Shown in pieces: positions 1 to 64,000 of a stretch of 64,000 bases of DNA. Both the position numbers and the translations under genes were made by a program. Numbering within the stretch: position 1 is the first letter of the stretch; each line of letters opens with the position of its first letter. Origin of the DNA: Deltaproteobacteria bacterium (GTDB taxonomy: Bacteria > Desulfobacterota > Binatia > Binatales > Binataceae); assembly GCA_021831785.1 (NCBI GenBank), contig JAKBMB010000013.1, positions 1 to 64,000 on the forward strand, written 5' to 3'. The notes under the pieces were generated by a model. That model was not told the origin of the DNA, did no database searches, and saw only the letters and a list, made by a program, of their open reading frames with translations.

Positions 1-75
1 CTCGCCCGCGCCGGCCGCCGGCACGCCCGCGCTCTCCAGCATAAGCGCGGTCTGCTGCGCTCCTTCATCCGCCAC
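1..75 (-). CDS. Partial CDS running off the left edge, unknown product
   Basis: An open frame with no stop runs from a GTG at 75 down to the window edge (25 codons, beginning VADEGAQQTALML). A purine-rich AAGAGGG lies just upstream of the GTG on the minus strand. The peptide is too short to assign to a family, and the start is inferred only from the ribosome binding site. It could also be a chance open frame in GC-rich DNA. Confidence 0.4.
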   Translation of the reverse strand, partial: MADEGAQQTALMLESAGVPAAGAGE

Positions 76-434
76 AGCCCTCTTCCCTTGCGCTTATGCT
101 AGGACATTACTTTTACAGGTATCAATAATATAAGCGCAGCGCTCCATGCGAAGCCGAATAGCACGAACGAGGAACAGGCCAAATTATTTAGCCAAAAAGA
201 TACTCGAGCTTATTTGCTAAGAACCCTCACGGCTCACAATTCCCGCTCGGCGACCTTCCGCCGCCAACCTCGTTTGCGTAGAGGCTCTTTTCGCCCGTTG
301 CACGTCCTGGCTGCATATAAAACTTTATCTTCGTCTATACTTGCGAGTGTCAATGAGGTAGTCGAGAAAGCTTGAGCAGAAAGTATATTATGCGGTTGAC
401 GTTGCGCCCGCGATCGAGTAAAGCTTCAGCATAG
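76..434. other. Gene-free stretch, AT-richer than its surroundings
   Basis: No convincing ORF, RNA gene or terminator was seen. The stretch has AT-rich patches that could hold promoters for the divergent flanking frames, but no confident -35/-10 pair was picked. Confidence 0.4.
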
Positions 435-731
435 ATGCGGAAAAACAAGAAACAGGCTGGGCAGCGCTTGGTTCGAGGCTCTAAGCGGCCCAAGCGCAAC
501 GGCAAGGCCCGCGCCACAAACACGGTGCGCTGGGCGGTCGATGCGGTCGGCGGCCCGCTGCGGGCGGCCGTGGTGATGCGAGTCTCACTTCGCACCACCT
601 ACGAGTGGATCCGAAAGGGCGAAATACGGTTGCTGAAACCCGCCTTGCGCCTCGCGCGGTCGAGCGGAGCCCCGGTTCAAGAACTTGCCGGGCGCGACGA
701 CGACGCCCGACCCGCCGACGAGCACCTGTAG
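435..731 (+). CDS. Small basic helix-turn-helix protein, Cro/YdaS-like
   Basis: 98 residues. The first 30 are very basic (many Lys/Arg). Residues about 33-80 look like a YdaS/Cro-type HTH: an AVDAVGG-like turn, a hydrophobic helix, then VSLRTTYEWIRKGEI as a recognition-helix region, followed by ARSSGAPVQELAG, which resembles the closing helix of that fold. Such proteins are usually phage or toxin-antitoxin regulators. No strong ribosome binding site precedes the ATG and no partner gene is adjacent, so this may be a regulator left over from an old element. The similarity is by eye. Confidence 0.45.
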   Translation: MRKNKKQAGQRLVRGSKRPKRNGKARATNTVRWAVDAVGGPLRAAVVMRVSLRTTYEWIRKGEIRLLKPALRLARSSGAPVQELAGRDDDARPADEHL

Positions 732-1640
732 CAACCCTCGCCAAGTCGCCACCGCACGAGAGCCGACCCGCTGAAGCGCTAGGGTAGGGCGCTACGCCGG
801 CCACTCGCTGCTAGGGTCCGTCGCCGTTACCGTCGCCTCCAATTTAAGGGCCACGGCTTTACGTCACCGCCCCGCGGCAAAGACCGCGCGTCAGGCGCGC
901 ACCCGCGACATCACGCAGCGCGCCCTTGCCTGTCCTTATCCCTTCGCGCCCCTAAACGACGCTTGTACCGATATTTCTTGCTCACGCGGGCACACCCAGG
1001 TTCGCATCCAGCCACGCTAACTCACGTTTCCTAGCACCCAGGGACAAATGCGGTTGCCCACACCCGACTTCATCCGGCGCGCACTCTTTCGCACCGCCTG
1101 GGAGGTGCCCGAAGTCGCATAATAAACATTATGTTACATTATTCACTTCGTCGCCAAAAAGAACGCCCTCATCATTTTCCGGCCGCCGCGTGCGGCCCGC
1201 CGCTTAAACGCTCGGTAGGGAGTTACACGTAGAGTTGTGGCCCGGTATAAAAATCCTCTTTCCGGCGCGAGGCGGTTCGCAGAAGTCGCCGTTGGTGGTG
1301 CCGTTGTGGGCAAAGGACCCGCGTTCGGGCTCGTGAAGATGGGGCTGGCGGGGCGATGCAGCCGTTCGCGTGCTTATTGGGGCGGTACACAGACCGGGAT
1401 GGCGGCCGCAGGGTGAATCGACCGTGAGGCGGGCGAGTTTACGGCGGTCGATTGAAGCGGCATGATGAGTGAGAAGCCTCACCGGAGCCGCCCGCGAGGA
1501 TCAAAAGCAGCGCGGGAAGGTGAAGTAGCGGTTTAAATTGGGTGATTGACGATGCCCGCATGAAGGATTCCGGTCCAGCGTAGAGATAAGGCGAGGCAGC
1601 GGACGTTTCCATAGCGAGACGAAGGTTGGGGGTTAATCAG
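732..1640. other. Gene-free stretch upstream of the acyl-CoA dehydrogenase
   Basis: About 900 bases without a credible coding frame. The frame at 1204-1482 on the minus strand has a composition unlike a protein. An AT-rich patch around 1120-1150 could be a promoter. Bases 1250-1540 are rich in short self-complementary segments but match no RNA family I recognise (checked mentally against tmRNA, RNase P, SRP and 6S cores). Confidence 0.4.
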
Positions 1641-2798
1641 GTGGATTTTGCCTTTAACGACGAACAGAGGCTTTTTGCCGAGACCTTGCGGCAGTACGCG
1701 CGCAGCAAGCTTAAGCCTGAGTACCAAACGTGGGATAGCGGGACGCCCTACCCTCGCGAAAAGCTGCGCGAGCTTGCGAGCATGGGCATCACCGGCCTTC
1801 GCGTTCCGGAGGCATACGGGGGAGCTCAGGCTTCTTACGTGACCGCCGGGATAGCGGCCGAGGAGTTGGCGCGGGGCGACTACAATACGACGTTGTTTTT
1901 GCAGTTGGGGGCAATGTGCGCTGATATTGTCGCCAGGCACGGGAGCGAAGCGATTCGCCAGGAGTGGCTGCCCAAGCTCGCCGGGGGCGAGCGGTTGCTG
2001 GCGCTGGGTCTGACGGAGCCGGGAGCCGGCTCGGACGCGGCGGCGATCAAAACCAGCGCCAGACGCGAAGGCGACTATTACGTAATTCAGGGCGAGAAGG
2101 CCTCGATAACGTTTGCCGGATCGGCCGACGGCTGCATCCTATTCGCTCGCACGAGCGGAGCCGAGCGCGGTTCGCGGGGGATAAGCGCCCTTTTGGTGCC
2201 GCTTGATGTTCCCGAGGTTTCGCGCCAGGTCTATCGCAGCGCGGGCGAGAAGCTCACGCGCCGCGGCTCGCTCATCTTTGACGGCGCTCGGGTGCCCGCC
2301 GATCATCTGCTGGGGGCCGAGGGGACCGGGCTCGCGCAAGCGCTGGGCGGTTTCGACTACAATCGGGCGCTAATCGCGCTGGCCTGCCTAGGCGCCGCGC
2401 AAGAGTCGCTCGACGAGACGGTCGAGTATGCCAAGCAGCGCAGCACGTTCGGCAAGCCGCTGGCCGAACGCGAGGGCGTCTCTTTCCAGATCGCCGAACA
2501 TCTGACCTTGGTCGCCGGCGCGCGATTGCTCGCCTATCAGTGCCTAGCGCTGTGCGACCGCGGCGAGCGCCATAGCAAGGAGGGCGCAATGGCGAAATGG
2601 CTGGGGCCCAAGGTTGCGGTTGACGCGATTCACGCCTGCATTATCTTGCACGGCTGGATGGGGTACAGCGACGAACTGCCCTACGTTCAGCGATTGCGCG
2701 ACGTCATCGGCCTTGAGATCGGCGACGGCACGCCGGAGATCATGAAGGGGATCATCGCCCGCGAGACCTTCGGCCGCAGCTACATGATATACAAGTAG
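1641..2798 (+). CDS. Acyl-CoA dehydrogenase family protein
   Basis: FAD enzyme predicted to oxidise an acyl-CoA to the 2,3-enoyl-CoA, passing electrons to ETF. The 385-residue length is normal. The N-terminal helical domain begins DFAFNDEQRLFAETL. The central LGLTEPGAGSDAAAIKT segment is the flavin/substrate beta-domain signature, and the C-terminal helical domain carries the CLGAAQESLDETVEYAKQR motif. Near the end, EIGDGTPEIMKG replaces the usual YEGTxEI, so Asp may stand in for the canonical Glu base. GTG at 1641 was chosen because GGGGG lies upstream and the family starts at this point; an in-frame TTG at 1626 is the alternative. Substrate unknown. Confidence 0.85.
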   Translation: MDFAFNDEQRLFAETLRQYARSKLKPEYQTWDSGTPYPREKLRELASMGITGLRVPEAYGGAQASYVTAGIAAEELARGDYNTTLFLQLGAMCADIVARHGSEAIRQEWLPKLAGGERLLALGLTEPGAGSDAAAIKTSARREGDYYVIQGEKASITFAGSADGCILFARTSGAERGSRGISALLVPLDVPEVSRQVYRSAGEKLTRRGSLIFDGARVPADHLLGAEGTGLAQALGGFDYNRALIALACLGAAQESLDETVEYAKQRSTFGKPLAEREGVSFQIAEHLTLVAGARLLAYQCLALCDRGERHSKEGAMAKWLGPKVAVDAIHACIILHGWMGYSDELPYVQRLRDVIGLEIGDGTPEIMKGIIARETFGRSYMIYK

Positions 2799-2829
2799 AC
2801 CCTAGGCCCAGGTCGGTTGGCCAGGGATT

Positions 2830-2922
2830 GGAGGAGGAAGGGGCCCGGTGGCCCCACCGGTCTTCAAAACCGGCTTGGCGGGCTTCACGTTCGCCGGAAG
2901 GTTCGACTCCTTCCCCCCTCCG
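2830..2922 (+). tRNA. selC: tRNA-Sec (anticodon UCA)
   Basis: 93 nt fold into a bacterial selenocysteine tRNA: 8-nt acceptor strand GGAGGAGG pairing with CCCCCTCC (one A-C mismatch), an extended D stem GGGGCC/GGCCCC, anticodon stem CCGGT/ACCGG around loop CTTCAAA (anticodon TCA), a long variable arm and T loop TTCGACT. Discriminator is G; CCA is not encoded (CCG follows). It decodes in-frame UGA as selenocysteine with SelB and SECIS, and a UGA-containing selenoprotein gene lies at 61167. Its 3' part, from the anticodon loop on, is the attachment site of the adjacent element. Confidence 0.93.
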
Positions 2923-2929
2923 CCGGCGC
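2862..2929 (+). repeat. Attachment site at the tRNA-proximal end (att, 68 bp)
   Basis: The segment from CTTCAAAACC to the end of tRNA-Sec plus 7 flanking bases is repeated exactly at 11531-11598. This is the copy inside the functional tRNA gene, directly beside the integrase gene. Confidence 0.93.
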
Positions 2930-3019
2930 TAAGTCCTTGAAAATAAAGGCTTTCTGAAACAGCGAATGATTTACGCCTGCCAACGATTTTGCCGTAAAGA
3001 CCGTTGGCGAGGCCGTTTT

Positions 3020-3037
3020 GCTAACCATTTGCTAACC
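3020..3037 (+). repeat. Paired heptamer, probable integrase arm site
   Basis: GCTAACC-ATTT-GCTAACC: two direct heptamers with a 4-bp gap, between the attachment site and the integrase stop. The same paired arrangement recurs twice near the other end of the element (11213 and 11395), as expected for arm-type sites of a lambda-like integrase. Confidence 0.7.
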
Positions 3038-3042
3038 AAATC

Positions 3043-4188
3043 TCAGAGTGCGGTCTTAGAGGCCAGCCTTTCCAAGGTCAAATCGAAGGCTTTGGCGGCC
3101 TGTTCCTGCAAGCCCGGAATGACGTGAGAATAGGTATCCAGCGTGATTCCGACCGTGGCGTGGCCGAGCCGCTCCGAGACGACCTTGGGATGGATACCGA
3201 GCCGCAGCATCGAAGTAGCGTGGAAATGGCGAAGGGCGTGAAGGTGAGTATCGGCCCGGGCGCGCTTGGCCAGCTCGACGAAACGTAAAGTGAAGGTCGA
3301 AGGCCGGGTTGGCTGCCCGTCGGGTTCGCAGAAGATGAGGCCGTGATCTTGGTAGGCCGGTCCGGCGGCGAGGCGCTCCTTGGCCTGGTCGACGCGATGA
3401 CGGCGAAGAACGGTGATGAGATGGGCGGGCAGCGCGATGGTGCGCCGGCCTTTGGCGATTTTGGGCGTTTTGAAGCTGAGGCCGGCCCTGGTTTCTTCCA
3501 GCGACTGGCTGATGGCGAGCTGGCCGCTATCGAGGTCGAGATCAGACCACCTGAGGGCGAGCAATTCCCCGCGCCTGAGTCCGGTCCCAATCGCGGCCAA
3601 CAGCGGCAGATAGAGGCGTGTCCCTTCCGCGGCCTGAAGCAGCGCCGTTACGTCCGCATCGCTCGGCACGGCTATCTCGCGCGCCGGCGGGCGAGGCGGC
3701 TGCACGGCGTTGGCTGGATTAATGCTAAGCAGGCGCCAGCGCACGGCCTGGTTGAGGGCTTCACGCAGCACGCGATGGTGATGCAGGATGGTGCGTGGCG
3801 CGAGGCTGCCCCTGCCGTCGCGGCGCTGAGCGGCGGCGTAGCACGCCTGAATCTGCAAGGGTTGAAGCTTTGACAAGACCGTGTCGCCCAAGGCTGGGAC
3901 TAAATGCTTGAGCATGATTTCTTGGTAGCGCTCGAAGGTCTTGGGCGAGACCCGGGTTTGCATGAAGGCGAGCCAGCGCTCGGCATAGTCGCGGAAGGAT
4001 AGCCGCGCCGGTTCGACGAAGGCGCCGCTGTTCAGCTCGTTGAGCAACCGCGCCAGCTCCCGTTCCGCATCGCGGCGGTTGCCCCGGACTGTGATCCATT
4101 TTTGGCGCCGCCTGCCGCCGGCGTCTCGCCCGAAGTCCAGAATCAGCGTCCAGGAATCTCTGGAGCGTTTCTTTAAGCTTCCTTTCAC
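3043..4188 (-). CDS. int: Tyrosine recombinase / integrase
   Basis: 381 residues, full length for a phage-type integrase. The N-terminal part (MKGSLKKRSRDSWTLIL, then GGRRRQKWITVRG) resembles an AP2-like arm-binding domain. Residues about 65-165 form the core-binding SAM-like domain (FRDYAERWLAFMQ). The catalytic domain shows Arg in TGLRRGELLALRW, HLHALRHFHAT (HxxR), RLGHATVGITLDTYSH (GH and the Tyr nucleophile). It catalyses integration/excision between the 68-bp att repeats; its position beside tRNA-Sec supports this. The upstream minus-strand gene ends 1 nt before the integrase start, so the two are probably co-translated. Confidence 0.93.
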   Translation of the reverse strand: MKGSLKKRSRDSWTLILDFGRDAGGRRRQKWITVRGNRRDAERELARLLNELNSGAFVEPARLSFRDYAERWLAFMQTRVSPKTFERYQEIMLKHLVPALGDTVLSKLQPLQIQACYAAAQRRDGRGSLAPRTILHHHRVLREALNQAVRWRLLSINPANAVQPPRPPAREIAVPSDADVTALLQAAEGTRLYLPLLAAIGTGLRRGELLALRWSDLDLDSGQLAISQSLEETRAGLSFKTPKIAKGRRTIALPAHLITVLRRHRVDQAKERLAAGPAYQDHGLIFCEPDGQPTRPSTFTLRFVELAKRARADTHLHALRHFHATSMLRLGIHPKVVSERLGHATVGITLDTYSHVIPGLQEQAAKAFDLTLERLASKTAL

Positions 4189-4189
4189 G

Positions 4190-5083
4190 CTACTCCCCCC
4201 TCAGCCAGCCCTTCACGGTCTTGGCGTCTTTGGCGCTGACGCGCCGGGCAATCTCGGCAAGCGGCACGTGCTGAGCGTGTAGCCGGCGCGCCTGGCCGAT
4301 GCGGGCGAGGTAGAGCCGCATCCTACATGCGTTTGAACACGTGAAGCGAGACGGGCGGTTGCCCGCCGATTCGCGGTCAATCAGCATCCACTTACGGCAC
4401 GTCCGGCACTGGCGATAGCTCCTGGCGCAGTCGATTAGTCGGGCGAGCTGGAGCCAAACACAACCCTCAAGCGACGTGGAGACCACGCGCAGCGCAAGAT
4501 GAGTCCGCTCGGTGTTCCAAAGTAGGCGCGCTGAAACGGCGTGTAGGCCGTGGTTGATAGATTCTTGCAGAAGGTATCGCGCCGGACCCGCAAGATCGCC
4601 CCGGCCGAAGCGGCTAAGGCGGTCGGCGTTGATGTCGGTAGTGGCGATGGGAAGCGGAATCTGACCGGGTTCGATGAAGTAGACGCCAGCATCGTCCCAG
4701 CGGATGAGGCGCTGAAGGCCGCCTGAATCGCCGGCGGCGTGGCCGCGCAAGGCGCCGTAGAGCGAGACGGCGGCGCGCAACTGCCCGATCACGAACTGCC
4801 AGGTATCGAAGCTATCCGCGGCTCCTAGCGGCCCGTAGGCGTTGGCGAACGCGAGCACACCGGCGGGCGTTGGCTCGACTTCGGTGAGCCGCAAAAAAAG
4901 ATCATCGGGCAGCAAGTAGCTCTCAAGCTCGTCATTGAGCGGGATCAAGGTCAACGACTCGATCCGGTCCGTCCCCAAATCCAAATCGTCCGCCGCGCGC
5001 AAATCCGCGCGCCGCCAAACGTAACCCGCCGTGCAGCGTTGAAGCCGAAACAGCTCTAAGCCATCATCCGTTTTTGTGCCCAT
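4190..5083 (-). CDS. Uncharacterised element protein with C-terminal Cys4 zinc-finger-like motif
   Basis: 297 residues, not recognised as a named family. The C-terminal quarter has CRTCRKWMLID followed by FTCSNACRMRLYLAR, a CxxC/CxxxC pair like the CGNR-type zinc finger, then a basic helix and AEIARRVSAKDAKTVKGWLRG, which looks like a resolvase-type HTH. The N-terminal 200 residues are acidic and otherwise featureless. A DNA-binding role is inferred, perhaps as repressor or recombination directionality partner, since it is transcribed divergently from the HTH gene at 5143 and coupled to int. Function unproven. Confidence 0.6.
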   Translation of the reverse strand: MGTKTDDGLELFRLQRCTAGYVWRRADLRAADDLDLGTDRIESLTLIPLNDELESYLLPDDLFLRLTEVEPTPAGVLAFANAYGPLGAADSFDTWQFVIGQLRAAVSLYGALRGHAAGDSGGLQRLIRWDDAGVYFIEPGQIPLPIATTDINADRLSRFGRGDLAGPARYLLQESINHGLHAVSARLLWNTERTHLALRVVSTSLEGCVWLQLARLIDCARSYRQCRTCRKWMLIDRESAGNRPSRFTCSNACRMRLYLARIGQARRLHAQHVPLAEIARRVSAKDAKTVKGWLRGE

Positions 5084-5084
5084 G

Positions 5085-5136
5085 ACATAAATTTACACCA
5101 CAACACGATTGACAGTCAATCACTGTGCGATACACT
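5085..5136. promoter_or_regulatory. Divergent promoter pair with palindromic operator
   Basis: Plus strand: TTGACA (5109-5114), 16-bp spacer, TACACT (5131-5136), putting the start of transcription at or next to the ATG at 5143, so this mRNA may be leaderless. Minus strand: TTGACT, 18-bp spacer, TAAATT, reading into the gene ending at 4190. A perfect 7-1-7 palindrome GATTGAC-A-GTCAATC (5107-5121) covers both -35 regions, as expected for one repressor controlling both directions. Confidence 0.7.
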
Positions 5137-5142
5137 GGCGGC

Positions 5143-5346
5143 ATGAACGCAAAAAAACCCGACTCGGAGAGAGTCACAATGACTATCACTGAGGCCGCGC
5201 GCATGCTCGGTCTTGGGAGAGGCGGCGCCTATCTCGCTGTTTCGCGGGGCGATCTGCCTGCGATCAGAATCGGCCGCCGGCTCTTGGTCCCCCGCGCGGC
5301 GCTCGAGCGCTTGCTTGATTCAGCCGGACAGCGGTCCGGCGCGTAG
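5143..5346 (+). CDS. Excisionase-family helix-turn-helix protein
   Basis: 67 residues. TITEAARMLGLGRGGAYLAVSRGDLPAIRIGRRLLVPRAALERLL is a textbook MerR/Xis-type winged HTH: helix-turn-helix, then the wing with IRIGRR, then the LVPRAALE helix. Such proteins act as recombination directionality factors or early regulators. The ATG at 5143 sits about one turn past the -10 box; an in-frame start at 5125 would lie inside the promoter. The primase-helicase gene follows within 6 nt. Confidence 0.8.
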   Translation: MNAKKPDSERVTMTITEAARMLGLGRGGAYLAVSRGDLPAIRIGRRLLVPRAALERLLDSAGQRSGA

Positions 5347-5351
5347 TCCCC

Positions 5352-7226
5352 GTGGATTTCGCGGCGCTGCTCGCGCGCTTGGAGGGCGTGCGGCGCACTG
5401 CCGGCGGCGCGATGGCCCGGTGCCCGGCGCATGAAGATCAGCATGCCTCGTTGAGCCTGTCCCCCAACGACGACAGGATTTTAGTCCACTGTCATCGAGG
5501 TTGCCCGACCGAGCAGGTAGTCTCCGCGCTCGGTTTGGAGCTCGCTGACCTGTATTTTTCCCCACGTGCCCGCCAAAATGGCACGAATCTCCATACCCGC
5601 TTGACCTTGGCTGAGTTTGCTGCGGCGAAAAAACTGCCCGCGGATTTTCTCACGCGACATGGCGTCGTCGAGGGAAAGGGCGGCCTGATTTTCCACTACC
5701 GGCTGATGGACGGCCAGCCGGCGCCGCGGCAAAGAATCCGGCTGGCGCTGACGGGCGAGAGACGGTTCTTGTGGAGCGCGGGCGCAGACCGGCCCGTTCC
5801 CTACGGCTTGTGGCACTTGCCCGGATGGCGCAAGGACCACGTGACCGATTTGTACCTAGTTGAAGGCGAAAGCGACGCGCTCACCTGCTGGTACTACGGA
5901 CTCGCCACGTTGGGTGTTCCTGGCGCGGACTGTCCCCGCTTGTTGGCGCCTCCCCACGTTGCCGGGTTTTTGCGCATCTTCATCGTGCGTGAGGCGGATC
6001 AGGGCGGCAAGACGTTTGCGACGGGCTGCATTGGCCGGCTGGCCGAGCTCGGGTTCGACGGCGCGGTCCACATTCTCGACATGGCCGGCGGCGGCGGCGC
6101 CAAAGACCTGAGCGAGCTGCACGTTCGCGCGACCGACGCCGCCGGCTTTGCGCAAAACTGGGAAACGCTTGTGGGCGCGGCAGAGCGCATAAAACTGCCG
6201 GTCGCCGGATTGGAAGTTACACTCGACAGCGAGATTGAACCCGAGACGGTCAAATGGCTATGGCCGGGCCGAATCCCTCTGGGGAAACTGACGCTCATGG
6301 TTGGCTCGCCCGGACTGGGGAAATCGTTCTTGTCGCTTGACATCGTTGCGCGCTTATCAAGCGGCAAGACATGGCCGGACGGCGCGGCCAACGAGACGCG
6401 CGGACAGGCGATTGTTTTTTCAGCGGAGGATGATCCCGCCGATACGCTCCGGCCGCGGCTCATTGCGCAGGACGCGACCGAGGGCAACACGCTCGTCGCC
6501 GGGCTCGTCCGCGAGCTGGACGACAATGGGGAAACGCGGCGGCGCGGTTTTTCCCTGGCCCGCGACCTGCCGCACCTGGAGCGCCTGCTTGACCGGCATC
6601 CCGGGGCTAAACTGATCGTCATCGATCCGCTGGTCGCGTACATGCCCAGGACTGATGCCCATCGCGATGCTGAAGTAAGGTCCGACGTGCTCGGACCGCT
6701 GGCCGACCTGGCCACGCGGCACGGCGCGGCCGTCATCGGAATTCAACACCTGAACAAGAACAGCAACGCGCAGGGTCTAGATCGCATCGGTGGTTCCGTC
6801 GCTTTTCCGGCGGCGGCGAGGGCTGTCTGGGGCATTACCATGGACCCAGATGATCCCAATCGGCGCCTCTTTGTCTCGGCCAAAAACAACCTCGGCCCGC
6901 GCGTGCCAGGCCTGGCATTCCGGCTGGCCCCGAGCGAGCAGGGCACTGTTTGTTTGCAATGGATCGCCGGTGAGGTCAACAAAACGTTGACGGACGTGTT
7001 CGAAGCTGAGAACGAAGCGCGGCAGGACGGAGGCGGGCGCAAACTCGACCGCGCAAAAGAGCTGTGGCGCGAATTGTTGGCTGACGGCCCGCGCGAACTA
7101 AGCGAAATCGAGGATGCAATGCGCAGCAGCGGAATCAGCGCCGCGACGACCAAGCGGGCGCGTTGGGAACTTGGAGTTAAGACGCGGAAAAAGGGATTCG
7201 CGGGCGGCTGGGTTGCGTCTCTCTAA
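5352..7226 (+). CDS. Primase-helicase (CHC2 zinc finger, TOPRIM, RepA-like AAA ATPase)
   Basis: 624 residues from a GTG start. N-terminal CHC2-type zinc motif: CPAHED near residue 24 and CHRGC near 47. TOPRIM region: YLVEGESDALTCWYYGL around 170-190. The C-terminal half is a RecA/RepA-like ATPase with Walker A GSPGLGKS near 317, Walker B LIVIDPL near 425 and IGIQHLNK as a sensor-like segment. It likely primes and unwinds the element's DNA during autonomous replication, acting at the repeat cluster immediately downstream (7239-7414). Primase-ATPase fusions of this type are typical of satellites and plasmid-like elements. Confidence 0.87.
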   Translation: MDFAALLARLEGVRRTAGGAMARCPAHEDQHASLSLSPNDDRILVHCHRGCPTEQVVSALGLELADLYFSPRARQNGTNLHTRLTLAEFAAAKKLPADFLTRHGVVEGKGGLIFHYRLMDGQPAPRQRIRLALTGERRFLWSAGADRPVPYGLWHLPGWRKDHVTDLYLVEGESDALTCWYYGLATLGVPGADCPRLLAPPHVAGFLRIFIVREADQGGKTFATGCIGRLAELGFDGAVHILDMAGGGGAKDLSELHVRATDAAGFAQNWETLVGAAERIKLPVAGLEVTLDSEIEPETVKWLWPGRIPLGKLTLMVGSPGLGKSFLSLDIVARLSSGKTWPDGAANETRGQAIVFSAEDDPADTLRPRLIAQDATEGNTLVAGLVRELDDNGETRRRGFSLARDLPHLERLLDRHPGAKLIVIDPLVAYMPRTDAHRDAEVRSDVLGPLADLATRHGAAVIGIQHLNKNSNAQGLDRIGGSVAFPAAARAVWGITMDPDDPNRRLFVSAKNNLGPRVPGLAFRLAPSEQGTVCLQWIAGEVNKTLTDVFEAENEARQDGGGRKLDRAKELWRELLADGPRELSEIEDAMRSSGISAATTKRARWELGVKTRKKGFAGGWVASL

Positions 7227-7238
7227 CATATTCTACAA

Positions 7239-7414
7239 ATGATCCCCTTCGGCCCAAGTCATTCTCGCACAGCCACTTCATCGAAGTGGATCAATGATCT
7301 CCTTCGGACGCCCTTTGATCCTCTTCGAAGAGGATCATTTTCCCCCCAAGAGGATCATATGATCCACTTCGATCAACCTCTTCTTAGAGAGAGACTTCAT
7401 TCGAAGAGGATCAT
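7239..7414. repeat. Iteron cluster, candidate replication origin of the element
   Basis: Eight half-sites of the consensus ATGATCCNCTTCGA occur in both orientations: 7239-7252 (+), 7281-7293 (-), 7294-7307 (+), 7315-7326 (+), 7327-7338 (-), 7348-7358 (-), 7359-7372 (+), 7401-7414 (-). Two head-to-head pairs build perfect palindromes: 22 bp at 7316-7337 and GGATCATATGATCC at 7352-7365. Position directly after the primase-helicase gene suggests a Rep-binding origin; operator sites are the alternative. Confidence 0.75.
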
Positions 7415-7472
7415 TTATACGGATGTCCCCCGCGCGCGCGAGAGAGAGACCTGCCACCTTCCACGTGATCCC

Positions 7473-7835
7473 ATGAGCGAGACGGCCACATTACCTGGCG
7501 TAACTGTGATCTTCGCGACGCCTAGAGCGCTTCGCTGCCGGCGTGGCGCGCGCCTGTTCTGGGTTCCGCGCTCGCAGGTAGCGCCGGCCAGCCGGGTCCG
7601 GCAGCGGGGCGACTCCGGCGACCTAGTTGTCCTGGCCTGGTTCGCCTCGAAGGCCGGCCTGACCGAGCCGACGACGGCCCCGGCGCTCGACACGCTCCGC
7701 GAGACGGCGCGCGTGTACCGGCGACTGATGCTGGAGTTTCATCCCGACCGCAATCCGGCCGGCGCCGCGACGGCCCGCGCGCTGAACGAATTCATGGCCG
7801 CCGTGAAGCGGGATTTCCACGCGCTGGCGCAATGA
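7473..7835 (+). CDS. J-domain-like protein
   Basis: 120 residues from the ATG at 7473, chosen because the longer frame would start inside the iterons. The C-terminal third TARVYRRLMLEFHPDRNPAGAATARALNEFMAAVKRDF has the helix II-HPD-helix III pattern of DnaJ J-domains, which stimulate Hsp70. The N-terminal part (VTVIFATPRALRCRRGARLFWVPRSQ) is unrecognised. J-domain proteins in phages and satellites recruit host DnaK to replication or assembly complexes, a plausible role next to the replication genes. Confidence 0.65.
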   Translation: MSETATLPGVTVIFATPRALRCRRGARLFWVPRSQVAPASRVRQRGDSGDLVVLAWFASKAGLTEPTTAPALDTLRETARVYRRLMLEFHPDRNPAGAATARALNEFMAAVKRDFHALAQ

Positions 7836-7844
7836 GGTTTCACG

Positions 7845-8108
7845 ATGCCTAATGACCATCCCAACAGCGGCATTCTTTTCCACAACGACCGCAAACGCCC
7901 CGGCGACTTACGCGACCGCGACTATGACGGTTCCGCGCGCCTGGATTGCCCCCATTGCGGCGAGGCCTTCGAGGTTTGGCTGAGCGGCTGGCGCAAAGAA
8001 GGCAAGCGCGGCCCGTTCTTGAGCCTTTCTCTTAAGCCCAAGGACGCGAACCGCCAACCCGCGCTCCCAGCGGCCAACGCCGACGCCGATGCCGACATTC
8101 CGTTTTGA
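7845..8108 (+). CDS. Small element protein with CPHC motif
   Basis: 87 residues, 9 nt after the J-domain gene, with GAGG upstream of the ATG. Begins PNDHPNSGILFHNDRKR and has a single LDCPHCGEAFEVWLSGW segment, then a Lys-rich stretch and an acidic tail ADADADIPF. An acidic C-terminus ending in F is seen in single-stranded-DNA-binding proteins, but no OB-fold was recognised. Function unknown; probably in the replication operon. Confidence 0.6.
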   Translation: MPNDHPNSGILFHNDRKRPGDLRDRDYDGSARLDCPHCGEAFEVWLSGWRKEGKRGPFLSLSLKPKDANRQPALPAANADADADIPF

Positions 8109-8132
8109 GGCGTCATGGGACTTGAGCCGCGC

Positions 8133-8333
8133 TCAAAACGCCTTCGGAAGGCTAGCTTGCTTGAGGACGGCATTGGCAAGGTGGCGTGAGGGAATATGGT
8201 TATCAACCGTGAAATTCCTGTTCGAGATAGGGCTGTACCAAATTTCGTGATCGCCCTTGCCTTGACGAACGAGGTAGCAGCCGGCGGCTTTGAGGATTCT
8301 TTTCAGTTCGGGAGTAAAGCCGTAGCTGGCCAA
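8133..8333 (-). CDS. hicA: HicA-family mRNA interferase toxin
   Basis: 66 residues. TPELKRILKAAGCYLVRQGKGDHEIWYSP matches the HicA double-stranded-RNA-binding-like fold, with the catalytic His in the GDHEIW segment. HicA cleaves mRNA when free of HicB. It follows the hicB-like gene by 12 nt on the same strand, so the order is antitoxin first. It probably stabilises the integrated element. Confidence 0.85.
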   Translation of the reverse strand: MASYGFTPELKRILKAAGCYLVRQGKGDHEIWYSPISNRNFTVDNHIPSRHLANAVLKQASLPKAF

Positions 8334-8345
8334 GCCGGCGCGCTC

Positions 8346-8588
8346 TTACGCCGCGGCGCGGATGAGCGTAAAGCGCTCGCGGTCTTTAACGGCATGCACT
8401 TCGAACTGTGGCTGCGCCGCGATGATATGTCCGTTCAGTTCGAGCAGTTCCGGGATCATGACGCTGAGTTTTTGCGCGAGTTCGTCGAGAGTAGCGGCGC
8501 CAGTGGCCAATCCCGGTACGTCGTCGCTCTCTGCAACCCACATCTTGGCTTCGCCGTCCCAAAAGGCGCGAACAACGTAGGTACTCAT
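8346..8588 (-). CDS. hicB: HicB-like antitoxin (DUF1902 type)
   Basis: 80 residues from ATG 8588, preceded by GGAG at 8 nt. MSTYVVRAFWDGEAKMWVAESDDVPGLATGAATLDELAQKL follows the HicB partial RNase H fold pattern (strand, W..ES..VPG, helix). No C-terminal HTH is visible, as in DUF1902-type partners. It neutralises the HicA encoded directly downstream. An upstream in-frame extension to 8696 lacks a ribosome binding site. Confidence 0.8.
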   Translation of the reverse strand: MSTYVVRAFWDGEAKMWVAESDDVPGLATGAATLDELAQKLSVMIPELLELNGHIIAAQPQFEVHAVKDRERFTLIRAAA

Positions 8589-8714
8589 GCGCATCGCTCC
8601 ATCACGTTCAATAGCATACCGCATGCGCCTGTGCCCGCCTACGGCCATGGCGTCTCTGCTTGAGGCCCGCGAAGGCGCAATGAAGTTGACCGACAATACC
8701 CCCTCTTAGGCGTT

Positions 8715-8886
8715 ATGGGACTTGAATCAACCATTTACACCTTAGGCCGCCTAGCCGAGTTCGAGCACGTTCTGTTCGCCATAGTCGAGGTCATGCGCGC
8801 TGGCGGCCGCGAGCCGCGCGGAAGCCGTGGCCGCGCTGTTCGACTGCATCAACGCGCTGCTAGCTGCGCCGATCGGCGAGGCCTGA
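8715..8886 (+). pseudogene. Small element gene, apparently frameshifted
   Basis: The frame from ATG 8715 (GLESTIYTLGRLAEFEHVLFAIVEVM) loses protein character after about 8795. A +1 shift there continues as ALAAASRAEAVAALFDCINA and stops at 8886. A single extra base is the simplest explanation; sequencing error is possible. No family recognised. Confidence 0.35.
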
Positions 8887-8989
8887 TGCGCATGTTGTGC
8901 ATGTTGTCGCATGTTTGGAACATTCAAAATGGAATCTCATCTTCCGCTTCATCTTCGCCTTGGCTAGCTATGACGGTCGCTGAGGTCTG

Positions 8990-9403
8990 ATGAAACCCCC
9001 GGTTATCTGCCGCAAATCGCACCAAACCATCCGCGACAGGCAGATATGGCGCATCGTGCGCGGTCTGCAATTGGCAAATCCCCATCTTGACGACCGCAGT
9101 TTCCTTGCCGTGCTGCGGTCCTATGCCCGGCTAAGCCTGCTCATCGAGAGAGGCTACACGCATCTAAAAGAGCGCGGGATCGTAAATGCGCGCGGCGAAC
9201 TGCGCGATAGCGTGGACACTGTGCGGCGCCTGATGCTCACCCAGGCCGCCTTAGCGCGCGAATTGGGCTTAACGCCGGCGGCGCGCGCGGGATTAGGCGG
9301 AAGGTCAGTCTTCGAGATTCCCGAACGTATCGCGCACCGGGTAATCGAGGTCCACGCCAGCCGGGCGGCAAATGGCCAGGACAAAGCCACAGAGACCGAG
9401 TGA
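8990..9403 (+). CDS. Terminase small subunit-like protein (P27-like)
   Basis: 137 residues. A helical region DDRSFLAVLRSYARLSLLIERGYTHLKERGIV is followed by VRRLMLTQAALARELGLTPAARAGLG, the closing motif of P27-type small terminases. These bind the packaging site and direct the large subunit. The gene overlaps the terL start by 32 nt, consistent with translational coupling. Confidence 0.72.
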   Translation: MKPPVICRKSHQTIRDRQIWRIVRGLQLANPHLDDRSFLAVLRSYARLSLLIERGYTHLKERGIVNARGELRDSVDTVRRLMLTQAALARELGLTPAARAGLGGRSVFEIPERIAHRVIEVHASRAANGQDKATETE

Positions 9404-10622
9404 GCATGCGATTGAGCTGGCGCGCAGCGACTTCGCCGCTTTTGCCGCGCTGGTTTACCCGCGCTTCCAGCTTCCCCATCACTTGCGCATCCTGGTTGAG
9501 GCGCTTGAGGGCGTGGAGCGCGGCGAGATTAAGCGGCTAATGTTGTTCATGCCGCCACGTCACGGCAAGAGCCTGACCGCGAGCACGCTGTTTCCGGCCT
9601 GGTTCCTTGGCCGCGACCCCCGGCGCTACGTCATCAGCGCGAGTTACGGCGCCGAATTGGCGCTCGACTTTGGCCGCAAGGTGCGCAACCTGATTGCCGA
9701 CCCGCTGCATGGAGCGGTTTTCCCCACGTCCAGGCTAAGCGGCGATTCGACTGCCGCGCATCGCTTCAACCTGACCGCCGGCGGCGCCTACTACGCGCTG
9801 GGCGCGGGCGGCCCGATCACCGGACGCGGCGCCGACCTGCTACTTATCGATGACCCGGTAAAAAACCGCGAGGATGCTCATTCGGCGGCTTTCCGGCATT
9901 CACTGCAAAGCTGGTACGAGTCCGTCGCGTACACGCGCCTTGAGCCCAACGGCGCGATCGTGCTGATCCAAACGCGCTGGCATCAAGACGACCTGGCCGG
10001 CTGGTTGCTGCGCGAGCACGCGGATGAGGGCTGGCGGGTTATCTCCATGCCCGCGGTAGCCGAAACCGATGAGGACCGGCGGCGTGAGGGCGAGGCGCTA
10101 TGGCCTAGACGGTTCCCCCTACGCGCGCTTGAGAGCATCCGCGCGGCAGTCGGCGGCGCCGAATGGCAGGCTCTCTATCAGCAACGCTCGCAAGCGGCTG
10201 AGGGCGCCATCTTCAAACGCCCTTGGTTCAGGACCTGGAAGGATGGCGAGTTGCCGGCGCACTTCAACCAAGTTGTGCTGAGCCTGGATACGGCCTTCAA
10301 GGCGGGCGCGGCGAACGACTACAGCGCCGCCGTGGTTATCGGCGAGGCGCCGGCGGGCTGCTACCTGCTCCATGTATGGCGCGAGCGGGTTGAATTCCCG
10401 GCGCTTAAGCGCAAGGTCATCGAGCTGGCCCAAACCTGGCGGCCGGGCGCCGTGCTTGTCGAGGACAAGGCGAGCGGGCAAAGTTTAATTCAAGAGCTGC
10501 GTTCAACGAATCTTCCCGTGCTCCCCATCCGCGTTGACACGGACAAGGAATCCCGCGCGCACGCAGTATCGCCGTTAGTCGAGGCCGGGCGGCTGTTTCT
10601 TCCCCTGCCGCGCACTGGCTAG
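9372..10622 (+). CDS. Terminase large subunit, N-terminal ATPase and most of the nuclease
   Basis: 416 residues before a premature stop. Walker A-like PPRHGKS near residue 62 and LLLIDDPVKN (Walker B with catalytic acidic residue) near 158 mark the packaging ATPase. VVLSLDTAFKAGAANDYSA supplies the first RNase H-like nuclease Asp, and VLVEDKASGQSLI the second acidic motif. The frame ends LFLPLPRTG at 10622; the expected continuation AHWLAGFLDEITSF begins in another frame at 10610. The third catalytic Asp (HDDMVDAL) is therefore separated from the rest. Confidence 0.88.
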   Translation: MARTKPQRPSEHAIELARSDFAAFAALVYPRFQLPHHLRILVEALEGVERGEIKRLMLFMPPRHGKSLTASTLFPAWFLGRDPRRYVISASYGAELALDFGRKVRNLIADPLHGAVFPTSRLSGDSTAAHRFNLTAGGAYYALGAGGPITGRGADLLLIDDPVKNREDAHSAAFRHSLQSWYESVAYTRLEPNGAIVLIQTRWHQDDLAGWLLREHADEGWRVISMPAVAETDEDRRREGEALWPRRFPLRALESIRAAVGGAEWQALYQQRSQAAEGAIFKRPWFRTWKDGELPAHFNQVVLSLDTAFKAGAANDYSAAVVIGEAPAGCYLLHVWRERVEFPALKRKVIELAQTWRPGAVLVEDKASGQSLIQELRSTNLPVLPIRVDTDKESRAHAVSPLVEAGRLFLPLPRTG

Positions 10623-11008
10623 CCGGCTTCCTCGATGAAATAACCAGCTTCCCCAGCGCGCCGCATGACGACATGGTTGACGCCCTGGTTCAAGCGCTAG
10701 GCTGGTTACGCCATCAAGGCGGACCAAACAACTTCCTGGAGTACATGCGCCTAAGCCTTGGTGAGCCGGCGCCCAGCGAGCCCAAAAAGCCGCTGCCGTG
10801 GGCGCACGATAGGCCGCCGGACACGGATAGCCCGCTGCTCGAAGTCTACCGGCGCGCGTTCGATGAGGGCGCGGCGCTGCGCAAAAGCCGCTGCGTGGAT
10901 TGCGGCGAGCCGATCCCCGCCGGCGCGGTCCACGTTGACGACGGCTTTGAGCGCTGGCACAAGGACTGCCGGCCCCCGTTTGGCCTTGCTTCGGCTCCTG
11001 CCCGCTGA
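10610..11008 (+). pseudogene. Terminase large subunit C-terminal part in a shifted frame
   Basis: Reading from GCG at 10610 gives AHWLAGFLDEITSFPSAP, then HDDMVDALVQALGWLR, the final nuclease motif of terminases, fitting directly after LFLPLP of the upstream frame if one base is missing near 10608. The tail has a CVDCGEPIPAGAVHVDDGFERWHKDC zinc-finger-like segment. An ATG at 10673 exists but would start inside the motif. A one-base deletion, sequencing error or programmed frameshift are the options. Confidence 0.75.
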
Positions 11009-11212
11009 AACACCCCGTTTAAACGCCCAATACGGCCTTGCGCGAGCCCGGTCCAGGCTCTAGTGCGTCCGGCTGCCCGAAGCCGGCGCCACGCCTTGAA
11101 TCCGTTCGCCCACCGCGCGGTTTTCGCGTCTCTGCCCGGCCGTTTTCACCACGCGAAACGGCGGTAATTTCCGGGCTGGCGCGCGGTTGCCCGTCCGTGT
11201 TGCGCCCTGTTC

Positions 11213-11230
11213 GGTTAGCATTTGGTTAGC
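11213..11230 (-). repeat. Paired heptamer, probable integrase arm site
   Basis: GGTTAGC-ATTT-GGTTAGC, the reverse-complement orientation of the paired GCTAACC sites at 3020 and 11395, with the same 4-bp gap. Confidence 0.68.
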
Positions 11231-11394
11231 AAGCGCCGAATAATGCCCATAACATAAGGATTTTTTAGGCCCAGCCGGTTTCATGATGCGCTTAGGTGCG
11301 GCGGTCGAGCATATTCGCCCCCAGCGCTTGCCTTTCCCCATTTCGCGCCGTGAGACGGGAGCGATCGGCCAGGCTTTTCTCATTCCCCATTTCT

Positions 11395-11412
11395 GCTAAC
11401 CATTTGCTAACG
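11395..11412 (+). repeat. Paired heptamer, probable integrase arm site
   Basis: GCTAACC-ATTT-GCTAACG, same orientation and gap as the site at 3020, with one mismatch in the second heptamer. It lies about 120 bp inside the right attachment copy. Confidence 0.68.
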
Positions 11413-11530
11413 AACTGTCCGCTACCGGCAAGGATAGACCGCTACGACGCGGCAAGGCGCTGCTCCAGAAACCCAACAATATAGCACCTTTCAATACGCT
11501 AAAGCATTGGGCGAGACGGGCTTGGGCGCA

Positions 11531-11598
11531 CTTCAAAACCGGCTTGGCGGGCTTCACGTTCGCCGGAAGGTTCGACTCCTTCCCCCCTCCGCCGGCGC
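11531..11598 (+). repeat. Attachment site at the distal end (att, 68 bp orphan tRNA-Sec 3' fragment)
   Basis: Identical to 2862-2929. It carries the anticodon-loop-to-3'-end part of tRNA-Sec with no 5' half in front, so it is not a tRNA gene but the second crossover product of integration. Confidence 0.93.
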
Positions 11599-11946
11599 GG
11601 CTCGCTCTGGGGAATTAAGCCCGGATTTGCATTTTCCAAGTGGATTGCCAACTTGACGGAATGCGCGAAAAGCTGCGTCAGAAATCGCTTGCGCGAATGG
11701 CGCGACCGGCTTGCAAAAGCGACAAAGGGCTCGCACCGGGACTCGGCTGCCGCCCTTGGGAGCGAACCGGGGCCCAGAGCCGGACAGCGAGTTGACGGCG
11801 GAGTCGCTACCGGGCTAGAATCTCGCGGGATTGGAAGGTTAAAAAATGGAGATTTCGGCTGAAACTTGCCGAGCTTAGGGGTGAAAGAAAAAGCGATTAA
11901 CCTGCCAAGACACACCGGCTGTTCGCTGGATAAGGAAGGACTCAGG

Positions 11947-12120
11947 ATGGAGCGTCAAGATCTGGCCTCGCGACGGCGTCGCCGCATCATAATAGGCTTT
12001 CGCAAACGTTGCGCGCCTGGAGGCACCGGTCTGACGCATTACATCCTTCCTGACGATCCATCAACGCGGACGCGAAAGTGCGGCCTCCGCTCGCGCGAGC
12101 GTCGGCGGTTCAAAGTCTAG
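11947..12120 (+). CDS. Candidate radical-SAM-modified peptide precursor
   Basis: 57 residues, with an excellent ribosome binding site (AAGGAAGGA, 6 nt from ATG). The sequence is Arg-rich with the core-like segment FRKRCAPGGTGLTHYILPDD in the middle and two Cys (C and RKCG). It lies 65 nt upstream of a SPASM radical SAM enzyme on the same strand. The Cys-xx-Gly-Gly-Thr-Gly-Leu-x-His-Tyr pattern recalls, from memory only, precursors named CbpA that pair with radical SAM enzyme CbpB. RiPP precursor assignment is therefore inference from size, context and pattern. No leader cleavage site is obvious. Confidence 0.6.
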   Translation: MERQDLASRRRRRIIIGFRKRCAPGGTGLTHYILPDDPSTRTRKCGLRSRERRRFKV

Positions 12121-12185
12121 GCCCGAATTGCGGTCGACCTTCGTTGGCAAGAAAAACCGCTGACGCGAGTCCTGCGAGGACGACC

Positions 12186-13565
12186 TTGCACCGCCGTCAC
12201 GCGAAAAGCGGCGCCCTGCCTACCTTGCAGGTAGTAGACATCGGTCACGCGCGATACATGGCGGTCCTGGCGCCCGAGACGGCTTTTTGGGTGCTCGTGC
12301 GTAAAGGAAAGCTCGCGCAAGCCCGGCTGGCGCTCGATCGGTACGCGCGCAAGGCCGCGGTCTTTGCCGATGAGATGGAGGTCTTGCGCTCCGGCATCAG
12401 TCCCTCGGCCGTCTATTTCAACCCGACCGACCGTTGCAACCTGAATTGCGTCTACTGCTACCTTCCGACGGATCAGCGTCGGCGGGGTGAACATATGCCG
12501 ACGGCAAAGCTGCTCGAGGCGCTGGAGCAATTGCGGCGCTACTTCGAGAGGACTCATCCTGGTGTTCGGCCGCAGGTCATCTTTCACGGCGCAGAACCGC
12601 TGCTGAACCGCGACGCGGTGTTTTCCGGCATCGATGCGTTTGCCGGGACCTTTCGCTTCGGGATTCAAACCAATGCGACGTTGTTGGATGACTACGCGCT
12701 GAGATTCTTGCGCGAACGCGAGGTTAGTATCGGGATCTCGCTCGACGCCCCCGCGGCGACGATCGCCGACCGCACGCGGCGTTCGTGGGCGGGCAACGGC
12801 GTCTTCGACAAGGTGGTGTCTGCAATGGTGCGGCTCGGGGATTATCGGGGCTGGAGCGTGATCAGCACCATTACTCGCGACAACATGCGCCATTTGACGA
12901 AGATGGTCGAGTTCCTGCACGCCCACGGCGTGCCGGTCGCGATGCTGAATGTTGTGCGATGCACGATGCCGGCGGCGCGTCCGCGCAAGCCTGCCGACCA
13001 TGTCGCCGCATCCTACTTCATGGCTGCGCTCGATCGCACCTACGAGCTGTATGCGAGCACCGGACGCAAGCTCGTGATCGCGAATTTCGCCAACACACTG
13101 GCTGCGATCATCGCGCCGACCGCGCGGCGGCTAATGTGCGACATTTCGCCATGCGGGGCGGGGCGTTGCTTTTTCGCGGTGGCCGCCAACGGCGACGTGT
13201 TTCCGTGCAGCGAGTTCATCGGCCTGCCGGCATTCCGTGCCGGCAACATCTTCGACAGCGACCTCGGCGAGATCCTTCGGAGTGAACGGTGCGCATACGT
13301 GACCGCTCGACGGGTTGAGAACTTCGAGCCTTGCGCTAGCTGCGCGTTCCGTCACTTTTGCGGCGCGCCCTGCCCCGCAGAAGCCTACGAGCTCAACGGC
13401 ACGGTCAACGGGATTGGCGCCTTTTGCGAATTCTACCAAGAACAGGTCTGCTACGCCTTTCGCGCGATAGCGGATGGCAAAGAAGAGACCTTCCTCTGGG
13501 ACGGCTGGGATCGCAACACGGAGCAAACCTTCGCGGTAAGCGGGCGGGGCCTCATTGAACGTTGA
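12186..13565 (+). CDS. Radical SAM / SPASM peptide-modifying enzyme
   Basis: 459 residues. CNLNCVYC (C84, C88, C91) binds the radical SAM 4Fe-4S cluster. HGAEPLLN is the GGEP-like SAM-binding segment. The C-terminal SPASM region carries about nine further Cys (CGAGRC, FPCSEF, then FEPCASCAFRHFCGAPC and GAFCEF) for auxiliary clusters, typical of enzymes that install thioether, Cys-derived or C-C links on ribosomal peptides. The predicted N-terminus (LQVVDIGHARYMAVLAPETAFWVLV) could help hold the precursor. TTG at 12186 with AGGA 5 nt upstream is my start; the frame is open back to GTG 12078, overlapping the precursor gene. It may modify the 57-residue peptide upstream. Confidence 0.85.
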   Translation: MHRRHAKSGALPTLQVVDIGHARYMAVLAPETAFWVLVRKGKLAQARLALDRYARKAAVFADEMEVLRSGISPSAVYFNPTDRCNLNCVYCYLPTDQRRRGEHMPTAKLLEALEQLRRYFERTHPGVRPQVIFHGAEPLLNRDAVFSGIDAFAGTFRFGIQTNATLLDDYALRFLREREVSIGISLDAPAATIADRTRRSWAGNGVFDKVVSAMVRLGDYRGWSVISTITRDNMRHLTKMVEFLHAHGVPVAMLNVVRCTMPAARPRKPADHVAASYFMAALDRTYELYASTGRKLVIANFANTLAAIIAPTARRLMCDISPCGAGRCFFAVAANGDVFPCSEFIGLPAFRAGNIFDSDLGEILRSERCAYVTARRVENFEPCASCAFRHFCGAPCPAEAYELNGTVNGIGAFCEFYQEQVCYAFRAIADGKEETFLWDGWDRNTEQTFAVSGRGLIER

Positions 13566-13677
13566 AGGGCCCGCGGGTCCACGAAACGTTGCCGAATTAC
13601 GCTGCGGGAGGTTGACTTCTAGCGGGGCCCGTTTGCCGCATCCCGGGGCTCGAGAAGCGTGAGGGGACAGCGGTCGG

Positions 13678-13887
13678 TTATCGAGCGTCCCTAGACGTTC
13701 TCGATCGTCGCGGTATGCGCGCGAAGAGGGAACCGGCGAATTCTTGCATGCGATCGAACCGGACCCGCAGCCAAAGCAAAACCTTTGGTATGGCCATCGA
13801 CGAGGCCGCCAAGAAGGTCAACAACGCAAGCACCAGAATGACGCAACATGCGAGCGCGGGAAGCCATCCGGCCTCTTCAAGTTTCAT
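13678..13887 (-). CDS. Small single-span membrane protein with vicinal cysteines
   Basis: 69 residues with a strong ribosome binding site (GGGGGAA, about 6 nt from ATG). A short N-terminus (MKLEEAGW) precedes one long hydrophobic helix LPALACCVILVLALLTFLAA containing a Cys-Cys pair, then a basic cytoplasmic-type tail. It lies about 80 nt downstream of merA on the same strand. Vicinal Cys in a membrane helix is a feature of MerT/MerF/MerC mercury transporters, but those have two or more helices. A mercury-related role is inference from position. Confidence 0.55.
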   Translation of the reverse strand: MKLEEAGWLPALACCVILVLALLTFLAASSMAIPKVLLWLRVRFDRMQEFAGSLFARIPRRSRTSRDAR

Positions 13888-13967
13888 GAAAAGTTCCCCC
13901 TGTGTCCCGCTACTGCTCCGTGCTTCAGCTTAATCATGTTAGGCTGAAACTTCGGCTTTTTGGTTTG

Positions 13968-15392
13968 CTACTCCGCGCAGCAACTGAGCTTCGAGACGTC
14001 CTTTGTGAAGGACAGCGCGACGATCTTCAGCGCCTCCGCCATGGCCGGATAAATGTGCAGCATGCCCACGAAATCCTCGATAGTCGCGCCAAGGCGGATC
14101 CCCATCGCGGCCTCGTGAATTACCTCGGCGGCGCCCGTTCCGATCATCGAAACGCCGAGTACGCGGCGGCTTTCGCGCTCGGCGACCATCTTGATCACGC
14201 CATGTGGGTTACGCACCGCCTGCGCCCGCGGCACTTGCTCCATCTTTACGGTGCGGCAGGCACAACGATAACCATGCGCGACCGCCTGCTTGTCGGTAAG
14301 TCCGACCACAGCGACCTGAGGATCGGTGAAGATGGCGCGCGGAATCACCCGATGGTCGACCTTGCGACGCTCGCCGCCAAGCGCGTTGAGCGCCGCGATA
14401 CCGCCGTCCTGGGCACCAACCGGCGTCGCCATCTGACTCTCGGTGTTGGAGCCGACCACGTCGCCGGCGGCCCAAACGTGCGGAGCGGTCGTTTGCAACT
14501 CGTCGTTGACGATGATCGCGCCGCCCCGATCGGTGCGCACGCCGGCCACCTCCAAGCCGAGACCTTCGGTATGGGGAACTCGGCCCGTGGCAACGAGCAA
14601 GTGCGACGACCGTACCGTCGTGGAAGCAATGCCGCTCAGGTCCACCGCTACACCTTCGCGGTCTCTGCGCGCGGCGACGGCCTTTGTCCGCGTCAGGATA
14701 GTGACTCCTTCGTCTTGGAGAATTTGACCGAGCACGGCGCCGATTTCAGGTTCGTAGCTGGGCAAGATTCGCTCGCTTGGTTCGAGGATGGTCACTCGCG
14801 TGCCGAGTCGGTGAAAGAACTGCCCCAGTTCCAGCGCGATATAGCCGCCGCCGACAATCGTGAGCGACTCAGGCTGTTCCGTGAGTTCCATGCTTTCGTG
14901 GCTGGTCAGAAGATCGCTGGTCATAAACGGAACAGCGTCCAAGCCCTTTAACGGCGCGATGAAAGGCCTCGATCCCGTCGCTACGAGAAAGCGGTCCGCC
15001 TCCAGTCGGACATCCCCCGACTGAACGGCGTTGCGATCAACGAACCGCGCGGTTCCTTCGAATACGCTGATGCGGTCACCGACGATGCTCTGGTACTTCT
15101 TCTCGCGGTAGTAGGCGATCACCTCGTCCTTCTGCCTGATGAGCTCGCCGAAGTTCATCTTAAGGCGCGCCGGTTCGATTCCGGGATACCGGGGATGCGC
15201 CGCGTCGTGGACGATGCCCGCCGCTGCGATGAGGTTCTTCGACGGCAGGCATCCGCGATTGACGCAGGTACCGCCGAGCACGCGATTTTCGGTCATCGCG
15301 ACGGTCTTGCCCATTTCCGCCGCCCGGATGGCTGCGGCGAAGGCCGTGGATCCCGAACCCAGAATCACCAGGTCGAATTTTTGTGTCTGCAT
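13968..15392 (-). CDS. merA: Mercuric reductase-like flavoprotein (first copy)
   Basis: 474 residues, pyridine nucleotide-disulfide oxidoreductase fold. FAD-binding [21 protein letters not shown]; redox-active [14 protein letters not shown] (C43, C48); NAD(P)-binding [11 protein letters not shown]-terminal dimer domain ending KLSCCAE, whose vicinal Cys pair (471-472) is the hallmark of MerA and delivers Hg(II) to the active site. The N-terminal HMA domain found in many MerA proteins is absent. GGAGG lies 6 nt before the ATG. It reduces Hg(II) to Hg(0) with NADPH. It is the last enzyme gene of the sigma/anti-sigma operon. Confidence 0.85.
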
Positions 15393-15511
15393 CGATACCT
15401 CCGGGTACTGTTCTCAGTCCAGGCAGGGCTCGCGGCGTATGCGGTGTTCCGTTTCTTCGAGCGCGCTACCGTGCTCGGGCGTGGTGAGCATCGATTAGCC
15501 GGTTGGCGAAC

Positions 15512-15757
15512 TCAGACGTTCAGGTTGTGACTTCGCTCAGACGCCGCGCCGCCAACAATTCGGTCGCCGCGACGATAGAGCCACACGCCGACGACAATCG
15601 CCGCCGCTGCCAGCAAGCCAAGAATTCCGCCGGTTCCCAAAAAGGACCCGGCGCGGCCGGCAAGCGAGCAGATCGCATCGCCGCACGGATCGGCAAACGC
15701 AGTTGACGCAAGCAACACCGGAAGGGAAGCCAGCATCGTCGAAATCAGATATCTCAT
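15512..15757 (-). CDS. Small exported or membrane protein with paired Cys
   Basis: 81 residues from ATG 15757, with GAGGTG upstream. MRYLISTMLASLPVLLASTAFA is a signal peptide likely cut before DPCGDAICSLAG. A second hydrophobic helix (GILGLLAAAAIVVGVWLY) follows, then a basic tail. Two Cys four residues apart face the outside after cleavage. It lies between the anti-sigma and merA genes on the same strand. It may be an envelope metal-binding or sensing peptide; no family recognised. Confidence 0.55.
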   Translation of the reverse strand: MRYLISTMLASLPVLLASTAFADPCGDAICSLAGRAGSFLGTGGILGLLAAAAIVVGVWLYRRGDRIVGGAASERSHNLNV

Positions 15758-15808
15758 CGTTATCACCTCACAAATCGTTAACTTGTTCTGTCGGCTTGCC
15801 GCTCTCCG

Positions 15809-16708
15809 TCATGCCCCATCACTGGTGCCGGCGTGAACCGGACGCAGGCGGCGGTAGAGCGCGGCGCCGGCCAGAGAACCGACTGAACCGCCGGCAAGCG
15901 AGCCGACCACGGCGCCAAAAATCCAACTCAAGCTCACCCCCACGGAGAATGCCCCACACTGGAGAAGGATTCCCGGCAGAGCCAGAACCACGAATACCCC
16001 GCCCGCCATCAGGCCGAGCACAACAGGATGCCGGGGTGCCTTAAGACCGACAAAGGCCGTGGCGATCAGGAGCGGAACCAGCGAATAAAGGCTGCCGAGT
16101 ACAAAATACAAACCCTGGTTTTGCACGCCGCCAAACAGGTGGCGAGCGCCCGGACTCATCCGGCAGTAATCGAGCGCCTGGCCGATCGAGCAAGAGCCGG
16201 TCAACGCGAGCGAAAGCCCCATCGCCACGAGTCCCGCGATACCAACCCATCGCGCCGCAATCCCGTAGCGCGGCTCCCCGTCGCGCATCGCCAGAAGCAC
16301 CGCAGCGGCGTACAACGCCGCCCACGCCGCGCCCATGCTCAACAACACTTGCGGTGAGAAGGCCGACAAGTCGCTTTTCTGACCGAGCACCCAGACCGAG
16401 GCGACCGAAAACACCACGCCCATCGTCACGCTGACCAGAGCCGACTTGCCCATTCGGGCGCTCTCGATATGCGCCTGTTCCTGCTCGAGTTCTTCCAGAA
16501 CCCGCGCGCGCGTCATTTGCAAAAGTGCTCCCGGCGCCTCTTGTTCGGGAAGCTCGCCGAGTGCGCGCCAGGTGAGCCGCATCTCTTGCCACGCCTGTCG
16601 GCACTTCGCGCAGCCACGCAGATGAGCCTCGAGTTCGGACGGCGTGCCCAGATTGCCCTCGGCCAAAGCACTGGTGAGTTCGAGTTGAGTCTGTTCGCAC
16701 TTAATCAT
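15809..16708 (-). CDS. Anti-sigma factor with ZAS-type zinc finger and multi-span membrane domain
   Basis: 299 residues from ATG 16708, overlapping the sigma stop by 8 nt (translational coupling). N-terminal HLRGCAKC is the Hx3CxxC zinc-binding anti-sigma motif. After a coiled region (RARVLEELEQEQAHIESARMGK) come about six hydrophobic helices, with periplasm-facing Cys candidates in TGSCSIGQALDYCRM and LLQCGAF. It would hold the ECF sigma at the membrane and release it on a signal, plausibly thiol-reactive metal given the mer genes around it. NrsF-like anti-sigmas have a comparable six-helix layout. Confidence 0.82.
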   Translation of the reverse strand: MIKCEQTQLELTSALAEGNLGTPSELEAHLRGCAKCRQAWQEMRLTWRALGELPEQEAPGALLQMTRARVLEELEQEQAHIESARMGKSALVSVTMGVVFSVASVWVLGQKSDLSAFSPQVLLSMGAAWAALYAAAVLLAMRDGEPRYGIAARWVGIAGLVAMGLSLALTGSCSIGQALDYCRMSPGARHLFGGVQNQGLYFVLGSLYSLVPLLIATAFVGLKAPRHPVVLGLMAGGVFVVLALPGILLQCGAFSVGVSLSWIFGAVVGSLAGGSVGSLAGAALYRRLRPVHAGTSDGA

Positions 16709-17297
16709 TGCCAGATTCACCCGCAGCTTTCTCCGGTGCACGGAGGGCGGCGCGGAGTTGCGCAAGCGCCCGGAATAGCCGTACCTTCACCGCTCCTTGC
16801 GAAATTCCGAGTGCCGAGGCAATCTCACGATTGGCGAGACCCTGGTACCTGCTCAAGAGCAGCACCTCGCGCAGACCCTGCGGCAACTGCTCGATCGCGC
16901 CTTCGAGCACCTTGGTCACCTGACGCGCCTCGATAAACGACTCGGGATCGCTGTCTGCGCTTCGATTGCCCCCCAGTATGGTCTCGATGCCTTCCTCGTC
17001 CATACTCACTCGCCGCTTATGCTCGGCCCGGCTCCGCTCATCGCGCAGCAGGTTCGCTGCGATGGTGAACAAAAAGGCCTTGAACGTGCCCGCCACATAG
17101 CCCTTACGAGCCTGATGCAGGCGCAGGAACGTGGCCTGAAAAAGGTCCTCCGCCATCGCCCGGTCGCCGCTTGCGCGCAGCAGGTAGTTGAAGAGCCTTG
17201 CCCCATAGCGCCTGAACAGTTCATTGAAAGCGGCGCCGTCACCACCGGCATAAGCGAGCATCAAGGCCTCATCGTTCCACGCGCTACCTGCGCTCAT
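16701..17297 (-). CDS. ECF-family RNA polymerase sigma factor
   Basis: 198 residues. Region 2: DEALMLAYAGGDGAAFNELFRRYGARLFNYL, AEDLFQATFLRLHQARKGY (-10 recognition). Region 4: LPQGLREVLLLSRYQGLANREIASALGISQGAVKVRLFRAL (HTH reading the -35). ATG 17297 chosen because AAGGGA lies 7 nt upstream and region 2 starts right after; the frame is open to 17486. A promoter matching two others in the locus sits at 17307-17333, implying autoregulation; it lies so close that the transcript would be nearly leaderless. It directs the mercury locus by inference. Confidence 0.88.
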   Translation of the reverse strand: MSAGSAWNDEALMLAYAGGDGAAFNELFRRYGARLFNYLLRASGDRAMAEDLFQATFLRLHQARKGYVAGTFKAFLFTIAANLLRDERSRAEHKRRVSMDEEGIETILGGNRSADSDPESFIEARQVTKVLEGAIEQLPQGLREVLLLSRYQGLANREIASALGISQGAVKVRLFRALAQLRAALRAPEKAAGESGND

Positions 17298-17306
17298 GCA
17301 TCCCTT

Positions 17307-17333
17307 ATAACGGGCCTGCGCGCGAAAAGTTAC
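17307..17333 (-). promoter_or_regulatory. ECF-type promoter of the sigma/anti-sigma operon
   Basis: Reading the minus strand: GTAACTTTTCG, then CGTTAT, with 19 nt from AAC to CGTT. Both boxes and the spacing match the plus-strand copies at 17349 and 17497, so the sigma factor probably drives its own transcription. Confidence 0.65.
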
Positions 17334-17348
17334 CTCTATCTGCGGCTC

Positions 17349-17376
17349 GTAACCTTCCGCTCGAACTCCCGTTTTT
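17349..17376 (+). promoter_or_regulatory. ECF-type promoter motif, upstream copy
   Basis: GTAACCTTCCG (17349-17359) and CGTTTTT (17370-17376) with the same 19-nt AAC-to-CGTT spacing as the other two copies. It reads toward merTP about 220 nt away. Confidence 0.6.
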
Positions 17377-17496
17377 GAGAGTGTATGCGGGCAAAAGCGC
17401 CAATGGCTGTCTTCTCTGGGACCGCGAACCAGGCCCCGCATGGTAAAGGTTAACCGGGCGGCGTGATGCGGGGGCCTTGCCGGCACCAGGAGACTT

Positions 17497-17523
17497 GTAA
17501 CCTTCCGTGTTCTGCTCCGTTTT
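17497..17523 (+). promoter_or_regulatory. ECF-type promoter of merTP-merA2
   Basis: GTAACCTTCCG (17497-17507) and CGTTTT (17518-17523), identical boxes and spacing to the copy at 17349. Transcription would start about 17530, giving a 60-70 nt leader before the TTG start at 17595. Confidence 0.68.
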
Positions 17524-17594
17524 AAGGTTCGTATTGGACTCGGTGTTCATCAGTCGGAAATCGCGGTCGCGGTCATGGAATAGGAGAACTTCCA

Positions 17595-18203
17595 TTGAAG
17601 TCTGAAAAGCTCGGCTGGTTGTCCGTTGTATTGGCATCGGCGTGCTGCGTGCTGCCGCTGGCAGCCGTGCTGGTGGGCTTGGGCAGCGTCGGCTTGGGCT
17701 CAATCCTGGGCGGCGTGGGCGTTTATTTCAATCTCGGCGGACTCCTGGTCCTGGCGGTCGCCTGGTTCTACTTCCTGCGCGAAAGGCGCAGAGCCTACGC
17801 CCTGAACTCGGGCATCAGAGGCGAGCGCCGGACGATGGCCGCGCTATCGGTTGCAACCGTGCTCGTGGTTCTCTTCGCCGGATCGGGTCTGGCTCCCAAG
17901 CTTCTGAGGGCTTTTGCGTCTCCCACCACGGTAGCCCAGGTGTCACGGACCGGCGCGCCGCAGGGTCTGTCCAACAAGGGGGGCGCCCATGTGCGCAAGG
18001 TTCTCGCCGTTAAGGGAATGGACTGTATAGCCTGCGTCCCGGAGATCAAGCGCAGTCTGGCCACAGTCCCGAGTGTACGTTCGGCTGACGTGAACCTCCA
18101 GAACCAGACCGTCACCATCGAGTACAACCCGGCCAAAGCTTCTCCGGAACAACTGGTCAAGGCGGTCAAGAGAGCAGGGTATGACGCCCAAGTGACGAAT
18201 TGA
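17595..18203 (+). CDS. MerT-MerP fusion, mercuric ion transporter
   Basis: 202 residues from TTG (AGGAG 9 nt upstream). The N-terminal part is MerT-like: LASACCVLPLAAVLVGLG carries the membrane vicinal Cys pair (17-18), followed by two more hydrophobic segments. A linker leads to a C-terminal HMA domain KVLAVKGMDCIACVPEIKRSLATVP with the MerP GMxCxxC metal site. Normally MerT (inner membrane) and MerP (periplasmic) are separate proteins; here capture and import are in one chain. The merA copy starts 48 nt downstream. Expressed probably from the ECF promoter at 17497. Confidence 0.82.
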   Translation: MKSEKLGWLSVVLASACCVLPLAAVLVGLGSVGLGSILGGVGVYFNLGGLLVLAVAWFYFLRERRRAYALNSGIRGERRTMAALSVATVLVVLFAGSGLAPKLLRAFASPTTVAQVSRTGAPQGLSNKGGAHVRKVLAVKGMDCIACVPEIKRSLATVPSVRSADVNLQNQTVTIEYNPAKASPEQLVKAVKRAGYDAQVTN

Positions 18204-18250
18204 TCATTAACCCGAACTAGTTACTTGGGCACCCGTCGTGGAGAGCGGAG

Positions 18251-19675
18251 ATGTTGTTCAACAGAGCCAGCAATAATGATTTTGACTTATTGGTCTTGGG
18301 AGGCGGGTCGGCGGCTTTTGCCGCAGCCATAAGGGCCGCCGAGCTTGGCGCCAGCGTCGCCGTCGCTGAAGACGGCGTCATCGGCGGCACTTGCGTCAAT
18401 CGCGGATGCGTGCCGAGCAAGAACTTGCTTTACGCCGCCGAGCGTTATCACGACTATCACAGGAACGGATTTGCCGGTCTGCCGCAAGGCACACAAGCGG
18501 CGAACTTCGCTGAAGTCATTGCTCAGAAGGACGACCTCGTCGAAGGACTTCGCAAAGCCAAGTATTGGGACATTCTGGAGGCCTTCCCTCAGATAAAGTT
18601 CCTGCCTCACCGGGCGACTTTCGTCTCTCCCAACGAAGTAAGCGTCGGCGACCAAAAAGTCACAGCCGAGCATTTCATTATCGCGACCGGCGCATCGGCG
18701 GCGCGTCTTCCCGTACCGGGGCTGGAGCGAACGCCTCTTCTCACATACAAGGAAGCGCTCGATCTCAAACAGCTCCCGAAGTCGCTGCTCGTGATCGGCG
18801 GCGGTCCGATCGGGCTCGAGCTCGGTCAGATGTACGCGCGCTTTGGAAGCAAGGTGACAATCCTCGAGGCCCTGCCGCGCATCGCGCCGCTCGAGGACGA
18901 AGATATCTCCGAGGCGCTCAAGGGCTATCTGACGGAGGAGGGACTTCAAATCCTCACTTCGGTCAAGGTGACGCAGGTTGAACCCGTCGAGGGCGGCGTA
19001 AGAATCGAAGCTCTGGTCGAGGGCGAGCCCACTGACTTCCTTGGGGAGCGGCTGCTGCTCGCCGCGGGACTCAAGCCCAACACCCGCGACCTCGGACTGG
19101 AGCGGGCGGGCGTGCAGCACGATGGGCGCGGCGCTGTGGTCGTTGACGATCAGCTCAGGACCACCGCCAAAAACGTCTGGGCGGCGGGCGACGTGACCGG
19201 ACAAACAATGCTGGTCACCGTAGCGGCGATGGAGGGCGGGATCGCGGCTGAAAACGCGCTCGCCAACGTTCGCAAGCGGATAGACTTGAAGACCGTGCCC
19301 CACGCGATCTTCACCTCGCCCCAGGTCGCCTCGGTGGGCCTGCGCGAGCGCGATGCGAAAGCTTCGGGACGCAACATCCTGACCGCAAAACTCCCCTTCG
19401 AGCATGTGCCCAAGGCCGCCGCGGTGCGCGATACGCGCGGGCTCCTAAAGCTGGTCGTGGACAGGCGACGCAACTACCGAGTCCTCGGCGCCCATATGGT
19501 CGCCGCCGAGGCCGCGGATATGGTCCATATCGGCGTGCTCGCGGTTCAGCAAAGCCTCACCGTTGGGGACCTGCTGCGCACCACTTTCGTTTATCCGACG
19601 CTGGCGGAGGCTTTTAAGATTGCGGCGCTCTCGTTCAAGAAGGACGTGACCAAGCTAAGTTGCTGCGCAACCTGA
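18251..19675 (+). CDS. merA: Mercuric reductase-like flavoprotein (second copy)
   Basis: 474 residues. FAD site [24 protein letters not shown]; redox-active [14 protein letters not shown] (C48, C53); NADPH-binding IGGGPIGLELGQMYARFG; ends KLSCCAT with the MerA-specific vicinal Cys (471-472). Like the copy at 13968 it lacks an N-terminal HMA domain, but the MerT-MerP fusion encoded just upstream provides one in trans. GGAGAGCGGAG precedes the ATG. The two copies have the same length but differ clearly in sequence, so this is not a recent duplication. Confidence 0.87.
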   Translation: MLFNRASNNDFDLLVLGGGSAAFAAAIRAAELGASVAVAEDGVIGGTCVNRGCVPSKNLLYAAERYHDYHRNGFAGLPQGTQAANFAEVIAQKDDLVEGLRKAKYWDILEAFPQIKFLPHRATFVSPNEVSVGDQKVTAEHFIIATGASAARLPVPGLERTPLLTYKEALDLKQLPKSLLVIGGGPIGLELGQMYARFGSKVTILEALPRIAPLEDEDISEALKGYLTEEGLQILTSVKVTQVEPVEGGVRIEALVEGEPTDFLGERLLLAAGLKPNTRDLGLERAGVQHDGRGAVVVDDQLRTTAKNVWAAGDVTGQTMLVTVAAMEGGIAAENALANVRKRIDLKTVPHAIFTSPQVASVGLRERDAKASGRNILTAKLPFEHVPKAAAVRDTRGLLKLVVDRRRNYRVLGAHMVAAEAADMVHIGVLAVQQSLTVGDLLRTTFVYPTLAEAFKIAALSFKKDVTKLSCCAT

Positions 19676-19994
19676 GAGACGGCAACAGAAAGGAAAGGGG
19701 GGACTCAATAAAAGGCAGCCGAACAAGCGGCGCCCGTTTGGCTTTGCCAGTGAGTCGATGCGCATCTTCGGGCCGATAACGAAAATGCCCTCCTGCGTGC
19801 TGACAGCCCACGAAAGCCGAGTCGTTGGGATTCTTTACAACGACTGGCGCGACCTGTTGTGCTGCACCACCATGGACCAGGCGATGGAGCACGCGGGCGT
19901 GGCGTGACGGCGTCCATGACGGTCAAGGCCACGGCGTGAGACCGCGGCCTTGACCAGAGAAACCGTGTTGCACGGCGGAGCCGAGCTGGCGGCG
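19676..19994. other. Intergenic stretch between merA and acetamidase-like gene
   Basis: Only a 49-codon open frame (19758-19907, +) with no ribosome binding site and no recognisable family. Nothing else seen. Confidence 0.4.
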
Positions 19995-21293
19995 CTAGAC
20001 GAAAATCCCGCGGGGCACGGTCATCGAGACCACCCAGTTGGGGATATCCACCACCTCGCTGATCTTGAGGTCGCCCGCCACGGAACAGATAGCGTACGCT
20101 TCGTGCAGGCTCAGCCCCTGTTCGCGCACCAGCCACTCGATCATGTCGCGGACGGCGCGTTTTGCGTTCTCCATCAGGTCGGGCCCGACCCCGGTCGTAT
20201 GATAAAATCCTTTCGCGCGCATCTCGGGCGTAAGCGCAGCCTGGGTTGGATCTGAAGCCGGGACGATCGCCCGCGGGCTCTCGATAATCTGATGCTTGAC
20301 CACGCGAAAGCTCAGCGTCGCCGACATCAGGGTCTCGATCGCGGTGACGCACACCTCGCCGTCCCCCTGCGCCATGTGACCGTCGCCGGTGGAGAACTTC
20401 GCCCCTTCGACATAGACCGGGTAGTAGAGCTTCGCGCCTTTGGTGAACTGCTTGATATCCGCGTTGCCGCCGACGCCGCCGCTTAAGTTCGGCGGCACGG
20501 TGCGGTACATGCCCTTTCTAAGCGGCGCCACGCCGTAGACGCCCATGAAGGGTGCGAGCGGAATCTGCGCCTTGGTGCCGGTGTCTTTACCCACGAACTT
20601 GGCAAACCCGGTGCTCTGACCTTTGTCGAAAGTGAAGAGCTGAACAAACGGCGCGCCGCTGTTGTAAGGCTGGTCATCCGGGATAGCGCTCGGCACCTTA
20701 CCGGGCGACGGGTCGCTCAGTTGCGAGGCTTCGGTAAACTGTGCGAACGCCGCGAGCGCCTCGGGCCGCAGGCTTCCAAAGAGCCCCAGCAAGGGGCCCA
20801 TCACGACGTAGCCGAAATCGACCAGCGGCGATACGTCGAGAACCTCGACCTCCAGAAGGTCGCCGGGTTTGGCGCCCTCGACGTACACCGGTCCGGTTAG
20901 GGGGTGGATTTTCCCCAGGTCAAGCTTCAACGACCCGTCGGGCGTGAGGGTCTGAGCGGCGCTGCCAATATCCAGCGCGTCGCGGCACAAAAACTGTACT
21001 GCCTCACCCTGCTTGACTCTCGCTGCCGGCGGCAAATCTTGGTTAAAGCGGTTATGCAGGGTTTTTGAAAAGCCGTCGATCTTCACCGCGGGCGTCGGCG
21101 GCGGGTCGTCCTTATCGGGCACGGCACCCACGACTACGTCCGGCCGGCCCACGCCGGCCACAGATATTCCCTGCTCGGCGGCGGCCAGCCGCGAGCCCAC
21201 TCCGGCGACCGCCGCAGCCGCCGTGGCCCCCAAAGAAACCTTGCGAATAAAGCTGCGACGCGAAAGCGCGTGGTCTGAATGGATAAAACACAT
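19995..21293 (-). CDS. Tat-exported acetamidase/formamidase family protein
   Basis: 432 residues. N-terminal SRRSFIRKVSLGATAAAAVAG is a twin-arginine signal, so a folded, probably metal-binding enzyme is exported. The body follows the FmdA/AmdA family: VKQGEAVQFLCRDALDIG, GPVYVEGAKPGDLLEVEVLDVSP, PLAPFMGVYGVAP, and DGHMAQGDGEVCVTAIE, which are the family's conserved turns. The family hydrolyses formamide or acetamide to ammonia and the acid. Export and the unusual length of the N-terminus mean the substrate is uncertain. GGAAGGGG precedes the ATG. Confidence 0.8.
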   Translation of the reverse strand: MCFIHSDHALSRRSFIRKVSLGATAAAAVAGVGSRLAAAEQGISVAGVGRPDVVVGAVPDKDDPPPTPAVKIDGFSKTLHNRFNQDLPPAARVKQGEAVQFLCRDALDIGSAAQTLTPDGSLKLDLGKIHPLTGPVYVEGAKPGDLLEVEVLDVSPLVDFGYVVMGPLLGLFGSLRPEALAAFAQFTEASQLSDPSPGKVPSAIPDDQPYNSGAPFVQLFTFDKGQSTGFAKFVGKDTGTKAQIPLAPFMGVYGVAPLRKGMYRTVPPNLSGGVGGNADIKQFTKGAKLYYPVYVEGAKFSTGDGHMAQGDGEVCVTAIETLMSATLSFRVVKHQIIESPRAIVPASDPTQAALTPEMRAKGFYHTTGVGPDLMENAKRAVRDMIEWLVREQGLSLHEAYAICSVAGDLKISEVVDIPNWVVSMTVPRGIFV

Positions 21294-21717
21294 AAGCCCC
21301 TTCCCTCCTCTTTCGATGCGCCGGCGGTTTGAGTGTCAAACCGAACCGATAAAGTTGCACGTCCCCACATTACTCACCAAACTTCGACACGCACCGCCCC
21401 CGGGAAAGCGAAACCTCCGACGATTAATGAGACCCTCCGGCGCCGGTGCCAGCCGGGCAATCATGCGCGGCGAAGATCGGCCTTCCCGCGCGATTCCACT
21501 TTTAACCGTGTATTACGGGGTCTAACCCCAGTCAAGTTAAACGCCCGAGCCGCTGTCGGACCTGTTTTCACGGAAAGCCGCGCCCTCTTTTGCGGACCGC
21601 GGCGCCCGGCCAGCGTGAACGAGCGGCCGCGTCGGCATTGTGGGACGCGCAGAACGGCTACCGCCAGCGGTCGCCTCAAGCATTGCGCATAGTCGGCAGC
21701 CTGCGCGCGCTTGTGGG
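21294..21717. other. Gene-free stretch
   Basis: No credible coding frame, RNA or terminator was seen in this 424-base interval between two minus-strand genes. Confidence 0.4.
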
Positions 21718-22122
21718 TTACGAAAGCGGTGAGTCCTCAATGGCGCCATACTGACCTCGCGCCGGGTCCCAGTGCTCGATATGCTCGTACACGATCACCT
21801 TCTCCATCAGAAGCTCTTCGTGATCGCGGCAGAACGACTCAAGCTTCTCGCGCTCGGCGATCAACTCGATGCAGAGGTTGAGCTCCTTATGGGATGTCGC
21901 CCGGCCGCCTAGTTCCGGCGGGCCACCCAGGCTGTAGCCTTGGTGCACATATTGAGCCACGGCGTTCGGAATGCCTTGGGCCCGAGCAGCCGCGATTATC
22001 TCCTGGTAGAGCGGACGGGCAAAGACGCCCCTTAATCCGGGCTTTTTGCGTCTTTCACCCAAGTCCATGTAGATACGGACCCGGCCGGTTTCGCGATAAC
22101 TGGTTTCCTTTTGGTGCGTCAT
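21718..22122 (-). CDS. DUF190 family protein
   Basis: 134 residues starting [26 protein letters not shown] at ATG 22122, with GGAGAT upstream. The body ([34 protein letters not shown]) and the C-terminal [15 protein letters not shown] segment are typical of DUF190, a PII-like fold often encoded with fluoride exporters. It is in the same frame as the ClC-F remnant upstream, so it may be translated alone or as the tail of a fusion. It appears intact although the transporter frame is broken. Confidence 0.72.
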
Positions 22123-23383
22123 GTTCGTATCTCCATCGAATGAAGCGACGGCCGGAGCAGTCGTTTGAGCGTCGGTTGCCTGCGTTGTGTCGGCCTCTTC
22201 ACGTTGGCCGTTTGACCGGTCTGCCCGGTTATCGGAGGTGGTGTTCGAGGCCAACCTGGCGAGCATCGTTCCGCCCAGCCCCGGTTTGAGTTCGCGCGCC
22301 CTGCGCAGCGTGGTCTCGGGCGGGAGCATCGACGAAAATAGCTTTGGACTGCCGATCTTTTGCGACAGGTAAATCCCGGAATATCCGCTCATTATGTAGG
22401 CGACGAAGCAGGCGGTAGCGAGGTACACGACAAGCCCCGAGCGCATCAGGTCGGGACTGCCTCCCGCAGCGAACAGCTCGATGCCCCTCATCGTGCAGGC
22501 GATCGGCGTGTTGGTGGCTCCGGCGAAAACCCCAACGAAGCCCAAGCCCGCGAACAATCCAAAGGGCGCGCTGAGCAGCCTCGCAAGCGCGTTGCCCAGC
22601 GTCGCTCCGACGTAAAACAGCGGCGTTACCTCGCCGCCCTTGAAACCGCTCGAAATCGTCACCGTGGTGAATACGGTCTTCCACCACAAGCAGCAGCAAG
22701 GGGTTGAGCGCGGGCAACTCGCGGATCAGCCGCATCTCGCTGAAGGATCGAATGAAATACCGGGTATGCTCAATGCCCCACCATTTCGTCATGTAATCGC
22801 CGGCGATGCTGGCAACTAAACAGAGAAGGAAAGACTGAAAGTTCACCAACCCGATTACCAGTACCTCGACCCCGAAAAACGCGCCCGCCAGCGGCGTGCC
22901 GAAAACCGCGCCAAAGCCTGAGGCTACGCCCGCGGTAAGCAGCGTCTGATGGTCAATTTCGCTGAGCCGCAGAGCGCGCCCCATCGTACTGGCGATGCTG
23001 CCACCCATCTAAATCGCGGTTCCCTCGCGTCCCGCCGAGCCGCCGAACAGATGCGTGACGACCGTACCAATCAGTACCAGCGGCCCCATCCGCGCCGGCA
23101 CTCCGCCGCCCGGCTCGTGGATCTGCTCCATCACCAAGTTATTGCCGGCCTCGACCGACTTGCCGAAGAAATGGTAAAGAACCCCGACCGCCATCCCTCC
23201 AAAGGGCAGCAGGAACAGCAGCCAAGAATTGTTCCAGAAAGTCTCGATCGCGAGGTTAAGCGTCCACAAAAACAGCGCCACGGCAGAGCCGATCACCGCA
23301 CCGGCAGGAACACCGATCGCGACCCACTTGGCGCAAAAGGCCGCCAGGGCCAGGTGTTCACGCGGATTCCATCGAAAGGGCAT
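21718..23383 (-). pseudogene. ClC-F type fluoride/proton antiporter, broken by an amber codon and a frameshift
   Basis: Start at ATG 23383 (MPFRWNPREHLAL). Three segments together read as a ClC antiporter: GNNLVMEQIHEPGGGVPARMGPLVLIGTVVTHLFGGSAGREGTAI, then MGGSIASTMGRALRL...TPLAGAFFGVEVL, then [37 protein letters not shown] and GNN instead of GSGIP are features I associate with fluoride-selective ClC-F. An in-frame TAG (23009-23011) stands where the family has Gln (CAG), and a one-base shift follows near 22690. The third segment runs on in frame into the DUF190 sequence. Sequencing error cannot be excluded, but two independent lesions suggest decay. Confidence 0.8.
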
Positions 23384-23669
23384 TGCGCTCACTTTGCGGA
23401 CTGCCCGCGAACCGCGCGAGAGATTCTTGATGTCGCAGTTGCCGCCATGCTCCCGCGGCGGAACCGTGCGCCACCCCTCACCGGCTGCTTCGTGCGCCTG
23501 TCTGCCGGTCATCTGACCCATCAGAGCAGTGGGCGCATAAGGGGGCGCGAGCAGCACCTGCGCGAAAACGAGGCGCTGATCGGACAGAGCCTGGGCGGCA
23601 AGAACAGTGGGCTTTGCGATTGTCATCCGCGTAAGACGCAGCCCCGTCTGTAAGCCAGGAGGTGTTAAG

Positions 23670-24167
23670 ATGCGAAGGAACAGTCGATTAATGGTTGTTT
23701 CGGGTGCGCTTGCGGTAGGTCTGGGCTTGTTAAGTTTGCAGGGTTATGCCTGGGCCCGGTATCACGGTCATGGCGGCGGCTCCGGAGTGATGGCGGCGAT
23801 GCGGGTCGTGCGTCCCACCCTCTCTCAAGCGCAGAAGGAACAGATCAAGTCCCTTTTCCAGACAAAAAGGGCCGCTCTCAAAGCCGATCATCAAAGCGTT
23901 CGCGAGGCGCGGCAAAACCTCGCCCAAGCCATCCTGTCCAAGGGAGACGTCAAAGGCGCGATAGGCCGATTGCAACTCAGTCAGGGCAGGCTTTTGCAGG
24001 ACCGCACGGACCTGGCACAGCAGATAGTCGCGGTGCTCACGCCTGAGCAGCTCAACCAAGCCAAAAACTTCCTGACCCAGTGGCAATCGCTGCGCCAGCA
24101 GCAGCACCAGCAACGCGAAGCGCTGTTCCACCAATTTATGCAGAGCAAGGGCGGGAGCAACGACTGA
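23670..24167 (+). CDS. Spy/CpxP-like periplasmic protein
   Basis: 165 residues from ATG 23670, with AGGAGGTG 6 nt upstream. Signal peptide MRRNSRLMVVSGALAVGLGLLSLQGYAWA, a His/Gly-rich patch RYHGHGGGSG, then all-helical sequence with two LTxxQ-like motifs (LSQAQKEQIKSLF and LTPEQLNQAKNFL) that define the Spy/CpxP family. These are periplasmic chaperones or metal-stress proteins. The His patch could bind metal. It stands divergent from the broken fluoride antiporter. Confidence 0.78.
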   Translation: MRRNSRLMVVSGALAVGLGLLSLQGYAWARYHGHGGGSGVMAAMRVVRPTLSQAQKEQIKSLFQTKRAALKADHQSVREARQNLAQAILSKGDVKGAIGRLQLSQGRLLQDRTDLAQQIVAVLTPEQLNQAKNFLTQWQSLRQQQHQQREALFHQFMQSKGGSND

Positions 24168-24456
24168 CCGAGCAGATCGCGCGTGAGGAGTTTCGCGTCG
24201 ACCGCAAGCGGAGTCCTAGGCGCCGCGAAGTGACTTATTGCAGCACTCCGGGGCACCGCAGCCGACGTGAAGCTCCCTGTGCAACGAGCGTTGAGTTCCA
24301 CCGAGCCGGCAAGTCCCGGGACAGGCGCGGGCAAGACCTGTGCGCCTGAGTCCCGGGCGCCGGCAGGTTCATTAATGCGGGCGGATATGCCGCCGAAATT
24401 GATCCGAGCTTGCTCATCGAAGATCGAGCAGGTTCACGCCAACCCGGAGGTGAACA

Positions 24457-24741
24457 TTGAGATCCACGATTTGGATTGCCCTAAGCTTTCTGGCCCTTAT
24501 GACGCTCGCGCCGGCGGCGCGGGCGCAGACCAATGAGCCGTCGACAGGCGGCCGTTCACAACGGCAAGCGATGCGCCAGGAAATGGTTAAAGCCTGCGCG
24601 AACAAATCGGCAGGCGCATCATGCTCGTTTTCCCGCGAAGGGCAAACTGTCAACGGCACTTGCCGGCAAACGCGTCGCGGACAGTTAGTTTGCCGCAGCG
24701 CGCAAGGGCGGCACAGCCGGGGAATGGGCGGCGGAATGTAA
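24457..24741 (+). CDS. Small secreted Cys-containing protein
   Basis: 94 residues from TTG (GGAGG 6 nt upstream). Signal peptide MRSTIWIALSFLALMTLAPAARA, then KACANKSAGASCSFSREGQTVNGTCRQTRRGQLVCR: four Cys that could form two disulfides, and a Gly/Met tail GMGGGM. This pattern resembles small periplasmic proteins annotated only as hypothetical. It follows the Spy-like gene by about 290 nt, and no further gene lies before 25043. Function unknown. Confidence 0.6.
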   Translation: MRSTIWIALSFLALMTLAPAARAQTNEPSTGGRSQRQAMRQEMVKACANKSAGASCSFSREGQTVNGTCRQTRRGQLVCRSAQGRHSRGMGGGM

Positions 24742-25042
24742 ACCAGGCGGGCGTTTGCGACGGCGAGCTCGGCTCGCTAACAGCGGCGCACAGGGCGTTT
24801 TTAGCGAAAACTTCCTCCGATTTCGGGAAAGTTCGCGGAGCGCCCTTTCGCCGCCGGAATGTGCCGCGGTTTACTCACGAAAGCTCGCCGCAAATGGCCG
24901 GATTGTTGCGGGCGGTCGAGCAGACCAGGCAGTTCCAGCGCCCCGACAAGCGCCAGCCGCCTTGCGACGCGGAGTGCCGGCAGCGTTGCGTATAGCGGGT
25001 TGAGCCGGGAGCATCAGGGCGCGGCCGGCTCGCCGGCCCGGG

Positions 25043-26242
25043 CTAGCGCCAGCCGGGCGCAGGACCGTATAGCCGGGCGCCGGTGCCTTTTTCGTACGGC
25101 AGATGCTCGGGGCGCCAGACCAGCTCCAGATACATTCCCCACGGCGTGAGGAAGTACTGAATCTTTTCGCCGCGTTTGGGTTCGGCGATAGTGTTTATCG
25201 GTCCGGGCAGCAGGCGCACGCCCTTCGCTTTGAGGTAGGCCGACGCTTCGTCGATATCACTGACGTAAAAGGCGATGTGCGCCGCGCCGAGATCGGTACT
25301 CTTGGGCATTTGCTGACCACGATTCCCGCCAACGTCGAATTGGAGCAGTTCAAGGTTTACGTTAGGTCCCAGACGCAGCATCGCCAGACTCACTGCGAGC
25401 GGTTGGCCGGTCGGCGAATGCTTCGCGTCTTCCTTTAGGGGACCCGCCTTCCATAGCAGGTCCGCGCCGATCACATCGACGAAGAAGCTCACCGCTTGCT
25501 GGAGGTTGGGCACGCTAACGCCGACGTGGTCCACGTTGCGGGCGCCAGGAATCGACGGCTTCGCGCTAGCAAGCGGGTTGCGGCCGTAACGGCCGACTAT
25601 GCTCGCCTCCGCCAAGATATGCGGCCGTATCGCCGCGAGCAGCTCGTCGCGAGAAATTCCCGGAGCGAGCGTGCCGGGCGGAAGATCGAGCGCATAGAGG
25701 CTGATCACGTAATGATGTGGGTTATCGCCCAGGGGCGGGCAAGGGCCGCGATACACGGTGGTTCCTGCGGTGTTCTTGCCCCCGGTGAAATGCCCGGACG
25801 GGTTGGCGCCCTCGCCTTCGGACAAAGACGAGCGCGACGCCGGTATATCGTAAGCCACCCAATGCACCACGCCCAGCCCCTTCGCTCCATCGGGGTCGAA
25901 CATTATCACGGCAAAGCTTTTGGCCGCGGATGGGGCGCCGGACCACTCAAAGCCCGGCGAAACGTTCTGGCCGCCGCATCCGTTCGCGCTGGCCGCGTTT
26001 GCCGCGGTCAGCATACCGCCGTCGGTGAAGGACGGCGAGGTTATCTCGAAGCCCGCGGCCACGGCAAAACCGGCGACCAGAAGAAACGTCGCCACGGTCG
26101 CGCCAATCGCCATTCGCGCCGCAACACCCATCGCGCGTCGGGTCGCGCTAACCCGGCCGCGCCCGCCCGCAGCGCCGCCGCGCGCCGTATGTGAGGTATC
26201 GAGCTGCCTATGGGTACCGGGTTTCATATCGGCACACTTCAC
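25043..26242 (-). CDS. PEBP (YbhB/YbcL)-glyoxalase/VOC fusion protein
   Basis: 399 residues. After an Arg-rich start and a hydrophobic helix (MAIGATVATFLLVAGFAVAAG) comes a PEBP domain: FEITSPSFTDGG, NVSPGFEWSGAPSAAKSFAVIMFDPDG, VHWVAYDIPA, RGPCPPLGDNPHHYVISLYAL. From about residue 235 a VOC/glyoxalase domain follows: VDHVGVSVPNLQQAVSFFVDVIGADLLW ... HIAFYVSDIDEASAYLKAKGVR ... LTPWGMYLELVWRP, with His and Glu ligands in the usual places. PEBPs bind phospholipid-like ligands; VOC proteins are metal enzymes. Predicted to be membrane-anchored or exported. Start uncertain. Confidence 0.8.
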   Translation of the reverse strand: MKCADMKPGTHRQLDTSHTARGGAAGGRGRVSATRRAMGVAARMAIGATVATFLLVAGFAVAAGFEITSPSFTDGGMLTAANAASANGCGGQNVSPGFEWSGAPSAAKSFAVIMFDPDGAKGLGVVHWVAYDIPASRSSLSEGEGANPSGHFTGGKNTAGTTVYRGPCPPLGDNPHHYVISLYALDLPPGTLAPGISRDELLAAIRPHILAEASIVGRYGRNPLASAKPSIPGARNVDHVGVSVPNLQQAVSFFVDVIGADLLWKAGPLKEDAKHSPTGQPLAVSLAMLRLGPNVNLELLQFDVGGNRGQQMPKSTDLGAAHIAFYVSDIDEASAYLKAKGVRLLPGPINTIAEPKRGEKIQYFLTPWGMYLELVWRPEHLPYEKGTGARLYGPAPGWR

Positions 26243-26659
26243 CGTCGCGAACGTGTTATGAAGCCGGAGCGATCAGCTCCCGCCCGACCCAGACGCCAAG
26301 CATTGCTGCAACGGTTTTCCGGATCAAGCTTAAGCGATGGTCGGCGCTCGCGGCTAGCCACGGGGCTTAGCCCGGGACGCGGGATGAAGCCCTCGTTCAG
26401 TTCAGCGGTGGCCCCGGCGAAGTCTGCTCTTCTCACGAGGCCGACTGTAACGCGTGACATCCGGGTGAGCGCGCGAGGGCGGCGCCATCGGTTTGCGCAC
26501 CTTGGCCAGAACTGCTCGCAACCCGAGGCTCTTTTTTTTGTCGCGGATCTTCACGGTGCGCCACCGAGAACGTGTCGAACCAAATAATAACAGATCGGCG
26601 CCGGCGGAAAAACCGCGGCTCTCCGCGAGCATTCCGGCCCAACCGCCTGCCAAGCGCGC
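26243..26659. other. Gene-free stretch
   Basis: No supportable gene between the two minus-strand genes. Open frames here are short and overlap each other. Confidence 0.4.
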
Positions 26660-28750
26660 CTATTTGTTGAGCGCGCCCGCGGATTCCGCGATGATTTCGG
26701 CAAGATCGCGCACGGCAATCTCCTCCTCGAGCGCGCGCGATTTGACGGCGTCTTCCATCATAGTCATGCAAAATGGGCAGCCGACAGCGAGCGTCTTTGG
26801 GTTGGCGCGGGTTAGCTGCTCGAAGCGCTTTTGATTTATCCGCGTGCCCTCGCGCTCCTCTTTCCAGAACCCGCCGCCGCCGGCGCCGCAGCAAAACGTG
26901 CGATGCTTGCACTGCTCGACGTCCGCGAGCGCCACCCCCGGAATCGCGCCGAGCGCGGCGCGGGCGCCCTCCCACTTGCGGTTGTGACGGGCCATATAGC
27001 ACGGGTCGTGGTAGGTGATACGCCGGCGAATCTCCTGGCTGAGCTTAAGACGGCCGGTCCGGATAAGCTCGTCGAGAAACTCGGCCTCGTGTGTGACCTC
27101 GAAATCGCCGCCGAAGTCGGAATATTCGTTCTTGAGGTTGTTGTAGCAATGCGGGCACTGCGTAACGATCCGGCGCGGCTTGTAACGGTTGAGCGTCTCG
27201 ACGTTGCGGGCGGCCATGGTTGCATAAAGATACTCGTTGCCGAGCCGTCGAGCCGGGTCGCCGGTGCAGGCTTCCTCAGCGCCAAGGATGGCGAAGCGCA
27301 CCCCCGCTTGCCGAAGGAGGCCGGCAAAGGCGCGCGAGACCCGTTGGTTGCGTTCGTCGTACGAGCCGGCGCAGCCGACCCAGTACAGAACGTCGACGGC
27401 GCGTGAGTCTCCGAGCGCGCTCATCAGCGGTATGTCGAGCCCAGCGGCCCAGTCGGCGCGCTTGGCTTGAGCCAAGCCCCACGGATTACCCTGCACTTCG
27501 ATCCCCTTAAACGCGGCCGTCGCTTCCTGAGGAAACTTGCTCTCCATCAGCACTAGATAGCGGCGCATGTCGACGATTCGCTGGATATGTCCTATTCCGG
27601 CCGGGCATCCCTCCTCACACCAGCCGCACGTCGTGCAGCCCCAGATCACAGGCTCGGTCGCCACCCGGGCGACCATGTCCTCGGCCCCGTCTTGAGCCTC
27701 TTCCTGCGTCCCCGCCCGAGCGCGGAGCAGCGCCGGACCGCGGCGCAGCAGATGCTCCCGTTGGGCGATCACAAGGTGCTTGGGATTAAGCGGTTTGCCG
27801 GTGGCGACGGTCGGACAGTTGATCGTGCAGCGGCCGCATTCGAGGCATGACGCCATGTCCAGCAACTGCTTCCAGGTGTATTGTTCAACCCGCGCAACGC
27901 CGAAGCTTTCGGCGTTCTCGAAATCGGCGATCGGCGTCAAGCGGCCCCGGGGATTGAGGGCGCGAAAAAACAAGTTTACCGGCGCGAAGAAAATGTGGCG
28001 CAACTTCGAGAACGCGAACGAAAAGAGCAGCACGTATACGAGCAGCATATGCGCCAGCCAAAGATAGCGGTGAAACATCGCGCCCGCTCCCCAGGCCGCT
28101 TCTAACCGCGCAAGCTGCCGTCCGATATACGCCCATTCCGTAAACGGCGGCCGCTCGGCGTTGATTCGCGCGCCCTCCAGCATCAGACCGGTCAAGGCCA
28201 CCAGCGCCAGCATCAGCGCCGCGAACCAGTAGCCAAGCCGGTTTTCCCAGTTGTCGTTCAACTTTTCGGAGGCCGGTCGGGCCAGCACGCCCGGCCTGAC
28301 CAGCCAGCGGCGCGCGGCGCCAGCCAGCGCGCCCGCAATCAGCAGGACGAAGAACGTGTCCATCGCCGCCTTAAACAAGAGGTAGAAGTCGCCGTAGTAG
28401 AAGTACAAATCTAGGCCAAACAGCCGCAAAAAGGCGCGAACGTCGCTGTTGATCGCTACGATCGTGGTGCCGATAAAAAGCCCGATGAACCCCACGTACA
28501 TAGCGTAGTGCATCCAGCCCCAGGACTCGCGGATCACGACCCCCTGCCCTATCGCGTCGCGAACCACAAGCCAAAGCCGCCTGAATGGTTGGTCAAAGCG
28601 ATCTTCGCTGGTCCCTGATCTAATCAGACGGTACCAGCGCAGTGCCGTATAGGCGTAGAAGGCCGCCAGCAGCAGCAGTAAAACGTAAAGCAATACTTGA
28701 AACGCGATCGGAACATTCCAGAATATCGGCCGAGTAACGTGCTGGTTCAT
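26660..28750 (-). CDS. Membrane Fe-S oxidoreductase, ETF:quinone oxidoreductase (EMO/FadF-like)
   Basis: 696 residues from ATG 28750 (GAGGG upstream). The N-terminal ~270 residues hold about six hydrophobic helices resembling the NarI-type haem b subunit (FQVLLYVLLLLLAAFYAYTAL, ESWGWMHYAMYVGFIGLFIGTTIVA). Two 4Fe-4S motifs follow: CLECGRCTINCP and CTTCGWCEEGCP. The C-terminal part has two CCG-type domains (QCPHCYNNLKNEY; CCGAGGGGFWKEE; VGCPFCMTMMED). This layout is that of the proteins proposed to pass electrons from reduced ETF, made by acyl-CoA dehydrogenases, to the quinone pool. The acyl-CoA dehydrogenase at 29405 fits as partner. Confidence 0.85.
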   Translation of the reverse strand: MNQHVTRPIFWNVPIAFQVLLYVLLLLLAAFYAYTALRWYRLIRSGTSEDRFDQPFRRLWLVVRDAIGQGVVIRESWGWMHYAMYVGFIGLFIGTTIVAINSDVRAFLRLFGLDLYFYYGDFYLLFKAAMDTFFVLLIAGALAGAARRWLVRPGVLARPASEKLNDNWENRLGYWFAALMLALVALTGLMLEGARINAERPPFTEWAYIGRQLARLEAAWGAGAMFHRYLWLAHMLLVYVLLFSFAFSKLRHIFFAPVNLFFRALNPRGRLTPIADFENAESFGVARVEQYTWKQLLDMASCLECGRCTINCPTVATGKPLNPKHLVIAQREHLLRRGPALLRARAGTQEEAQDGAEDMVARVATEPVIWGCTTCGWCEEGCPAGIGHIQRIVDMRRYLVLMESKFPQEATAAFKGIEVQGNPWGLAQAKRADWAAGLDIPLMSALGDSRAVDVLYWVGCAGSYDERNQRVSRAFAGLLRQAGVRFAILGAEEACTGDPARRLGNEYLYATMAARNVETLNRYKPRRIVTQCPHCYNNLKNEYSDFGGDFEVTHEAEFLDELIRTGRLKLSQEIRRRITYHDPCYMARHNRKWEGARAALGAIPGVALADVEQCKHRTFCCGAGGGGFWKEEREGTRINQKRFEQLTRANPKTLAVGCPFCMTMMEDAVKSRALEEEIAVRDLAEIIAESAGALNK

Positions 28751-29404
28751 CGGGATGCCCTCGTCTTCGAACCTTGCGTCACCGAACTCATCTCGATTCC
28801 ACAAACGCTGGAGCGATAAGCTACGATGCCGGCTCGCGTGAGGAGATTTTGGATCGCGCCGCGCCGGTCACCTGATAGAGGACTCATCAGTCGGTTATTC
28901 CTCGACCTTGCGCAAGCGGCCTGCGCAAAGCCGACGCTTTGCCGGCAACGCGAGTTCGCCACCCCCGCCGCCGGGCCCAAAGACCATCATAGTACTACGG
29001 ATTCGCCGGACAGACTCACACGCCAGCCGAGGTGCAGGTCAAACGAGCTCACGTTCCGCGCGACCCAACGCTTTTCTCCTGCTTCGACCTGGACCAGGCT
29101 GCGTCAGCGGGTTGGAAGCCGCCGGCGCCGCGCATTTTACAGGCGATCGCGCGCTCGCTATCGCGATTGGAGGACAGCACCGGCCGGTTTTGTTGACCGA
29201 GCTCTCGAAAGCGGAAAACGTGGGGAGCGAGCTAAGCCGCTTACTATCAACCGCGCTGTCCCTCCAAATCGGCCATGTCGGACTTCCGGCAGGATCGGGC
29301 CGGCGATAGCGGCGACGCCCGTATCGCCGGCCCTCGCGGTAAAGCGACTCAACGCCGCTCACCTCACGGTATCTACCGGTTCCCTAGAGATACCCGGCGC
29401 GCCC
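28751..29404. other. Gene-free stretch between the Fe-S oxidoreductase and acyl-CoA dehydrogenase
   Basis: About 650 bases. Overlapping open frames on both strands have high Arg/Pro content and no family resemblance; none has a ribosome binding site worth reporting. Confidence 0.4.
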
Positions 29405-30733
29405 TCAGGTGGTTAGATTGGCTGTGGCAGTTCCCCATCCTTCCATCGACTTTTTGAATCTAATTTCTTTACTGTCCGTGATGGCGCGCGGATCGAAGTT
29501 GAGATCGGCGATCACGCCCCAGATCTTGCGCCGCTGCATCCCCATGTTGCCGGCGTCGTACAGAGGGAACACCACGACGTCTCTTAAGCACTTCTCCAAA
29601 GGGTTGAGCTTGTCGAGAGCGTTGACACCGACAACCTGCATGCACTTAAAGACCGCGTTGAACATGGTCTCGCCACTGAAGACCTTAGCCATCGCCCCGA
29701 TCGCGTGCCCCTCGGAGTTGTACATATCCAGGTAATGAGCCGCCTTCCAGCATAACGCGCGGCACGCCTCTATACTCATCGCGACATCGGTCAAAAGGTA
29801 CCCGACTGCCTGGTGATGGATAATCGGCTCCCTGCCGCCGGCAGTGTAAGTCTTAGCCCAGTTGAGCGCCCATTCGTAAGCTGTCCGCGCCACGGCTACC
29901 GCCGCGATTCCAGCCACCGGGCCCGACCAGGTAAAAGCTTTGCTGATGACGAGGTCGCCATTTCCAACCGCGAAAACATTTTCTTCCGGCACCCTCGCAT
30001 TCTCGAACTCGATAAAATTGTTTTGTTCGAGCCGCTGCCCGATCTTGCTAATGGGCTGATTGTACCGGATGCCAGGCGTTCCCCTCGGTACAAGGATTAC
30101 GCTCAGCCCCTCTTTGCCTCCTCTCTTCGGATCGGTGCGAACAACGACCACATTAACGTTAGCGCCCTTGAGGTCCCAGCCGCCGGCGTTGCTGGGCCAA
30201 TACTTCTGTCCCTTAAGTACGTATTCGCCGTTCGCCTTGTCGTGTGTGGCGGTGAGTCCTATGCCGACAGGATGAGCGCCAGGGTGGTCAAAGTTTGCCG
30301 TCCCGCCCGGACTGCCAGCCGGTTCGCTAACAACCCATCCGGCCAGATATTCGCCGGTGGGATCACCTGTGGCCTCGCCAATCCACTTCTTCTTTTGTTG
30401 CTCGGAGCCGAACCACGCCAAAGGCAGCAAGCCCAAGCCGTTTACCAGCAAGATGCACGCGAAGCCGGGGTCTACCGCGCAAATTTCCTCAGCTACAATC
30501 TGTAAGTCCACGTTGCTGACCCCGCCGCCGCCGTATTGCTTCGGCAGAAAGCCCATGGCAAAGCCAAGCTTATAAGCCTGGACGTAAGCCGGCTTTATAA
30601 TCTGGAAGGCCTTCTGCGTATCGGGTTCGGCATCAGCTTGGGCCACCAACGGCTTCAGCACTTCTTGAGAAAATTCACGGGCCGTTTTCTGCACCATTTT
30701 TTGTTCTTCGGTCAGAGTAAAATCGATCGCCAT
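29405..30733 (-). CDS. Acyl-CoA dehydrogenase family protein
   Basis: 442 residues. DFTLTEEQKMVQKTAREFSQEVL opens the N-terminal helical domain. GWVVSEPAGSPGGTANFDHPG and YVLKGQKYWPSNAG form the flavin-side beta-domain, with a long insertion between them compared with typical family members. The C-terminal domain has WSGPVAGIAAVAVARTAYEWALNWAKTYTAGGREPIIHHQAVGYLLTDVAMSIEACR. Near the end, LYDAGNMGMQRR replaces the usual YEGTNEIQR, so the catalytic base position holds Asp or is shifted. Probably oxidises an unusual acyl-CoA, passing electrons via ETF to the Fe-S oxidoreductase at 26660. Confidence 0.85.
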   Translation of the reverse strand: MAIDFTLTEEQKMVQKTAREFSQEVLKPLVAQADAEPDTQKAFQIIKPAYVQAYKLGFAMGFLPKQYGGGGVSNVDLQIVAEEICAVDPGFACILLVNGLGLLPLAWFGSEQQKKKWIGEATGDPTGEYLAGWVVSEPAGSPGGTANFDHPGAHPVGIGLTATHDKANGEYVLKGQKYWPSNAGGWDLKGANVNVVVVRTDPKRGGKEGLSVILVPRGTPGIRYNQPISKIGQRLEQNNFIEFENARVPEENVFAVGNGDLVISKAFTWSGPVAGIAAVAVARTAYEWALNWAKTYTAGGREPIIHHQAVGYLLTDVAMSIEACRALCWKAAHYLDMYNSEGHAIGAMAKVFSGETMFNAVFKCMQVVGVNALDKLNPLEKCLRDVVVFPLYDAGNMGMQRRKIWGVIADLNFDPRAITDSKEIRFKKSMEGWGTATANLTT

Positions 30734-31288
30734 CTTTCCCCCTCCGTTGTTCTATGGTCTGTAGAACTCGGTTGAACAAAATTGAAGTGTCCAACCGAAT
30801 GGCTCGCCCCCTATTCAAACTTTTGGAGGCGCACGAACATGTCGCTTAATCATCTCGACACCTCGTACCTAATATCCGCAATCTGCGGGCAGTCTGGAAC
30901 TCGGGTGTGAGCGCGCGCGCCATCCGACGCGCAGACTTCGCACGCGCAACAGCAGTCGCAGCCCCCAACCCCCCAACTCGCGGCAGCGTAACAAGTCAAC
31001 TATACCAAGCCGGATTTTTGCCGCGCCGAAAACTGCGATGCAAAATAGCACTTTACCTTGAGTCAGGCAAGCGATCCTGCTTGACGAGGAACTCCAAGGA
31101 CGGCTTTATAGCGTTTAGGCCCTAAAGCTACAGGCAACCAGGCCGCCTCATCAACCGGCGACCGACGAGGTGTACGTCGCTACCCGTTATGTCATGATCA
31201 GTTGACGAAAAGTTCGCCCGCTCCCGGCGAAAGGCAGCGCCCATCTGCAAATAATGACGCCCATGTGCGTGAAGTAGACCGACAGGGT
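30734..31288. other. Gene-free divergent intergenic stretch
   Basis: 555 bases between divergently transcribed genes. It should contain promoters for both, but I picked no convincing -35/-10 pair. Confidence 0.4.
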
Positions 31289-31750
31289 ATGGAGCTGACT
31301 GTTTACACCGACTACGCCTTACGTGTTCTGATTTATCTTGGCGTGCACGACCGACGTCTTTGCTTAGTGTCGGAAGTAGCGAGCAGCTACGGCATTTCTC
31401 GCGCTCATCTCCTCAAGGTGGTGCGCTATCTCGGGCGTGGCGGCTTCATTCGCACCTATCGGGGCCGAAACGGAGGTATTACGCTGGCGCGCGCTCCGCG
31501 CGACATAAGCATCGGCGCGGTCGTGCGCTACAGCGAAGGCGAACCAAGACTTGTTGAGTGCTTTCGCCAGCAGGGTGCTTGTAAGATAACCGGAGTCTGC
31601 ATGTTGGCCGCCATGCTCCGCAAGGCGGGAGAAAATTTCTTCGACACTTTGGACCAATACACCCTCGCTGATGTCCTCGTCGAGGCGAAGGAACTGCAGC
31701 GGCGGTTGAGCAATTCGTCCCCCGCTGTACAAACCACGCAAGGTCAATAG
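31289..31750 (+). CDS. Rrf2-family regulator, NsrR-like
   Basis: 153 residues from ATG 31289. MELTVYTDYALRVLIYLGVH and VASSYGISRAHLLKVVRYLGRGGFIRTYRGRNGGITLAR form the Rrf2 winged HTH with its Gly-rich wing. ECFRQQGACKITGVC supplies three Cys (91, 98, 104), the 4Fe-4S ligand arrangement of NsrR, which senses nitric oxide and represses detoxification genes. No flavohaemoglobin or other NO gene lies nearby, so its targets are elsewhere. The start was set at the family's usual N-terminus; the frame is open 29 codons further up. Confidence 0.8.
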   Translation: MELTVYTDYALRVLIYLGVHDRRLCLVSEVASSYGISRAHLLKVVRYLGRGGFIRTYRGRNGGITLARAPRDISIGAVVRYSEGEPRLVECFRQQGACKITGVCMLAAMLRKAGENFFDTLDQYTLADVLVEAKELQRRLSNSSPAVQTTQGQ

Positions 31751-32545
31751 ACTGCTTCGGAAAAAACGACTCGCACTGGTCTCCCCGTGCAGCGCTTTTA
31801 ACATTGCGCCGAAGCGGCGTAGCGTTTGGAAGGGTGGCGCGCAGCGACCGTCGAGGCGGCATTTCCGGTTGAGGCAATTAGTCAATCCGGCGACAGGTGT
31901 GGTCCGGGCGCGAGTGATAGGCCTTGCGACCGCCGGCGACAAAGTAATTGATCTGGAGATGGACGGGTATGGCGGGGCCAGGCTCGAGGCCCGCGCGGCG
32001 GACAATTGTAGCGGTTCAAAGGCGCCAGAAGCGTCAACGACGCATCTAATTTTCTCAACGTCCTCGCTTTGACCGCCTGACGCCGGACCTCCCGCACTGT
32101 CGTTTTGTGATGCGCCGAAAGCCGCGAGGCCAAAACTACGCATCACACCCCGTTTTGTCCGTGGCACTTCACGGCACTGGCGGTGCAGTGGCGATTTTCG
32201 CGCTCAGCCTGTGGTTCTGGTCATTTCCTCGTTCTCACGTCAGTATGCCCTGCATCATCCTGCTGCCGAACTTCACGTTCGGCTGAGCCCTGCTGAGAGC
32301 TTGTGAGCGAATTAGGGTTGAGGCTCGTGGCCGCTTCGCAATGGTGACTTTTTCGACAGCTTAACCGTATGGCCGGAGATGGGTTCGGCGCCCGCCCGCT
32401 GGCCGGGCGCCATATGGGGCGCATCCGGCGGGTGGTGCAGCAGCACGGGATGCCGGCGGCGATGGACCGGCGCGGCGAGCGGACTGCCGCACGCCTTCAT
32501 CTCGTTCGCTGGCGCTCGATTCGCCGGGCAAGCGATAGTCGCGGC
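31751..32545. other. Gene-free stretch
   Basis: About 800 bases between convergent genes. Nothing identifiable: no tRNA, no terminator with a U-tract, and no family-like ORF on either strand. Confidence 0.4.
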
Positions 32546-33352
32546 CTATTCCTGCGCGGGCAGGTCCGGCGCGGTTGAGGCAGCGGGCGCGGGAGGCGTC
32601 TGCCGGCGCAGGTTGAAGAACGGCTCAAGCAAATCTATCGGCACCGGGAACAGGGTCGTCGAGTTGCGCTCGGTTGCGATCTCCGCCAACGTTTGCAGGT
32701 AGCGGAGCTGCAGCGCGATGGGGTTTTTCCCCATGATCTCGGCGGCGTCGGCCAGGCGCTGCGCGGCCTGATATTCGCCCTCGGCGGCGATCACCTTGGC
32801 CCGCCGATGGCGCTCGGCCTCGGCCTGAGCGGCGATCGCGCGCTGCATGTCCTGGGGCAGGTCGATATTCTTGACTTCGACCAGCGCCACCTTAATTCCC
32901 CACGGCTCGGTCTGCGCGTCGACGATCTCCTGGATTCGCGCGTTGACCTTGTCGCGCTGGCTTAACAGGTCGTCGAGCTCGGTCTGGCCGCCGACCGCGC
33001 GCAGCGTGGTCTGCGCGAGCTGGAGCGTGGCGAAGAGGTAGTCGGCGACCTCGGTCACGGCGCGCGAGGGCTCAATCACGCGAAAATACAGCACCGCGCT
33101 CACTTTGACCGTGACGTTGTCGCGAGTGATCACGTCCTGGGGAGGGATGTCGAGCGCGACCAGCCGCAGGTCGACGCGCGTCATTCGCTCCGCCACCGGA
33201 ATCACGAAGGTGACGCCTGGGCCCCGGTAAGGCATCAGACGCCCGAGGCGGAAGACCACCGCGCGCTCGTATTCTTTGAGCACCTTGAGACCGCCGACTA
33301 CGAAAACCGCGCAGATGACGAAAATAATGAACAGCACCCCTGCCGCCGTCAT
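32546..33352 (-). CDS. Slipin / SPFH (stomatin-like) membrane protein
   Basis: 268 residues. One N-terminal hydrophobic helix ([18 protein letters not shown]), then the SPFH core: [57 protein letters not shown], and the coiled [27 protein letters not shown]. It assembles into membrane microdomain oligomers. It lies 66 nt downstream of the NfeD protease gene; this pair is a widespread operon in which NfeD cleaves the slipin C-terminus. Confidence 0.9.
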
Positions 33353-33418
33353 AAGCCTACTCCTTAATGCGCCTTTCGGCCGCGCCGGCGAGCGAGGTTC
33401 ACTCGTCGCAGGCGGCGG

Positions 33419-34750
33419 CTAGCGCGCTCGTTCCACCTTGAGATCGAGGCCGCTTACGCCGCATACGCGCACGCGCGCGCCCGCCTCTAGCTCCTCGTCG
33501 CCGATCGCGCGCCACAACTCGCCGTGGACGAAGACCGTACCTGCCCGCGCCGGCGCCACTGGCGACCGCACCTCGCCGGTCTCGCCCACCAGCCCTTCCT
33601 GGCCGGTAGTCGGCGCGCGCCCGCGCGTGCGTACGACAAGAAAGCCCGTAGCGAGAATTATCGCCGCCAGCGAGCCGGCGCCAGCGTAGACGATTTCGCG
33701 GCGCGGGAGGATATCGGTCTTGGAGCTGTCGACCAGCAGCAATGAACCGAACACCAGAGCCACCACACCCCCCAGGCCGAGCACACCGTAGCCGGCGCCG
33801 AAGGCCTCCGCGACAAGCATCGCGACGCCCAAGAAAATCAGCAGCAGCGCCGACAACTTCACGGCCAGCATCTCGAGCGCGGCCAACGCGAGCAGCAGAC
33901 TGATCGCGCCGGCGACGCCCGGAACAACCACGCCCGGATGCGCGAATTCGAAGTACAAGCCCAACAGCCCTCCCATCAAAAGCAAGTACGCGAGGTTGGG
34001 GTCGGCCAGCACGTCGAGCACGCGCTGCCCTAAAGTCATTGTCCGCCGGCGCACCAGCGCGTCCTTGAGCTGAAGGGTGACCTGACGCCCGGCGACGACG
34101 ACGGTGCGGCCGGAGGCAGCGGCGAGCAGGTCGTTAAGACTGGGCGCGACCAGGTCGATTACGCGCTGGCTAAGCGCCTCGTCCTCGCCGATCGAGACGC
34201 TGCGGCGCACGGCTTGCTCGATCCATTCCTGGTTGCGGCCGCGCTCCCGCGCGATGGCTTTAGCGAAGGAGGCGGTGGCGTTTTCCATCTTGACCCCAAG
34301 CGCACCTTTGATTTCGCCGCCGGTCGCGGCAATCGGATGCGCGGCGCCGATCGTCGTGCCCGGTGCCATCGCGGCGATATTCGCCGCCAGCACGATAAAG
34401 GTGCCGGCCGACGCGGCCCTCGCGCCCGCGGGTGCTACGTACACGATCACGGGAACGGCGGCGCCAAGGAGGTCCTTCACGATCCTTTCCGCCGAGCTAA
34501 TCAGCCCGCCCGGCGTATCAAGCTCGATCACGAGCGCGCTTGCGCGCTGCGCCCGCGCCGCGCCAAGCGCGTCGCTGATATAGTGCGCGACCGCCGGGTT
34601 TATCGAACCTTCGACACGAATAAGCTCGATTCTGGGGCGCTCCGCAGGAGCTTCGCCGGCGACCGGCGAGTTCGCGGCCAGCGCGAAAAACGCGCTAAAG
34701 AGCGCAAGCACAAAGGCGGCGCTTGCAACGGGTGACAGTCGACGGCTCAT
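33419..34750 (-). CDS. NfeD-type membrane serine protease (ClpP-like domain)
   Basis: 443 residues. Signal/TM start, then a ClpP-class domain: ALVIELDTPGGLISSAERIVKDLL, YVAPAGARAASAGTFIVLAANIAAMAPGTTIGAAHP with the catalytic Ser in RAASAGTF, and the Lys position in the helix after it. About five hydrophobic helices follow (LLLMGGLLGLYFEFAHPGVVVPGVAGAISLLLAL and onward), and a C-terminal OB-like NfeD domain (GLVGETGEVRSPVAPARAGTVFVHGELWRAI). Full long form. Partner of the slipin encoded downstream. Confidence 0.9.
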   Translation of the reverse strand: MSRRLSPVASAAFVLALFSAFFALAANSPVAGEAPAERPRIELIRVEGSINPAVAHYISDALGAARAQRASALVIELDTPGGLISSAERIVKDLLGAAVPVIVYVAPAGARAASAGTFIVLAANIAAMAPGTTIGAAHPIAATGGEIKGALGVKMENATASFAKAIARERGRNQEWIEQAVRRSVSIGEDEALSQRVIDLVAPSLNDLLAAASGRTVVVAGRQVTLQLKDALVRRRTMTLGQRVLDVLADPNLAYLLLMGGLLGLYFEFAHPGVVVPGVAGAISLLLALAALEMLAVKLSALLLIFLGVAMLVAEAFGAGYGVLGLGGVVALVFGSLLLVDSSKTDILPRREIVYAGAGSLAAIILATGFLVVRTRGRAPTTGQEGLVGETGEVRSPVAPARAGTVFVHGELWRAIGDEELEAGARVRVCGVSGLDLKVERAR

Positions 34751-35269
34751 CTACGCTTTTTGCCGCGGCGCGCGAGCGCGTATGCCATCGCGCTCGCCGC
34801 TTGTTGGCGTGCACCTTATTCCATCCGCTTGTCAGCCCAATTACCAGCCCGGGCAAGCGCCCCTGGCCCCCCATGCCGGCTACCAGGTTCATGACGCCCG
34901 CAGCTACGCGAGTTGGCTCGAGCAAATCGAGTGCCGGTTCGGGCTCATCACCCAGCAGGCGATCCGGTGCGGGACATCCAGACCCTTATAAAGCCCGAAC
35001 CGGCGATGTCACGAATCTTCAAGGCGGCGCGGCGAGAGCAGTCTGATGGTCTTAGCGTCGCGCCGCTCTTGTCGTGGATTGCGCGTTGAGCCCGGTAAGG
35101 TCCTCACGCACCGCCCGCGGGCACGCTTGATGTGCCGCCACTCGCCCTGACAACCCTTGACACTTGTGCAAGCCAAGGGTTATTCTGCGGCAATTATGGC
35201 GACGCCAAGACTGCTAGAGTTAATCTGAAGCCGGTCGCGCCATAAACAGTCCAAAGGAGGATTCGATCA
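34751..35269. other. Intergenic stretch holding a 13-bp inverted repeat
   Basis: No gene seen. It contains the inverted repeat at 34933-35004, described separately. Confidence 0.45.
34933..35004. repeat. 13-bp perfect inverted repeat with 46-bp loop
   Basis: GCCGGTTCGGGCT at 34933-34945 and its exact reverse complement at 34992-35004. Too wide a loop for an ordinary terminator; could be the ends of a tiny non-autonomous element or a structured RNA. The loop contains GGTGCGGG but no obvious ORF. Confidence 0.55.
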
Positions 35270-35695
35270 ATGGGGGCGTTCGAAACTATAACGGGGTCAT
35301 GCTTTTGTGGTGCCAACCAGTTTCAACTTACCGAACCGGCGGTTGACACCCATCACTGTCACTGTTCGATATGCCGTCGGGTAAATGCGGCACCCTTTGT
35401 GACCTGGTCGATTTTTCCCCGCTCGGGATTCAAGTGGACCAAAGGGCCGCAGCTTCACACCTTTCACAGTTCGGCAACGGTTCACCGAAACCGCTGCACC
35501 AATTGCGGGAGTAATGTGACCGTCGACCTGGACGCTATACCGGACAAGCTGTTCGTAAACCGCTCTAACTTCTCGGACATCAAGGCCGACCCAGGGCATC
35601 CCCCAGCCACGCTGCGCCATGCCTTCTGGCCCGATCGCGTACCCTGGCTCGAGATCAACGATAACGTGCGCAAAACCCAGGGCTTTGACACCTAA
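35270..35695 (+). CDS. GFA (glutathione-dependent formaldehyde-activating)-family protein
   Basis: 141 residues, with AAAGGAGG upstream. Zinc-binding pattern of the GFA/CENP-V fold: GSCFCGANQF, THHCHCSICRR (CxCxxC), and RCTNCGSNVTVD. The family namesake condenses formaldehyde with glutathione, although most members have no proven activity. The window also encodes glutathione-dependent formaldehyde and formylglutathione enzymes, which makes a link plausible but unproven. Confidence 0.82.
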   Translation: MGAFETITGSCFCGANQFQLTEPAVDTHHCHCSICRRVNAAPFVTWSIFPRSGFKWTKGPQLHTFHSSATVHRNRCTNCGSNVTVDLDAIPDKLFVNRSNFSDIKADPGHPPATLRHAFWPDRVPWLEINDNVRKTQGFDT

Positions 35696-35882
35696 TCCCG
35701 GATTTCGGTTTTCTCAGTGAACTACCAATTTGATAAGATGCTGGGAAAGCCCTGATGGATGCGAGTTTGGATGCTCCTGGGATGGTACGGAGGAGGGCAG
35801 CCGGCGGGTGAGACGGAAAATCGTCCCTTTCAGCTCTCGTTCAACAGCTCATTGCGGGGCGATTTTCAGGGCACGCGAGTGA

Positions 35883-35904
35883 CCCTTCGAGAAGCCCTCA
35901 GGGC
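35883..35904 (+). repeat. Palindromic micro-repeat copy A inside the transposase relic
   Basis: CCCTTCGAGAAGCCCTCAGGGC, a member of the family with consensus CCCTTCGRCTNCGCTCAGGG, interrupts the transposase between RVT and the following SDGGL-equivalent segment. Confidence 0.65.
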
Positions 35905-36024
35905 AAGCTTCCGACGGTGGTTTGATTCTGGTGCGTGAGTTGGATGAACGGTTGGGCTTTGGCGAGCTCATCGAACGGCACTTGACCGACGGGCGGGGAA
36001 AGAACGTGCAGTTGCCGTATCCGA

Positions 36025-36048
36025 CCCTTCGGCTTCGCTCAGGGCAGG
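36025..36048 (+). repeat. Palindromic micro-repeat copy B inside the transposase relic
   Basis: CCCTTCGGCTTCGCTCAGGG plus CAGG sits where the transposase should continue from KNVQLP into its next conserved segment. Confidence 0.65.
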
Positions 36049-36297
36049 CCTGCCGCGCCAGCCGGTATATCGCCGGCTGGCGGGCTACGAAGACCTGAAC
36101 GACGCGGCGTGGCTGTCCCAGGATCCGACCTTTCGGCTCAACGACTTGCGTAAGGTCTGGGAGCGTGGGGCAGCGTTGACCTCCCGCTTACAGTCATTCG
36201 AGACGGAAGTGCTGACGCAGCCAGAAAACCCCGCCGGTCTTGGAACGCTCAATCAGAAGTTGGTCGCCAGGGCGCGGCGGGTGGTGGCGAAGAGCCC

Positions 36298-36318
36298 GCC
36301 CTGAGCGCAGTCGAAGGG
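36298..36318 (-). repeat. Palindromic micro-repeat copy C inside the transposase relic
   Basis: Minus-strand reading CCCTTCGACTGCGCTCAGGG interrupts the transposase between RRVVAK and EFHFGEL. Confidence 0.65.
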
Positions 36319-37114
36319 TCGAGTTCCACTTCGGCGAGTTGCTTCCCCGCGTGGGGTTCATCGTGACTAACCTGGCGGCATCAAGCCGGGCGGTGGTGCG
36401 GTTCTACAATAAGCGCGGCACGGCGGAACAATGGATCGAGGAGGACAAGTAGGTGGCCGCGCTGACGCGGCCTTCCTGCCACCGCTTCCGCGCCAATCAT
36501 GTGCGGCTGTGGCTCAGCGTGATCACCTCTAATCTGGGCAATCTGTGGCGGCGGCTGGCGCTGCCGACGCGGGTCGCCACTTGGTCGCCGACCAGCTTGC
36601 AGCAACGACTGGTAAAGAGCGGCGGATGGCTCATCAAACATGCGCGCTACTACTGGTTGCTGTTGGCCGAGGGGCATCTTACGCGGCGGCTGTTTGCCGG
36701 CATGCTGCGGAAAACCGCAGCGCTGCCGGCGCTGGTGGGACAGCCGACCGCGGTGGTGGGCTTCCAGATCGACTGCACGCACATGGGGGATGGCGAGGTG
36801 TATTTGGAAATCGGTCGGATAGGGGCCGGATTACGATTTCGCACCACCCGAAATGATGGAACTGGCCACTTCGTCGGCAGACCGTAGCCTGCGCACGGAA
36901 ATTCCGGACAAGGTTTCTCCACGAGCAAACCGGTTGGAGGTCATCAAAGTAAATCGCCTTTCGCTGCATCAAGACGCCGTGCTATGCCTCCCCATCTACA
37001 GCATTGCCCAGCGGCCAGGCGGAGCGCGCCTAGTAGCGTTTGAAATGGCTCTTGCAAAAAGCTAGAGGAACAACGTTCGAAACCTATCGTGCCAATTACG
37101 AGAGCGCATCGCCG

Positions 37115-39202
37115 ATGAAAAGCTTAGGGAATCGAGTTTCGTCGATCTGTGGTAGAGGAGTCCTGACCCTGGTTATTGCGTCGATGGTGTTAGCGTTGGC
37201 ACCCGCGGCTTTTGCCAAACCCACTGAGGAAGTTCAAGGCTTTGTCGAGAGCAACCACGCCGGCTTGCCGGACTATCAAGTCTTGCTTTACGTGGCGATA
37301 CTCCACACTCACTGGACGGAGTGGCGATTCCTCGGCACCGACAAGACCGATTCCAAGGGTCATTTCGCGATCGTTTATTCGCCGCCGGAGGCACGGGACG
37401 AACAACTGCGGCCGTTGTTGTTCGTTGAGGCGGTGTCGAGACAAGTCATGCTGGCAAGCGCAATCGGCAGCGTGGACAATGCGCCTCAGAGCGTGGTTGT
37501 AGACGAACTTACCACGGTTGCAACCGGAAACGCTTTTGCGCAATTCATTGATGGCTCAAAAATCACCGGCAATCCTTACGGCATGAGCAACGCCGTCCAT
37601 ATGGCCGCCAACCTTGCCGACCCGGGTTCCGGCGATGTCGGGGTGGTGCTAGATCGGACGCCTAACGGAACGGAGACGTCGACCCTGGCGACGTTCAACT
37701 CGCTGAGCAATGCGGTGGCAAGCTGTGTCGCAGAACAGAGTAACTGCGAGAAGCTGCTCAAGTTGGCCACGCCGGCTGGTGAAGGAAAACCCAAGACCGT
37801 GTTGCAGGCCCTGGCGAACATCGTCAAGAATCCCTCGTTTCTTACGAAGGACGGAGGACTGGCGTCGGACGATCCGCTGTTCGACTTGTCGGAACAAGCC
37901 AAGATCTACAGCCCTTTTCTCGCGCAGCGGCCAACGAACTGGCTGCTGTTTCTGAAGATCACCGGCGGATTCTACAGCGAGCAGAACGCCGATAATCTAC
38001 TTAACGGACCGGCCAACTTCGCCATCGACGGGCATGGCGACGCGTGGGTTGCCAACAACTATATCCCCGAACCGCCGAGCCAATACGCCTGCGCAGGCAA
38101 TCGCCTGATGGAGTTCTATCCCTGGGGCCAGAATTTCCCCGGATCGCCCTTTGTCGGCGGCGGTATCAGTGGCGCTGGCTACGGCATCACCTTCGATCCA
38201 ACCGGTAATATCTGGAGCGCGAATTTCGGCTTCCAGGATCCGCCGTGCGCCAACACGCCACAGGCCGCCACCAGCGACAGCGTCTCGCTCTTCCGTTCGA
38301 ATGGCCAGCCGATCTCACCTGCGGATGGCTACACCAAAGGTGATATCTCGTGGCCGCAGGGAACAGTCTCAGATCGGCGAGGAAATATCTTCGTGGCCAA
38401 TTGCGGCAACGACTCGATCACGGAAATCCCCCAGGGCAACCCCGACGCGGCGTTCAATATCCCGCTGGGCCCGACGCCGGCGCCGGGGCAGCCGCAGATT
38501 AAGCCCTTTGGCGAGGTGGTGGATCGTCAGGGGAACGTCTGGGTCACTGACAATTTCAACGACTCGGTCGCGATAATCTCGCCCGCCGGCAAGCTCGTGG
38601 ACACACTGCCCGGCATCTTTAACGGCAATACCGTACTCACCCACCCGGTCGGCGACGCGGTCGATAGCCGAGGCGACGTCTGGGTAGCCAATTCGGATTG
38701 GCTCGATGTACCCTGCCCAAAGGCGACCAATCCCGGCACGGCCAAAAACCCTTCGATTACGCTGTATCGGGCCAACACGCGGATACCGGCGGCCGGCTCA
38801 CCCTTTACTGGCGGCGGATTGACCGTACCGTGGGGAATCGCGGTCGACGGTGACGATACCGTGTGGGTCTTCAACTTCGGTGCGGAGCCGGTGATGCCGC
38901 CTGGTCACGAGATCACGACCCCGACCGGTATCAGCCGGTTTTGCGGGACCAAGTCTTGGAAATGTCCACGGTATTTGCGGGTCGGCGACCCGATATCGCC
39001 TAACACCGGCTACCAAAGCAACGCGCTCGAGCGCATCACCGGCGGCCAAATCGATCCGTCCGGAAATATCTGGGTTACGGGCAACTGGAAAATCAACGCC
39101 AATCCCAACCAGAATCCGGGCGGCAACTCGATCGCGATTGTGATCGGCGCGGCGGTCCCGATCCGCACGCCGCTGATCGGTCCGCCGGTTCCCTTCGACT
39201 GA
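37115..39202 (+). CDS. Secreted NHL/Vgb-like beta-propeller protein
   Basis: 695 residues from ATG 37115, chosen because the signal peptide MKSLGNRVSSICGRGVLTLVIASMVLALAPAAFA starts there. The first ~270 residues are unassigned with a possible Ig-like start (EEVQGFVESNHAGLPDYQVLLY). From about 300 on, repeated blades follow the pattern xIDGHGDAWVANN, GITFDPTGNIWSANFG, TVSDRRGNIFVANCGNDSI, EVVDRQGNVWVTDNFNDSV, DAVDSRGDVWVANSDW, GIAVDGDDTVWVFNFG and QIDPSGNIWVTGNW: at least seven, enough for one closed propeller. Extracellular, function unknown. Similar proteins are annotated as NHL-repeat or streptogramin-lyase-like. Confidence 0.78.
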   Translation: MKSLGNRVSSICGRGVLTLVIASMVLALAPAAFAKPTEEVQGFVESNHAGLPDYQVLLYVAILHTHWTEWRFLGTDKTDSKGHFAIVYSPPEARDEQLRPLLFVEAVSRQVMLASAIGSVDNAPQSVVVDELTTVATGNAFAQFIDGSKITGNPYGMSNAVHMAANLADPGSGDVGVVLDRTPNGTETSTLATFNSLSNAVASCVAEQSNCEKLLKLATPAGEGKPKTVLQALANIVKNPSFLTKDGGLASDDPLFDLSEQAKIYSPFLAQRPTNWLLFLKITGGFYSEQNADNLLNGPANFAIDGHGDAWVANNYIPEPPSQYACAGNRLMEFYPWGQNFPGSPFVGGGISGAGYGITFDPTGNIWSANFGFQDPPCANTPQAATSDSVSLFRSNGQPISPADGYTKGDISWPQGTVSDRRGNIFVANCGNDSITEIPQGNPDAAFNIPLGPTPAPGQPQIKPFGEVVDRQGNVWVTDNFNDSVAIISPAGKLVDTLPGIFNGNTVLTHPVGDAVDSRGDVWVANSDWLDVPCPKATNPGTAKNPSITLYRANTRIPAAGSPFTGGGLTVPWGIAVDGDDTVWVFNFGAEPVMPPGHEITTPTGISRFCGTKSWKCPRYLRVGDPISPNTGYQSNALERITGGQIDPSGNIWVTGNWKINANPNQNPGGNSIAIVIGAAVPIRTPLIGPPVPFD

Positions 39203-39717
39203 ATCGCGAACCGGCGACGAGATACTCCAAGTTCATTGCGCTGGCCGGTCCACTGAAGGCGAGGCAGCCTGGCTTTGCCGAAAAGGCCATAGCGCGGGAG
39301 AACCGCATAGCGAGCCTGTTAGTTCTCTGGACGTGGAGCTTGCGCTTGCGCCCTGCTCTGTCAGGCCAAACGCGCACGCGCCCTTCAATCTGACCGTGAT
39401 CGCACCCTAAAGCACTTGCCGACCGCTTCGCCTTGGCGGATCGTATTAGCTGAGGTCGTTGTGCAGGAGGTGGTCAGATGGTTGCCGAGTTACGGGAATC
39501 GACCATCATACCGGCGATTATGGCTAATATGGCGTAGCCCGCGCTTTTTCGGGTCGAGTATCATTCCTCGTGCAAGGCGGGAAGTGGGTTGCGCGACACT
39601 CCCGCCTTGCTTTTTTGACCAACCTAATCAAGCGGCGACACCGACTCGAGCTAAGGGGGCCGCTAGCCCGTGGGGGTTGCCGTCGAGCGGCAACTCCGAG
39701 TCGCCGGCCCACTAACC
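39203..39717. other. Intergenic stretch with a terminator
   Basis: No gene seen apart from the rho-independent terminator at 39572-39616. Confidence 0.45.
39572..39616 (+). terminator. Rho-independent terminator
   Basis: GCAAGGCGGGA (39572-39582) pairs perfectly with TCCCGCCTTGC (39600-39610) and is followed by six T (39611-39616). It reads in the plus direction and would end transcripts from the beta-propeller gene before they meet the minus-strand frmA. Confidence 0.85.
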
Positions 39718-40827
39718 TCAGAAGCGGATTACCGACCGTATCGACTCGCCTCTGTGCATCAGGTCAAACGCTTCGTTGATGCGGTCCGGCGGCATTATAT
39801 GAGTGATCAGGTCGTCGATATTGATCTTGCGGTTCATGTACCAGTCGACGATCTTCGGCACGTCGCGCCGGCTCTTGGCGCCGCCAAAAGCAGTTCCCTT
39901 CCAAACCCTACCGGTTACTAGCTGGAAGGGGCGCGTAGATATCTCTTCCCCTGCGCCGGCGACACCGATAATCACGCTGGTGCCCCACCCTCTATGGCAG
40001 CATTCCAGCGCCTGGCGCATGAGCTTGACGTTGCCGACGCACTCGAAGCTGAAGTCGGCGCCCCCGCCGGTCAGGTTAATCAGGTAGGGGACCAGGTCTC
40101 CCTCAACCTCCTTGGGGTTGACGAAATGAGTTAGTCCGAACTTCTCGGCGACTGCCTTGCGCGCCGGATTCAGATCGACTCCAATGATCATATTTGCCCC
40201 GGCCAAGCGGCAGCCCTGAGTCACATTCAGCCCGATGCCGCCCAACCCGAAGATCACGGCATTGTCGCCGGGCTGTAGCTTTGCCGTGTTGATCACGGCG
40301 CCGATACCGGTGGTTACGCCGCAGCCGATATAGCAGATTTTTTCGAATGGAGCGTCTTCGCGAACCTTAGCCACCGCGATCTCGGGCAACACGGTGTAAT
40401 TGGCAAAGGTCGAAGTGCCCATGTAGTGATGAATCATCTTGCCGTTTAATGAAAAGCGGCTAGTTCCGTCCGGCATCAATCCCTTGCCTTGCGTTTCCCT
40501 GATAGCAGTGCAGAGGTTGGTTTTGCCGGAGATACACGCCTGGCACTGGCGACACTCGGGAATATAAAGCGGAATCACGTGATCGCCCGGCTTAACTGAT
40601 GTAACTTCGGGGCCTATCTCCACCACCACCCCGGCGCCTTCATGGCCCATTATCGAGGGAAATAAACCCTCGGGGTCACGGCCCGAGAGCGTGTAGGCGT
40701 CGGTATGGCATACGCCGGTCGCCTTGATTTCGACCAGGACCTCCCCCTTCTTGGGTCCGGCAAGATCGACGGTCTCGATTTGTAATGGCTGGGCTGCTTT
40801 GTGCGCCACCGCTGCCTTGACTTTCAC
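39718..40827 (-). CDS. frmA: S-(hydroxymethyl)glutathione dehydrogenase / class III alcohol dehydrogenase
   Basis: 369 residues from GTG 40827 (AGGAGG 8 nt upstream), the family's usual length. Oxidises S-hydroxymethylglutathione, formed from formaldehyde and glutathione, to S-formylglutathione with NAD. Catalytic zinc: Cys in GVCHTDAY, His in MGHEGAGVV, Cys in YIGCGVTTG. Structural zinc: [20 protein letters not shown] site [13 protein letters not shown] with Asp in [15 protein letters not shown] is typical of class III. It lies downstream of the formate dehydrogenase genes on the same strand, supplying the first step of the path that fghA and fds complete. Confidence 0.93.
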
Positions 40828-41209
40828 GGCCTTGTCCTCCTCGCTTGAGATTGCCCCTCGCAACCACTACTGGTAGGCGAATGCCGGCGAGCGATTGAGC
40901 GAAACGGGGCGGAAACAGCCCTCATAATAATATGGCGCCGCGAATTACGGCAACGCCGAAGACACGCGGCGCGTTGTTTTGAACTGATACGCTTTTCCAC
41001 GAAGTCGCGCGCATGCGATCGTGTGGCGTCGCTGCACAGCGCTCTGAGGCACCAGACTTAACTTGCGCTCAGCACCGGTATCCTCAAAGGCAGGCAGCGC
41101 ATCTGGGCGCGCGCCGGCAAGGGCTTCACAATCTGCTACCCACGGCGCTCGTGAAGCGAAAACCGAGGCGCGGCGCGTGCGTCAGACTGATCGAGCTGCC
41201 GGGAGCCAG
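40828..41209. other. Intergenic stretch between frmA and fdsD
   Basis: No credible coding frame in 382 bases. Probably holds the frmA promoter. Confidence 0.4.
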
Positions 41210-41449
41210 CTACGGCGCCGATCTGCTCTGCGTCTCGGCGTGGAGCATCAAAACCGCATCGCGCGCCAGCGGCTTCAGCCCGCCGTCGCCGCCTTGTATG
41301 ACGTACGCCGCCAGTTGTTTGCGCATTCGCGGGTCCCAGAAATTTCTCAAGTGACGCGCCACGCTCTTTATCGCTTCGTCCCGGTCCGGTAGCGGCTCAA
41401 AAAATCCCGCAATCTGGTTCGCCATGACGACCAGATGGGCGATCTCCAT
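41210..41449 (-). CDS. fdsD: Formate dehydrogenase delta subunit
   Basis: 79 residues. LVVMANQIAGFFEPLPDRDEAIKSVARHLRNFWDPRMRKQLAAYV matches the FdsD family, a small subunit/chaperone of soluble NAD-dependent formate dehydrogenases involved in inserting sulfurated molybdenum/tungsten cofactor. It starts 21 nt after the fdsA stop, in the standard fdsGBA(C)D order. No fdsC was found between them. Confidence 0.9.
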   Translation of the reverse strand: MEIAHLVVMANQIAGFFEPLPDRDEAIKSVARHLRNFWDPRMRKQLAAYVIQGGDGGLKPLARDAVLMLHAETQSRSAP

Positions 41450-41470
41450 CGTCGCTCCACCCCGCCCGCG

Positions 41471-44293
41471 CTACTTCGCCGCGCTCGCCTCTGCCGCATA
41501 GAGGCGCACCTCTTCGCGGCGAGCCGCGCGAGTGACCGGCATGACCTGCACAGCCGTCACCTTGTACTCGGGACAGTTGGTCGCCCAATCGGAATTCTCG
41601 GTCGTGACCACGTTGGCACCCGACTCCGGATGATGAAAAGTGGTATACACGACTCCGGGCTGGACCCGCTCCGTCACCAGAGCGCGCAGCGTCGTGGCGC
41701 CTGCGCGGCTGCTCATTTCGACCCGATCTCCGTCGCGGATGCCTCTTTGCTCGGCGTCGTGCGGATGAATCTCGAGCCGATCCTCGCGATGCCACACGAC
41801 GTTGCTGGTGCGGCGGGTTTGGGTGCCGACGTTATATTGAGTAAGGATTCGTCCAGTGGTCAGAATCAGAGGATACCGCCGACTCGTCCGCTCCTCGGTC
41901 GGGATATATTCGGTGATGGTGAAATTTCCCTTGCCGCGCACGAACTGCCCGACGTGCATCACCGGGGTTCCTCGGGGCGCCTTCTCGTTGCACGGCCATT
42001 GCACGCTGCCGAGGCGGTCGAGTTTCTCATAGCTGACGCCGGTGAACGTCGGCGTCAACCGCGCGATCTCGTCCATGATCTCGGACGGGTGCGAGTATTT
42101 CATCGTGTAGTCGAGGGCGTTGGAGAGCGCCACGGTCACCTCCCAGTCTTCTTTGCCGGCCAGCGGCGGTATTGCCTTGCGCACCCGCGAGATGCGCCGC
42201 TCCGAGTTGGTAAACGTGCCGTTTTTCTCGAGAAAAGATGATCCGGGTAGGAAGACGTGGGCGTACTTCGAAGTTTCGTTGAAGAAAATGTCCTGGATGA
42301 CGATGAACTCCATCGCCTTGAGCGCTGCGACCACATGGCGCGTATTGGGATCGGACTGCGCGATATCCTCGCCCTGGATGTAGAGTCCTTTGAAGCTTCC
42401 GTCAAGCGCGGCGTCAAACATATTCGGGATGCGTAGGCCGGGCTCAGGGTCGAGGCTCACACCCCAGGCCTGCTCGAATGCAGCGCGCAGAACCGGGTCG
42501 GAGATATGCCGATAGCCGCTCAACTCGTGCGGGAACGAGCCGACATCGCACGAGCCCTGCACGTTGTTCTGGCCGCGCAGCGGATTGACCCCTACCCCTT
42601 CGCGTCCCAGGTTGCCGGTCGCCATCGCCAGGTTCGCCATCGCGAGCACCATCGTGCTTCCCTGGCTATGCTCGGTGACGCCTAAACCGTAGTAGATAGC
42701 TGCGCGGCCGCCGGTCGCGTAAAGCCTAGCCGCGGCGCGAATCGCCCGCGCGGCTACGCCGGTGGCCTCTTCGACCGCCTCGGGAGAATTGTGCGGCTTG
42801 GCGATAAACTCCTTCCACGTCCGATAGGCACTCGTATCGCATCGCTCGGCGACGAAAGTCTCGTCCGTCAGCCCCTCGGTCACCACAACATGAGCCATCG
42901 CGTTGACCAGCGCTACGTTGGTGCCGGGGCGAAGCTGCAGGTGGGAGGCGGCCTCGATATGCGGGCTCTTAACCAAGTCGATTGCGCGCGGGTCGGCGAC
43001 GATCAGCTTAGCGCCCTCGCGCAGCCGCCGCTTCATCATCGAAGCGAACACCGGATGGCCGTCCGTGGGGTTGCAGCCGATGACCATGATCACGTCCGCT
43101 TTCAGCACCGAGGCGAAGTCTTGCGTGCCCGCCGAGGTGCCGAAGGCGGTCTTCAGGCCGTATCCGGTAGGGGAGTGGCAAACGCGCGCGCAAGTGTCAA
43201 CGTTATTGTTGCCGAAGGCGGCACGGACGAGTTTTTGTACCAGGTAAGTTTCCTCGTTGGTACAGCGCGACGAGGTGATCGCCCCCACCGAGTCTTTGCC
43301 GTACTTTTCCCGCACGCGCCTCAGGCCTGCGGCGGCGCAATTTATTGCTTCCTCCCACGAGACCTTGCGCCACGGTTCGCTCCGGCGCTCGCGGATAAGC
43401 GGCTTGACTACGCGGTCCGGATGGGCCGCGTAGCCCCAAGCGAAGCGCCCTTTGACACACGAATGCCCGTAATTGGGCTGGCCATCCTTGTTCGGCACCA
43501 TCCGCGCCACTTCATTGCCCTTCATCTCGGCCTTGAACGAGCATCCGACGCCGCAGTAGCCGCACGTAGTGATTACGCTGTGCTCGGCCTGGCCCTTCTC
43601 GACGATCGATTTTTCCATCAGAGTCGCCGTCGGGCAGGCCTGTACGCAGGCGCCGCATGACACGCACTCGGAGTCGATAAACGGCTCGTGCTGGCCGGGC
43701 GAGACGACAGAGGCGAAGCCCCGGCCCTGAATCGTCAGCGCGAAGGTTCCCTGCACCTCCTCGCAGGCCCGCACGCAGCGCGAGCAGACGATACATTTGG
43801 AGGGGTCGAAAACAAAATACGGATTCGACTCGTCCTTGGGCGAGTCGAGGTGGTTCCTGCCGCTGTACCCGTAGCGCACGTGACGAAGCCCAACTACTCC
43901 GGCCATGTCCTGCAGCTCGCAATTGCCGTTGGCCGGGCAGGTAAGACAGTCAAGCGGGTGGTCCGAGATATAGAGCTCCATCACGTTGCGCCGCAGCTCG
44001 CCGAGCTTGTCGCTCTGGGTGCGCACCTTCATTCCCGCCGCGACCGGGGTCGTGCACGAGGCCGGGTAGCCGCCTCGCCCGGCGATCTTGACCAGGCAAA
44101 GGCGGCAAGAGCCGAAGGGCTCGAGCGAGTCCGTCGCGCAGAGCTTGGGGATATTAACGCCGGCCAGCGCCGCAGCGCGCAGGATGGACGTCCCAACCGG
44201 CACGGTGACGGGCTTCCCGTCAATTTCGAGAGTTGCAAACTGTCCCGAATTCCGCGCGGGCGTTCCCCAATCCTTGTCCGTGATCGATAGCAT
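41471..44293 (-). CDS. fdsA: NAD-dependent formate dehydrogenase catalytic (alpha) subunit
   Basis: 940 residues from ATG 44293 (AAGGGGA upstream). It oxidises formate to CO2 at a Mo/W-bis-MGD centre. N-terminal 2Fe-2S domain (CxnC in GSCRLCLVKIAGRGGYPASC), NuoG-like HPLDCLTCPANGNCELQ, two 4Fe-4S motifs (CIVCSRCVRAC, CVSCGACVQACP), then a 4Fe-4S before the active site (CGYCGVGCSFKAEM). The metal ligand is Cys372 in DTCARVCHSPT, where selenium-type enzymes have U. C-terminal molybdopterin-binding LTTGRILTQYNVGTQTRRT. The 65 codons upstream in frame come from a repeat and are not part of the gene. Confidence 0.93.
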   Translation of the reverse strand: MLSITDKDWGTPARNSGQFATLEIDGKPVTVPVGTSILRAAALAGVNIPKLCATDSLEPFGSCRLCLVKIAGRGGYPASCTTPVAAGMKVRTQSDKLGELRRNVMELYISDHPLDCLTCPANGNCELQDMAGVVGLRHVRYGYSGRNHLDSPKDESNPYFVFDPSKCIVCSRCVRACEEVQGTFALTIQGRGFASVVSPGQHEPFIDSECVSCGACVQACPTATLMEKSIVEKGQAEHSVITTCGYCGVGCSFKAEMKGNEVARMVPNKDGQPNYGHSCVKGRFAWGYAAHPDRVVKPLIRERRSEPWRKVSWEEAINCAAAGLRRVREKYGKDSVGAITSSRCTNEETYLVQKLVRAAFGNNNVDTCARVCHSPTGYGLKTAFGTSAGTQDFASVLKADVIMVIGCNPTDGHPVFASMMKRRLREGAKLIVADPRAIDLVKSPHIEAASHLQLRPGTNVALVNAMAHVVVTEGLTDETFVAERCDTSAYRTWKEFIAKPHNSPEAVEEATGVAARAIRAAARLYATGGRAAIYYGLGVTEHSQGSTMVLAMANLAMATGNLGREGVGVNPLRGQNNVQGSCDVGSFPHELSGYRHISDPVLRAAFEQAWGVSLDPEPGLRIPNMFDAALDGSFKGLYIQGEDIAQSDPNTRHVVAALKAMEFIVIQDIFFNETSKYAHVFLPGSSFLEKNGTFTNSERRISRVRKAIPPLAGKEDWEVTVALSNALDYTMKYSHPSEIMDEIARLTPTFTGVSYEKLDRLGSVQWPCNEKAPRGTPVMHVGQFVRGKGNFTITEYIPTEERTSRRYPLILTTGRILTQYNVGTQTRRTSNVVWHREDRLEIHPHDAEQRGIRDGDRVEMSSRAGATTLRALVTERVQPGVVYTTFHHPESGANVVTTENSDWATNCPEYKVTAVQVMPVTRAARREEVRLYAAEASAAK

Positions 44294-44371
44294 CGCTGTT
44301 CCCCTTTGCTCAGAGCCCGTGAATTTTTGGCAAGCTGCCGCATGTCGCCGTAGGCTGCGCCCGATATGTCT

Positions 44372-44473
44372 GTAGTGGGGCGGGCCGCCGTGCCCGCCCT
44401 GTCGCGGTGATTCATTGGTCGCGCGGGCGTGGCGCCCGCGCATCATGGCGGGCACGGCGGCCCGCCCCACTAC
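44372..44473. repeat. REPIN-like inverted repeat pair between fdsA and fdsB
   Basis: Arms 44372-44398 and 44447-44473 are perfect 27-bp reverse complements (starting GTAGTGGGGCGGGCCGCCG). The 48-bp middle contains a smaller GC palindrome around 44421-44441. The same arm sequence recurs singly or in series at 58279, 58318, 63254, 63296 and in disrupted form near 60645. It sits in the fdsB-fdsA gap and may affect message folding or stability. Confidence 0.85.
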
Positions 44474-44496
44474 GCAAAACTTCACCAACTCTCAGT

Positions 44497-46092
44497 TTAG
44501 CCCTGGGGCGCCCGGCCGGTAAGCGCCTGCTGTTCCTGCGCAGCCTCGAGATCGCTCGGCGAGAGACCAAAATCGCCCGGAAAATGCCTAAGCGCGCTCA
44601 TCACCGGTAGCGGCGTCAGCCCGCCGAGCGCGCACAGCGAGCCGAATTTCATCGTCTCGCACAGCTCTTCGAGCAAAGCGATATTCGCTTCGCGCTCCAC
44701 GTTCTTCAGGATGCGCCCGATCACTTCCACCCCGCGGACCGAGCCGATTCGGCATGGCGTGCACTTGCCGCACGATTCGAGCGCGCAAAACTCCATCGCA
44801 TAGCGCGCCATCTCTGCCATATCCACCGTGTCGTCGAAGACGACGATGCCGCCGTGGCCCAGCAATCCGCCGCGGGCGGCCAGCGCTTCGTAGTCGAGCG
44901 GCGTGTCCAACTCGTTCTCCGGCAGGTAAGCGCCCAAAGGTCCCCCGACCTGCACCGCGCGCAACGGGCGCCCGCTCGCGGTGCCTCCGCCATAATCATA
45001 TATAATCTCGCGCAGCGTGACGCCGAAGCCCTTCTCGATAAGCCCGGGCCGCTTGACGTTGCCGGCCAACTGGATCGGCAGCGTCCCGCGCGAGCGGCCC
45101 ATGCCGTAGTCCTTATAGAAGCGGCCCCCTTTTTCAAGAACGATCGGCACCGTGGCAAACGTCACCAGGTTGTTAACGATGGTTGGTTTGCCGAACAGTC
45201 CTTCGACCGCCGGCACCGGCGGCCTGTAGCGCACCATCCCGCGCTTGCCCTCCAGGCTTTCAAGCATCGCGGTTTCTTCGCCGCAAATGTAGGAGCCGGC
45301 CCCAACGCGCACTTCGAGATCAAACCTCTTCGCGCTGCCCAGGACATCCTCGCCGAGGTAGCCGCGCTCGTAGGCGGCATCAATCGCGCGAACCAGGGCG
45401 CGATACGAATGGGGATATTCGGAGCGCAGGTAGACGTATCCCTGGGCGGCGCCGATGCAAACCGCTGCGATCGTCATCCCTTCGATCAGCACAAGGGGGT
45501 CGCCCTCCATGAGCATCCGATCGGCGAAGGTCCCCGAGTCGCCCTCGTCGGCGTTGCACACTACGTACTTTCGATCGGCGCTGGTCTCGAGCGCGGTCTT
45601 CCATTTGATGCCAGCGGGAAAAGCCGCGCCGCCGCGTCCCCTAAGCTCCGAAAGCGAAATCTCGTCAACTATTTGCGCCCCTGTCATCTCCAGCGCCCGC
45701 TTAAGGCCGCGGTATCCCCCATGCGCGAGATACGCGTCGAGCGACCCCGGGTCGGTTATCCCCACGCGGGCGAAGGTCAGGCGCTCCTGCTTTTTAAGGT
45801 ACGCAATCGCCTCGGTGAGACCCAGCCGGAGACGATGATCTTTGCCGTCGAGAAAACCGGCTTCGAACAGCGATTCTACATCCGCGCCGGTCACGGGACC
45901 GTACGCGACACGGCCTTGTGCCGTATCGACCTCGACCATCGGTTCGAGCCAGTAAAGGCCGCGCGAGCCGGTGCGGATGATGTGCGGCATCTCGCCACGC
46001 CGCGCGCCGTGCGCCTGCAGCGCGCGCGCGACCTCGCCGGCGCCGAGCGAAAGCGCGCCTGAGTCCTGCGGAACGTATATCGTCTCGCTCAT
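44497..46092 (-). CDS. fdsB: NAD-dependent formate dehydrogenase beta subunit (NuoF-like)
   Basis: 531 residues. Passes electrons from the alpha subunit to NAD through FMN. N-terminal thioredoxin-like/linker region, then LRGRGGAAFPAGIKWKTAL (NAD-binding Gly-rich), VVCNADEGDSGTFADRMLMEGDP and YVYLRSEYPHSYRAL (FMN), GAGSYICGEETAMLESLEGKRG, and the 4Fe-4S ESCGKCTPCRIGSVRGVEVI. It overlaps fdsG by 4 nt and precedes fdsA, with the REPIN in the gap. Confidence 0.93.
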   Translation of the reverse strand: MSETIYVPQDSGALSLGAGEVARALQAHGARRGEMPHIIRTGSRGLYWLEPMVEVDTAQGRVAYGPVTGADVESLFEAGFLDGKDHRLRLGLTEAIAYLKKQERLTFARVGITDPGSLDAYLAHGGYRGLKRALEMTGAQIVDEISLSELRGRGGAAFPAGIKWKTALETSADRKYVVCNADEGDSGTFADRMLMEGDPLVLIEGMTIAAVCIGAAQGYVYLRSEYPHSYRALVRAIDAAYERGYLGEDVLGSAKRFDLEVRVGAGSYICGEETAMLESLEGKRGMVRYRPPVPAVEGLFGKPTIVNNLVTFATVPIVLEKGGRFYKDYGMGRSRGTLPIQLAGNVKRPGLIEKGFGVTLREIIYDYGGGTASGRPLRAVQVGGPLGAYLPENELDTPLDYEALAARGGLLGHGGIVVFDDTVDMAEMARYAMEFCALESCGKCTPCRIGSVRGVEVIGRILKNVEREANIALLEELCETMKFGSLCALGGLTPLPVMSALRHFPGDFGLSPSDLEAAQEQQALTGRAPQG

Positions 46093-46571
46093 GAGCGGCG
46101 CCCCTCGAAACGCGCGAGCAACCGGTCGAAGCGCTGCGCTGTGACGCGCCCGTAAAGCTCTTCGTCGATCGTTATCGCGGGCGAGCAGGCGCAGTTCCCC
46201 AGGCAGTAGACCGCTTCCAGGGCGAACAAGCGGTCGTCGCTGGTTTGGCCGAAGTCAAGCTGCAATCTTCGCTTGATATGGGAAGCGAGCGCAACGGCGC
46301 CCATCGCCTGGCACGACTCGGCCCGGCAGACGCGGATTACGTGCTTGCCAGGGGGTTCGCTGCGAAAATCATGGTAGAAGCTGACTACGCCGTGCACTTC
46401 GGCCCGCGATAGGTTGAGGACTGCGGCGATGACCGGGATACCCTCGGCAGGAATGTATCCAAAACGCCCTTGCACCTCATGCAGGATCGGGAGCAAGGCT
46501 CCGGGTTTGTGCTTGAGTGAGAACGCGATTGAGCGGACCGCTTCTTTATCCCATTCCGGTTCGATAGCCAT
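46089..46571 (-). CDS. fdsG: NAD-dependent formate dehydrogenase gamma subunit (NuoE-like)
   Basis: 160 residues. A helical N-terminus (LLPILHEVQGRFGYIPAEGIPVIAAVLNLSRAEVHGVVSFYHDF) precedes a thioredoxin-like 2Fe-2S domain with CRAESCQAMG (Cx4C) and CLGNCACSPA (Cx3C). First gene of the fdsGBAD operon, overlapping fdsB by 4 nt. Confidence 0.92.
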   Translation of the reverse strand: MAIEPEWDKEAVRSIAFSLKHKPGALLPILHEVQGRFGYIPAEGIPVIAAVLNLSRAEVHGVVSFYHDFRSEPPGKHVIRVCRAESCQAMGAVALASHIKRRLQLDFGQTSDDRLFALEAVYCLGNCACSPAITIDEELYGRVTAQRFDRLLARFEGRRS

Positions 46572-46963
46572 GGGAGCCTTGACAGCGCCTTATCGTCCCC
46601 CGATGCAGACCCGAATGATCCGCTCCTCCCGATTCTCGCCCTATTATGCGAAGACCCATCGCATCAGGCCTTTTCCTCCGTCCGTCCACGCGGCCCGCCC
46701 ACGCTCGACGCGCGCGCAAAAGTGCGTTAGTCGATTTGAGCTACGCAACACCAAGCTTCGCCCCCCCACTCTCGCGTCGTTCGCTCACTCTGCATAACGA
46801 CACCTACTTTGCTTAATAATATCGGTTAATATGCCTTGCTTACAGTAGTTCGGCAAAGTCGCGGCCGGCCGGTCGGCTATCCGGTGACAGGGCTGCGCGC
46901 AGCGAACGGTAGCGCCGGCGCGTTTAGGCTCGGAGACACGCGCGCGCCGATCGGCCAAGCGAA
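46572..46963. other. Gene-free stretch upstream of fdsG
   Basis: No gene. An AT-rich patch at about 46795-46850 in otherwise GC-rich DNA is the likely promoter area for fdsG. Confidence 0.45.
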
Positions 46964-47827
46964 TCAGGAGCGGGTCGCGGCCCCGTCGCGCAGCGCCGCC
47001 GCATGATGCGCCACGTGGTCGGCCATGAAGGTCGAGACGAAATAATAGCTGTGGTCGTACCCGGGCCTTAGGCGCAGGCTTAATCGCTGCCCAGCTTTAG
47101 CGCAGGCCGCTTCGAGCAGCTCGGGTTTCAACTGTTGCTTTAAGAATTGATCAGCTTCTCCTTGGTCGACCAGCAGCACGCCCGGAAAACGCGCGCCGTC
47201 CTCCAAGAGCGCCGTGGCGTCATAGCGTCTGGCGGCGCGAAGGTCACCGCCGAGGTATCCCGAAAAAGCCTTGTGACCCCACGGACATTGAAGCGGCGCG
47301 GCGATCGGCGCAAAAGCGGAAATCGAAGCGTAGCGCTGCGGGTTTTTGAGGCCTATCGTCAGCGCGCCGTGACCACCCATCGAATGGCCGAAGATTCCCT
47401 GGCGGCTGCGGTCAGCCGAAAAGTTGTCCCCGATTAGCTCCGGCAATTCCTCCGTCACGTACCTGTACATGCGGTAGTTTTTCGACCACGGTTCGACCGT
47501 GGCGTCGAGGTAAAAGCCCGCGCCGGTGCCGAAGTCCCAGTCGGTGTCTTCGCCCGCAATTCCGGCTCCGCGCGGGCTGGCGTCCGGCGCGACCAGCATC
47601 AGCCCGTGCTCGGCGGCCAGGCGCTGCGCGCCGCCCTTGATGAAGAAAGTTTCCTCGGTGCAGGTCAGCCCGGCAAGGTAAGTCAAAACCGGGACCGCAC
47701 CGGCTTTAGCCTGCGGGGGACGATACACGCCCAACCGCATCGTCGTGCCGGTAGCCTGGCTCGAATGTTCGTAAAAGCCTTGGATTCCTCCGAAGCAAGC
47801 GTGCTCGCTCAGCACTTTCAGTGTCAT
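46964..47827 (-). CDS. fghA: S-formylglutathione hydrolase
   Basis: 287 residues, alpha/beta-hydrolase of the esterase D family. Hydrolyses S-formylglutathione, made by FrmA, to formate and glutathione. Nucleophile Ser in GIFGHSMGGHGAL; Asp in LLVDQGEADQFL; His in GYDHSYYFVSTF. LTYLAGLTCTEETFFIKGGAQRLAAEHG is the family's substrate-side signature. It lies on the same strand as the formate dehydrogenase operon, which takes its product. Confidence 0.93.
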   Translation of the reverse strand: MTLKVLSEHACFGGIQGFYEHSSQATGTTMRLGVYRPPQAKAGAVPVLTYLAGLTCTEETFFIKGGAQRLAAEHGLMLVAPDASPRGAGIAGEDTDWDFGTGAGFYLDATVEPWSKNYRMYRYVTEELPELIGDNFSADRSRQGIFGHSMGGHGALTIGLKNPQRYASISAFAPIAAPLQCPWGHKAFSGYLGGDLRAARRYDATALLEDGARFPGVLLVDQGEADQFLKQQLKPELLEAACAKAGQRLSLRLRPGYDHSYYFVSTFMADHVAHHAAALRDGAATRS

Positions 47828-48060
47828 AGCGTCTCGCCATCCATACGAACTCGGTCATCGAACCATCATTGGTGAGCATGCATAGGCCCCTGGCGCGCCG
47901 CAAGCCCCAGGCCACGGATGCGTTCATCGCTCGGGGCATTATATCGCGTGAAACGGCGCACTCGCGACCCGCCCCCGCCGGCGCGTTTCGGAGCGCTTTG
48001 CGCTGACGCGACCTACGTTGTCCGTGTCGACTCGCCTAGGCGCGCCGGCTCAGCATGATC

Positions 48061-48094
48061 GCCTCGCGAGCCGCACCAGCTCGGCTCGCGAGGC
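48061..48094 (-). terminator. Strong hairpin after the PQQ dehydrogenase gene
   Basis: Arms 48061-48073 (GCCTCGCGAGCCG) and 48082-48094 are perfect 13-bp complements with an 8-nt loop, 18 nt past the stop. No U-tract follows, so it may stop transcription with Rho or protect the 3' end. Confidence 0.6.
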
Positions 48095-48111
48095 GGTGTC
48101 AGACAGAGCGT

Positions 48112-49797
48112 TCACTTCAGGGCGAAAATCGCCACGGTATCGCCATACGCGTAGGCTAGCTGGAAGCTGCCTCCCGCCGCCACCGCGACGTACTGTTTGC
48201 CCGCCACCGCGTAAGTCACCGGAGGCGCATTGACGCCCGCGCCCAGGTAAAAGCGCCACAACATGGCGCCGGTCCTGGCGTTAAAGGCATCGAAGCTGCC
48301 GTCGCCCTCGCCGGTAAACACAAGGTTGCCGGCGGTGGCCAGAGCGCCGCCGATCATCGGCTCAGGGGCGTGATACTGCCAGGCAACTCTGCCGTTGTCC
48401 ACGTTGATCGCCGTGAACGTGCCGTCCTGAATGCTCTTAGCGCCGGAGGCGTTGAAGAACGCGCTGCCAAGCTTCATGTGGCCCGGGACGAACGGCGAAG
48501 TCACCGTGGTAAAGGTCATTAGCTGGTCCATGCCCAACACGTAGACCATATGTGTCAGCGGCGAAAAGGCGGGCGGCGACCACTCGCTGCCGCCGTTAGC
48601 GCCGGGCAGGATGTCTACGCCGGTCTTGGTCGGCGGCATCATGAAGTTTTTGGACTGGATCACGAAGGGCTGGGACTTCCTAATCAGTTGTCCGTTGCGG
48701 CGGTCCACGATATAGAAAAATCCCGTCTTCCCCGCTTCGCCGGCCGCGGGAATGCGTCTGCCGCGGTCGTTGACATCGAACAGCATAACATTGCTGACAG
48801 CGTCATAGTCCCATACGTCGTGCGGCACTTCCTGGTAATACCAGGCGAGTTCACCGTTGCTCGCGTGCAAGGCGACGATCGAGTCGGTGTAGAGGTTGTC
48901 GCCCTGCCTGACCGAGCCGTCCATGTCAGGGTTGGGATTTCCGACCGCGAAGATCACCAGGTCCTGCTGCGGGTCTATCGCCGGCGTGGTCCACACCATG
49001 CCGCCACCGGACTTCCACGATTCGCCGGACCAGCTCGCCGGGTTCGTCGAGTTCCAACGCCAGATGGGACGGCCGGAGTTGGCGTCGTAAGCCGCGACAA
49101 AGCCGCGGATCGGCCACTCGCCGCCCGAGCTCCCCACGATCACCATCCCCTTGTAGACCTGCGGGGTCATGGTCTCGGAGTACCCGGCCATGGGTTCGGC
49201 CACCTGCTGCTCCCACAGCATCTTGCCGTCGGCGGCGTCGATCGCCACCAACTTGGCATCCAGCGTCCCCAGGTAAAGCTTGCCGTAGGCAGCCGCTACG
49301 CCCCGGTTGACCGGCCCGCAGCAAAACTTCATCGACCCGAGGCGATGAGCGTGCGACCAAAGGGTAATTCCGGTCTTCGCGTCAAGCGCCATGATTTTCA
49401 TGTAACCGTTGACCATCGGCGTGGTGATGTACATCACGCCGTTGATCACCAAGGGCGTAGTCTCGAAGCTCGCGGTCATCCCGGTCTGCACGATCGCCAC
49501 GGGAGCCAGCCTGCGGACGTTGCGGTCGTCGACCTGCCGCAGTTCGGAAAAGCGCTGGTTCGAATAGTTGGCGCCATGAATCACCCAGTTCGCGCCGTCC
49601 CGGCCCGCGTTCATCAGCATCTGGTCCGTCACGCGGACCGCCTGGGGATTAGCCAGCGGAACGTTGATCGCCACCGTATGCGCAGAACCAGATTCGCCTT
49701 GCGCAAGCGCGGTCCCGCAGACCGCGGCCAGCAGCAGCGCTCCGGCGCCGGCGCACAAAAGTCCCACAAACCCGAGCCTATATCTAGGTCGTCCCAT
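48112..49797 (-). CDS. PQQ-dependent alcohol dehydrogenase with lanthanide-type metal site (XoxF/ExaF-like)
   Basis: 561 residues from ATG 49797 (GGGGGGAG upstream); signal peptide ending around ALAQG. Eight-bladed quinoprotein propeller with repeated W-docking motifs (AIDAADGKMLWEQ, AYDANSGRPIWRW). Vicinal Cys159-160 (KFCCG) form the disulfide ring over PQQ. Metal ligands: Glu227 in GGEW, Asn287 in GNPNPD, catalytic Asp330 in DVWDYD, plus Asp332, the extra acidic residue that marks lanthanide-dependent XoxF/ExaF enzymes; calcium types have Ala/Ser/Thr there. A periplasmic enzyme oxidising methanol or another alcohol to aldehyde and passing electrons to cytochrome c. The alcohol specificity is not visible. 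Confidence 0.85.
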   Translation of the reverse strand: MGRPRYRLGFVGLLCAGAGALLLAAVCGTALAQGESGSAHTVAINVPLANPQAVRVTDQMLMNAGRDGANWVIHGANYSNQRFSELRQVDDRNVRRLAPVAIVQTGMTASFETTPLVINGVMYITTPMVNGYMKIMALDAKTGITLWSHAHRLGSMKFCCGPVNRGVAAAYGKLYLGTLDAKLVAIDAADGKMLWEQQVAEPMAGYSETMTPQVYKGMVIVGSSGGEWPIRGFVAAYDANSGRPIWRWNSTNPASWSGESWKSGGGMVWTTPAIDPQQDLVIFAVGNPNPDMDGSVRQGDNLYTDSIVALHASNGELAWYYQEVPHDVWDYDAVSNVMLFDVNDRGRRIPAAGEAGKTGFFYIVDRRNGQLIRKSQPFVIQSKNFMMPPTKTGVDILPGANGGSEWSPPAFSPLTHMVYVLGMDQLMTFTTVTSPFVPGHMKLGSAFFNASGAKSIQDGTFTAINVDNGRVAWQYHAPEPMIGGALATAGNLVFTGEGDGSFDAFNARTGAMLWRFYLGAGVNAPPVTYAVAGKQYVAVAAGGSFQLAYAYGDTVAIFALK

Positions 49798-49863
49798 TAT
49801 GCTCCCCCCTTTTATGGTCAATTAGCCCCCTGCCGGCCGCTAGTCGGCGCTTGAACTTCGTCG

Positions 49864-50490
49864 CTATCGCCCGCTCTCGCCGGTTTGCTTGTCATCCGCG
49901 CCGGGAAAAGGCAGCAGCTTCACTCTTCCGAGCGCGGCTGACGAGAACGGAGTCGAGCCGGACGGGTAATGGTTGCGGTAAAGGATATACGTGAATATCA
50001 GCTCGTACTCATCTTTGCCAAGCCTGCCCGGGTTATCATACGGCATTTGCGTGGCGATAAATCCAAATAACTGCGTGGCCGTAATCTTGTTAAACTCGAC
50101 GTCGTTCTTGAACACGTCCCCCGCCAAAGGCGGTCCGGAAAGCCCTTCTAGATTTGTCCCATGACAAGCGGCGCAGTGCTGGGCGAACAGCCCCTCACCG
50201 GTTTTCGCCTGCTCAACGGTATAGTAGCCGCTGGCGCCGCTGTTGGCGATGCGACTCGCGTCAGCTTGAAGAACGCTGGCGGGCGCTGCCTGAGCGCAGG
50301 TGATGCCAACGAGGAAACACCAAGCCGCGACAAGTCCGGCATGAACCAACCGCCGTCCTGTTGCGAGCGTCTGCGGACCTGCCCGACGCCTTGGTCGCCG
50401 AGGTCGGTCCGGCGCGATCTTCGTACGTGGACTATCCGCCCAGTCACCTTTCGCAATCGGCGAAAAACCCCTAATCAAACTTGGCAACAC
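49864..50490 (-). CDS. c-type cytochrome, probable electron acceptor of the PQQ dehydrogenase
   Basis: Up to 208 residues; the true start is probably later, for example TTG at 50349, just before the signal-like LVHAGLVAAWCFLVGITCAQA. One haem site CAACH after GEGLFAQH, and a distal Met candidate in ATQMPYDNPGRLGKDEYELIFTYIL. Single-haem XoxG/cytochrome c-L-type role is inferred from its place 66 nt upstream of the PQQ dehydrogenase on the same strand. It would take electrons from PQQ to the respiratory chain in the periplasm. Confidence 0.82.
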   Translation of the reverse strand: MLPSLIRGFSPIAKGDWADSPRTKIAPDRPRRPRRRAGPQTLATGRRLVHAGLVAAWCFLVGITCAQAAPASVLQADASRIANSGASGYYTVEQAKTGEGLFAQHCAACHGTNLEGLSGPPLAGDVFKNDVEFNKITATQLFGFIATQMPYDNPGRLGKDEYELIFTYILYRNHYPSGSTPFSSAALGRVKLLPFPGADDKQTGESGR

Positions 50491-50841
50491 TTTTGCTAGT
50501 CTAGGGAGCGCTTAGGGAACAGCGTTTTTCATAAACTAACGAGGTTGGCGTGTCAAGAATTGGCCGCTCTCGCATTGCTTGCCGGCGCCGATTCGGTGCT
50601 CGCGCGCTCCGCGCTGAAGCAACAGAGCTAGATCGGGGCTGCCAGCGCCGCGCGAGGAGCGCCGCCTATCGCGAAGCGTGCAGCCTTGTTTACGGATCGA
50701 AGCGCGTGCTAAACAGGCCGTGAGATTCGCGCCTGTCGCGCTTGGCCGACGCGGGTTCGCCGGTCCGCCGTTTCCAGCCCTAATCCGGTAATCCACGCAA
50801 CGCCGGGCGAGCATGATTTGGTGAGAGAGATTGCTTGGCGC
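50491..50841. other. Gene-free stretch upstream of the cytochrome gene
   Basis: No gene in 351 bases; likely holds the promoter of the cytochrome-PQQ dehydrogenase operon. Confidence 0.4.
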
Positions 50842-50919
50842 GCCCCCTTAGCTCAGTTAGGATAGAGCACAGGATTCCTAATCCTGGGGCCGTGGGTTCG
50901 AATCCCGCAGGGGGCGCCA
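50842..50919 (+). tRNA. tRNA-Arg (anticodon CCU)
   Basis: Acceptor GCCCCCT/AGGGGGC, D stem GCTC/GAGC, anticodon stem CAGGA/TCCTG around loop TTCCTAA (anticodon CCT), T stem GTGGG/CCCGC with loop TTCGAAT, discriminator G and encoded CCA (50917-50919). It reads AGG codons. tRNA genes of this type are common integration sites, and the following 9 kb is accessory-like. Confidence 0.93.
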
Positions 50920-51214
50920 GTTTTCCCGCGAGCCGATGTTTCGAGATGTCAAGTTCCGCACGTCGTGACTTTGGCTCAACTTGGGCTGTGTGACGACATC
51001 CCGATACCGCTCGAGGCTGAAAGATGAAGAGCCCCACGCACCGAAGCAAGCTGAAGCCGCGCGCGAGCACGCTATGAGAGCAGGTCTAGAAACGGGCTGT
51101 GATGTGGCCCTTCGGACGTTGGCTTTCGCGGCTTTCGCGAAATCGCCCATTCGCTTGATTGGGGCTTCCCTCTCTCCCATGTATGCGGAAAACATCGTAC
51201 GCTGATTCAACCAT

Positions 51215-51780
51215 ATGGCTGAGCAGACACAGGAGATCACACGGATCGCGGTTCCGGCATTGGACGCGATTTTGGGCAAGGATTTTCGTGTCCTCGACAG
51301 CGGCTTCGTTCGCGTCGTGGACTACATGGGCAGCGACGATGCCATTGTCCAAGCAGCGCGTGTCTCTTACGGTCGAGGCACGAAGCGCATTCGTGAGGAT
51401 CGAGGGCTGATCCGATTCTTGATGCGGCATCGGCATACGACCCCTTTCGAGATGTGCGAGATCAAGCTTCACGTTCGAGCACCGATGGACTGCTGGCGGC
51501 AGTGGATTCGGCATCGGACGGCGAACGTGAACGAGTACTCCACCCGATACTCCGTAGCGATAGAGGCGGCCCAGCTGACGCCTCCCGATGCTTGGCGAAC
51601 GCAAGCCACACAGAACCGGCAGGGTTCAGGCGCAGCGATCGACACGTCGGTCGGAGCGGCCCTGTCTGCGCGAGAGGAAGAGCTCCATCGGCTGGCTCGC
51701 GAAGTTTACGAGGAGAGGCTTTCGAAGGGTGTCGCCCGTGAACAGGCCCGCAAAGACCTCCCGCTCTCCACCTACACAGT
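51215..51780 (+). pseudogene. thyX: Truncated FAD-dependent thymidylate synthase (thyX 5' part)
   Basis: About 188 residues look like ThyX: ARVSYGRGTKRIREDRGLIRFLMRHRHTTPFEMCEIKLHVRAPMDCWRQWIRHRTANVNEYSTRYS (the RHRxxS region is present as RHRTANVNEYS), then LSKGVAREQARKDLPLSTYT. After LSTYT the family should continue with the substrate-binding C-terminal ~60 residues, but here the sequence changes abruptly at about 51780. The frame drifts on to 52135 through unrelated sequence. The missing part carries active-site residues, so the product is probably inactive. Confidence 0.78.
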
Positions 51781-52244
51781 TCGCTGCGGTGACCGCGGAG
51801 ATTCAAGCTTCAGGCATCACGATAATCAACGGCACCCCACCGAGAGCAGAAAATCAGTGGCGGAAGGATGCCATTCGGCAGCTGAACGGTATCGACTCTC
51901 TCAGGGAAAAGGAAGAATTCGATACCAGTACGTTCGATTACCGCGAGACGCTCAGGCTCCTATTGGACCTCTACGGGAGATACGGTGCCACCCAGAAGAT
52001 TGTCGTCTCGCCAACGGGCAGCAAGATGCAATCTGTTGCGGTCGGACTGGCATGCGGGTTTCTGAGGGATCTCCAAGTCGTGTATCCCACACCGCAATCG
52101 TTTCCCACGCCGTCGAACTACACAACTGGGGTTAGTAACGTCTATCAACTATCTTTGTCGGCGTTCGCCGCCGTTCCAACGACGGTCGGCGCTTACGATG
52201 TAGGACTCGGTCAAGGATTGGAACGGAGCGATGCAGCCGGTTGA
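51781..52244 (+). pseudogene. 3' remnant of an unrelated gene joined to thyX
   Basis: In the frame that stops at 52244, FAAVTAEIQASGITIINGTPPRAENQWRKDAIRQLNGI leads to LLLDLYGRYGATQKIVVSPTGSKMQSVAVGLACGFLRDLQVVYPTPQSF. This has the composition and strand-turn-helix rhythm of a real protein C-terminus with a Rossmann-like VVSPTGSKMQ turn. It has no start of its own and begins exactly where thyX ends, so a deletion probably fused two genes. I do not recognise the family. Confidence 0.55.
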
Positions 52245-52453
52245 GGCTTTCCGTCGTACTCATCTGCGTGTTCGCACCGCGAATGCCTACATTCAGAGGT
52301 ATGCGCCGCACGCCACCCTTACGGCGCCCTTGCACCTTGGTGTGATTCCAAAGGAATCGGATTGCGGGCCAAAATCAACGCTGGTGTGTTCAGCCGTCGT
52401 TGGATGCGGACATTGTTCTCTTTTCCCGGTGCGGCTCAGATGTGTCGAACACA

Positions 52454-52834
52454 TCAGAGAGACGATGCGGGCTTGGGCCTTTCAATGTGGACGACTCTTT
52501 TGCCACCTTGTTCGAAGGCGTGCAATGCAGCTAGCTTCACAGCGCTCTCCTTCAGCGTGCCCTGGGCCGCAATCGCATAGCGACGATAGATCGATTCCGT
52601 GGGATGGCCGACCATCGCCATAGCGGCCGAGCGGGGAGCGCCAGCGCGGTCTAGATTGCGGACCGTCGTACGGCGGAAGTCGTGTGGAATCTTCCCGGCC
52701 GGTCCAGCGCTTCGCTTGCGTAGCACAAGCCTGATCGGAGCAGCGGTAAGCCAACGCATGCGCAAACCGTCGAGGAGGTCCGCGACCCGATGAGGGCGTA
52801 GCAGGCTGCTCCCCATTCGCTCTCGAAGCGTCAC
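52454..52834 (-). pseudogene. C-terminal fragment of a tyrosine recombinase
   Basis: KIPHDFRRTTVRNLDRAGAPRSAAMAMVGHPTESIYRRYAIA contains the HxxR and (G)H...Y end of an integrase catalytic domain, followed by a helical tail. The N-terminal domains and the first Arg motif are absent; the residues before IPHDF do not fit. A relic of an older element near tRNA-Arg. Confidence 0.7.
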
Positions 52835-52859
52835 ACGCGCCGGCCTTCTCGCCTCCTCT

Positions 52860-53477
52860 TAGTCGGCACCGCCTACAACCGCGAAGCTCCGTCCCCTTGG
52901 ACGAATCGAGCAGGGCGATAACCGTTGCGTTAACCGCGCCCTAACCAAACAACCACGGCCGGCCTCGATACTCTCGCCGCGTCGTCATAAGACTGGTTCC
53001 TGTCGGCTGCTCCGCCTATCTCTTAAGAAGCATTGGAGATCGTGGCGGGATGTCTAATCACGGGCGGGGAGAACAGCGGTGCGCAAATTTGGCGGAAATT
53101 CGCGGGGCCGTGCGCGTTGGGAGGCGGCGCGGCCCCAGGTTTTCGCATGGTTTATATCCCTTTCTCGGACAATTTTTCGGACATCCCCATCCATGCCCTC
53201 GCGCTTCAATCGCCGCCGCCCCGGCAAAAGCCCGCAACTTGCGCAAGGCGCATGCTCAAGAGATGCGCCATCGCCCCAGCGCGGTCGGCCGCGAAAGGCC
53301 AGGCCACGCGGCGGCCGGCGGCGCGCCCCCCGCACGGAGCACGCAGGGACGGCCGACCGCGGCGCGTCGTCGCGCGCGCGGCGCGGAGTTCCGCGCGCTA
53401 CAGCCGGCGGCGCGAAGCCTGTCTGCGCTGGGCGCCGCGGCGCGCAAGGCACCCGCAGCCCCCTTGCGCAAAGCGCT
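52860..53477. other. Gene-free, extremely GC-rich stretch
   Basis: Several long overlapping open frames on both strands arise from the GC content; they are Arg/Ala/Pro-rich without domains, so none is reported as a gene. Confidence 0.45.
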
Positions 53478-54542
53478 CTAGCGCGCATGCCCCCCGGCCT
53501 GCGCAGCGGGCGGCCGCGGCGTCAAATAACCGGCGAGCGCGCCCAGCGCCGCGCGCAGGTCGGCCTCGCTCACAATATTATAGCGATCGAAGACGCGGCG
53601 GGTTTTGTGCCCGCTAAGCTCCATCGCGACGCGCTCCGAGACGCCGGCCCGCACCAGATTGCGCACCGCCGAGCGGCGCAGGTCGTAGGCCAAAACATCG
53701 GGCATCCCGGCCTGCGCCGCGCCGCGCCGCCAGGCCGCGTCGAAGCGCGAAAGTCTTCGTCCCCGGCGATGAAAGACGTAAGGCGAGTCGGGATGGCGGT
53801 TTTTGAGCGCGCGCTCGATCACGGCGCGCAGCTCGCCGACTATCGGCAGCACGCGCCCGGCGTAGTTCTTGCTGCGCTCGGGCCTAAGTCGGATCAAACC
53901 CGCGTCGTGCTCAACGTCGCGCCATTCCAGCGTGCGCATCTCCGCGGGCCGCCACGCCGACCAATAAAGGAACGTCACCGGGTCCTTGAGGTAGTGGGGC
54001 AAGCACGCCCGTATCGCAGCGAACTCGTCCGGTCCCACGAAGCCTTGGCGCGCGTTGTCTTCGCGCAAAAGCGTGATCGCCGGCAGCGCGCTCAAACGAC
54101 CGGCAAGCCGGCCCAAGCGCAGCATCCGGCGCAGCGCCGCGAGCTCGCGATTGACGGTCGCGCTGGCGGCGCGTTGGGCTAGCCGCGCGCTTACGTACTG
54201 GCGCACGCGCTCGCTCGTGATCTCGCGCGCGCCGACGCCGCCGAAGGCGCGGCGCAGATGCGCAAGCCGGCGCTTGAGCGCGTCAAGCGAGCGGCGGCGG
54301 TTGGCCTCGTAGTCGCGCACTATCAGCGCCGCGAGGTCATCGAAGCTCACGCGTCGCAACTCCGGCGCGATCCATCGCCCGTTCACGACCTCGCCCAGCC
54401 GGCGCTTGAGCAGGGCGCGGGCGTCCGCCGGGCGCACGCTGCGCGAGGATTCGCGCACCTCACGCCCGTCGGCCATGTAGGCGATCCACCACGTGCGCCC
54501 GCGCAAGAACACGCGCCCCATCCCGCGCATCGGCGCGCTCAC
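53478..54542 (-). CDS. Tyrosine recombinase / integrase (second element)
   Basis: 354 residues. N-terminal GRVFLRGRTWWIAYMADGREVRESSR is an AP2-like arm-binding domain; FDDLAALIVRDYEANRRRSL starts the core-binding domain. Catalytic residues: Arg in SAWRPAEMRTLEWRD, AYDLRRSAVRNLVRAG (here YDLRR in place of HxLR, His replaced by Tyr), LSGHKTRRVFDRYNIV (GH and Tyr). Overlaps the upstream gene by 4 nt (ATGA). The loss of the first His is seen in active relatives of this branch, so activity cannot be excluded. Confidence 0.88.
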   Translation of the reverse strand: MSAPMRGMGRVFLRGRTWWIAYMADGREVRESSRSVRPADARALLKRRLGEVVNGRWIAPELRRVSFDDLAALIVRDYEANRRRSLDALKRRLAHLRRAFGGVGAREITSERVRQYVSARLAQRAASATVNRELAALRRMLRLGRLAGRLSALPAITLLREDNARQGFVGPDEFAAIRACLPHYLKDPVTFLYWSAWRPAEMRTLEWRDVEHDAGLIRLRPERSKNYAGRVLPIVGELRAVIERALKNRHPDSPYVFHRRGRRLSRFDAAWRRGAAQAGMPDVLAYDLRRSAVRNLVRAGVSERVAMELSGHKTRRVFDRYNIVSEADLRAALGALAGYLTPRPPAAQAGGHAR

Positions 54543-54934
54543 TTGCCCGCGGCGCGCTCGGCTTGGCGCGCCTGCAGATAGTGTTCGAGCCCCTGGCGGC
54601 TAAAGCGCAGCGCACCGCCCTGGCGCACCAAAAACGGAAACCGCCACGCGTTCTGATAAAGCCACGACTCCGACATGTTGAGCTTGGCCGCGGCCTGGCG
54701 CACGTTGAGTAGGCTGTCGCCGGCCGCGGCCGGCGCATCGGCGCCAAGGGCCTCTGACCTCGCCGCTTGCATCCAGCGCGCCGCCAACGCGCTGCTCACC
54801 GCAGACAGCGCCGCCTGGCGCGCCGCCAGCTCGCCCATCAGCGCCGGAATCGCGTCCGCCGGCAGGCGCGCGGCCAGCGCCGGATCGGCCGCGAGGTCCT
54901 CAATGGTCGCCTGATCTTTGCCCACTGTCACCAC
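54539..54934 (-). CDS. Excisionase-like helix-turn-helix protein
   Basis: 131 residues from GTG, overlapping the upstream HTH gene by 35 nt. The N-terminal ~85 residues are Ala-rich helical. The C-terminal LNVRQAAAKLNMSESWLYQNAWRFPFLVRQGGALRFSRQGLEHYLQAR is the MerR/Xis-type fold with the wing and closing helix. It lies directly before the integrase, as recombination directionality factors often do. Confidence 0.72.
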   Translation of the reverse strand: MVTVGKDQATIEDLAADPALAARLPADAIPALMGELAARQAALSAVSSALAARWMQAARSEALGADAPAAAGDSLLNVRQAAAKLNMSESWLYQNAWRFPFLVRQGGALRFSRQGLEHYLQARQAERAAGK

Positions 54935-55229
54935 GCCATATCGCGAGCACGCTTACCGGAAAGCCGGTAACCTCGGCCAGACGCTCGACACGCTCGTAGG
55001 TCAACTGCCTGACCCCCTGGTCCATCCATTTATAAACGCTCTGGGTGGACACGCCGAGCCGCGTCGCTACGGTCTTGGCCCCGCCGGCCTTGTTCACCCC
55101 GATCGCGACCCAATTGATCGCCCGGCTGGTCTCCGAGCGCAAGCGGCGCACGCCCTCTTCCACAGACCCTTCTCCCAGCTCTTCAATAATCCTGAGCGTG
55201 GCCTCGGTCATGTAATCGCGACGTTCCAC
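54900..55229 (-). CDS. Cro/YdaS-like helix-turn-helix regulator
   Basis: 109 residues from GTG 55229 (GGAGG 6 nt upstream). KAGGAKTVATRLGVSTQSVYKWMDQGVRQLTYERVERLAEVTGFPVSVL is a Cro/YdaS-type HTH. First gene of the regulator-excisionase-integrase operon and divergent from the rightward genes; likely the lysogeny-type switch acting at the operators 55364-55440. Confidence 0.75.
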   Translation of the reverse strand: MERRDYMTEATLRIIEELGEGSVEEGVRRLRSETSRAINWVAIGVNKAGGAKTVATRLGVSTQSVYKWMDQGVRQLTYERVERLAEVTGFPVSVLAIWRGDSGQRSGDH

Positions 55230-55348
55230 GGCGCGCCTCCAAGTTGCAGGATGGACGCAACATAGCGCACCGTAACTGTTTCTGGCAACGAAAACCGCCT
55301 AGTGATTTGGCCACGTGCGTGGGAGACGTTTCTCGACGCTCAAAACAG

Positions 55349-55440
55349 ATAATAAACACCTCACATTTGTAAATCAATATCAATATTTGGTTTATTGGTT
55401 TTTTACTTGACAATAACAAGATATAGTTGTATTTACAAAT
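55349..55440. promoter_or_regulatory. Divergent promoters with twin operators
   Basis: Minus strand: TTGATT (55377-55372), 17-bp spacer, TATTAT (55354-55349). Plus strand: TTGACA (55407-55412), 17-bp spacer, TATTTA (55430-55435). Near each -35/-10 lies one copy of a repeat, ATTTGTAAATCA (55365) and ATTTACAAATCA (55431). The area is strikingly AT-rich compared with its surroundings. Layout resembles a phage immunity region. Confidence 0.78.
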
Positions 55441-55489
55441 CATAGTTAACTAAACTACTTTGGAAGCTCGCCCCTAAGGAATTTAGCGC

Positions 55490-55798
55490 ATGAACCCCTT
55501 ATTTGTTGGCCCACACGGCGATGCGGAGGTCGAGCGCACAGCGTTGCTTGCGTGCTCGGCGCGTAGGCTGGCGCCAAAGCGCAATTCGCTGCGCGCCGGC
55601 GCGACCAATGGCTGTGCGAAGCACACGTCCGCGCGATTACCTCGACTAGGCGCGCTGCGAAATAACTTGGCGAAGCGCAAAGCCGGTGCAAAGCGGACAG
55701 CCGGCTTCCACGCGCTTTGCGCTCCCTGTGAGTATTTGAGCCACACGGAATCCGGCTCCGGCGAGTCTTTGCTCGCCCGTTGCCTGCAGCGCAGTTAA
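55490..55798 (+). CDS. Small hypothetical protein, doubtful
   Basis: 102 residues, with AAGGAA before the ATG and a position directly downstream of the plus-strand promoter. Composition is Ala/Arg/Ser/Cys-rich with no domain. It may be a leader ORF or a chance frame in a non-coding leader. Confidence 0.3.
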   Translation: MNPLFVGPHGDAEVERTALLACSARRLAPKRNSLRAGATNGCAKHTSARLPRLGALRNNLAKRKAGAKRTAGFHALCAPCEYLSHTESGSGESLLARCLQRS

Positions 55799-55815
55799 AA
55801 AGGAGACCAACGCAC

Positions 55816-56763
55816 ATGGAGGCAAAGTCGGCTGCTCAACGCGATCCGGCCGAAGTGGGCGGCGCCGGCCTTCGTATCGACTCCGCGCCCGGCATCGAGC
55901 GCGCCACGGCTGAGCTGCGGGCGGCGCTGCTCATGGCGCGGCGTTTTCCGCGCAACGAGGCCGGGGCCCTCGCCAAGGTAATGCGCGCCTGCGAGCGGCC
56001 CGCGCTCGCGCAGGAGGCGATCTACGCGCTGCGCCGCGCGCGCCAGCTAAGCCTAAGCCCGTCGCTGCGGCTGGCGCGGGTAATCGCCCAAGCCTGGGGA
56101 AATTTGCAGCTCGGCACGCGCGAACTCGTGCGCGACCGCGAGCGCGCGCAGGTCGAGGCCTTCTGCTGGGACCTCGAGTCCAACGTGCGCGAAGTCCGAG
56201 TTTTCGACGTGAGCTATCGCCCGCGCGGAAAAGCTCAAGTGCCGCATGAAGAATCGCGCCGCCCTTACGAGAGCGTCGCCGCGGCCGGCGCGCGACGCCA
56301 GCGCGCGTGTATCCTGGCCTTGATCCCGCAGGACGTGGTCGAGGCTGCGCTTAGCCGATGCGAGGCGACTCTCGCCGAGCTTGACGCGGAAATACCGCTT
56401 TTCAGCCGAGTTAATTCAACTATAGAGCGACTTAAGGAAGAGCATCACGTGAGCCGCGGGGCCGTCGAAGCGCTGCTCGGCTATCCGATCGACCAGGCCG
56501 GCGAAGCCGCCCTGGTGCGGCTGCGCGCGGTGCTCAAGGCGCTGCGCGACGGGTTCGCGCGTCGCGAGGATTTTTTTCCCCTTGCAAGCGAGCCGAGACG
56601 CGGCGGGACAGGCCTTCGCGCTCCGGCGCCGCGCAAGGCGCTCGGTAAAAATGCCGCCCGCGGCACGCGGGCAGCCAAGCCGGGGGCGCAAATAATCACG
56701 CCCGCACCGGGGCCGGAATCAGGCGCCGGCGGCCCGGATTCGACGGTGAGGACGGCGGACTGA
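55816..56763 (+). CDS. Phage-type hypothetical protein, possibly recombination-associated
   Basis: 315 residues from ATG 55816 (AAAAAGGAGA upstream). The segment SPSLRLARVIAQAWGNLQLGTRELVRDRERAQVEAFCWDLESNVREVRVFDVSYR, then AAAGARRQRACILALIPQDVVEAALSRCEATL, follows a pattern common to phage proteins encoded with RecT/exonuclease recombination modules (IRLAEAIAQAWGN..., GARR.RACIL.IIP.DV). The C-terminal ~60 residues are low-complexity and basic. The exact activity of that family is not known to me. Transcribed from the divergent control region. Confidence 0.6.
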   Translation: MEAKSAAQRDPAEVGGAGLRIDSAPGIERATAELRAALLMARRFPRNEAGALAKVMRACERPALAQEAIYALRRARQLSLSPSLRLARVIAQAWGNLQLGTRELVRDRERAQVEAFCWDLESNVREVRVFDVSYRPRGKAQVPHEESRRPYESVAAAGARRQRACILALIPQDVVEAALSRCEATLAELDAEIPLFSRVNSTIERLKEEHHVSRGAVEALLGYPIDQAGEAALVRLRAVLKALRDGFARREDFFPLASEPRRGGTGLRAPAPRKALGKNAARGTRAAKPGAQIITPAPGPESGAGGPDSTVRTAD

Positions 56764-57015
56764 GTGAAATAAGTAAAGCGTTACGTTAAATAACGCCGCG
56801 GGCTTGGTGCGTACGCGCACGATCACTGAGCAAGTGAGACCTGATTACGACTGTTTCAGGGTAAGCGATTCGAAAAGAGACGATACATAGCCGCGCGCGA
56901 AGCGCTCCGCGCAACAGAAACCGGTAAGGGGTCGCCCGGGAACATGGCGTGGGCGAAATTCGCGTCGCGTGATTGGAGTTCACAAGTCGCAACAGATAGG
57001 GAGGTCGATTTGGCG

Positions 57016-57273
57016 ATGATGATCGAGAGTTCCAACCTGGATGAGGTCGCGGCCGTGGGCGCCAACGCCAGCAGCGGGGCGCTTAAGGTCGGTGAGGTGG
57101 CGCGGATGCTGCGATGCCATCCGTCAACAGTCTACCGGATGCTGCGGCGCCGCGAGCTGCGGGCGTTCAAGCTTGGCTCGGACTGGCGCTTTTTGCGCGC
57201 CGATCTGGAGAACTGGATGCGCCACGCGGCTGAGCTGAACGCGGGCCCAGCCGGGCCGGCCGCCGCGCAGTAG
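57016..57273 (+). CDS. Excisionase/HTH DNA-binding protein
   Basis: 85 residues from ATG 57016 (GGGAGG upstream; the frame is open to 56944). GALKVGEVARMLRCHPSTVYRMLRRRELRAFKLGSDWRFLRADLENWM is the MerR-type 'excisionase family' winged HTH with the FKLGSDWRF wing. It may be a third regulator of the element or a stand-alone DNA-binding protein at its right end. Confidence 0.78.
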   Translation: MMIESSNLDEVAAVGANASSGALKVGEVARMLRCHPSTVYRMLRRRELRAFKLGSDWRFLRADLENWMRHAAELNAGPAGPAAAQ

Positions 57274-57304
57274 TCTCCGCATCCCCGGGCGACCCCCCGC
57301 GGCA

Positions 57305-58207
57305 ATGCGCCACTGCTGGCGGCTTCTGTTCGACTCGCGTGACCACCCAGAACATGACAAAGATAGGTGGCGCGGCGTAGTATTTCCGCAGGGTATCGGT
57401 TCCCTGCGGGATATGCTTCGCTTCAAAGGAGAATTGTTGTGCGATCTGGCTAGCCGTCTCGGCGCGGTGAGCGGAGCGGTAAGGTTGGCGACGCAAGAGG
57501 GGAAGAGGCCGTTCACTGGGCGCTTTCCGGAAGACCAACGCGAGCGCTTTCGGAACGAACTACTTCCTTTTGCGAACGCTCTTAGAGAGCTTGGACTGAC
57601 CCTCTCTTTATGCTCCATGAACCGCCTTCTGGAGCTAGTTGACAACCCGCCCGTCCGCATTGATGAATTCGAAAGGCTGGGCGCGGAGCTACATCGGCGG
57701 GTCATAGATGAACTGTCGGCTTGCCTCCTGTGGCGCTTATCGAGCGAAAATGCTCGCTATCTTGCGCCCGACCTGATGGGGCCGGAGGTGGTGCAAAGAT
57801 TCCCCTCTGCACGCGATGACGTGGAAGAGGCGGGTTGATGCTTGGCCTTTGACCGAGCCACGGCGTGTGTCTTTCATCTGATGCGCGTTATGGAAATCGG
57901 CCTGCGTGCCATAGGGCGGTCTCTGAACGATCCTAGCCTCGACCCGGAGAAAAACCCCACCTGGGACGCGATCCTGAAAAAGTGCGACGCTGAGCTTCAG
58001 AAGCCGAAAGCGCAGCGAGGCCCCAAGTGGCGGGACGATGAACCATTCTTTTCCGAGGCGACAGTATTCTTGAGGGCAGTCAAGAATGCGTGGAGGAACC
58101 CTACGATGCATATCGAGCGCAAGTATACCGAGGAGGAAGCACGCGAGATCTGGAACGCGGTCGCGGCGTTCATGCGGCTTCTAGCGACGAAGCTTTCCGA
58201 GCAATGA
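57305..58207 (+). pseudogene. Hypothetical protein gene interrupted by an in-frame UGA
   Basis: Two frames, 57305-57838 and the continuation from 57839 to 58207, are in phase and separated only by TGA at 57836-57838. They read FPSARDDVEEAG-stop-CLAFDRATACVFHLMRVMEIGLRAIG. Relatives as I recall them have Lys, Arg or Asn at this position (EEAGKCLA), so CGA to TGA nonsense mutation is most likely. The C-terminal half is a helical HEPN-like domain ending NPTMHIERKYTEEEAREIWNAVAAFMRLL. Start unclear; the first ~35 residues look non-native and ATG 57413 is possible. Function unknown. Confidence 0.65.
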
Positions 58208-58251
58208 AGCGGTTGGCGCAAATTTGAATTCCTCGCGCGCAACACGCACAA

Positions 58252-58342
58252 CAGAGGTTCGGGCCTGGCGGCCCGAAAGGCGGGCACGGCGGCCCGCCCC
58301 ACTGGGGAAAAGAGCAAGGCGGGCACGGCGGCCCGCTCTCAC
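58252..58342. repeat. REP-like repeat cluster
   Basis: A composite unit: GAGGTTCGGGCCTGGCGG, then the arm GGCGGGCACGGCGGCCCG at 58279, and a second arm copy at 58318. The same composite occurs at 63229-63277. Confidence 0.75.
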
Positions 58343-58604
58343 CGGAACAAAGAGCAAGGCGCGCATGGCACACTTTCGAGCGCGCGGCGCGCCCCTTCCC
58401 TCCCACGTTAGTCGCCTTAAGTGAAATCGGTTAGGGCCTGTATATCCTAATGTGCTACAATAACTTAAGGTCACCTCGTTGTGCTTGCGTAGCGCTGCCG
58501 CGCAGAGAGTGCTTGGTTGGCAGAACCAATGGTGCAGAGTTCGAAACGCGTTTTGGCATGATGCTTGCGCGTCTGGACCTCGGAGCGTCCGGGAGTGGCG
58601 TCCA

Positions 58605-58847
58605 ATGAGGACAACGACAGAAACTCGCGTGAAGAAATTCGTGGTAACGATTGAGCAGGATGAGGACAGATGGTTCGTCGCTGAATGCCCTGCCCTACCC
58701 GGATGCGTGTCGCAAGGCCGCTCACGAGAAGAGGCGCTTCGAAACATCCGCGAAGCTATCGAGGCCAGTATCGAGACCAGAGCGGTCAACGATATTCCCG
58801 CCGACGTCGAAACGGTCGAGGTTGAGATCGAACTTCCGACTAAATAG
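58605..58847 (+). CDS. hicB: HicB-family antitoxin-like protein
   Basis: 80 residues from ATG 58605. KKFVVTIEQDEDRWFVAECPALPGCVSQGRSREEALRNIREAIEASIE is the canonical HicB fold (V.I..DEDG.WVA.CP.LPGC.SQG.T.EEAL.NI.EAI). No C-terminal HTH. The usual hicA neighbour is not adjacent; the nearest hicA begins at 59912, after a DUF5343 gene. Confidence 0.85.
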   Translation: MRTTTETRVKKFVVTIEQDEDRWFVAECPALPGCVSQGRSREEALRNIREAIEASIETRAVNDIPADVETVEVEIELPTK

Positions 58848-59180
58848 GCCCGAAATTTCTGCCAGACCCTCGCCTCCCGTTTCTTTCTTGCGCTCCGCTC
58901 AGCTACCACCCAACGCCTCGCGTCTACATCTGCCCGGCACTGATTTAGTAACCACATCCGGTCAACCCCCGGTGATTGACTTGCGGCGGGCAGCCATCGC
59001 AGGCGGCTAGCGGCTGCCTTAACTTCGTCTACTGCGGTGACCGTGCCGTTGGTGCTGCGCTTGACGCGTTAGCGGATGCGGCCTATAATGGCATCATGCC
59101 CGAACGAGTCTCGTAAATTTACACAACCGTAATACCTCTGATAATCTTGTGTACAGGTAATCCGACGAGTAAAGCATAAG

Positions 59181-59909
59181 ATGTCGAACGACGAAAACCA
59201 GCGAAACGAGGCGTTAAGACCTGTTGCATCTTACGTGCCTTGGCAAACTTTTTGCGGCTTACTGGACCGACTTAAAGCTACAGCCATTCCGACACGGCTC
59301 GACTCGAGCATGCTGCGGCATATGTCTGGAACTGCCCAGAGTCAGTTGAATTCGGCCTTAAAATTTTTGGGTCTCATCGACGGTGACGGTTCCGTAACCG
59401 AAACCTTTCGAGAATTAGTCCGTGCCTACAAGACTCCCCAATGGAAGGATCATCTCGCCAGTTTGATCTTACGGAACTATGAGCCGATAGTCGGGCAACT
59501 GGATATCAAGACAGCGACGCCGGGCCAACTTCGCGAAGCGTTTCAGCAGCGCGGCGGGGTCGACGGAGCGACCAGCCAAAAGGCGGTGCGTTTCTACCTG
59601 ATGGCCCTGAAAAGCGCTGAGGTGGCATTTTCCCCGCATTTGCGGGTTCGCCAACGAGCCTCTCGGCGGAGCACTGTGCGCCGCGGGATTACGCCGAAGA
59701 CGTTGCTTGACCGAGACATTGAGAGACCCTCCGTCCCACATGGGACATTCCGGGTGTCGTTCGAGGTGCTGGGGTTTCCTCACGCTAGCGCCATTATACC
59801 AGAGGAAATTTCAGACGACCAATGGGCTGCGATGAGCAATTACGTCAAGACCGTGTTGTCTTTACGAAGACAGGCGCTGTCAAAACCCGGTAGCGGCGCT
59901 TCCTCGTAA
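59181..59909 (+). CDS. DUF5343-like protein
   Basis: 242 residues. SYVPWQTFCGLLDRLKATAIPTRLDSSMLRHMSGTAQSQLNSALKFLGLIDGDGSVTETFRELVRAYK resembles DUF5343, a winged-helix-like domain found near toxin-antitoxin and restriction genes. KAVRFYLMALKSAEVAFSPHLRVR closes the domain; the rest is unassigned. Its stop lies 2 nt before the hicA ATG, so the two are co-translated. Inserted between hicB and hicA, it may act as a regulator or alternative partner of HicA (inference). Confidence 0.65.
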   Translation: MSNDENQRNEALRPVASYVPWQTFCGLLDRLKATAIPTRLDSSMLRHMSGTAQSQLNSALKFLGLIDGDGSVTETFRELVRAYKTPQWKDHLASLILRNYEPIVGQLDIKTATPGQLREAFQQRGGVDGATSQKAVRFYLMALKSAEVAFSPHLRVRQRASRRSTVRRGITPKTLLDRDIERPSVPHGTFRVSFEVLGFPHASAIIPEEISDDQWAAMSNYVKTVLSLRRQALSKPGSGASS

Positions 59910-59911
59910 AA

Positions 59912-60139
59912 ATGTCTCCGCTCTCCCTCCCTGTTTGCTCGGGAGATGACGCAATCCGCGCGTTCATCAAGGCGGGATGGCATAGGGACCGGCAGAAGGG
60001 AAGCCATGTCACGCTCAAGAAGCCGGGCTCGACCAAAGTTCTCACCGTCCCGCGTCATCCACAGCTCAGCAAGGGCGTGCTGCGCAAGCTTATACGGGAC
60101 TCGGACTTGACCATCGATGAATTTGGCCGCAACTTGTGA
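59912..60139 (+). CDS. hicA: HicA-family toxin-like protein
   Basis: 75 residues. SGDDAIRAFIKAGWHRDRQKGSHVTLKKPGSTKVLTVPRHPQLSKGVLRKLIRDSDLTIDEF is a full HicA fold with catalytic His in KGSHVTL. It starts 2 nt after the DUF5343 gene; the hicB-like gene is over 1 kb upstream. Confidence 0.85.
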   Translation: MSPLSLPVCSGDDAIRAFIKAGWHRDRQKGSHVTLKKPGSTKVLTVPRHPQLSKGVLRKLIRDSDLTIDEFGRNL

Positions 60140-61166
60140 GCGACGCTATCTAACGCCCGCCAGGCACCCCATATATCATCGCGGCCGAGCTCGTAGCGGA
60201 GGGGTCCTATGCTGCGCGGGCGAGGCCCACGCCCCCTTTCCCGGCCCTCCTCCTGGAAGAGACTGTCGGGAAACAGAAAAATCGCCGCGCGCAGATTCTT
60301 CACTCCGGCAGCCGGACTTTATGCTCAGAGTTTGTGAGTTTTTTGGGTTCCGCCCAATCTTGTGTCATCTTGAGCGAAGGCCGGCGCGGCGAGAGTCGAA
60401 AGACCCCTAGTTTTTCCGCGATCCTTCGACTCGCGCAACGCTCGCTCAGGATTACACCAGACGCTAACGTCAAAAAAATCACAAACTCCGAGCGAAGCCG
60501 AAGGGTTCAGAATGACAGCGAACCCGGGATTCTTCGATTCCGGCGGCCTGCGCTCGCAATGACAGAAGAACGGCGACCTTCGTTCAGAATGAAGGAAGAA
60601 CCGGGCCTTTTCCGTCATGCTGAGAGGTTGTGAATCTTTTCTAGTGGGGCGGGCATCCCTTCGACACGACTCAGGGCAGGTCCTTCGGCTTCGCTCAGAA
60701 CAGGCTCCGGGCCGCCCCACTAGAGACCCATCGGGTGCAGCCGACGACGGCATGCGGCAGCGCGGGCGAGGCCAGGCCCCCCTTCCTCTCCTTCCCCCGC
60801 CGCGCGGGAAAAGGCTGGGAAAGGGATGCCTTCGCGCGCTTTCAGCACCCTCACCCCTGCCCTCTCCCAGAGGGCGAGGGAGCAGAAACGGCTCGCGGCC
60901 TTCGACTCCTTCCCTCGTCACGCTGCTTTTTCCTACTCCTTCCCCCGCAAGCCGGGGAAGAAACCAGAAATAGGACCTTGCCGGCGTTGCCGGGAGAAGG
61001 CGAGGATGGGGGCGACTCGGGCTTTTAGCGCGGGATGACAGGCTAAGAGCCTGCCGCACGGTAGAAGAATAAGCTGAGCGTGCGCCTATCGCTATGTTGC
61101 GCAGTCGTCAGTAGCATTAACCAGGGTTGCAGTGCGTCGAGCACAAAGGGGGAATAACGGGCTTCG
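60140..61166. other. Repeat-rich non-coding stretch
   Basis: No gene. Contains tandem copies of the CCTTCG...CTCAGG micro-repeat at 60657-60704 inserted between the halves of a disrupted GTGGGGCGGGC...GCCGCCCCAC arm, further related copies around 60380-60520, and a CCTCACCCCTGCCCTCTCCC-type palindromic unit near 60845-60890 whose partner form recurs at about 63170-63205. Confidence 0.6.
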
Positions 61167-62843
61167 ATGGCTACGCTTAAGGTGCTGAATCCGGTGGCCG
61201 AGCCGGTGGAGAGCCATTTCGAGCGCGCGGTGCGGCCGGCGAGTCTTGAGGGCAAGCGCGTCGGACTTTACTGGAATATGAAGAGCGGCGGGGAGGCGGC
61301 GCTGGATCGGGTCGAGGAGCTGTTGCGCGCGCGCTACGCCGGCGTGACCTTCGCGCGGGCGCAGGGCAGCGTGGGTTTTCTGATGCGCCACGCGACGGCG
61401 GCCGACGCCGCGCGGATCGCCGCCGAGTGCAACGTCGTCGTCGGCACGACCGCCGATTGAGGGTCATGCACGTCGTGGCTTGTCCACGACCTCGTTGAGT
61501 TGGAGAAGCGCGGCGTTGCCACCGTCGCGATGACCGCCGAGGCCTTCGTGCGCGACGCGCGGCGCAGCGCCGCGAGCTTCGGTATCGCGGACCTGCCGCT
61601 GGCCGTGGTGCCCCTGCCCTTCACCAACCAGCCCGCCGAAGCGATTCACGCCGCGGCCGCGGGCGCGATCGAACAGGTGATCGCGGGCCTCACGCGCGAG
61701 AGCGCCGACGGCGCGCCGCCACAGGAGATCGTCCTGCTCAAGGACGAGCATCTCACTTTCACCGGCGCCGACGCGCTCCAGGCCGCCGAGCGGATGGACC
61801 GCACGTTCCTTGAATACGGATGGAGCGACGGCTTGCCGGCCCGCCCGCCGACCGCGGGCGCGGTGGAGGCGATGCTCGCCGGCACGCGGCGCGACCCGGA
61901 CGAGCTAATCGCGGTGCTCGAGCCCGGCTTCGGCAAGGCAACGGTGCGCAAGCTCGCGGCCAACGCGGTGATGGCCGGATGCCGGCCGGAGCATCTGCCG
62001 GTGCTGATCGCGGCGCTCCAATGTCTGGCCGAGCCCGCGATGCATCTGCGCAACAAGGCGATGTCAACCGGGCCGCATGCGCCGCTGGTATGGGTCAACG
62101 GGCCGATTCGCGCGCGGATCGGGCTTAACTCGGGGATGTGCGCGCTGGGGCCTGGGGCGCCGTCGTTCGCCAACACGGTGATCGGCCGCGCGCTGAGGCT
62201 CAGCATGATGAACCTCGGCCATTGTTACCCCGGCGTCTCCGACATGGACACTATCGGCAGCCCCGCCAAGTACGGCATGTGCGTGGGCGAGAACGAGGAG
62301 CGCAACCCGTGGACGCCCTACCATGTCGAGCGCGGGATGGCCGCCGAGCAGAGCGTGGTGACCGTGCATTTCGTCTATGGGTTGTGCGAGCTGTTCGACT
62401 TCGCCAGCGCCGAGCCCGACGGGCTGCTCACCGTGTTCGCCTCGCCGCCGGCCAACCTGGCGCAGGTCGCGACCGCGATGTGGCTTATCGGGCGGCGCGC
62501 CGACCCGCGCTACGACACCGAGGAGCAGGAGCATCATACGCTGTTCGTCTGTCCGGAGCATGCCAAGCTTTTCGCCGCGGGCGGCTTTGACAAGCCTGGT
62601 TTGCGCCGCGCCCTGTTCAAGGCCGCGCGCATCCCGTTTAGGCTCGCGATGCTCAACAAGGAGCGCAAAGCGATGGCGGCCGCGCGGCCGGACCTGATGT
62701 GGCTGTGGGAGAGCCCCGAAACGATGGTGCCAGTGGTGGAGGACCCGTCGTGCTACGAGATCGTCGTGGTCGGCGGCGCGGCCGGCCGCGGGACCTTCTT
62801 CTGGGGCGCGGGCGAGCCGCGAAGCCGCGCCATCGAGGATTAA
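61167..62843 (+). CDS. UGSC-family selenoprotein, read through UGA
   Basis: 558 residues if TGA 61458-61460 is read as selenocysteine (residue 98): VVGTTAD-U-GSCTSWLVHDLVELEKRGV. U-G-S-C is the redox motif that names the UGSC (seleno)protein family, and the sequence on both sides of the UGA is one continuous domain (to about residue 190). The rest (YGWSDGLPARPPTAGAVEAML, LAANAVMAGCRPEHLPVLIAAL, GMCVGENEERNPWTPYHVERG) is a second, uncharacterised domain with several Cys. Support: SECIS-like hairpin 11 nt after the UGA and tRNA-Sec in the window. An ordinary annotation would split it at 61460 and restart at 61500. Reaction unknown; a thiol-redox role is likely. Confidence 0.87.
61472..61490 (+). 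promoter_or_regulatory. bSECIS-like hairpin downstream of the Sec codon
   Basis: GTCGTGG (61472-61478), loop CTTGT, CCACGAC (61484-61490): a perfect 7-bp stem, its loop starting 19 nt after the UGA, inside the range known for bacterial SECIS elements, and containing G-U as SelB-bound loops do. It lies within the coding sequence, as bacterial SECIS elements must. Confidence 0.75.
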
Positions 62844-62861
62844 GCGCGCATCATCAGAACC

Positions 62862-63122
62862 ATGGCCGCGGATATTTTGGCACAACGAGTGATCGAGCAG
62901 GCGCGGGGCCTCGTCGAAGCCGACGGCGGCGACCTGCGCCTGATCAGCGTTGAGCGCGGGTGCGCCCGCGTCGCCTACCGGATGGGCCGCAACGAGCGAT
63001 GCGCCGAATGCGTGCTTGCGCCCGAGGACCTGCGCGGCTTTTTACTCGAGATGTTCGCCCGCGGCGCGCCCCATATCATCGCGGTCGAGCTCGAAGTGGA
63101 CCGACCCGACGACGCCGCGTAG
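62862..63122 (+). CDS. NifU C-terminal-like domain protein
   Basis: 86 residues, 18 nt after the selenoprotein gene. IEQARGLVEADGGDLRLISVERGCARVAYRMGRNERCAECVLAPEDLRGFLLEMF follows the NifU/NfuA C-terminal domain (the P.L..DGGDv.LV.v..G.v.V...G.C..C pattern) with CxxC in RCAEC. NifU domains carry and transfer Fe-S clusters. The spacing from CxxC on is less typical (VLAPEDL), so a relative with another role is possible. Probably co-transcribed with the selenoprotein. Confidence 0.7.
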   Translation: MAADILAQRVIEQARGLVEADGGDLRLISVERGCARVAYRMGRNERCAECVLAPEDLRGFLLEMFARGAPHIIAVELEVDRPDDAA

Positions 63123-63141
63123 CGGCGGCTCAAGGGAGGTT

Positions 63142-63378
63142 CGGGCCTGGCGGCCCGCCTTTTCTGCCCCCTCGCCCTTTGGGAGAGGGCTGGGGTGAGG
63201 GTGCTGTTTCGGGCCGCGTGGCACAAGGCAGGTTCGGGCCTGCGGCCCGAAATGCGGGCACGGCGGCCCGCCCCACTAGAATAAAGAGAAGCAAGGCGGG
63301 CACGGCGGCCCGCCCCACTAGAATAGAGAGCAGCGCAAGCACGGTGCCCGGCCTGCTGGCAGCATGGCCCGCCCCACT
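63142..63378. repeat. REP-like repeat array
   Basis: Three arm copies (63254, 63296 and a degenerate one near 63335-63378) plus two GGTTCGGGCC units (63143, 63231) and a CTCGCCCTTTGGGAGAGG-type palindrome near 63170. The array fills the gap between the NifU-like gene and the SMP-30 gene. Confidence 0.75.
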
Positions 63379-63471
63379 GGAAGAGAGAGCGTTGCGGCAT
63401 ACTAAGTCTTTGGACGCAGTATCTTCATAAGCCTGCATGGTGAAGGGTGTTTTTAAAGACAGGTATCGCAA

Positions 63472-64000
63472 ATGCATTTTGAAACGGTTGCCTACGGCTA
63501 CGGTCTTATCGAGGCGCCGCGCATGGACGAGCGCGGCCGTCTCTGCTTCAGCGACGTGACCAACGGCGGAATCTACCGCCGGCTCCCCGACGGAACCGTC
63601 GAGACGCTGATTCCAAAGCGCCGCGGCGTCGGCGGAATGGCGTTCAACGAGGGCGACGGCCTGGTGCTGACCGGGCGCGGCCTGATCCATTGGAGCGAGC
63701 GCACGGGCAAAACGCGCGAGCTGTTCACGCGCTGGGAGGGGCGCGAGCTGCGCGGGCTCAACGATCTTACGGTCGATGCGCAGGGCAGCGTCTATACCGG
63801 CACGCTTGAGTTCGACGCCGTGGGGGGCGGCGAGCCGGTCCCGGGCAACCTGTTTCGCATCGACCCGCCAGGGCATCCGGTCTTGCTCTGGGAGGGAATT
63901 CAGCTCACCAACGGGCTCGCTATCAGCGCTGACGGCAAGCTGCTCTACCATTGCGACTCGGTAACCAACGCGGTTTGGGTATACGATGTGCCGGGCGACC
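63472..64000 (+). CDS. SMP-30/gluconolactonase/LRE family protein, partial
   Basis: 176 codons from ATG 63472 to the window edge, no stop. EAPRMDERGRLCFSDVTNGGIYRRLPDG, VGGMAFNEGDGLVLTGRGLIHWSE, LRGLNDLTVDAQGSVYTGTLEFD (metal-ligand Asn/Asp region) and LTNGLAISADGKLLYHCDSVTNAVWVYDV are the successive blades of the six-bladed SMP-30 propeller, a metal-dependent lactonase/hydrolase fold. The catalytic Asp in the later blades lies partly beyond the window. Substrate unknown. Confidence 0.87.
   Translation, partial: MHFETVAYGYGLIEAPRMDERGRLCFSDVTNGGIYRRLPDGTVETLIPKRRGVGGMAFNEGDGLVLTGRGLIHWSERTGKTRELFTRWEGRELRGLNDLTVDAQGSVYTGTLEFDAVGGGEPVPGNLFRIDPPGHPVLLWEGIQLTNGLAISADGKLLYHCDSVTNAVWVYDVPGD

Follow-up and report, generated by a model that had tools for sequence, protein, structure and literature searches.

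Gene Organization at the UGSC-X Locus

The window analyzed here, a stretch of 64,000 nucleotides, contains near its right-hand end a gene for a predicted two-domain selenoprotein (hereafter UGSC-X), followed by a small gene on the same strand:

61167-62843, + strand: UGSC-X fusion selenoprotein gene, 558 aa with UGA read as Sec98; its sole internal stop codon is TGA
61182-61694, + strand: UGSC domain, residues 6-176 (PF24696, 129.8 bits, cut-off 25)
61458-61460, + strand: UGA codon, predicted Sec98 in the motif D-U-G-S-C-T-S-W; TGA in 6/7 close relatives, aligned with the Sec of GrdB
61472-61490, + strand: SECIS-like hairpin with a 7-bp stem and the loop CUUGU, seen in comparative covariation and not significant in the window gene alone
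61770-62840, + strand: partner domain X, about residues 202-558; no Pfam family; occurs fused to UGSC or alone beside it
62862-63122, + strand: gene for a small CxxC protein resembling the NifU C-terminal domain, 18 nt past the end of UGSC-X (PF01106, 26.4 bits, cut-off 27)

As the sequence-only reading had proposed, a single frame runs through the gene and is broken by the TGA at 61458 only, within TTAD-U-GSCTSW; this codon corresponds to residue 98. Full-length relatives share the start Met of UGSC-X. The PF24696 score, far over the cut-off, places the protein in the UGSC family, while the NCBIfam equivalog model NF041046 gave 101.3 bits, below its cut-off of 125; the protein is therefore considered a divergent, multi-domain member of the family and not the equivalog. 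A Pfam scan at E 1 retrieved only UGSC and two chance-level families, both in the UGSC half.

The NifU-like gene occupies the same position in the genome G379, which belongs to another genus of the same family, and a homologue lies 2.6 kb from UGSC-X in Phytohabitans. As a general partner it was sought with little success: strong matches were found in only 2 of the 38 genomes of the phylum sample that carry UGSC or X, plus Phytohabitans, and none in the plasmid records described below. The operon is flanked by GC-rich, repeat-like non-coding stretches with CTCTCCC/GGGAGAG (~60600-61030 and 63150-63400).

Selenocysteine Insertion

Since a separate ORF (61500-62843) opens 39 nt past the UGA, the codon could be a real stop, so that translation would yield one product of 97 aa and, after re-initiation, another of 447 aa; alternatively, the gene could be decaying. 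The relatives argue against this. A scan of GTDB species genomes yielded seven UGSC-X relatives with 57-73% identity (six full-length and one truncated at a contig end), of which six have TGA at the Sec codon and one, in Phytohabitans suffuscus, has TGC (Cys). In the wider family, gathered with an iterated profile over the collected loci, TGA, never TAA or TAG, stands in 39 of the 42 UGSC rows, TGC in one and neither in two. The frame downstream of the codon is conserved across 450 residues, which also speaks against a stop.

The genome encodes SelA (582.5 bits, cut-off 268), SelB (377.8 bits, cut-off 242) and SelD (382.7 bits, cut-off 125), as well as a tRNA-Sec located within the window:

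2830-2921, + strand: tRNA-Sec, anticodon TCA (RF01852, 71.4 bits, cut-off 47; ARAGORN 2830-2924)

The selD gene, 0.2 kb downstream of selB, has an in-frame TGA itself, so that SelD is probably a selenoprotein too; the two genes are neighbors on contig C4 of this genome (G000), at 203223-206229. SelA exceeded its cut-off in 36 of the 38 genomes with UGSC or X in the phylum sample. One genome (G092) offers a natural control: it has Cys at the Sec site, and both SelA and SelB are without a match over the cut-off, as expected if Sec was replaced upon loss of the machinery. Another (G198; loci L030, L062, L114, and L115) has TGA-bearing UGSC-X genes, yet neither SelA nor SelB gave a match over the cut-off, with the genome rated 100% complete; the simplest guess is an assembly gap.

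The perfect 7-bp hairpin noted in the initial reading is present, with the stem at 61472-61478/61484-61490, beginning 11 nt downstream of the UGA, and the loop at 61479-61483, beginning 19 nt after it. As an argument for Sec it proved weak on the single gene and convincing in the multi-gene comparison. In the window gene alone, synonymous recodings matched the stem in 17% of trials (p about 0.17), a result that fits a real stop as well; the minimum-energy fold of 61455-61510 lacks the stem, and the stability of this fragment does not exceed that of shuffles (z +0.39). An Rfam search of 61400-61600 gave five weak matches, with no SECIS family among them.

In contrast, when the best stem of each of the 39 TGA genes was compared with synonymous recodings, the combined p was 3.6e-14 (related genes being treated as independent), while the three non-TGA genes gave p of 0.57-0.93. 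The hairpin is missing from L042, one of the TGA genes. Covariation was assessed in 26 of the 39 TGA genes (25 distinct) that share one alignment register. Paired cells made up 94.3% in the 25 distinct genes and 12.0-60.0% when the partners were slid by 1-3; covariation was 0.376 versus 0.162 in shuffles, a value reached by 0/500 of them, and 22 hairpin cells were altered on both sides. Weaker covariation measures were unremarkable, double-change pairs being reached by 40/500 shuffles and further pair types by 236/500. Moreover, the loop serine codon is AGT in 15/15 genes, versus 19/176 serines elsewhere in the same genes. The hairpin expected of a bacterial selenoprotein gene is thus seen as covariation across 25 distinct genes.

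With Sec or Cys at position 98 of the homologues and with selA, selB, and selD in the genome, the initial proposal of a true Sec residue has withstood both checks on it, and the sequence comparisons indicate that UGSC-X is almost certainly a selenoprotein with Sec inserted at residue 98. Translation stop or gene decay is extremely improbable given that the hairpin covaries and has been lost from the Cys gene and that the Sec machinery is complete, and was rejected on the conservation of the Sec codon across relatives. The prediction that gene callers would split such genes is borne out in public records of relatives: the UGSC gene ends as a 96-aa hypothetical protein in Acidovorax sp. T1 (L117, 8640-8930), and appears as 95- and 80-aa hypothetical pieces in Paracoccus ferrooxidans (L131, 7390-7959). 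In the latter, selB is located 3 kb from the UGSC gene.

Prophage-Like Setting

To the left of UGSC-X, the window contains a group of phage-type genes:

53478-54542, - strand: tyrosine-type phage integrase (phrog_1, 4.5e-47; PF00589, 3e-19), 76% identical and in the same order in G379
54539-55229, - strand: excisionase-like HTH and YdaS/repressor-like HTH genes (phrog_66, 4.8e-5; PF15943, 2.2e-7; several phage repressor PHROGs)
55780-56763, + strand: phrog_3657 gene (phrog_3657, 2.2e-65), order conserved in G379
56944-57273, + strand: excisionase-like HTH gene (phrog_66, 7.5e-12), order conserved in G379

To the right, past 9 kb of metabolic genes, there are endolysin, tail, head maturation protease and portal genes. 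An integrase with excisionase and repressor, together with head, tail and lysis genes, as in temperate prophages, thus occurs in one block of about 54 kb, extending from 53478-57273 of the window onward to ~107.6 kb of the contig (C13) and collinear with contig C24 of G379. There, the same gene order spans 65.9 to ~107 kb: integrase at 65.9 kb, regulators to 69.7 kb, UGSC-X at 70.8-72.5 kb, the NifU-like gene, endolysin at 74.7-75.3 kb, and tail and portal genes to ~104 kb. With integrase and repressor genes on one side of it and endolysin, tail and portal genes on the other, UGSC-X probably belongs to a prophage-like block, and in this genome as well as in one related genus it looks like prophage cargo.

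Alternatively, the phage-like genes to the left and right might be separate remnants, with UGSC-X on ordinary chromosomal DNA between them. Two observations could suggest this: 9 kb of metabolic genes separate UGSC-X from the endolysin gene in this genome, and no att-like repeat of at least 17 nt was found between the sampled end stretches (the contig of this genome stops at 107782). This alternative is rather improbable, given that the compact block of G379 has the identical order from integrase through tail and portal genes.

Several further features of the region were observed. Compared with G379, the block of this genome has gained sugar-lactonase, CoxM/CoxL/CoxS-type, and acyl-CoA ligase genes. 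The portal frame, at ~102.1-106.4 kb of C13 (L150, 9209-13477), is interrupted relative to that of G379; parts of it match phrog_85 (thymidylate synthase) and may represent an intein or an insertion. Outside the block, an ORF at 51215-52244 starts like what we take to be a ThyX-type thymidylate synthase and switches to unrelated sequence after its start region; an integrase-like fragment (52454-52834) and a tRNA-Arg gene (50842-50916) are located nearby.

No relatives of UGSC were found in phage records, nor in IMG/VR, where the searches included one pattern with TGA and one with Cys codons at the Sec site, the latter blind to TGA. There is a report of a phage tRNA-Sec (PMC6145125). Among the 12 of 159 literature matches listed, a selenoprotein gene carried by a phage was absent, which lends thin support to novelty.

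Domain X Is the Regular Partner of UGSC

The C-terminal ~360 residues had been described, from sequence alone, as a second, uncharacterised domain. They indeed match no Pfam family, but the domain is probably not new, as the UGSC family and a fusion of UGSC to a domain named "Unknown_1" were described in a 2008 survey (PMC2398784), which makes Unknown_1 a candidate identity of X.

UGSC or X matches were found in 38 of the 395 genomes of the phylum. Sorting of these matches, with three fragments left out, gave 34 UGSC-X fusions in 18 genomes (30 of them with TGA), 21 lone UGSC genes, and 29 lone X genes. All but one of the lone UGSC genes (20/21) are at most 1.5 kb from a same-strand X, and 9/29 lone X genes have no separate UGSC within 1.5 kb. 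The genome studied here has both forms, the fusion in the window and a separate X followed by a TGA-bearing UGSC at C14:58624-60181 (L058). The C14 X protein has an N-terminal domain with CPTC and, later, VPT, which is thioredoxin-like by eye and had no Pfam match at E 0.1. Such CxxC thioredoxin-like domains are fused to X in 8/42 X proteins, one of which is that of this genome; Pfam applied to three of the fused domains gave one AhpC-TSA match over the cut-off and one Redoxin match below it.

The association extends to plasmid records, of which tblastn found 24. Among the 17 examined, X is present in 17/17 and UGSC stands beside X in 16; the Sec site has TGA in three (Acidovorax and two Paracoccus), Cys in 11, and Met in two (Sporomusa and Vibrio). 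By these counts X is the regular partner of UGSC, fused or adjoining, and it is highly likely that the two act as one enzyme. As the Sporomusa and Vibrio proteins have neither Sec nor Cys, yet keep X, not every member would be a redox enzyme. The Met-form UGSC-X genes of Sporomusa termitida (L125, 7407-9131) and Vibrio europaeus (L128, 7323-9008) are near aconitase X and DUF126 genes.

Modeled alone (pLDDT 74), X gave no clear fold match; the best was class I fumarate hydratase, with a Foldseek E of 0.0039 and a Z of 4.5. Cys272 of X is near-conserved, being present in 35/42 X proteins and replaced by Ala in 7/42. A Fe-S cluster in X, a candidate prompted by the NifU-like neighbor and the weak fumarase match, was rejected: as Cys272 is the only near-conserved cysteine, the cluster is unsupported.

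Relationship to GrdB and Fold of the UGSC Domain

GrdB is the selenoprotein of glycine, sarcosine and betaine reductases, and in glycine reductase Sec is reported for both GrdA and GrdB (PMC3091704, PMC10298544). The profile of 42 UGSC rows was compared (hhalign) with that of 12 GrdB proteins found with PF07355, and gave a probability of 96.9% at E 1.9e-10; the alignment covers 131 columns and places Sec on Sec, and 20 column-shuffled controls yielded at most 0.4%. In addition, NF041046 matched one of two GrdB proteins (E 1.7e-5) at residues 345-403, that is, in the Sec region, the other being unmatched. Searches of the UGSC-X protein against PF07355, TIGR01918, and TIGR04483 gave no match at E up to 1. 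Judging by the profile comparison, the UGSC domain very probably shares ancestry with the Sec-bearing C-terminal part of GrdB. In a literature search of limited reach, no statement relating UGSC to GrdB was found.

X shows no such similarity: its profile comparison with GrdB gave 0.1%, and X is also unlike UGSC. X as a relative of GrdE was considered and rejected on the same profile value and on the absence of PF09338 from X in Pfam scans. GrdE itself (PF09338) was found in 4/38 UGSC/X genomes; it is absent in 34/38 and in the genome studied here, where GRDB has a single match elsewhere, weak and partial.

UGSC is classed with thioredoxin-like folds in reviews (PMC2398784, PMC13188914). However, residues 25-180 of the predicted model (mean pLDDT 75) adopt a Rossmann-like fold. 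Its best structural match is 8au6 (Z 10.5, rmsd 3.0, 140 residues aligned), followed by PurE, LarB and cobalamin-binding chains; the Foldseek list is weak, with one match below E 0.001. The model thus favors a Rossmann-like over a thioredoxin fold for UGSC. Sequence searches of solved structures gave nothing below E 0.28 for the UGSC-X protein, and no match for X or GrdB.

Gene Neighborhoods and Possible Mechanism

Predicted thioredoxin reductase, thioredoxin or thioredoxin-like-X fusion genes recur beside UGSC/X in other genomes. The gene row is trxB-trxA-X-UGSC in Arthrobacter and X-UGSC-trxB in Roseovarius; in Variovorax SRS16 trxB is two genes upstream, and UGSC-X of Phytohabitans is preceded by a NifU-like gene and trxA. 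In Haloterrigena and V. boronicumulans, TrxB-like genes below the curated cut-off adjoin UGSC/X. Over 57 loci, 8/9 TrxB-type genes are at most 2 kb from UGSC/X, the expected share being 29% (p 3.4e-4; five of these eight adjacent genes had trained the profile). They represent 8/57 loci, and seven of the eight are among the 17 plasmid loci. Beside the gene of the window itself, neither TrxB nor TrxA nor a fused thioredoxin domain is present.

Other neighbors elsewhere include TRAP/Tct transporters (9/34 loci with a core), CoA transferases, MmgE/PrpD, UbiD, and acyl-CoA enzymes, counted raw and without background control; they point to catabolism of small carboxylates. Mo-hydroxylase genes are near UGSC-X in the loci of five families (likewise a raw count without background). 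Calls of neighboring genes are crude: wrong frames were chosen in some GC-rich loci, among them L006, L007, L009, and L011, and no core was found in L107 and L113. An annotated phosphosulfolactate synthase gene is located near one UGSC-X locus (L119, 6656-7444), and near another there is an ORF that we take to be sulfopyruvate-decarboxylase-like (L009, ~3962-5073); these two are a hint at sulfonate metabolism.

In glycine reductase, electrons from NADPH are described as passing via thioredoxin reductase and thioredoxin, with selenoether and selenenylsulfide intermediates (PMC3091704, PMC10298544), and a GrdB-like pair has been proposed to cleave the C-F bond of fluoroacetate (PMC10838667). By analogy, a reductase fed by thioredoxin is a moderately favored function of UGSC-X. 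SelA, SelB, SelD, and tRNA-Sec of its own genome almost certainly serve to read the UGA at 61458 as Sec98, which could be a selenolate nucleophile at a helix start in the Rossmann-like domain. Sec98 may attack a small substrate that is held by X and probably bears a carboxylate, and the bound intermediate would be released as a selenenylsulfide forms, the partner of which could be Cys101 or Cys272. Thioredoxin and NADPH-thioredoxin reductase would then reset the selenol. X would replace the pyruvoyl subunit GrdE, the absence of which from this genome and from most UGSC/X genomes suggests that X does its part. It is more doubtful that cleavage goes through a Se-carbon intermediate, as it does in GrdB.

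Two other functions were weighed. UGSC-X might be a detoxifying thiol/selenol peroxidase or disulfide reductase of thioredoxin-like fold, with X as an accessory. The UxxC motif, the thioredoxin genes nearby and the listing of UGSC as a thioredoxin-like-fold selenoprotein in the reviews (PMC2398784, PMC13188914) agree with this, as does the peroxidase activity of GrdB indicated by a cited title; but the UGSC model is Rossmann-like, with Z 10.5 to 8au6, the profile match is GrdB, and the neighbors serve uptake and catabolism of organic acids, not stress response, which makes such a function unlikely. Still less likely is a role as lyase in the catabolism of imported carboxylates, dehydratase-like or with cleavage of C-S/C-N bonds, through covalent Sec without net redox, with X distantly of class I fumarase type. 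The thioredoxin linkage argues for net reduction, the fumarase Z value falls in the chance range and X has no three conserved cysteines for a Fe-S cluster, against which stand the transporter, CoA transferase, MmgE/PrpD, and UbiD genes nearby, the weak fumarate hydratase matches, the existence of Sec/Cys-free members, and the ComA-like and TPP-decarboxylase-like genes in two loci that hint at sulfonates.

As a whole, the model in which Sec98-bearing UGSC-X is a thioredoxin-fed, GrdB-like reductase with X replacing GrdE, located in a prophage-like block, appears somewhat more probable than its negation. More tentatively, and with slightly less than even confidence, UGSC and X could represent an unrecognised class of Se-dependent reductases, in which a GrdB-type Sec module and X are fed by thioredoxin, distributed in bacteria and haloarchaea (with Cys where Sec was lost), and carried in this bacterial family as temperate-phage cargo with the whole Sec machinery supplied by the host.

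Comparison with Known Systems

UGSC is among the commonest selenoprotein families of ocean metagenomes, with 255 in a 2008 survey table (PMC2398784) and 8.2% of selenoproteins in a 2021 ocean-metagenome figure; a 2026 review places it among families of largely unknown function (PMC13188914). With the GrdB link, the constant partner and the thioredoxin supply, this orphan family would become a reductase that can be tested and whose components have names; some of these are available as Cys forms in cultured organisms, which makes expression in ordinary hosts feasible. Provided that its placement in a prophage is correct, UGSC-X would also be a phage-borne gene dependent on UGA recoding by its host.

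UGSC-X represents a family and a type of fusion that were already known, since both UGSC and UGSC-"Unknown_1" appeared in print in 2008 (PMC2398784). It shares with the family (PF24696, NF041046; PMC2398784) the high PF24696 score, the UGSC motif and Sec with occasional Cys. It differs in falling below the NF041046 cut-off and in its location in a prophage-like block, and the partner domain is now seen as a regular, often unfused neighbor. The relationship with GrdB, the almost invariable pairing with X, the association with thioredoxin and the prophage-like location are new, reaction and substrate being those we infer above.

With GrdB (TIGR01918, PF07355), UGSC-X shares a very probably homologous Sec region (UGSCTSW versus UGTCTRC in GrdB), the Sec position, a SECIS-like hairpin at equal distance, and the thioredoxin link. 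Unlike GrdB, it lacks the long N-terminal part modeled by PF07355, and its partner X is unrelated by sequence, with GrdE absent from this genome. The D-proline reductase subunit PrdB (TIGR04483) is related to GrdB over the Sec region, so that its likeness to UGSC goes via GrdB; it is likewise a short selenoprotein with a separate substrate-binding partner, but this partner, PrdA, is a pyruvoyl proprotein. Finally, thioredoxin-fold selenoproteins (Prx-like and Trx-like) have in common with UGSC the UxxC motif and nearby thioredoxin genes, whereas the fold of UGSC is modeled as Rossmann-like.
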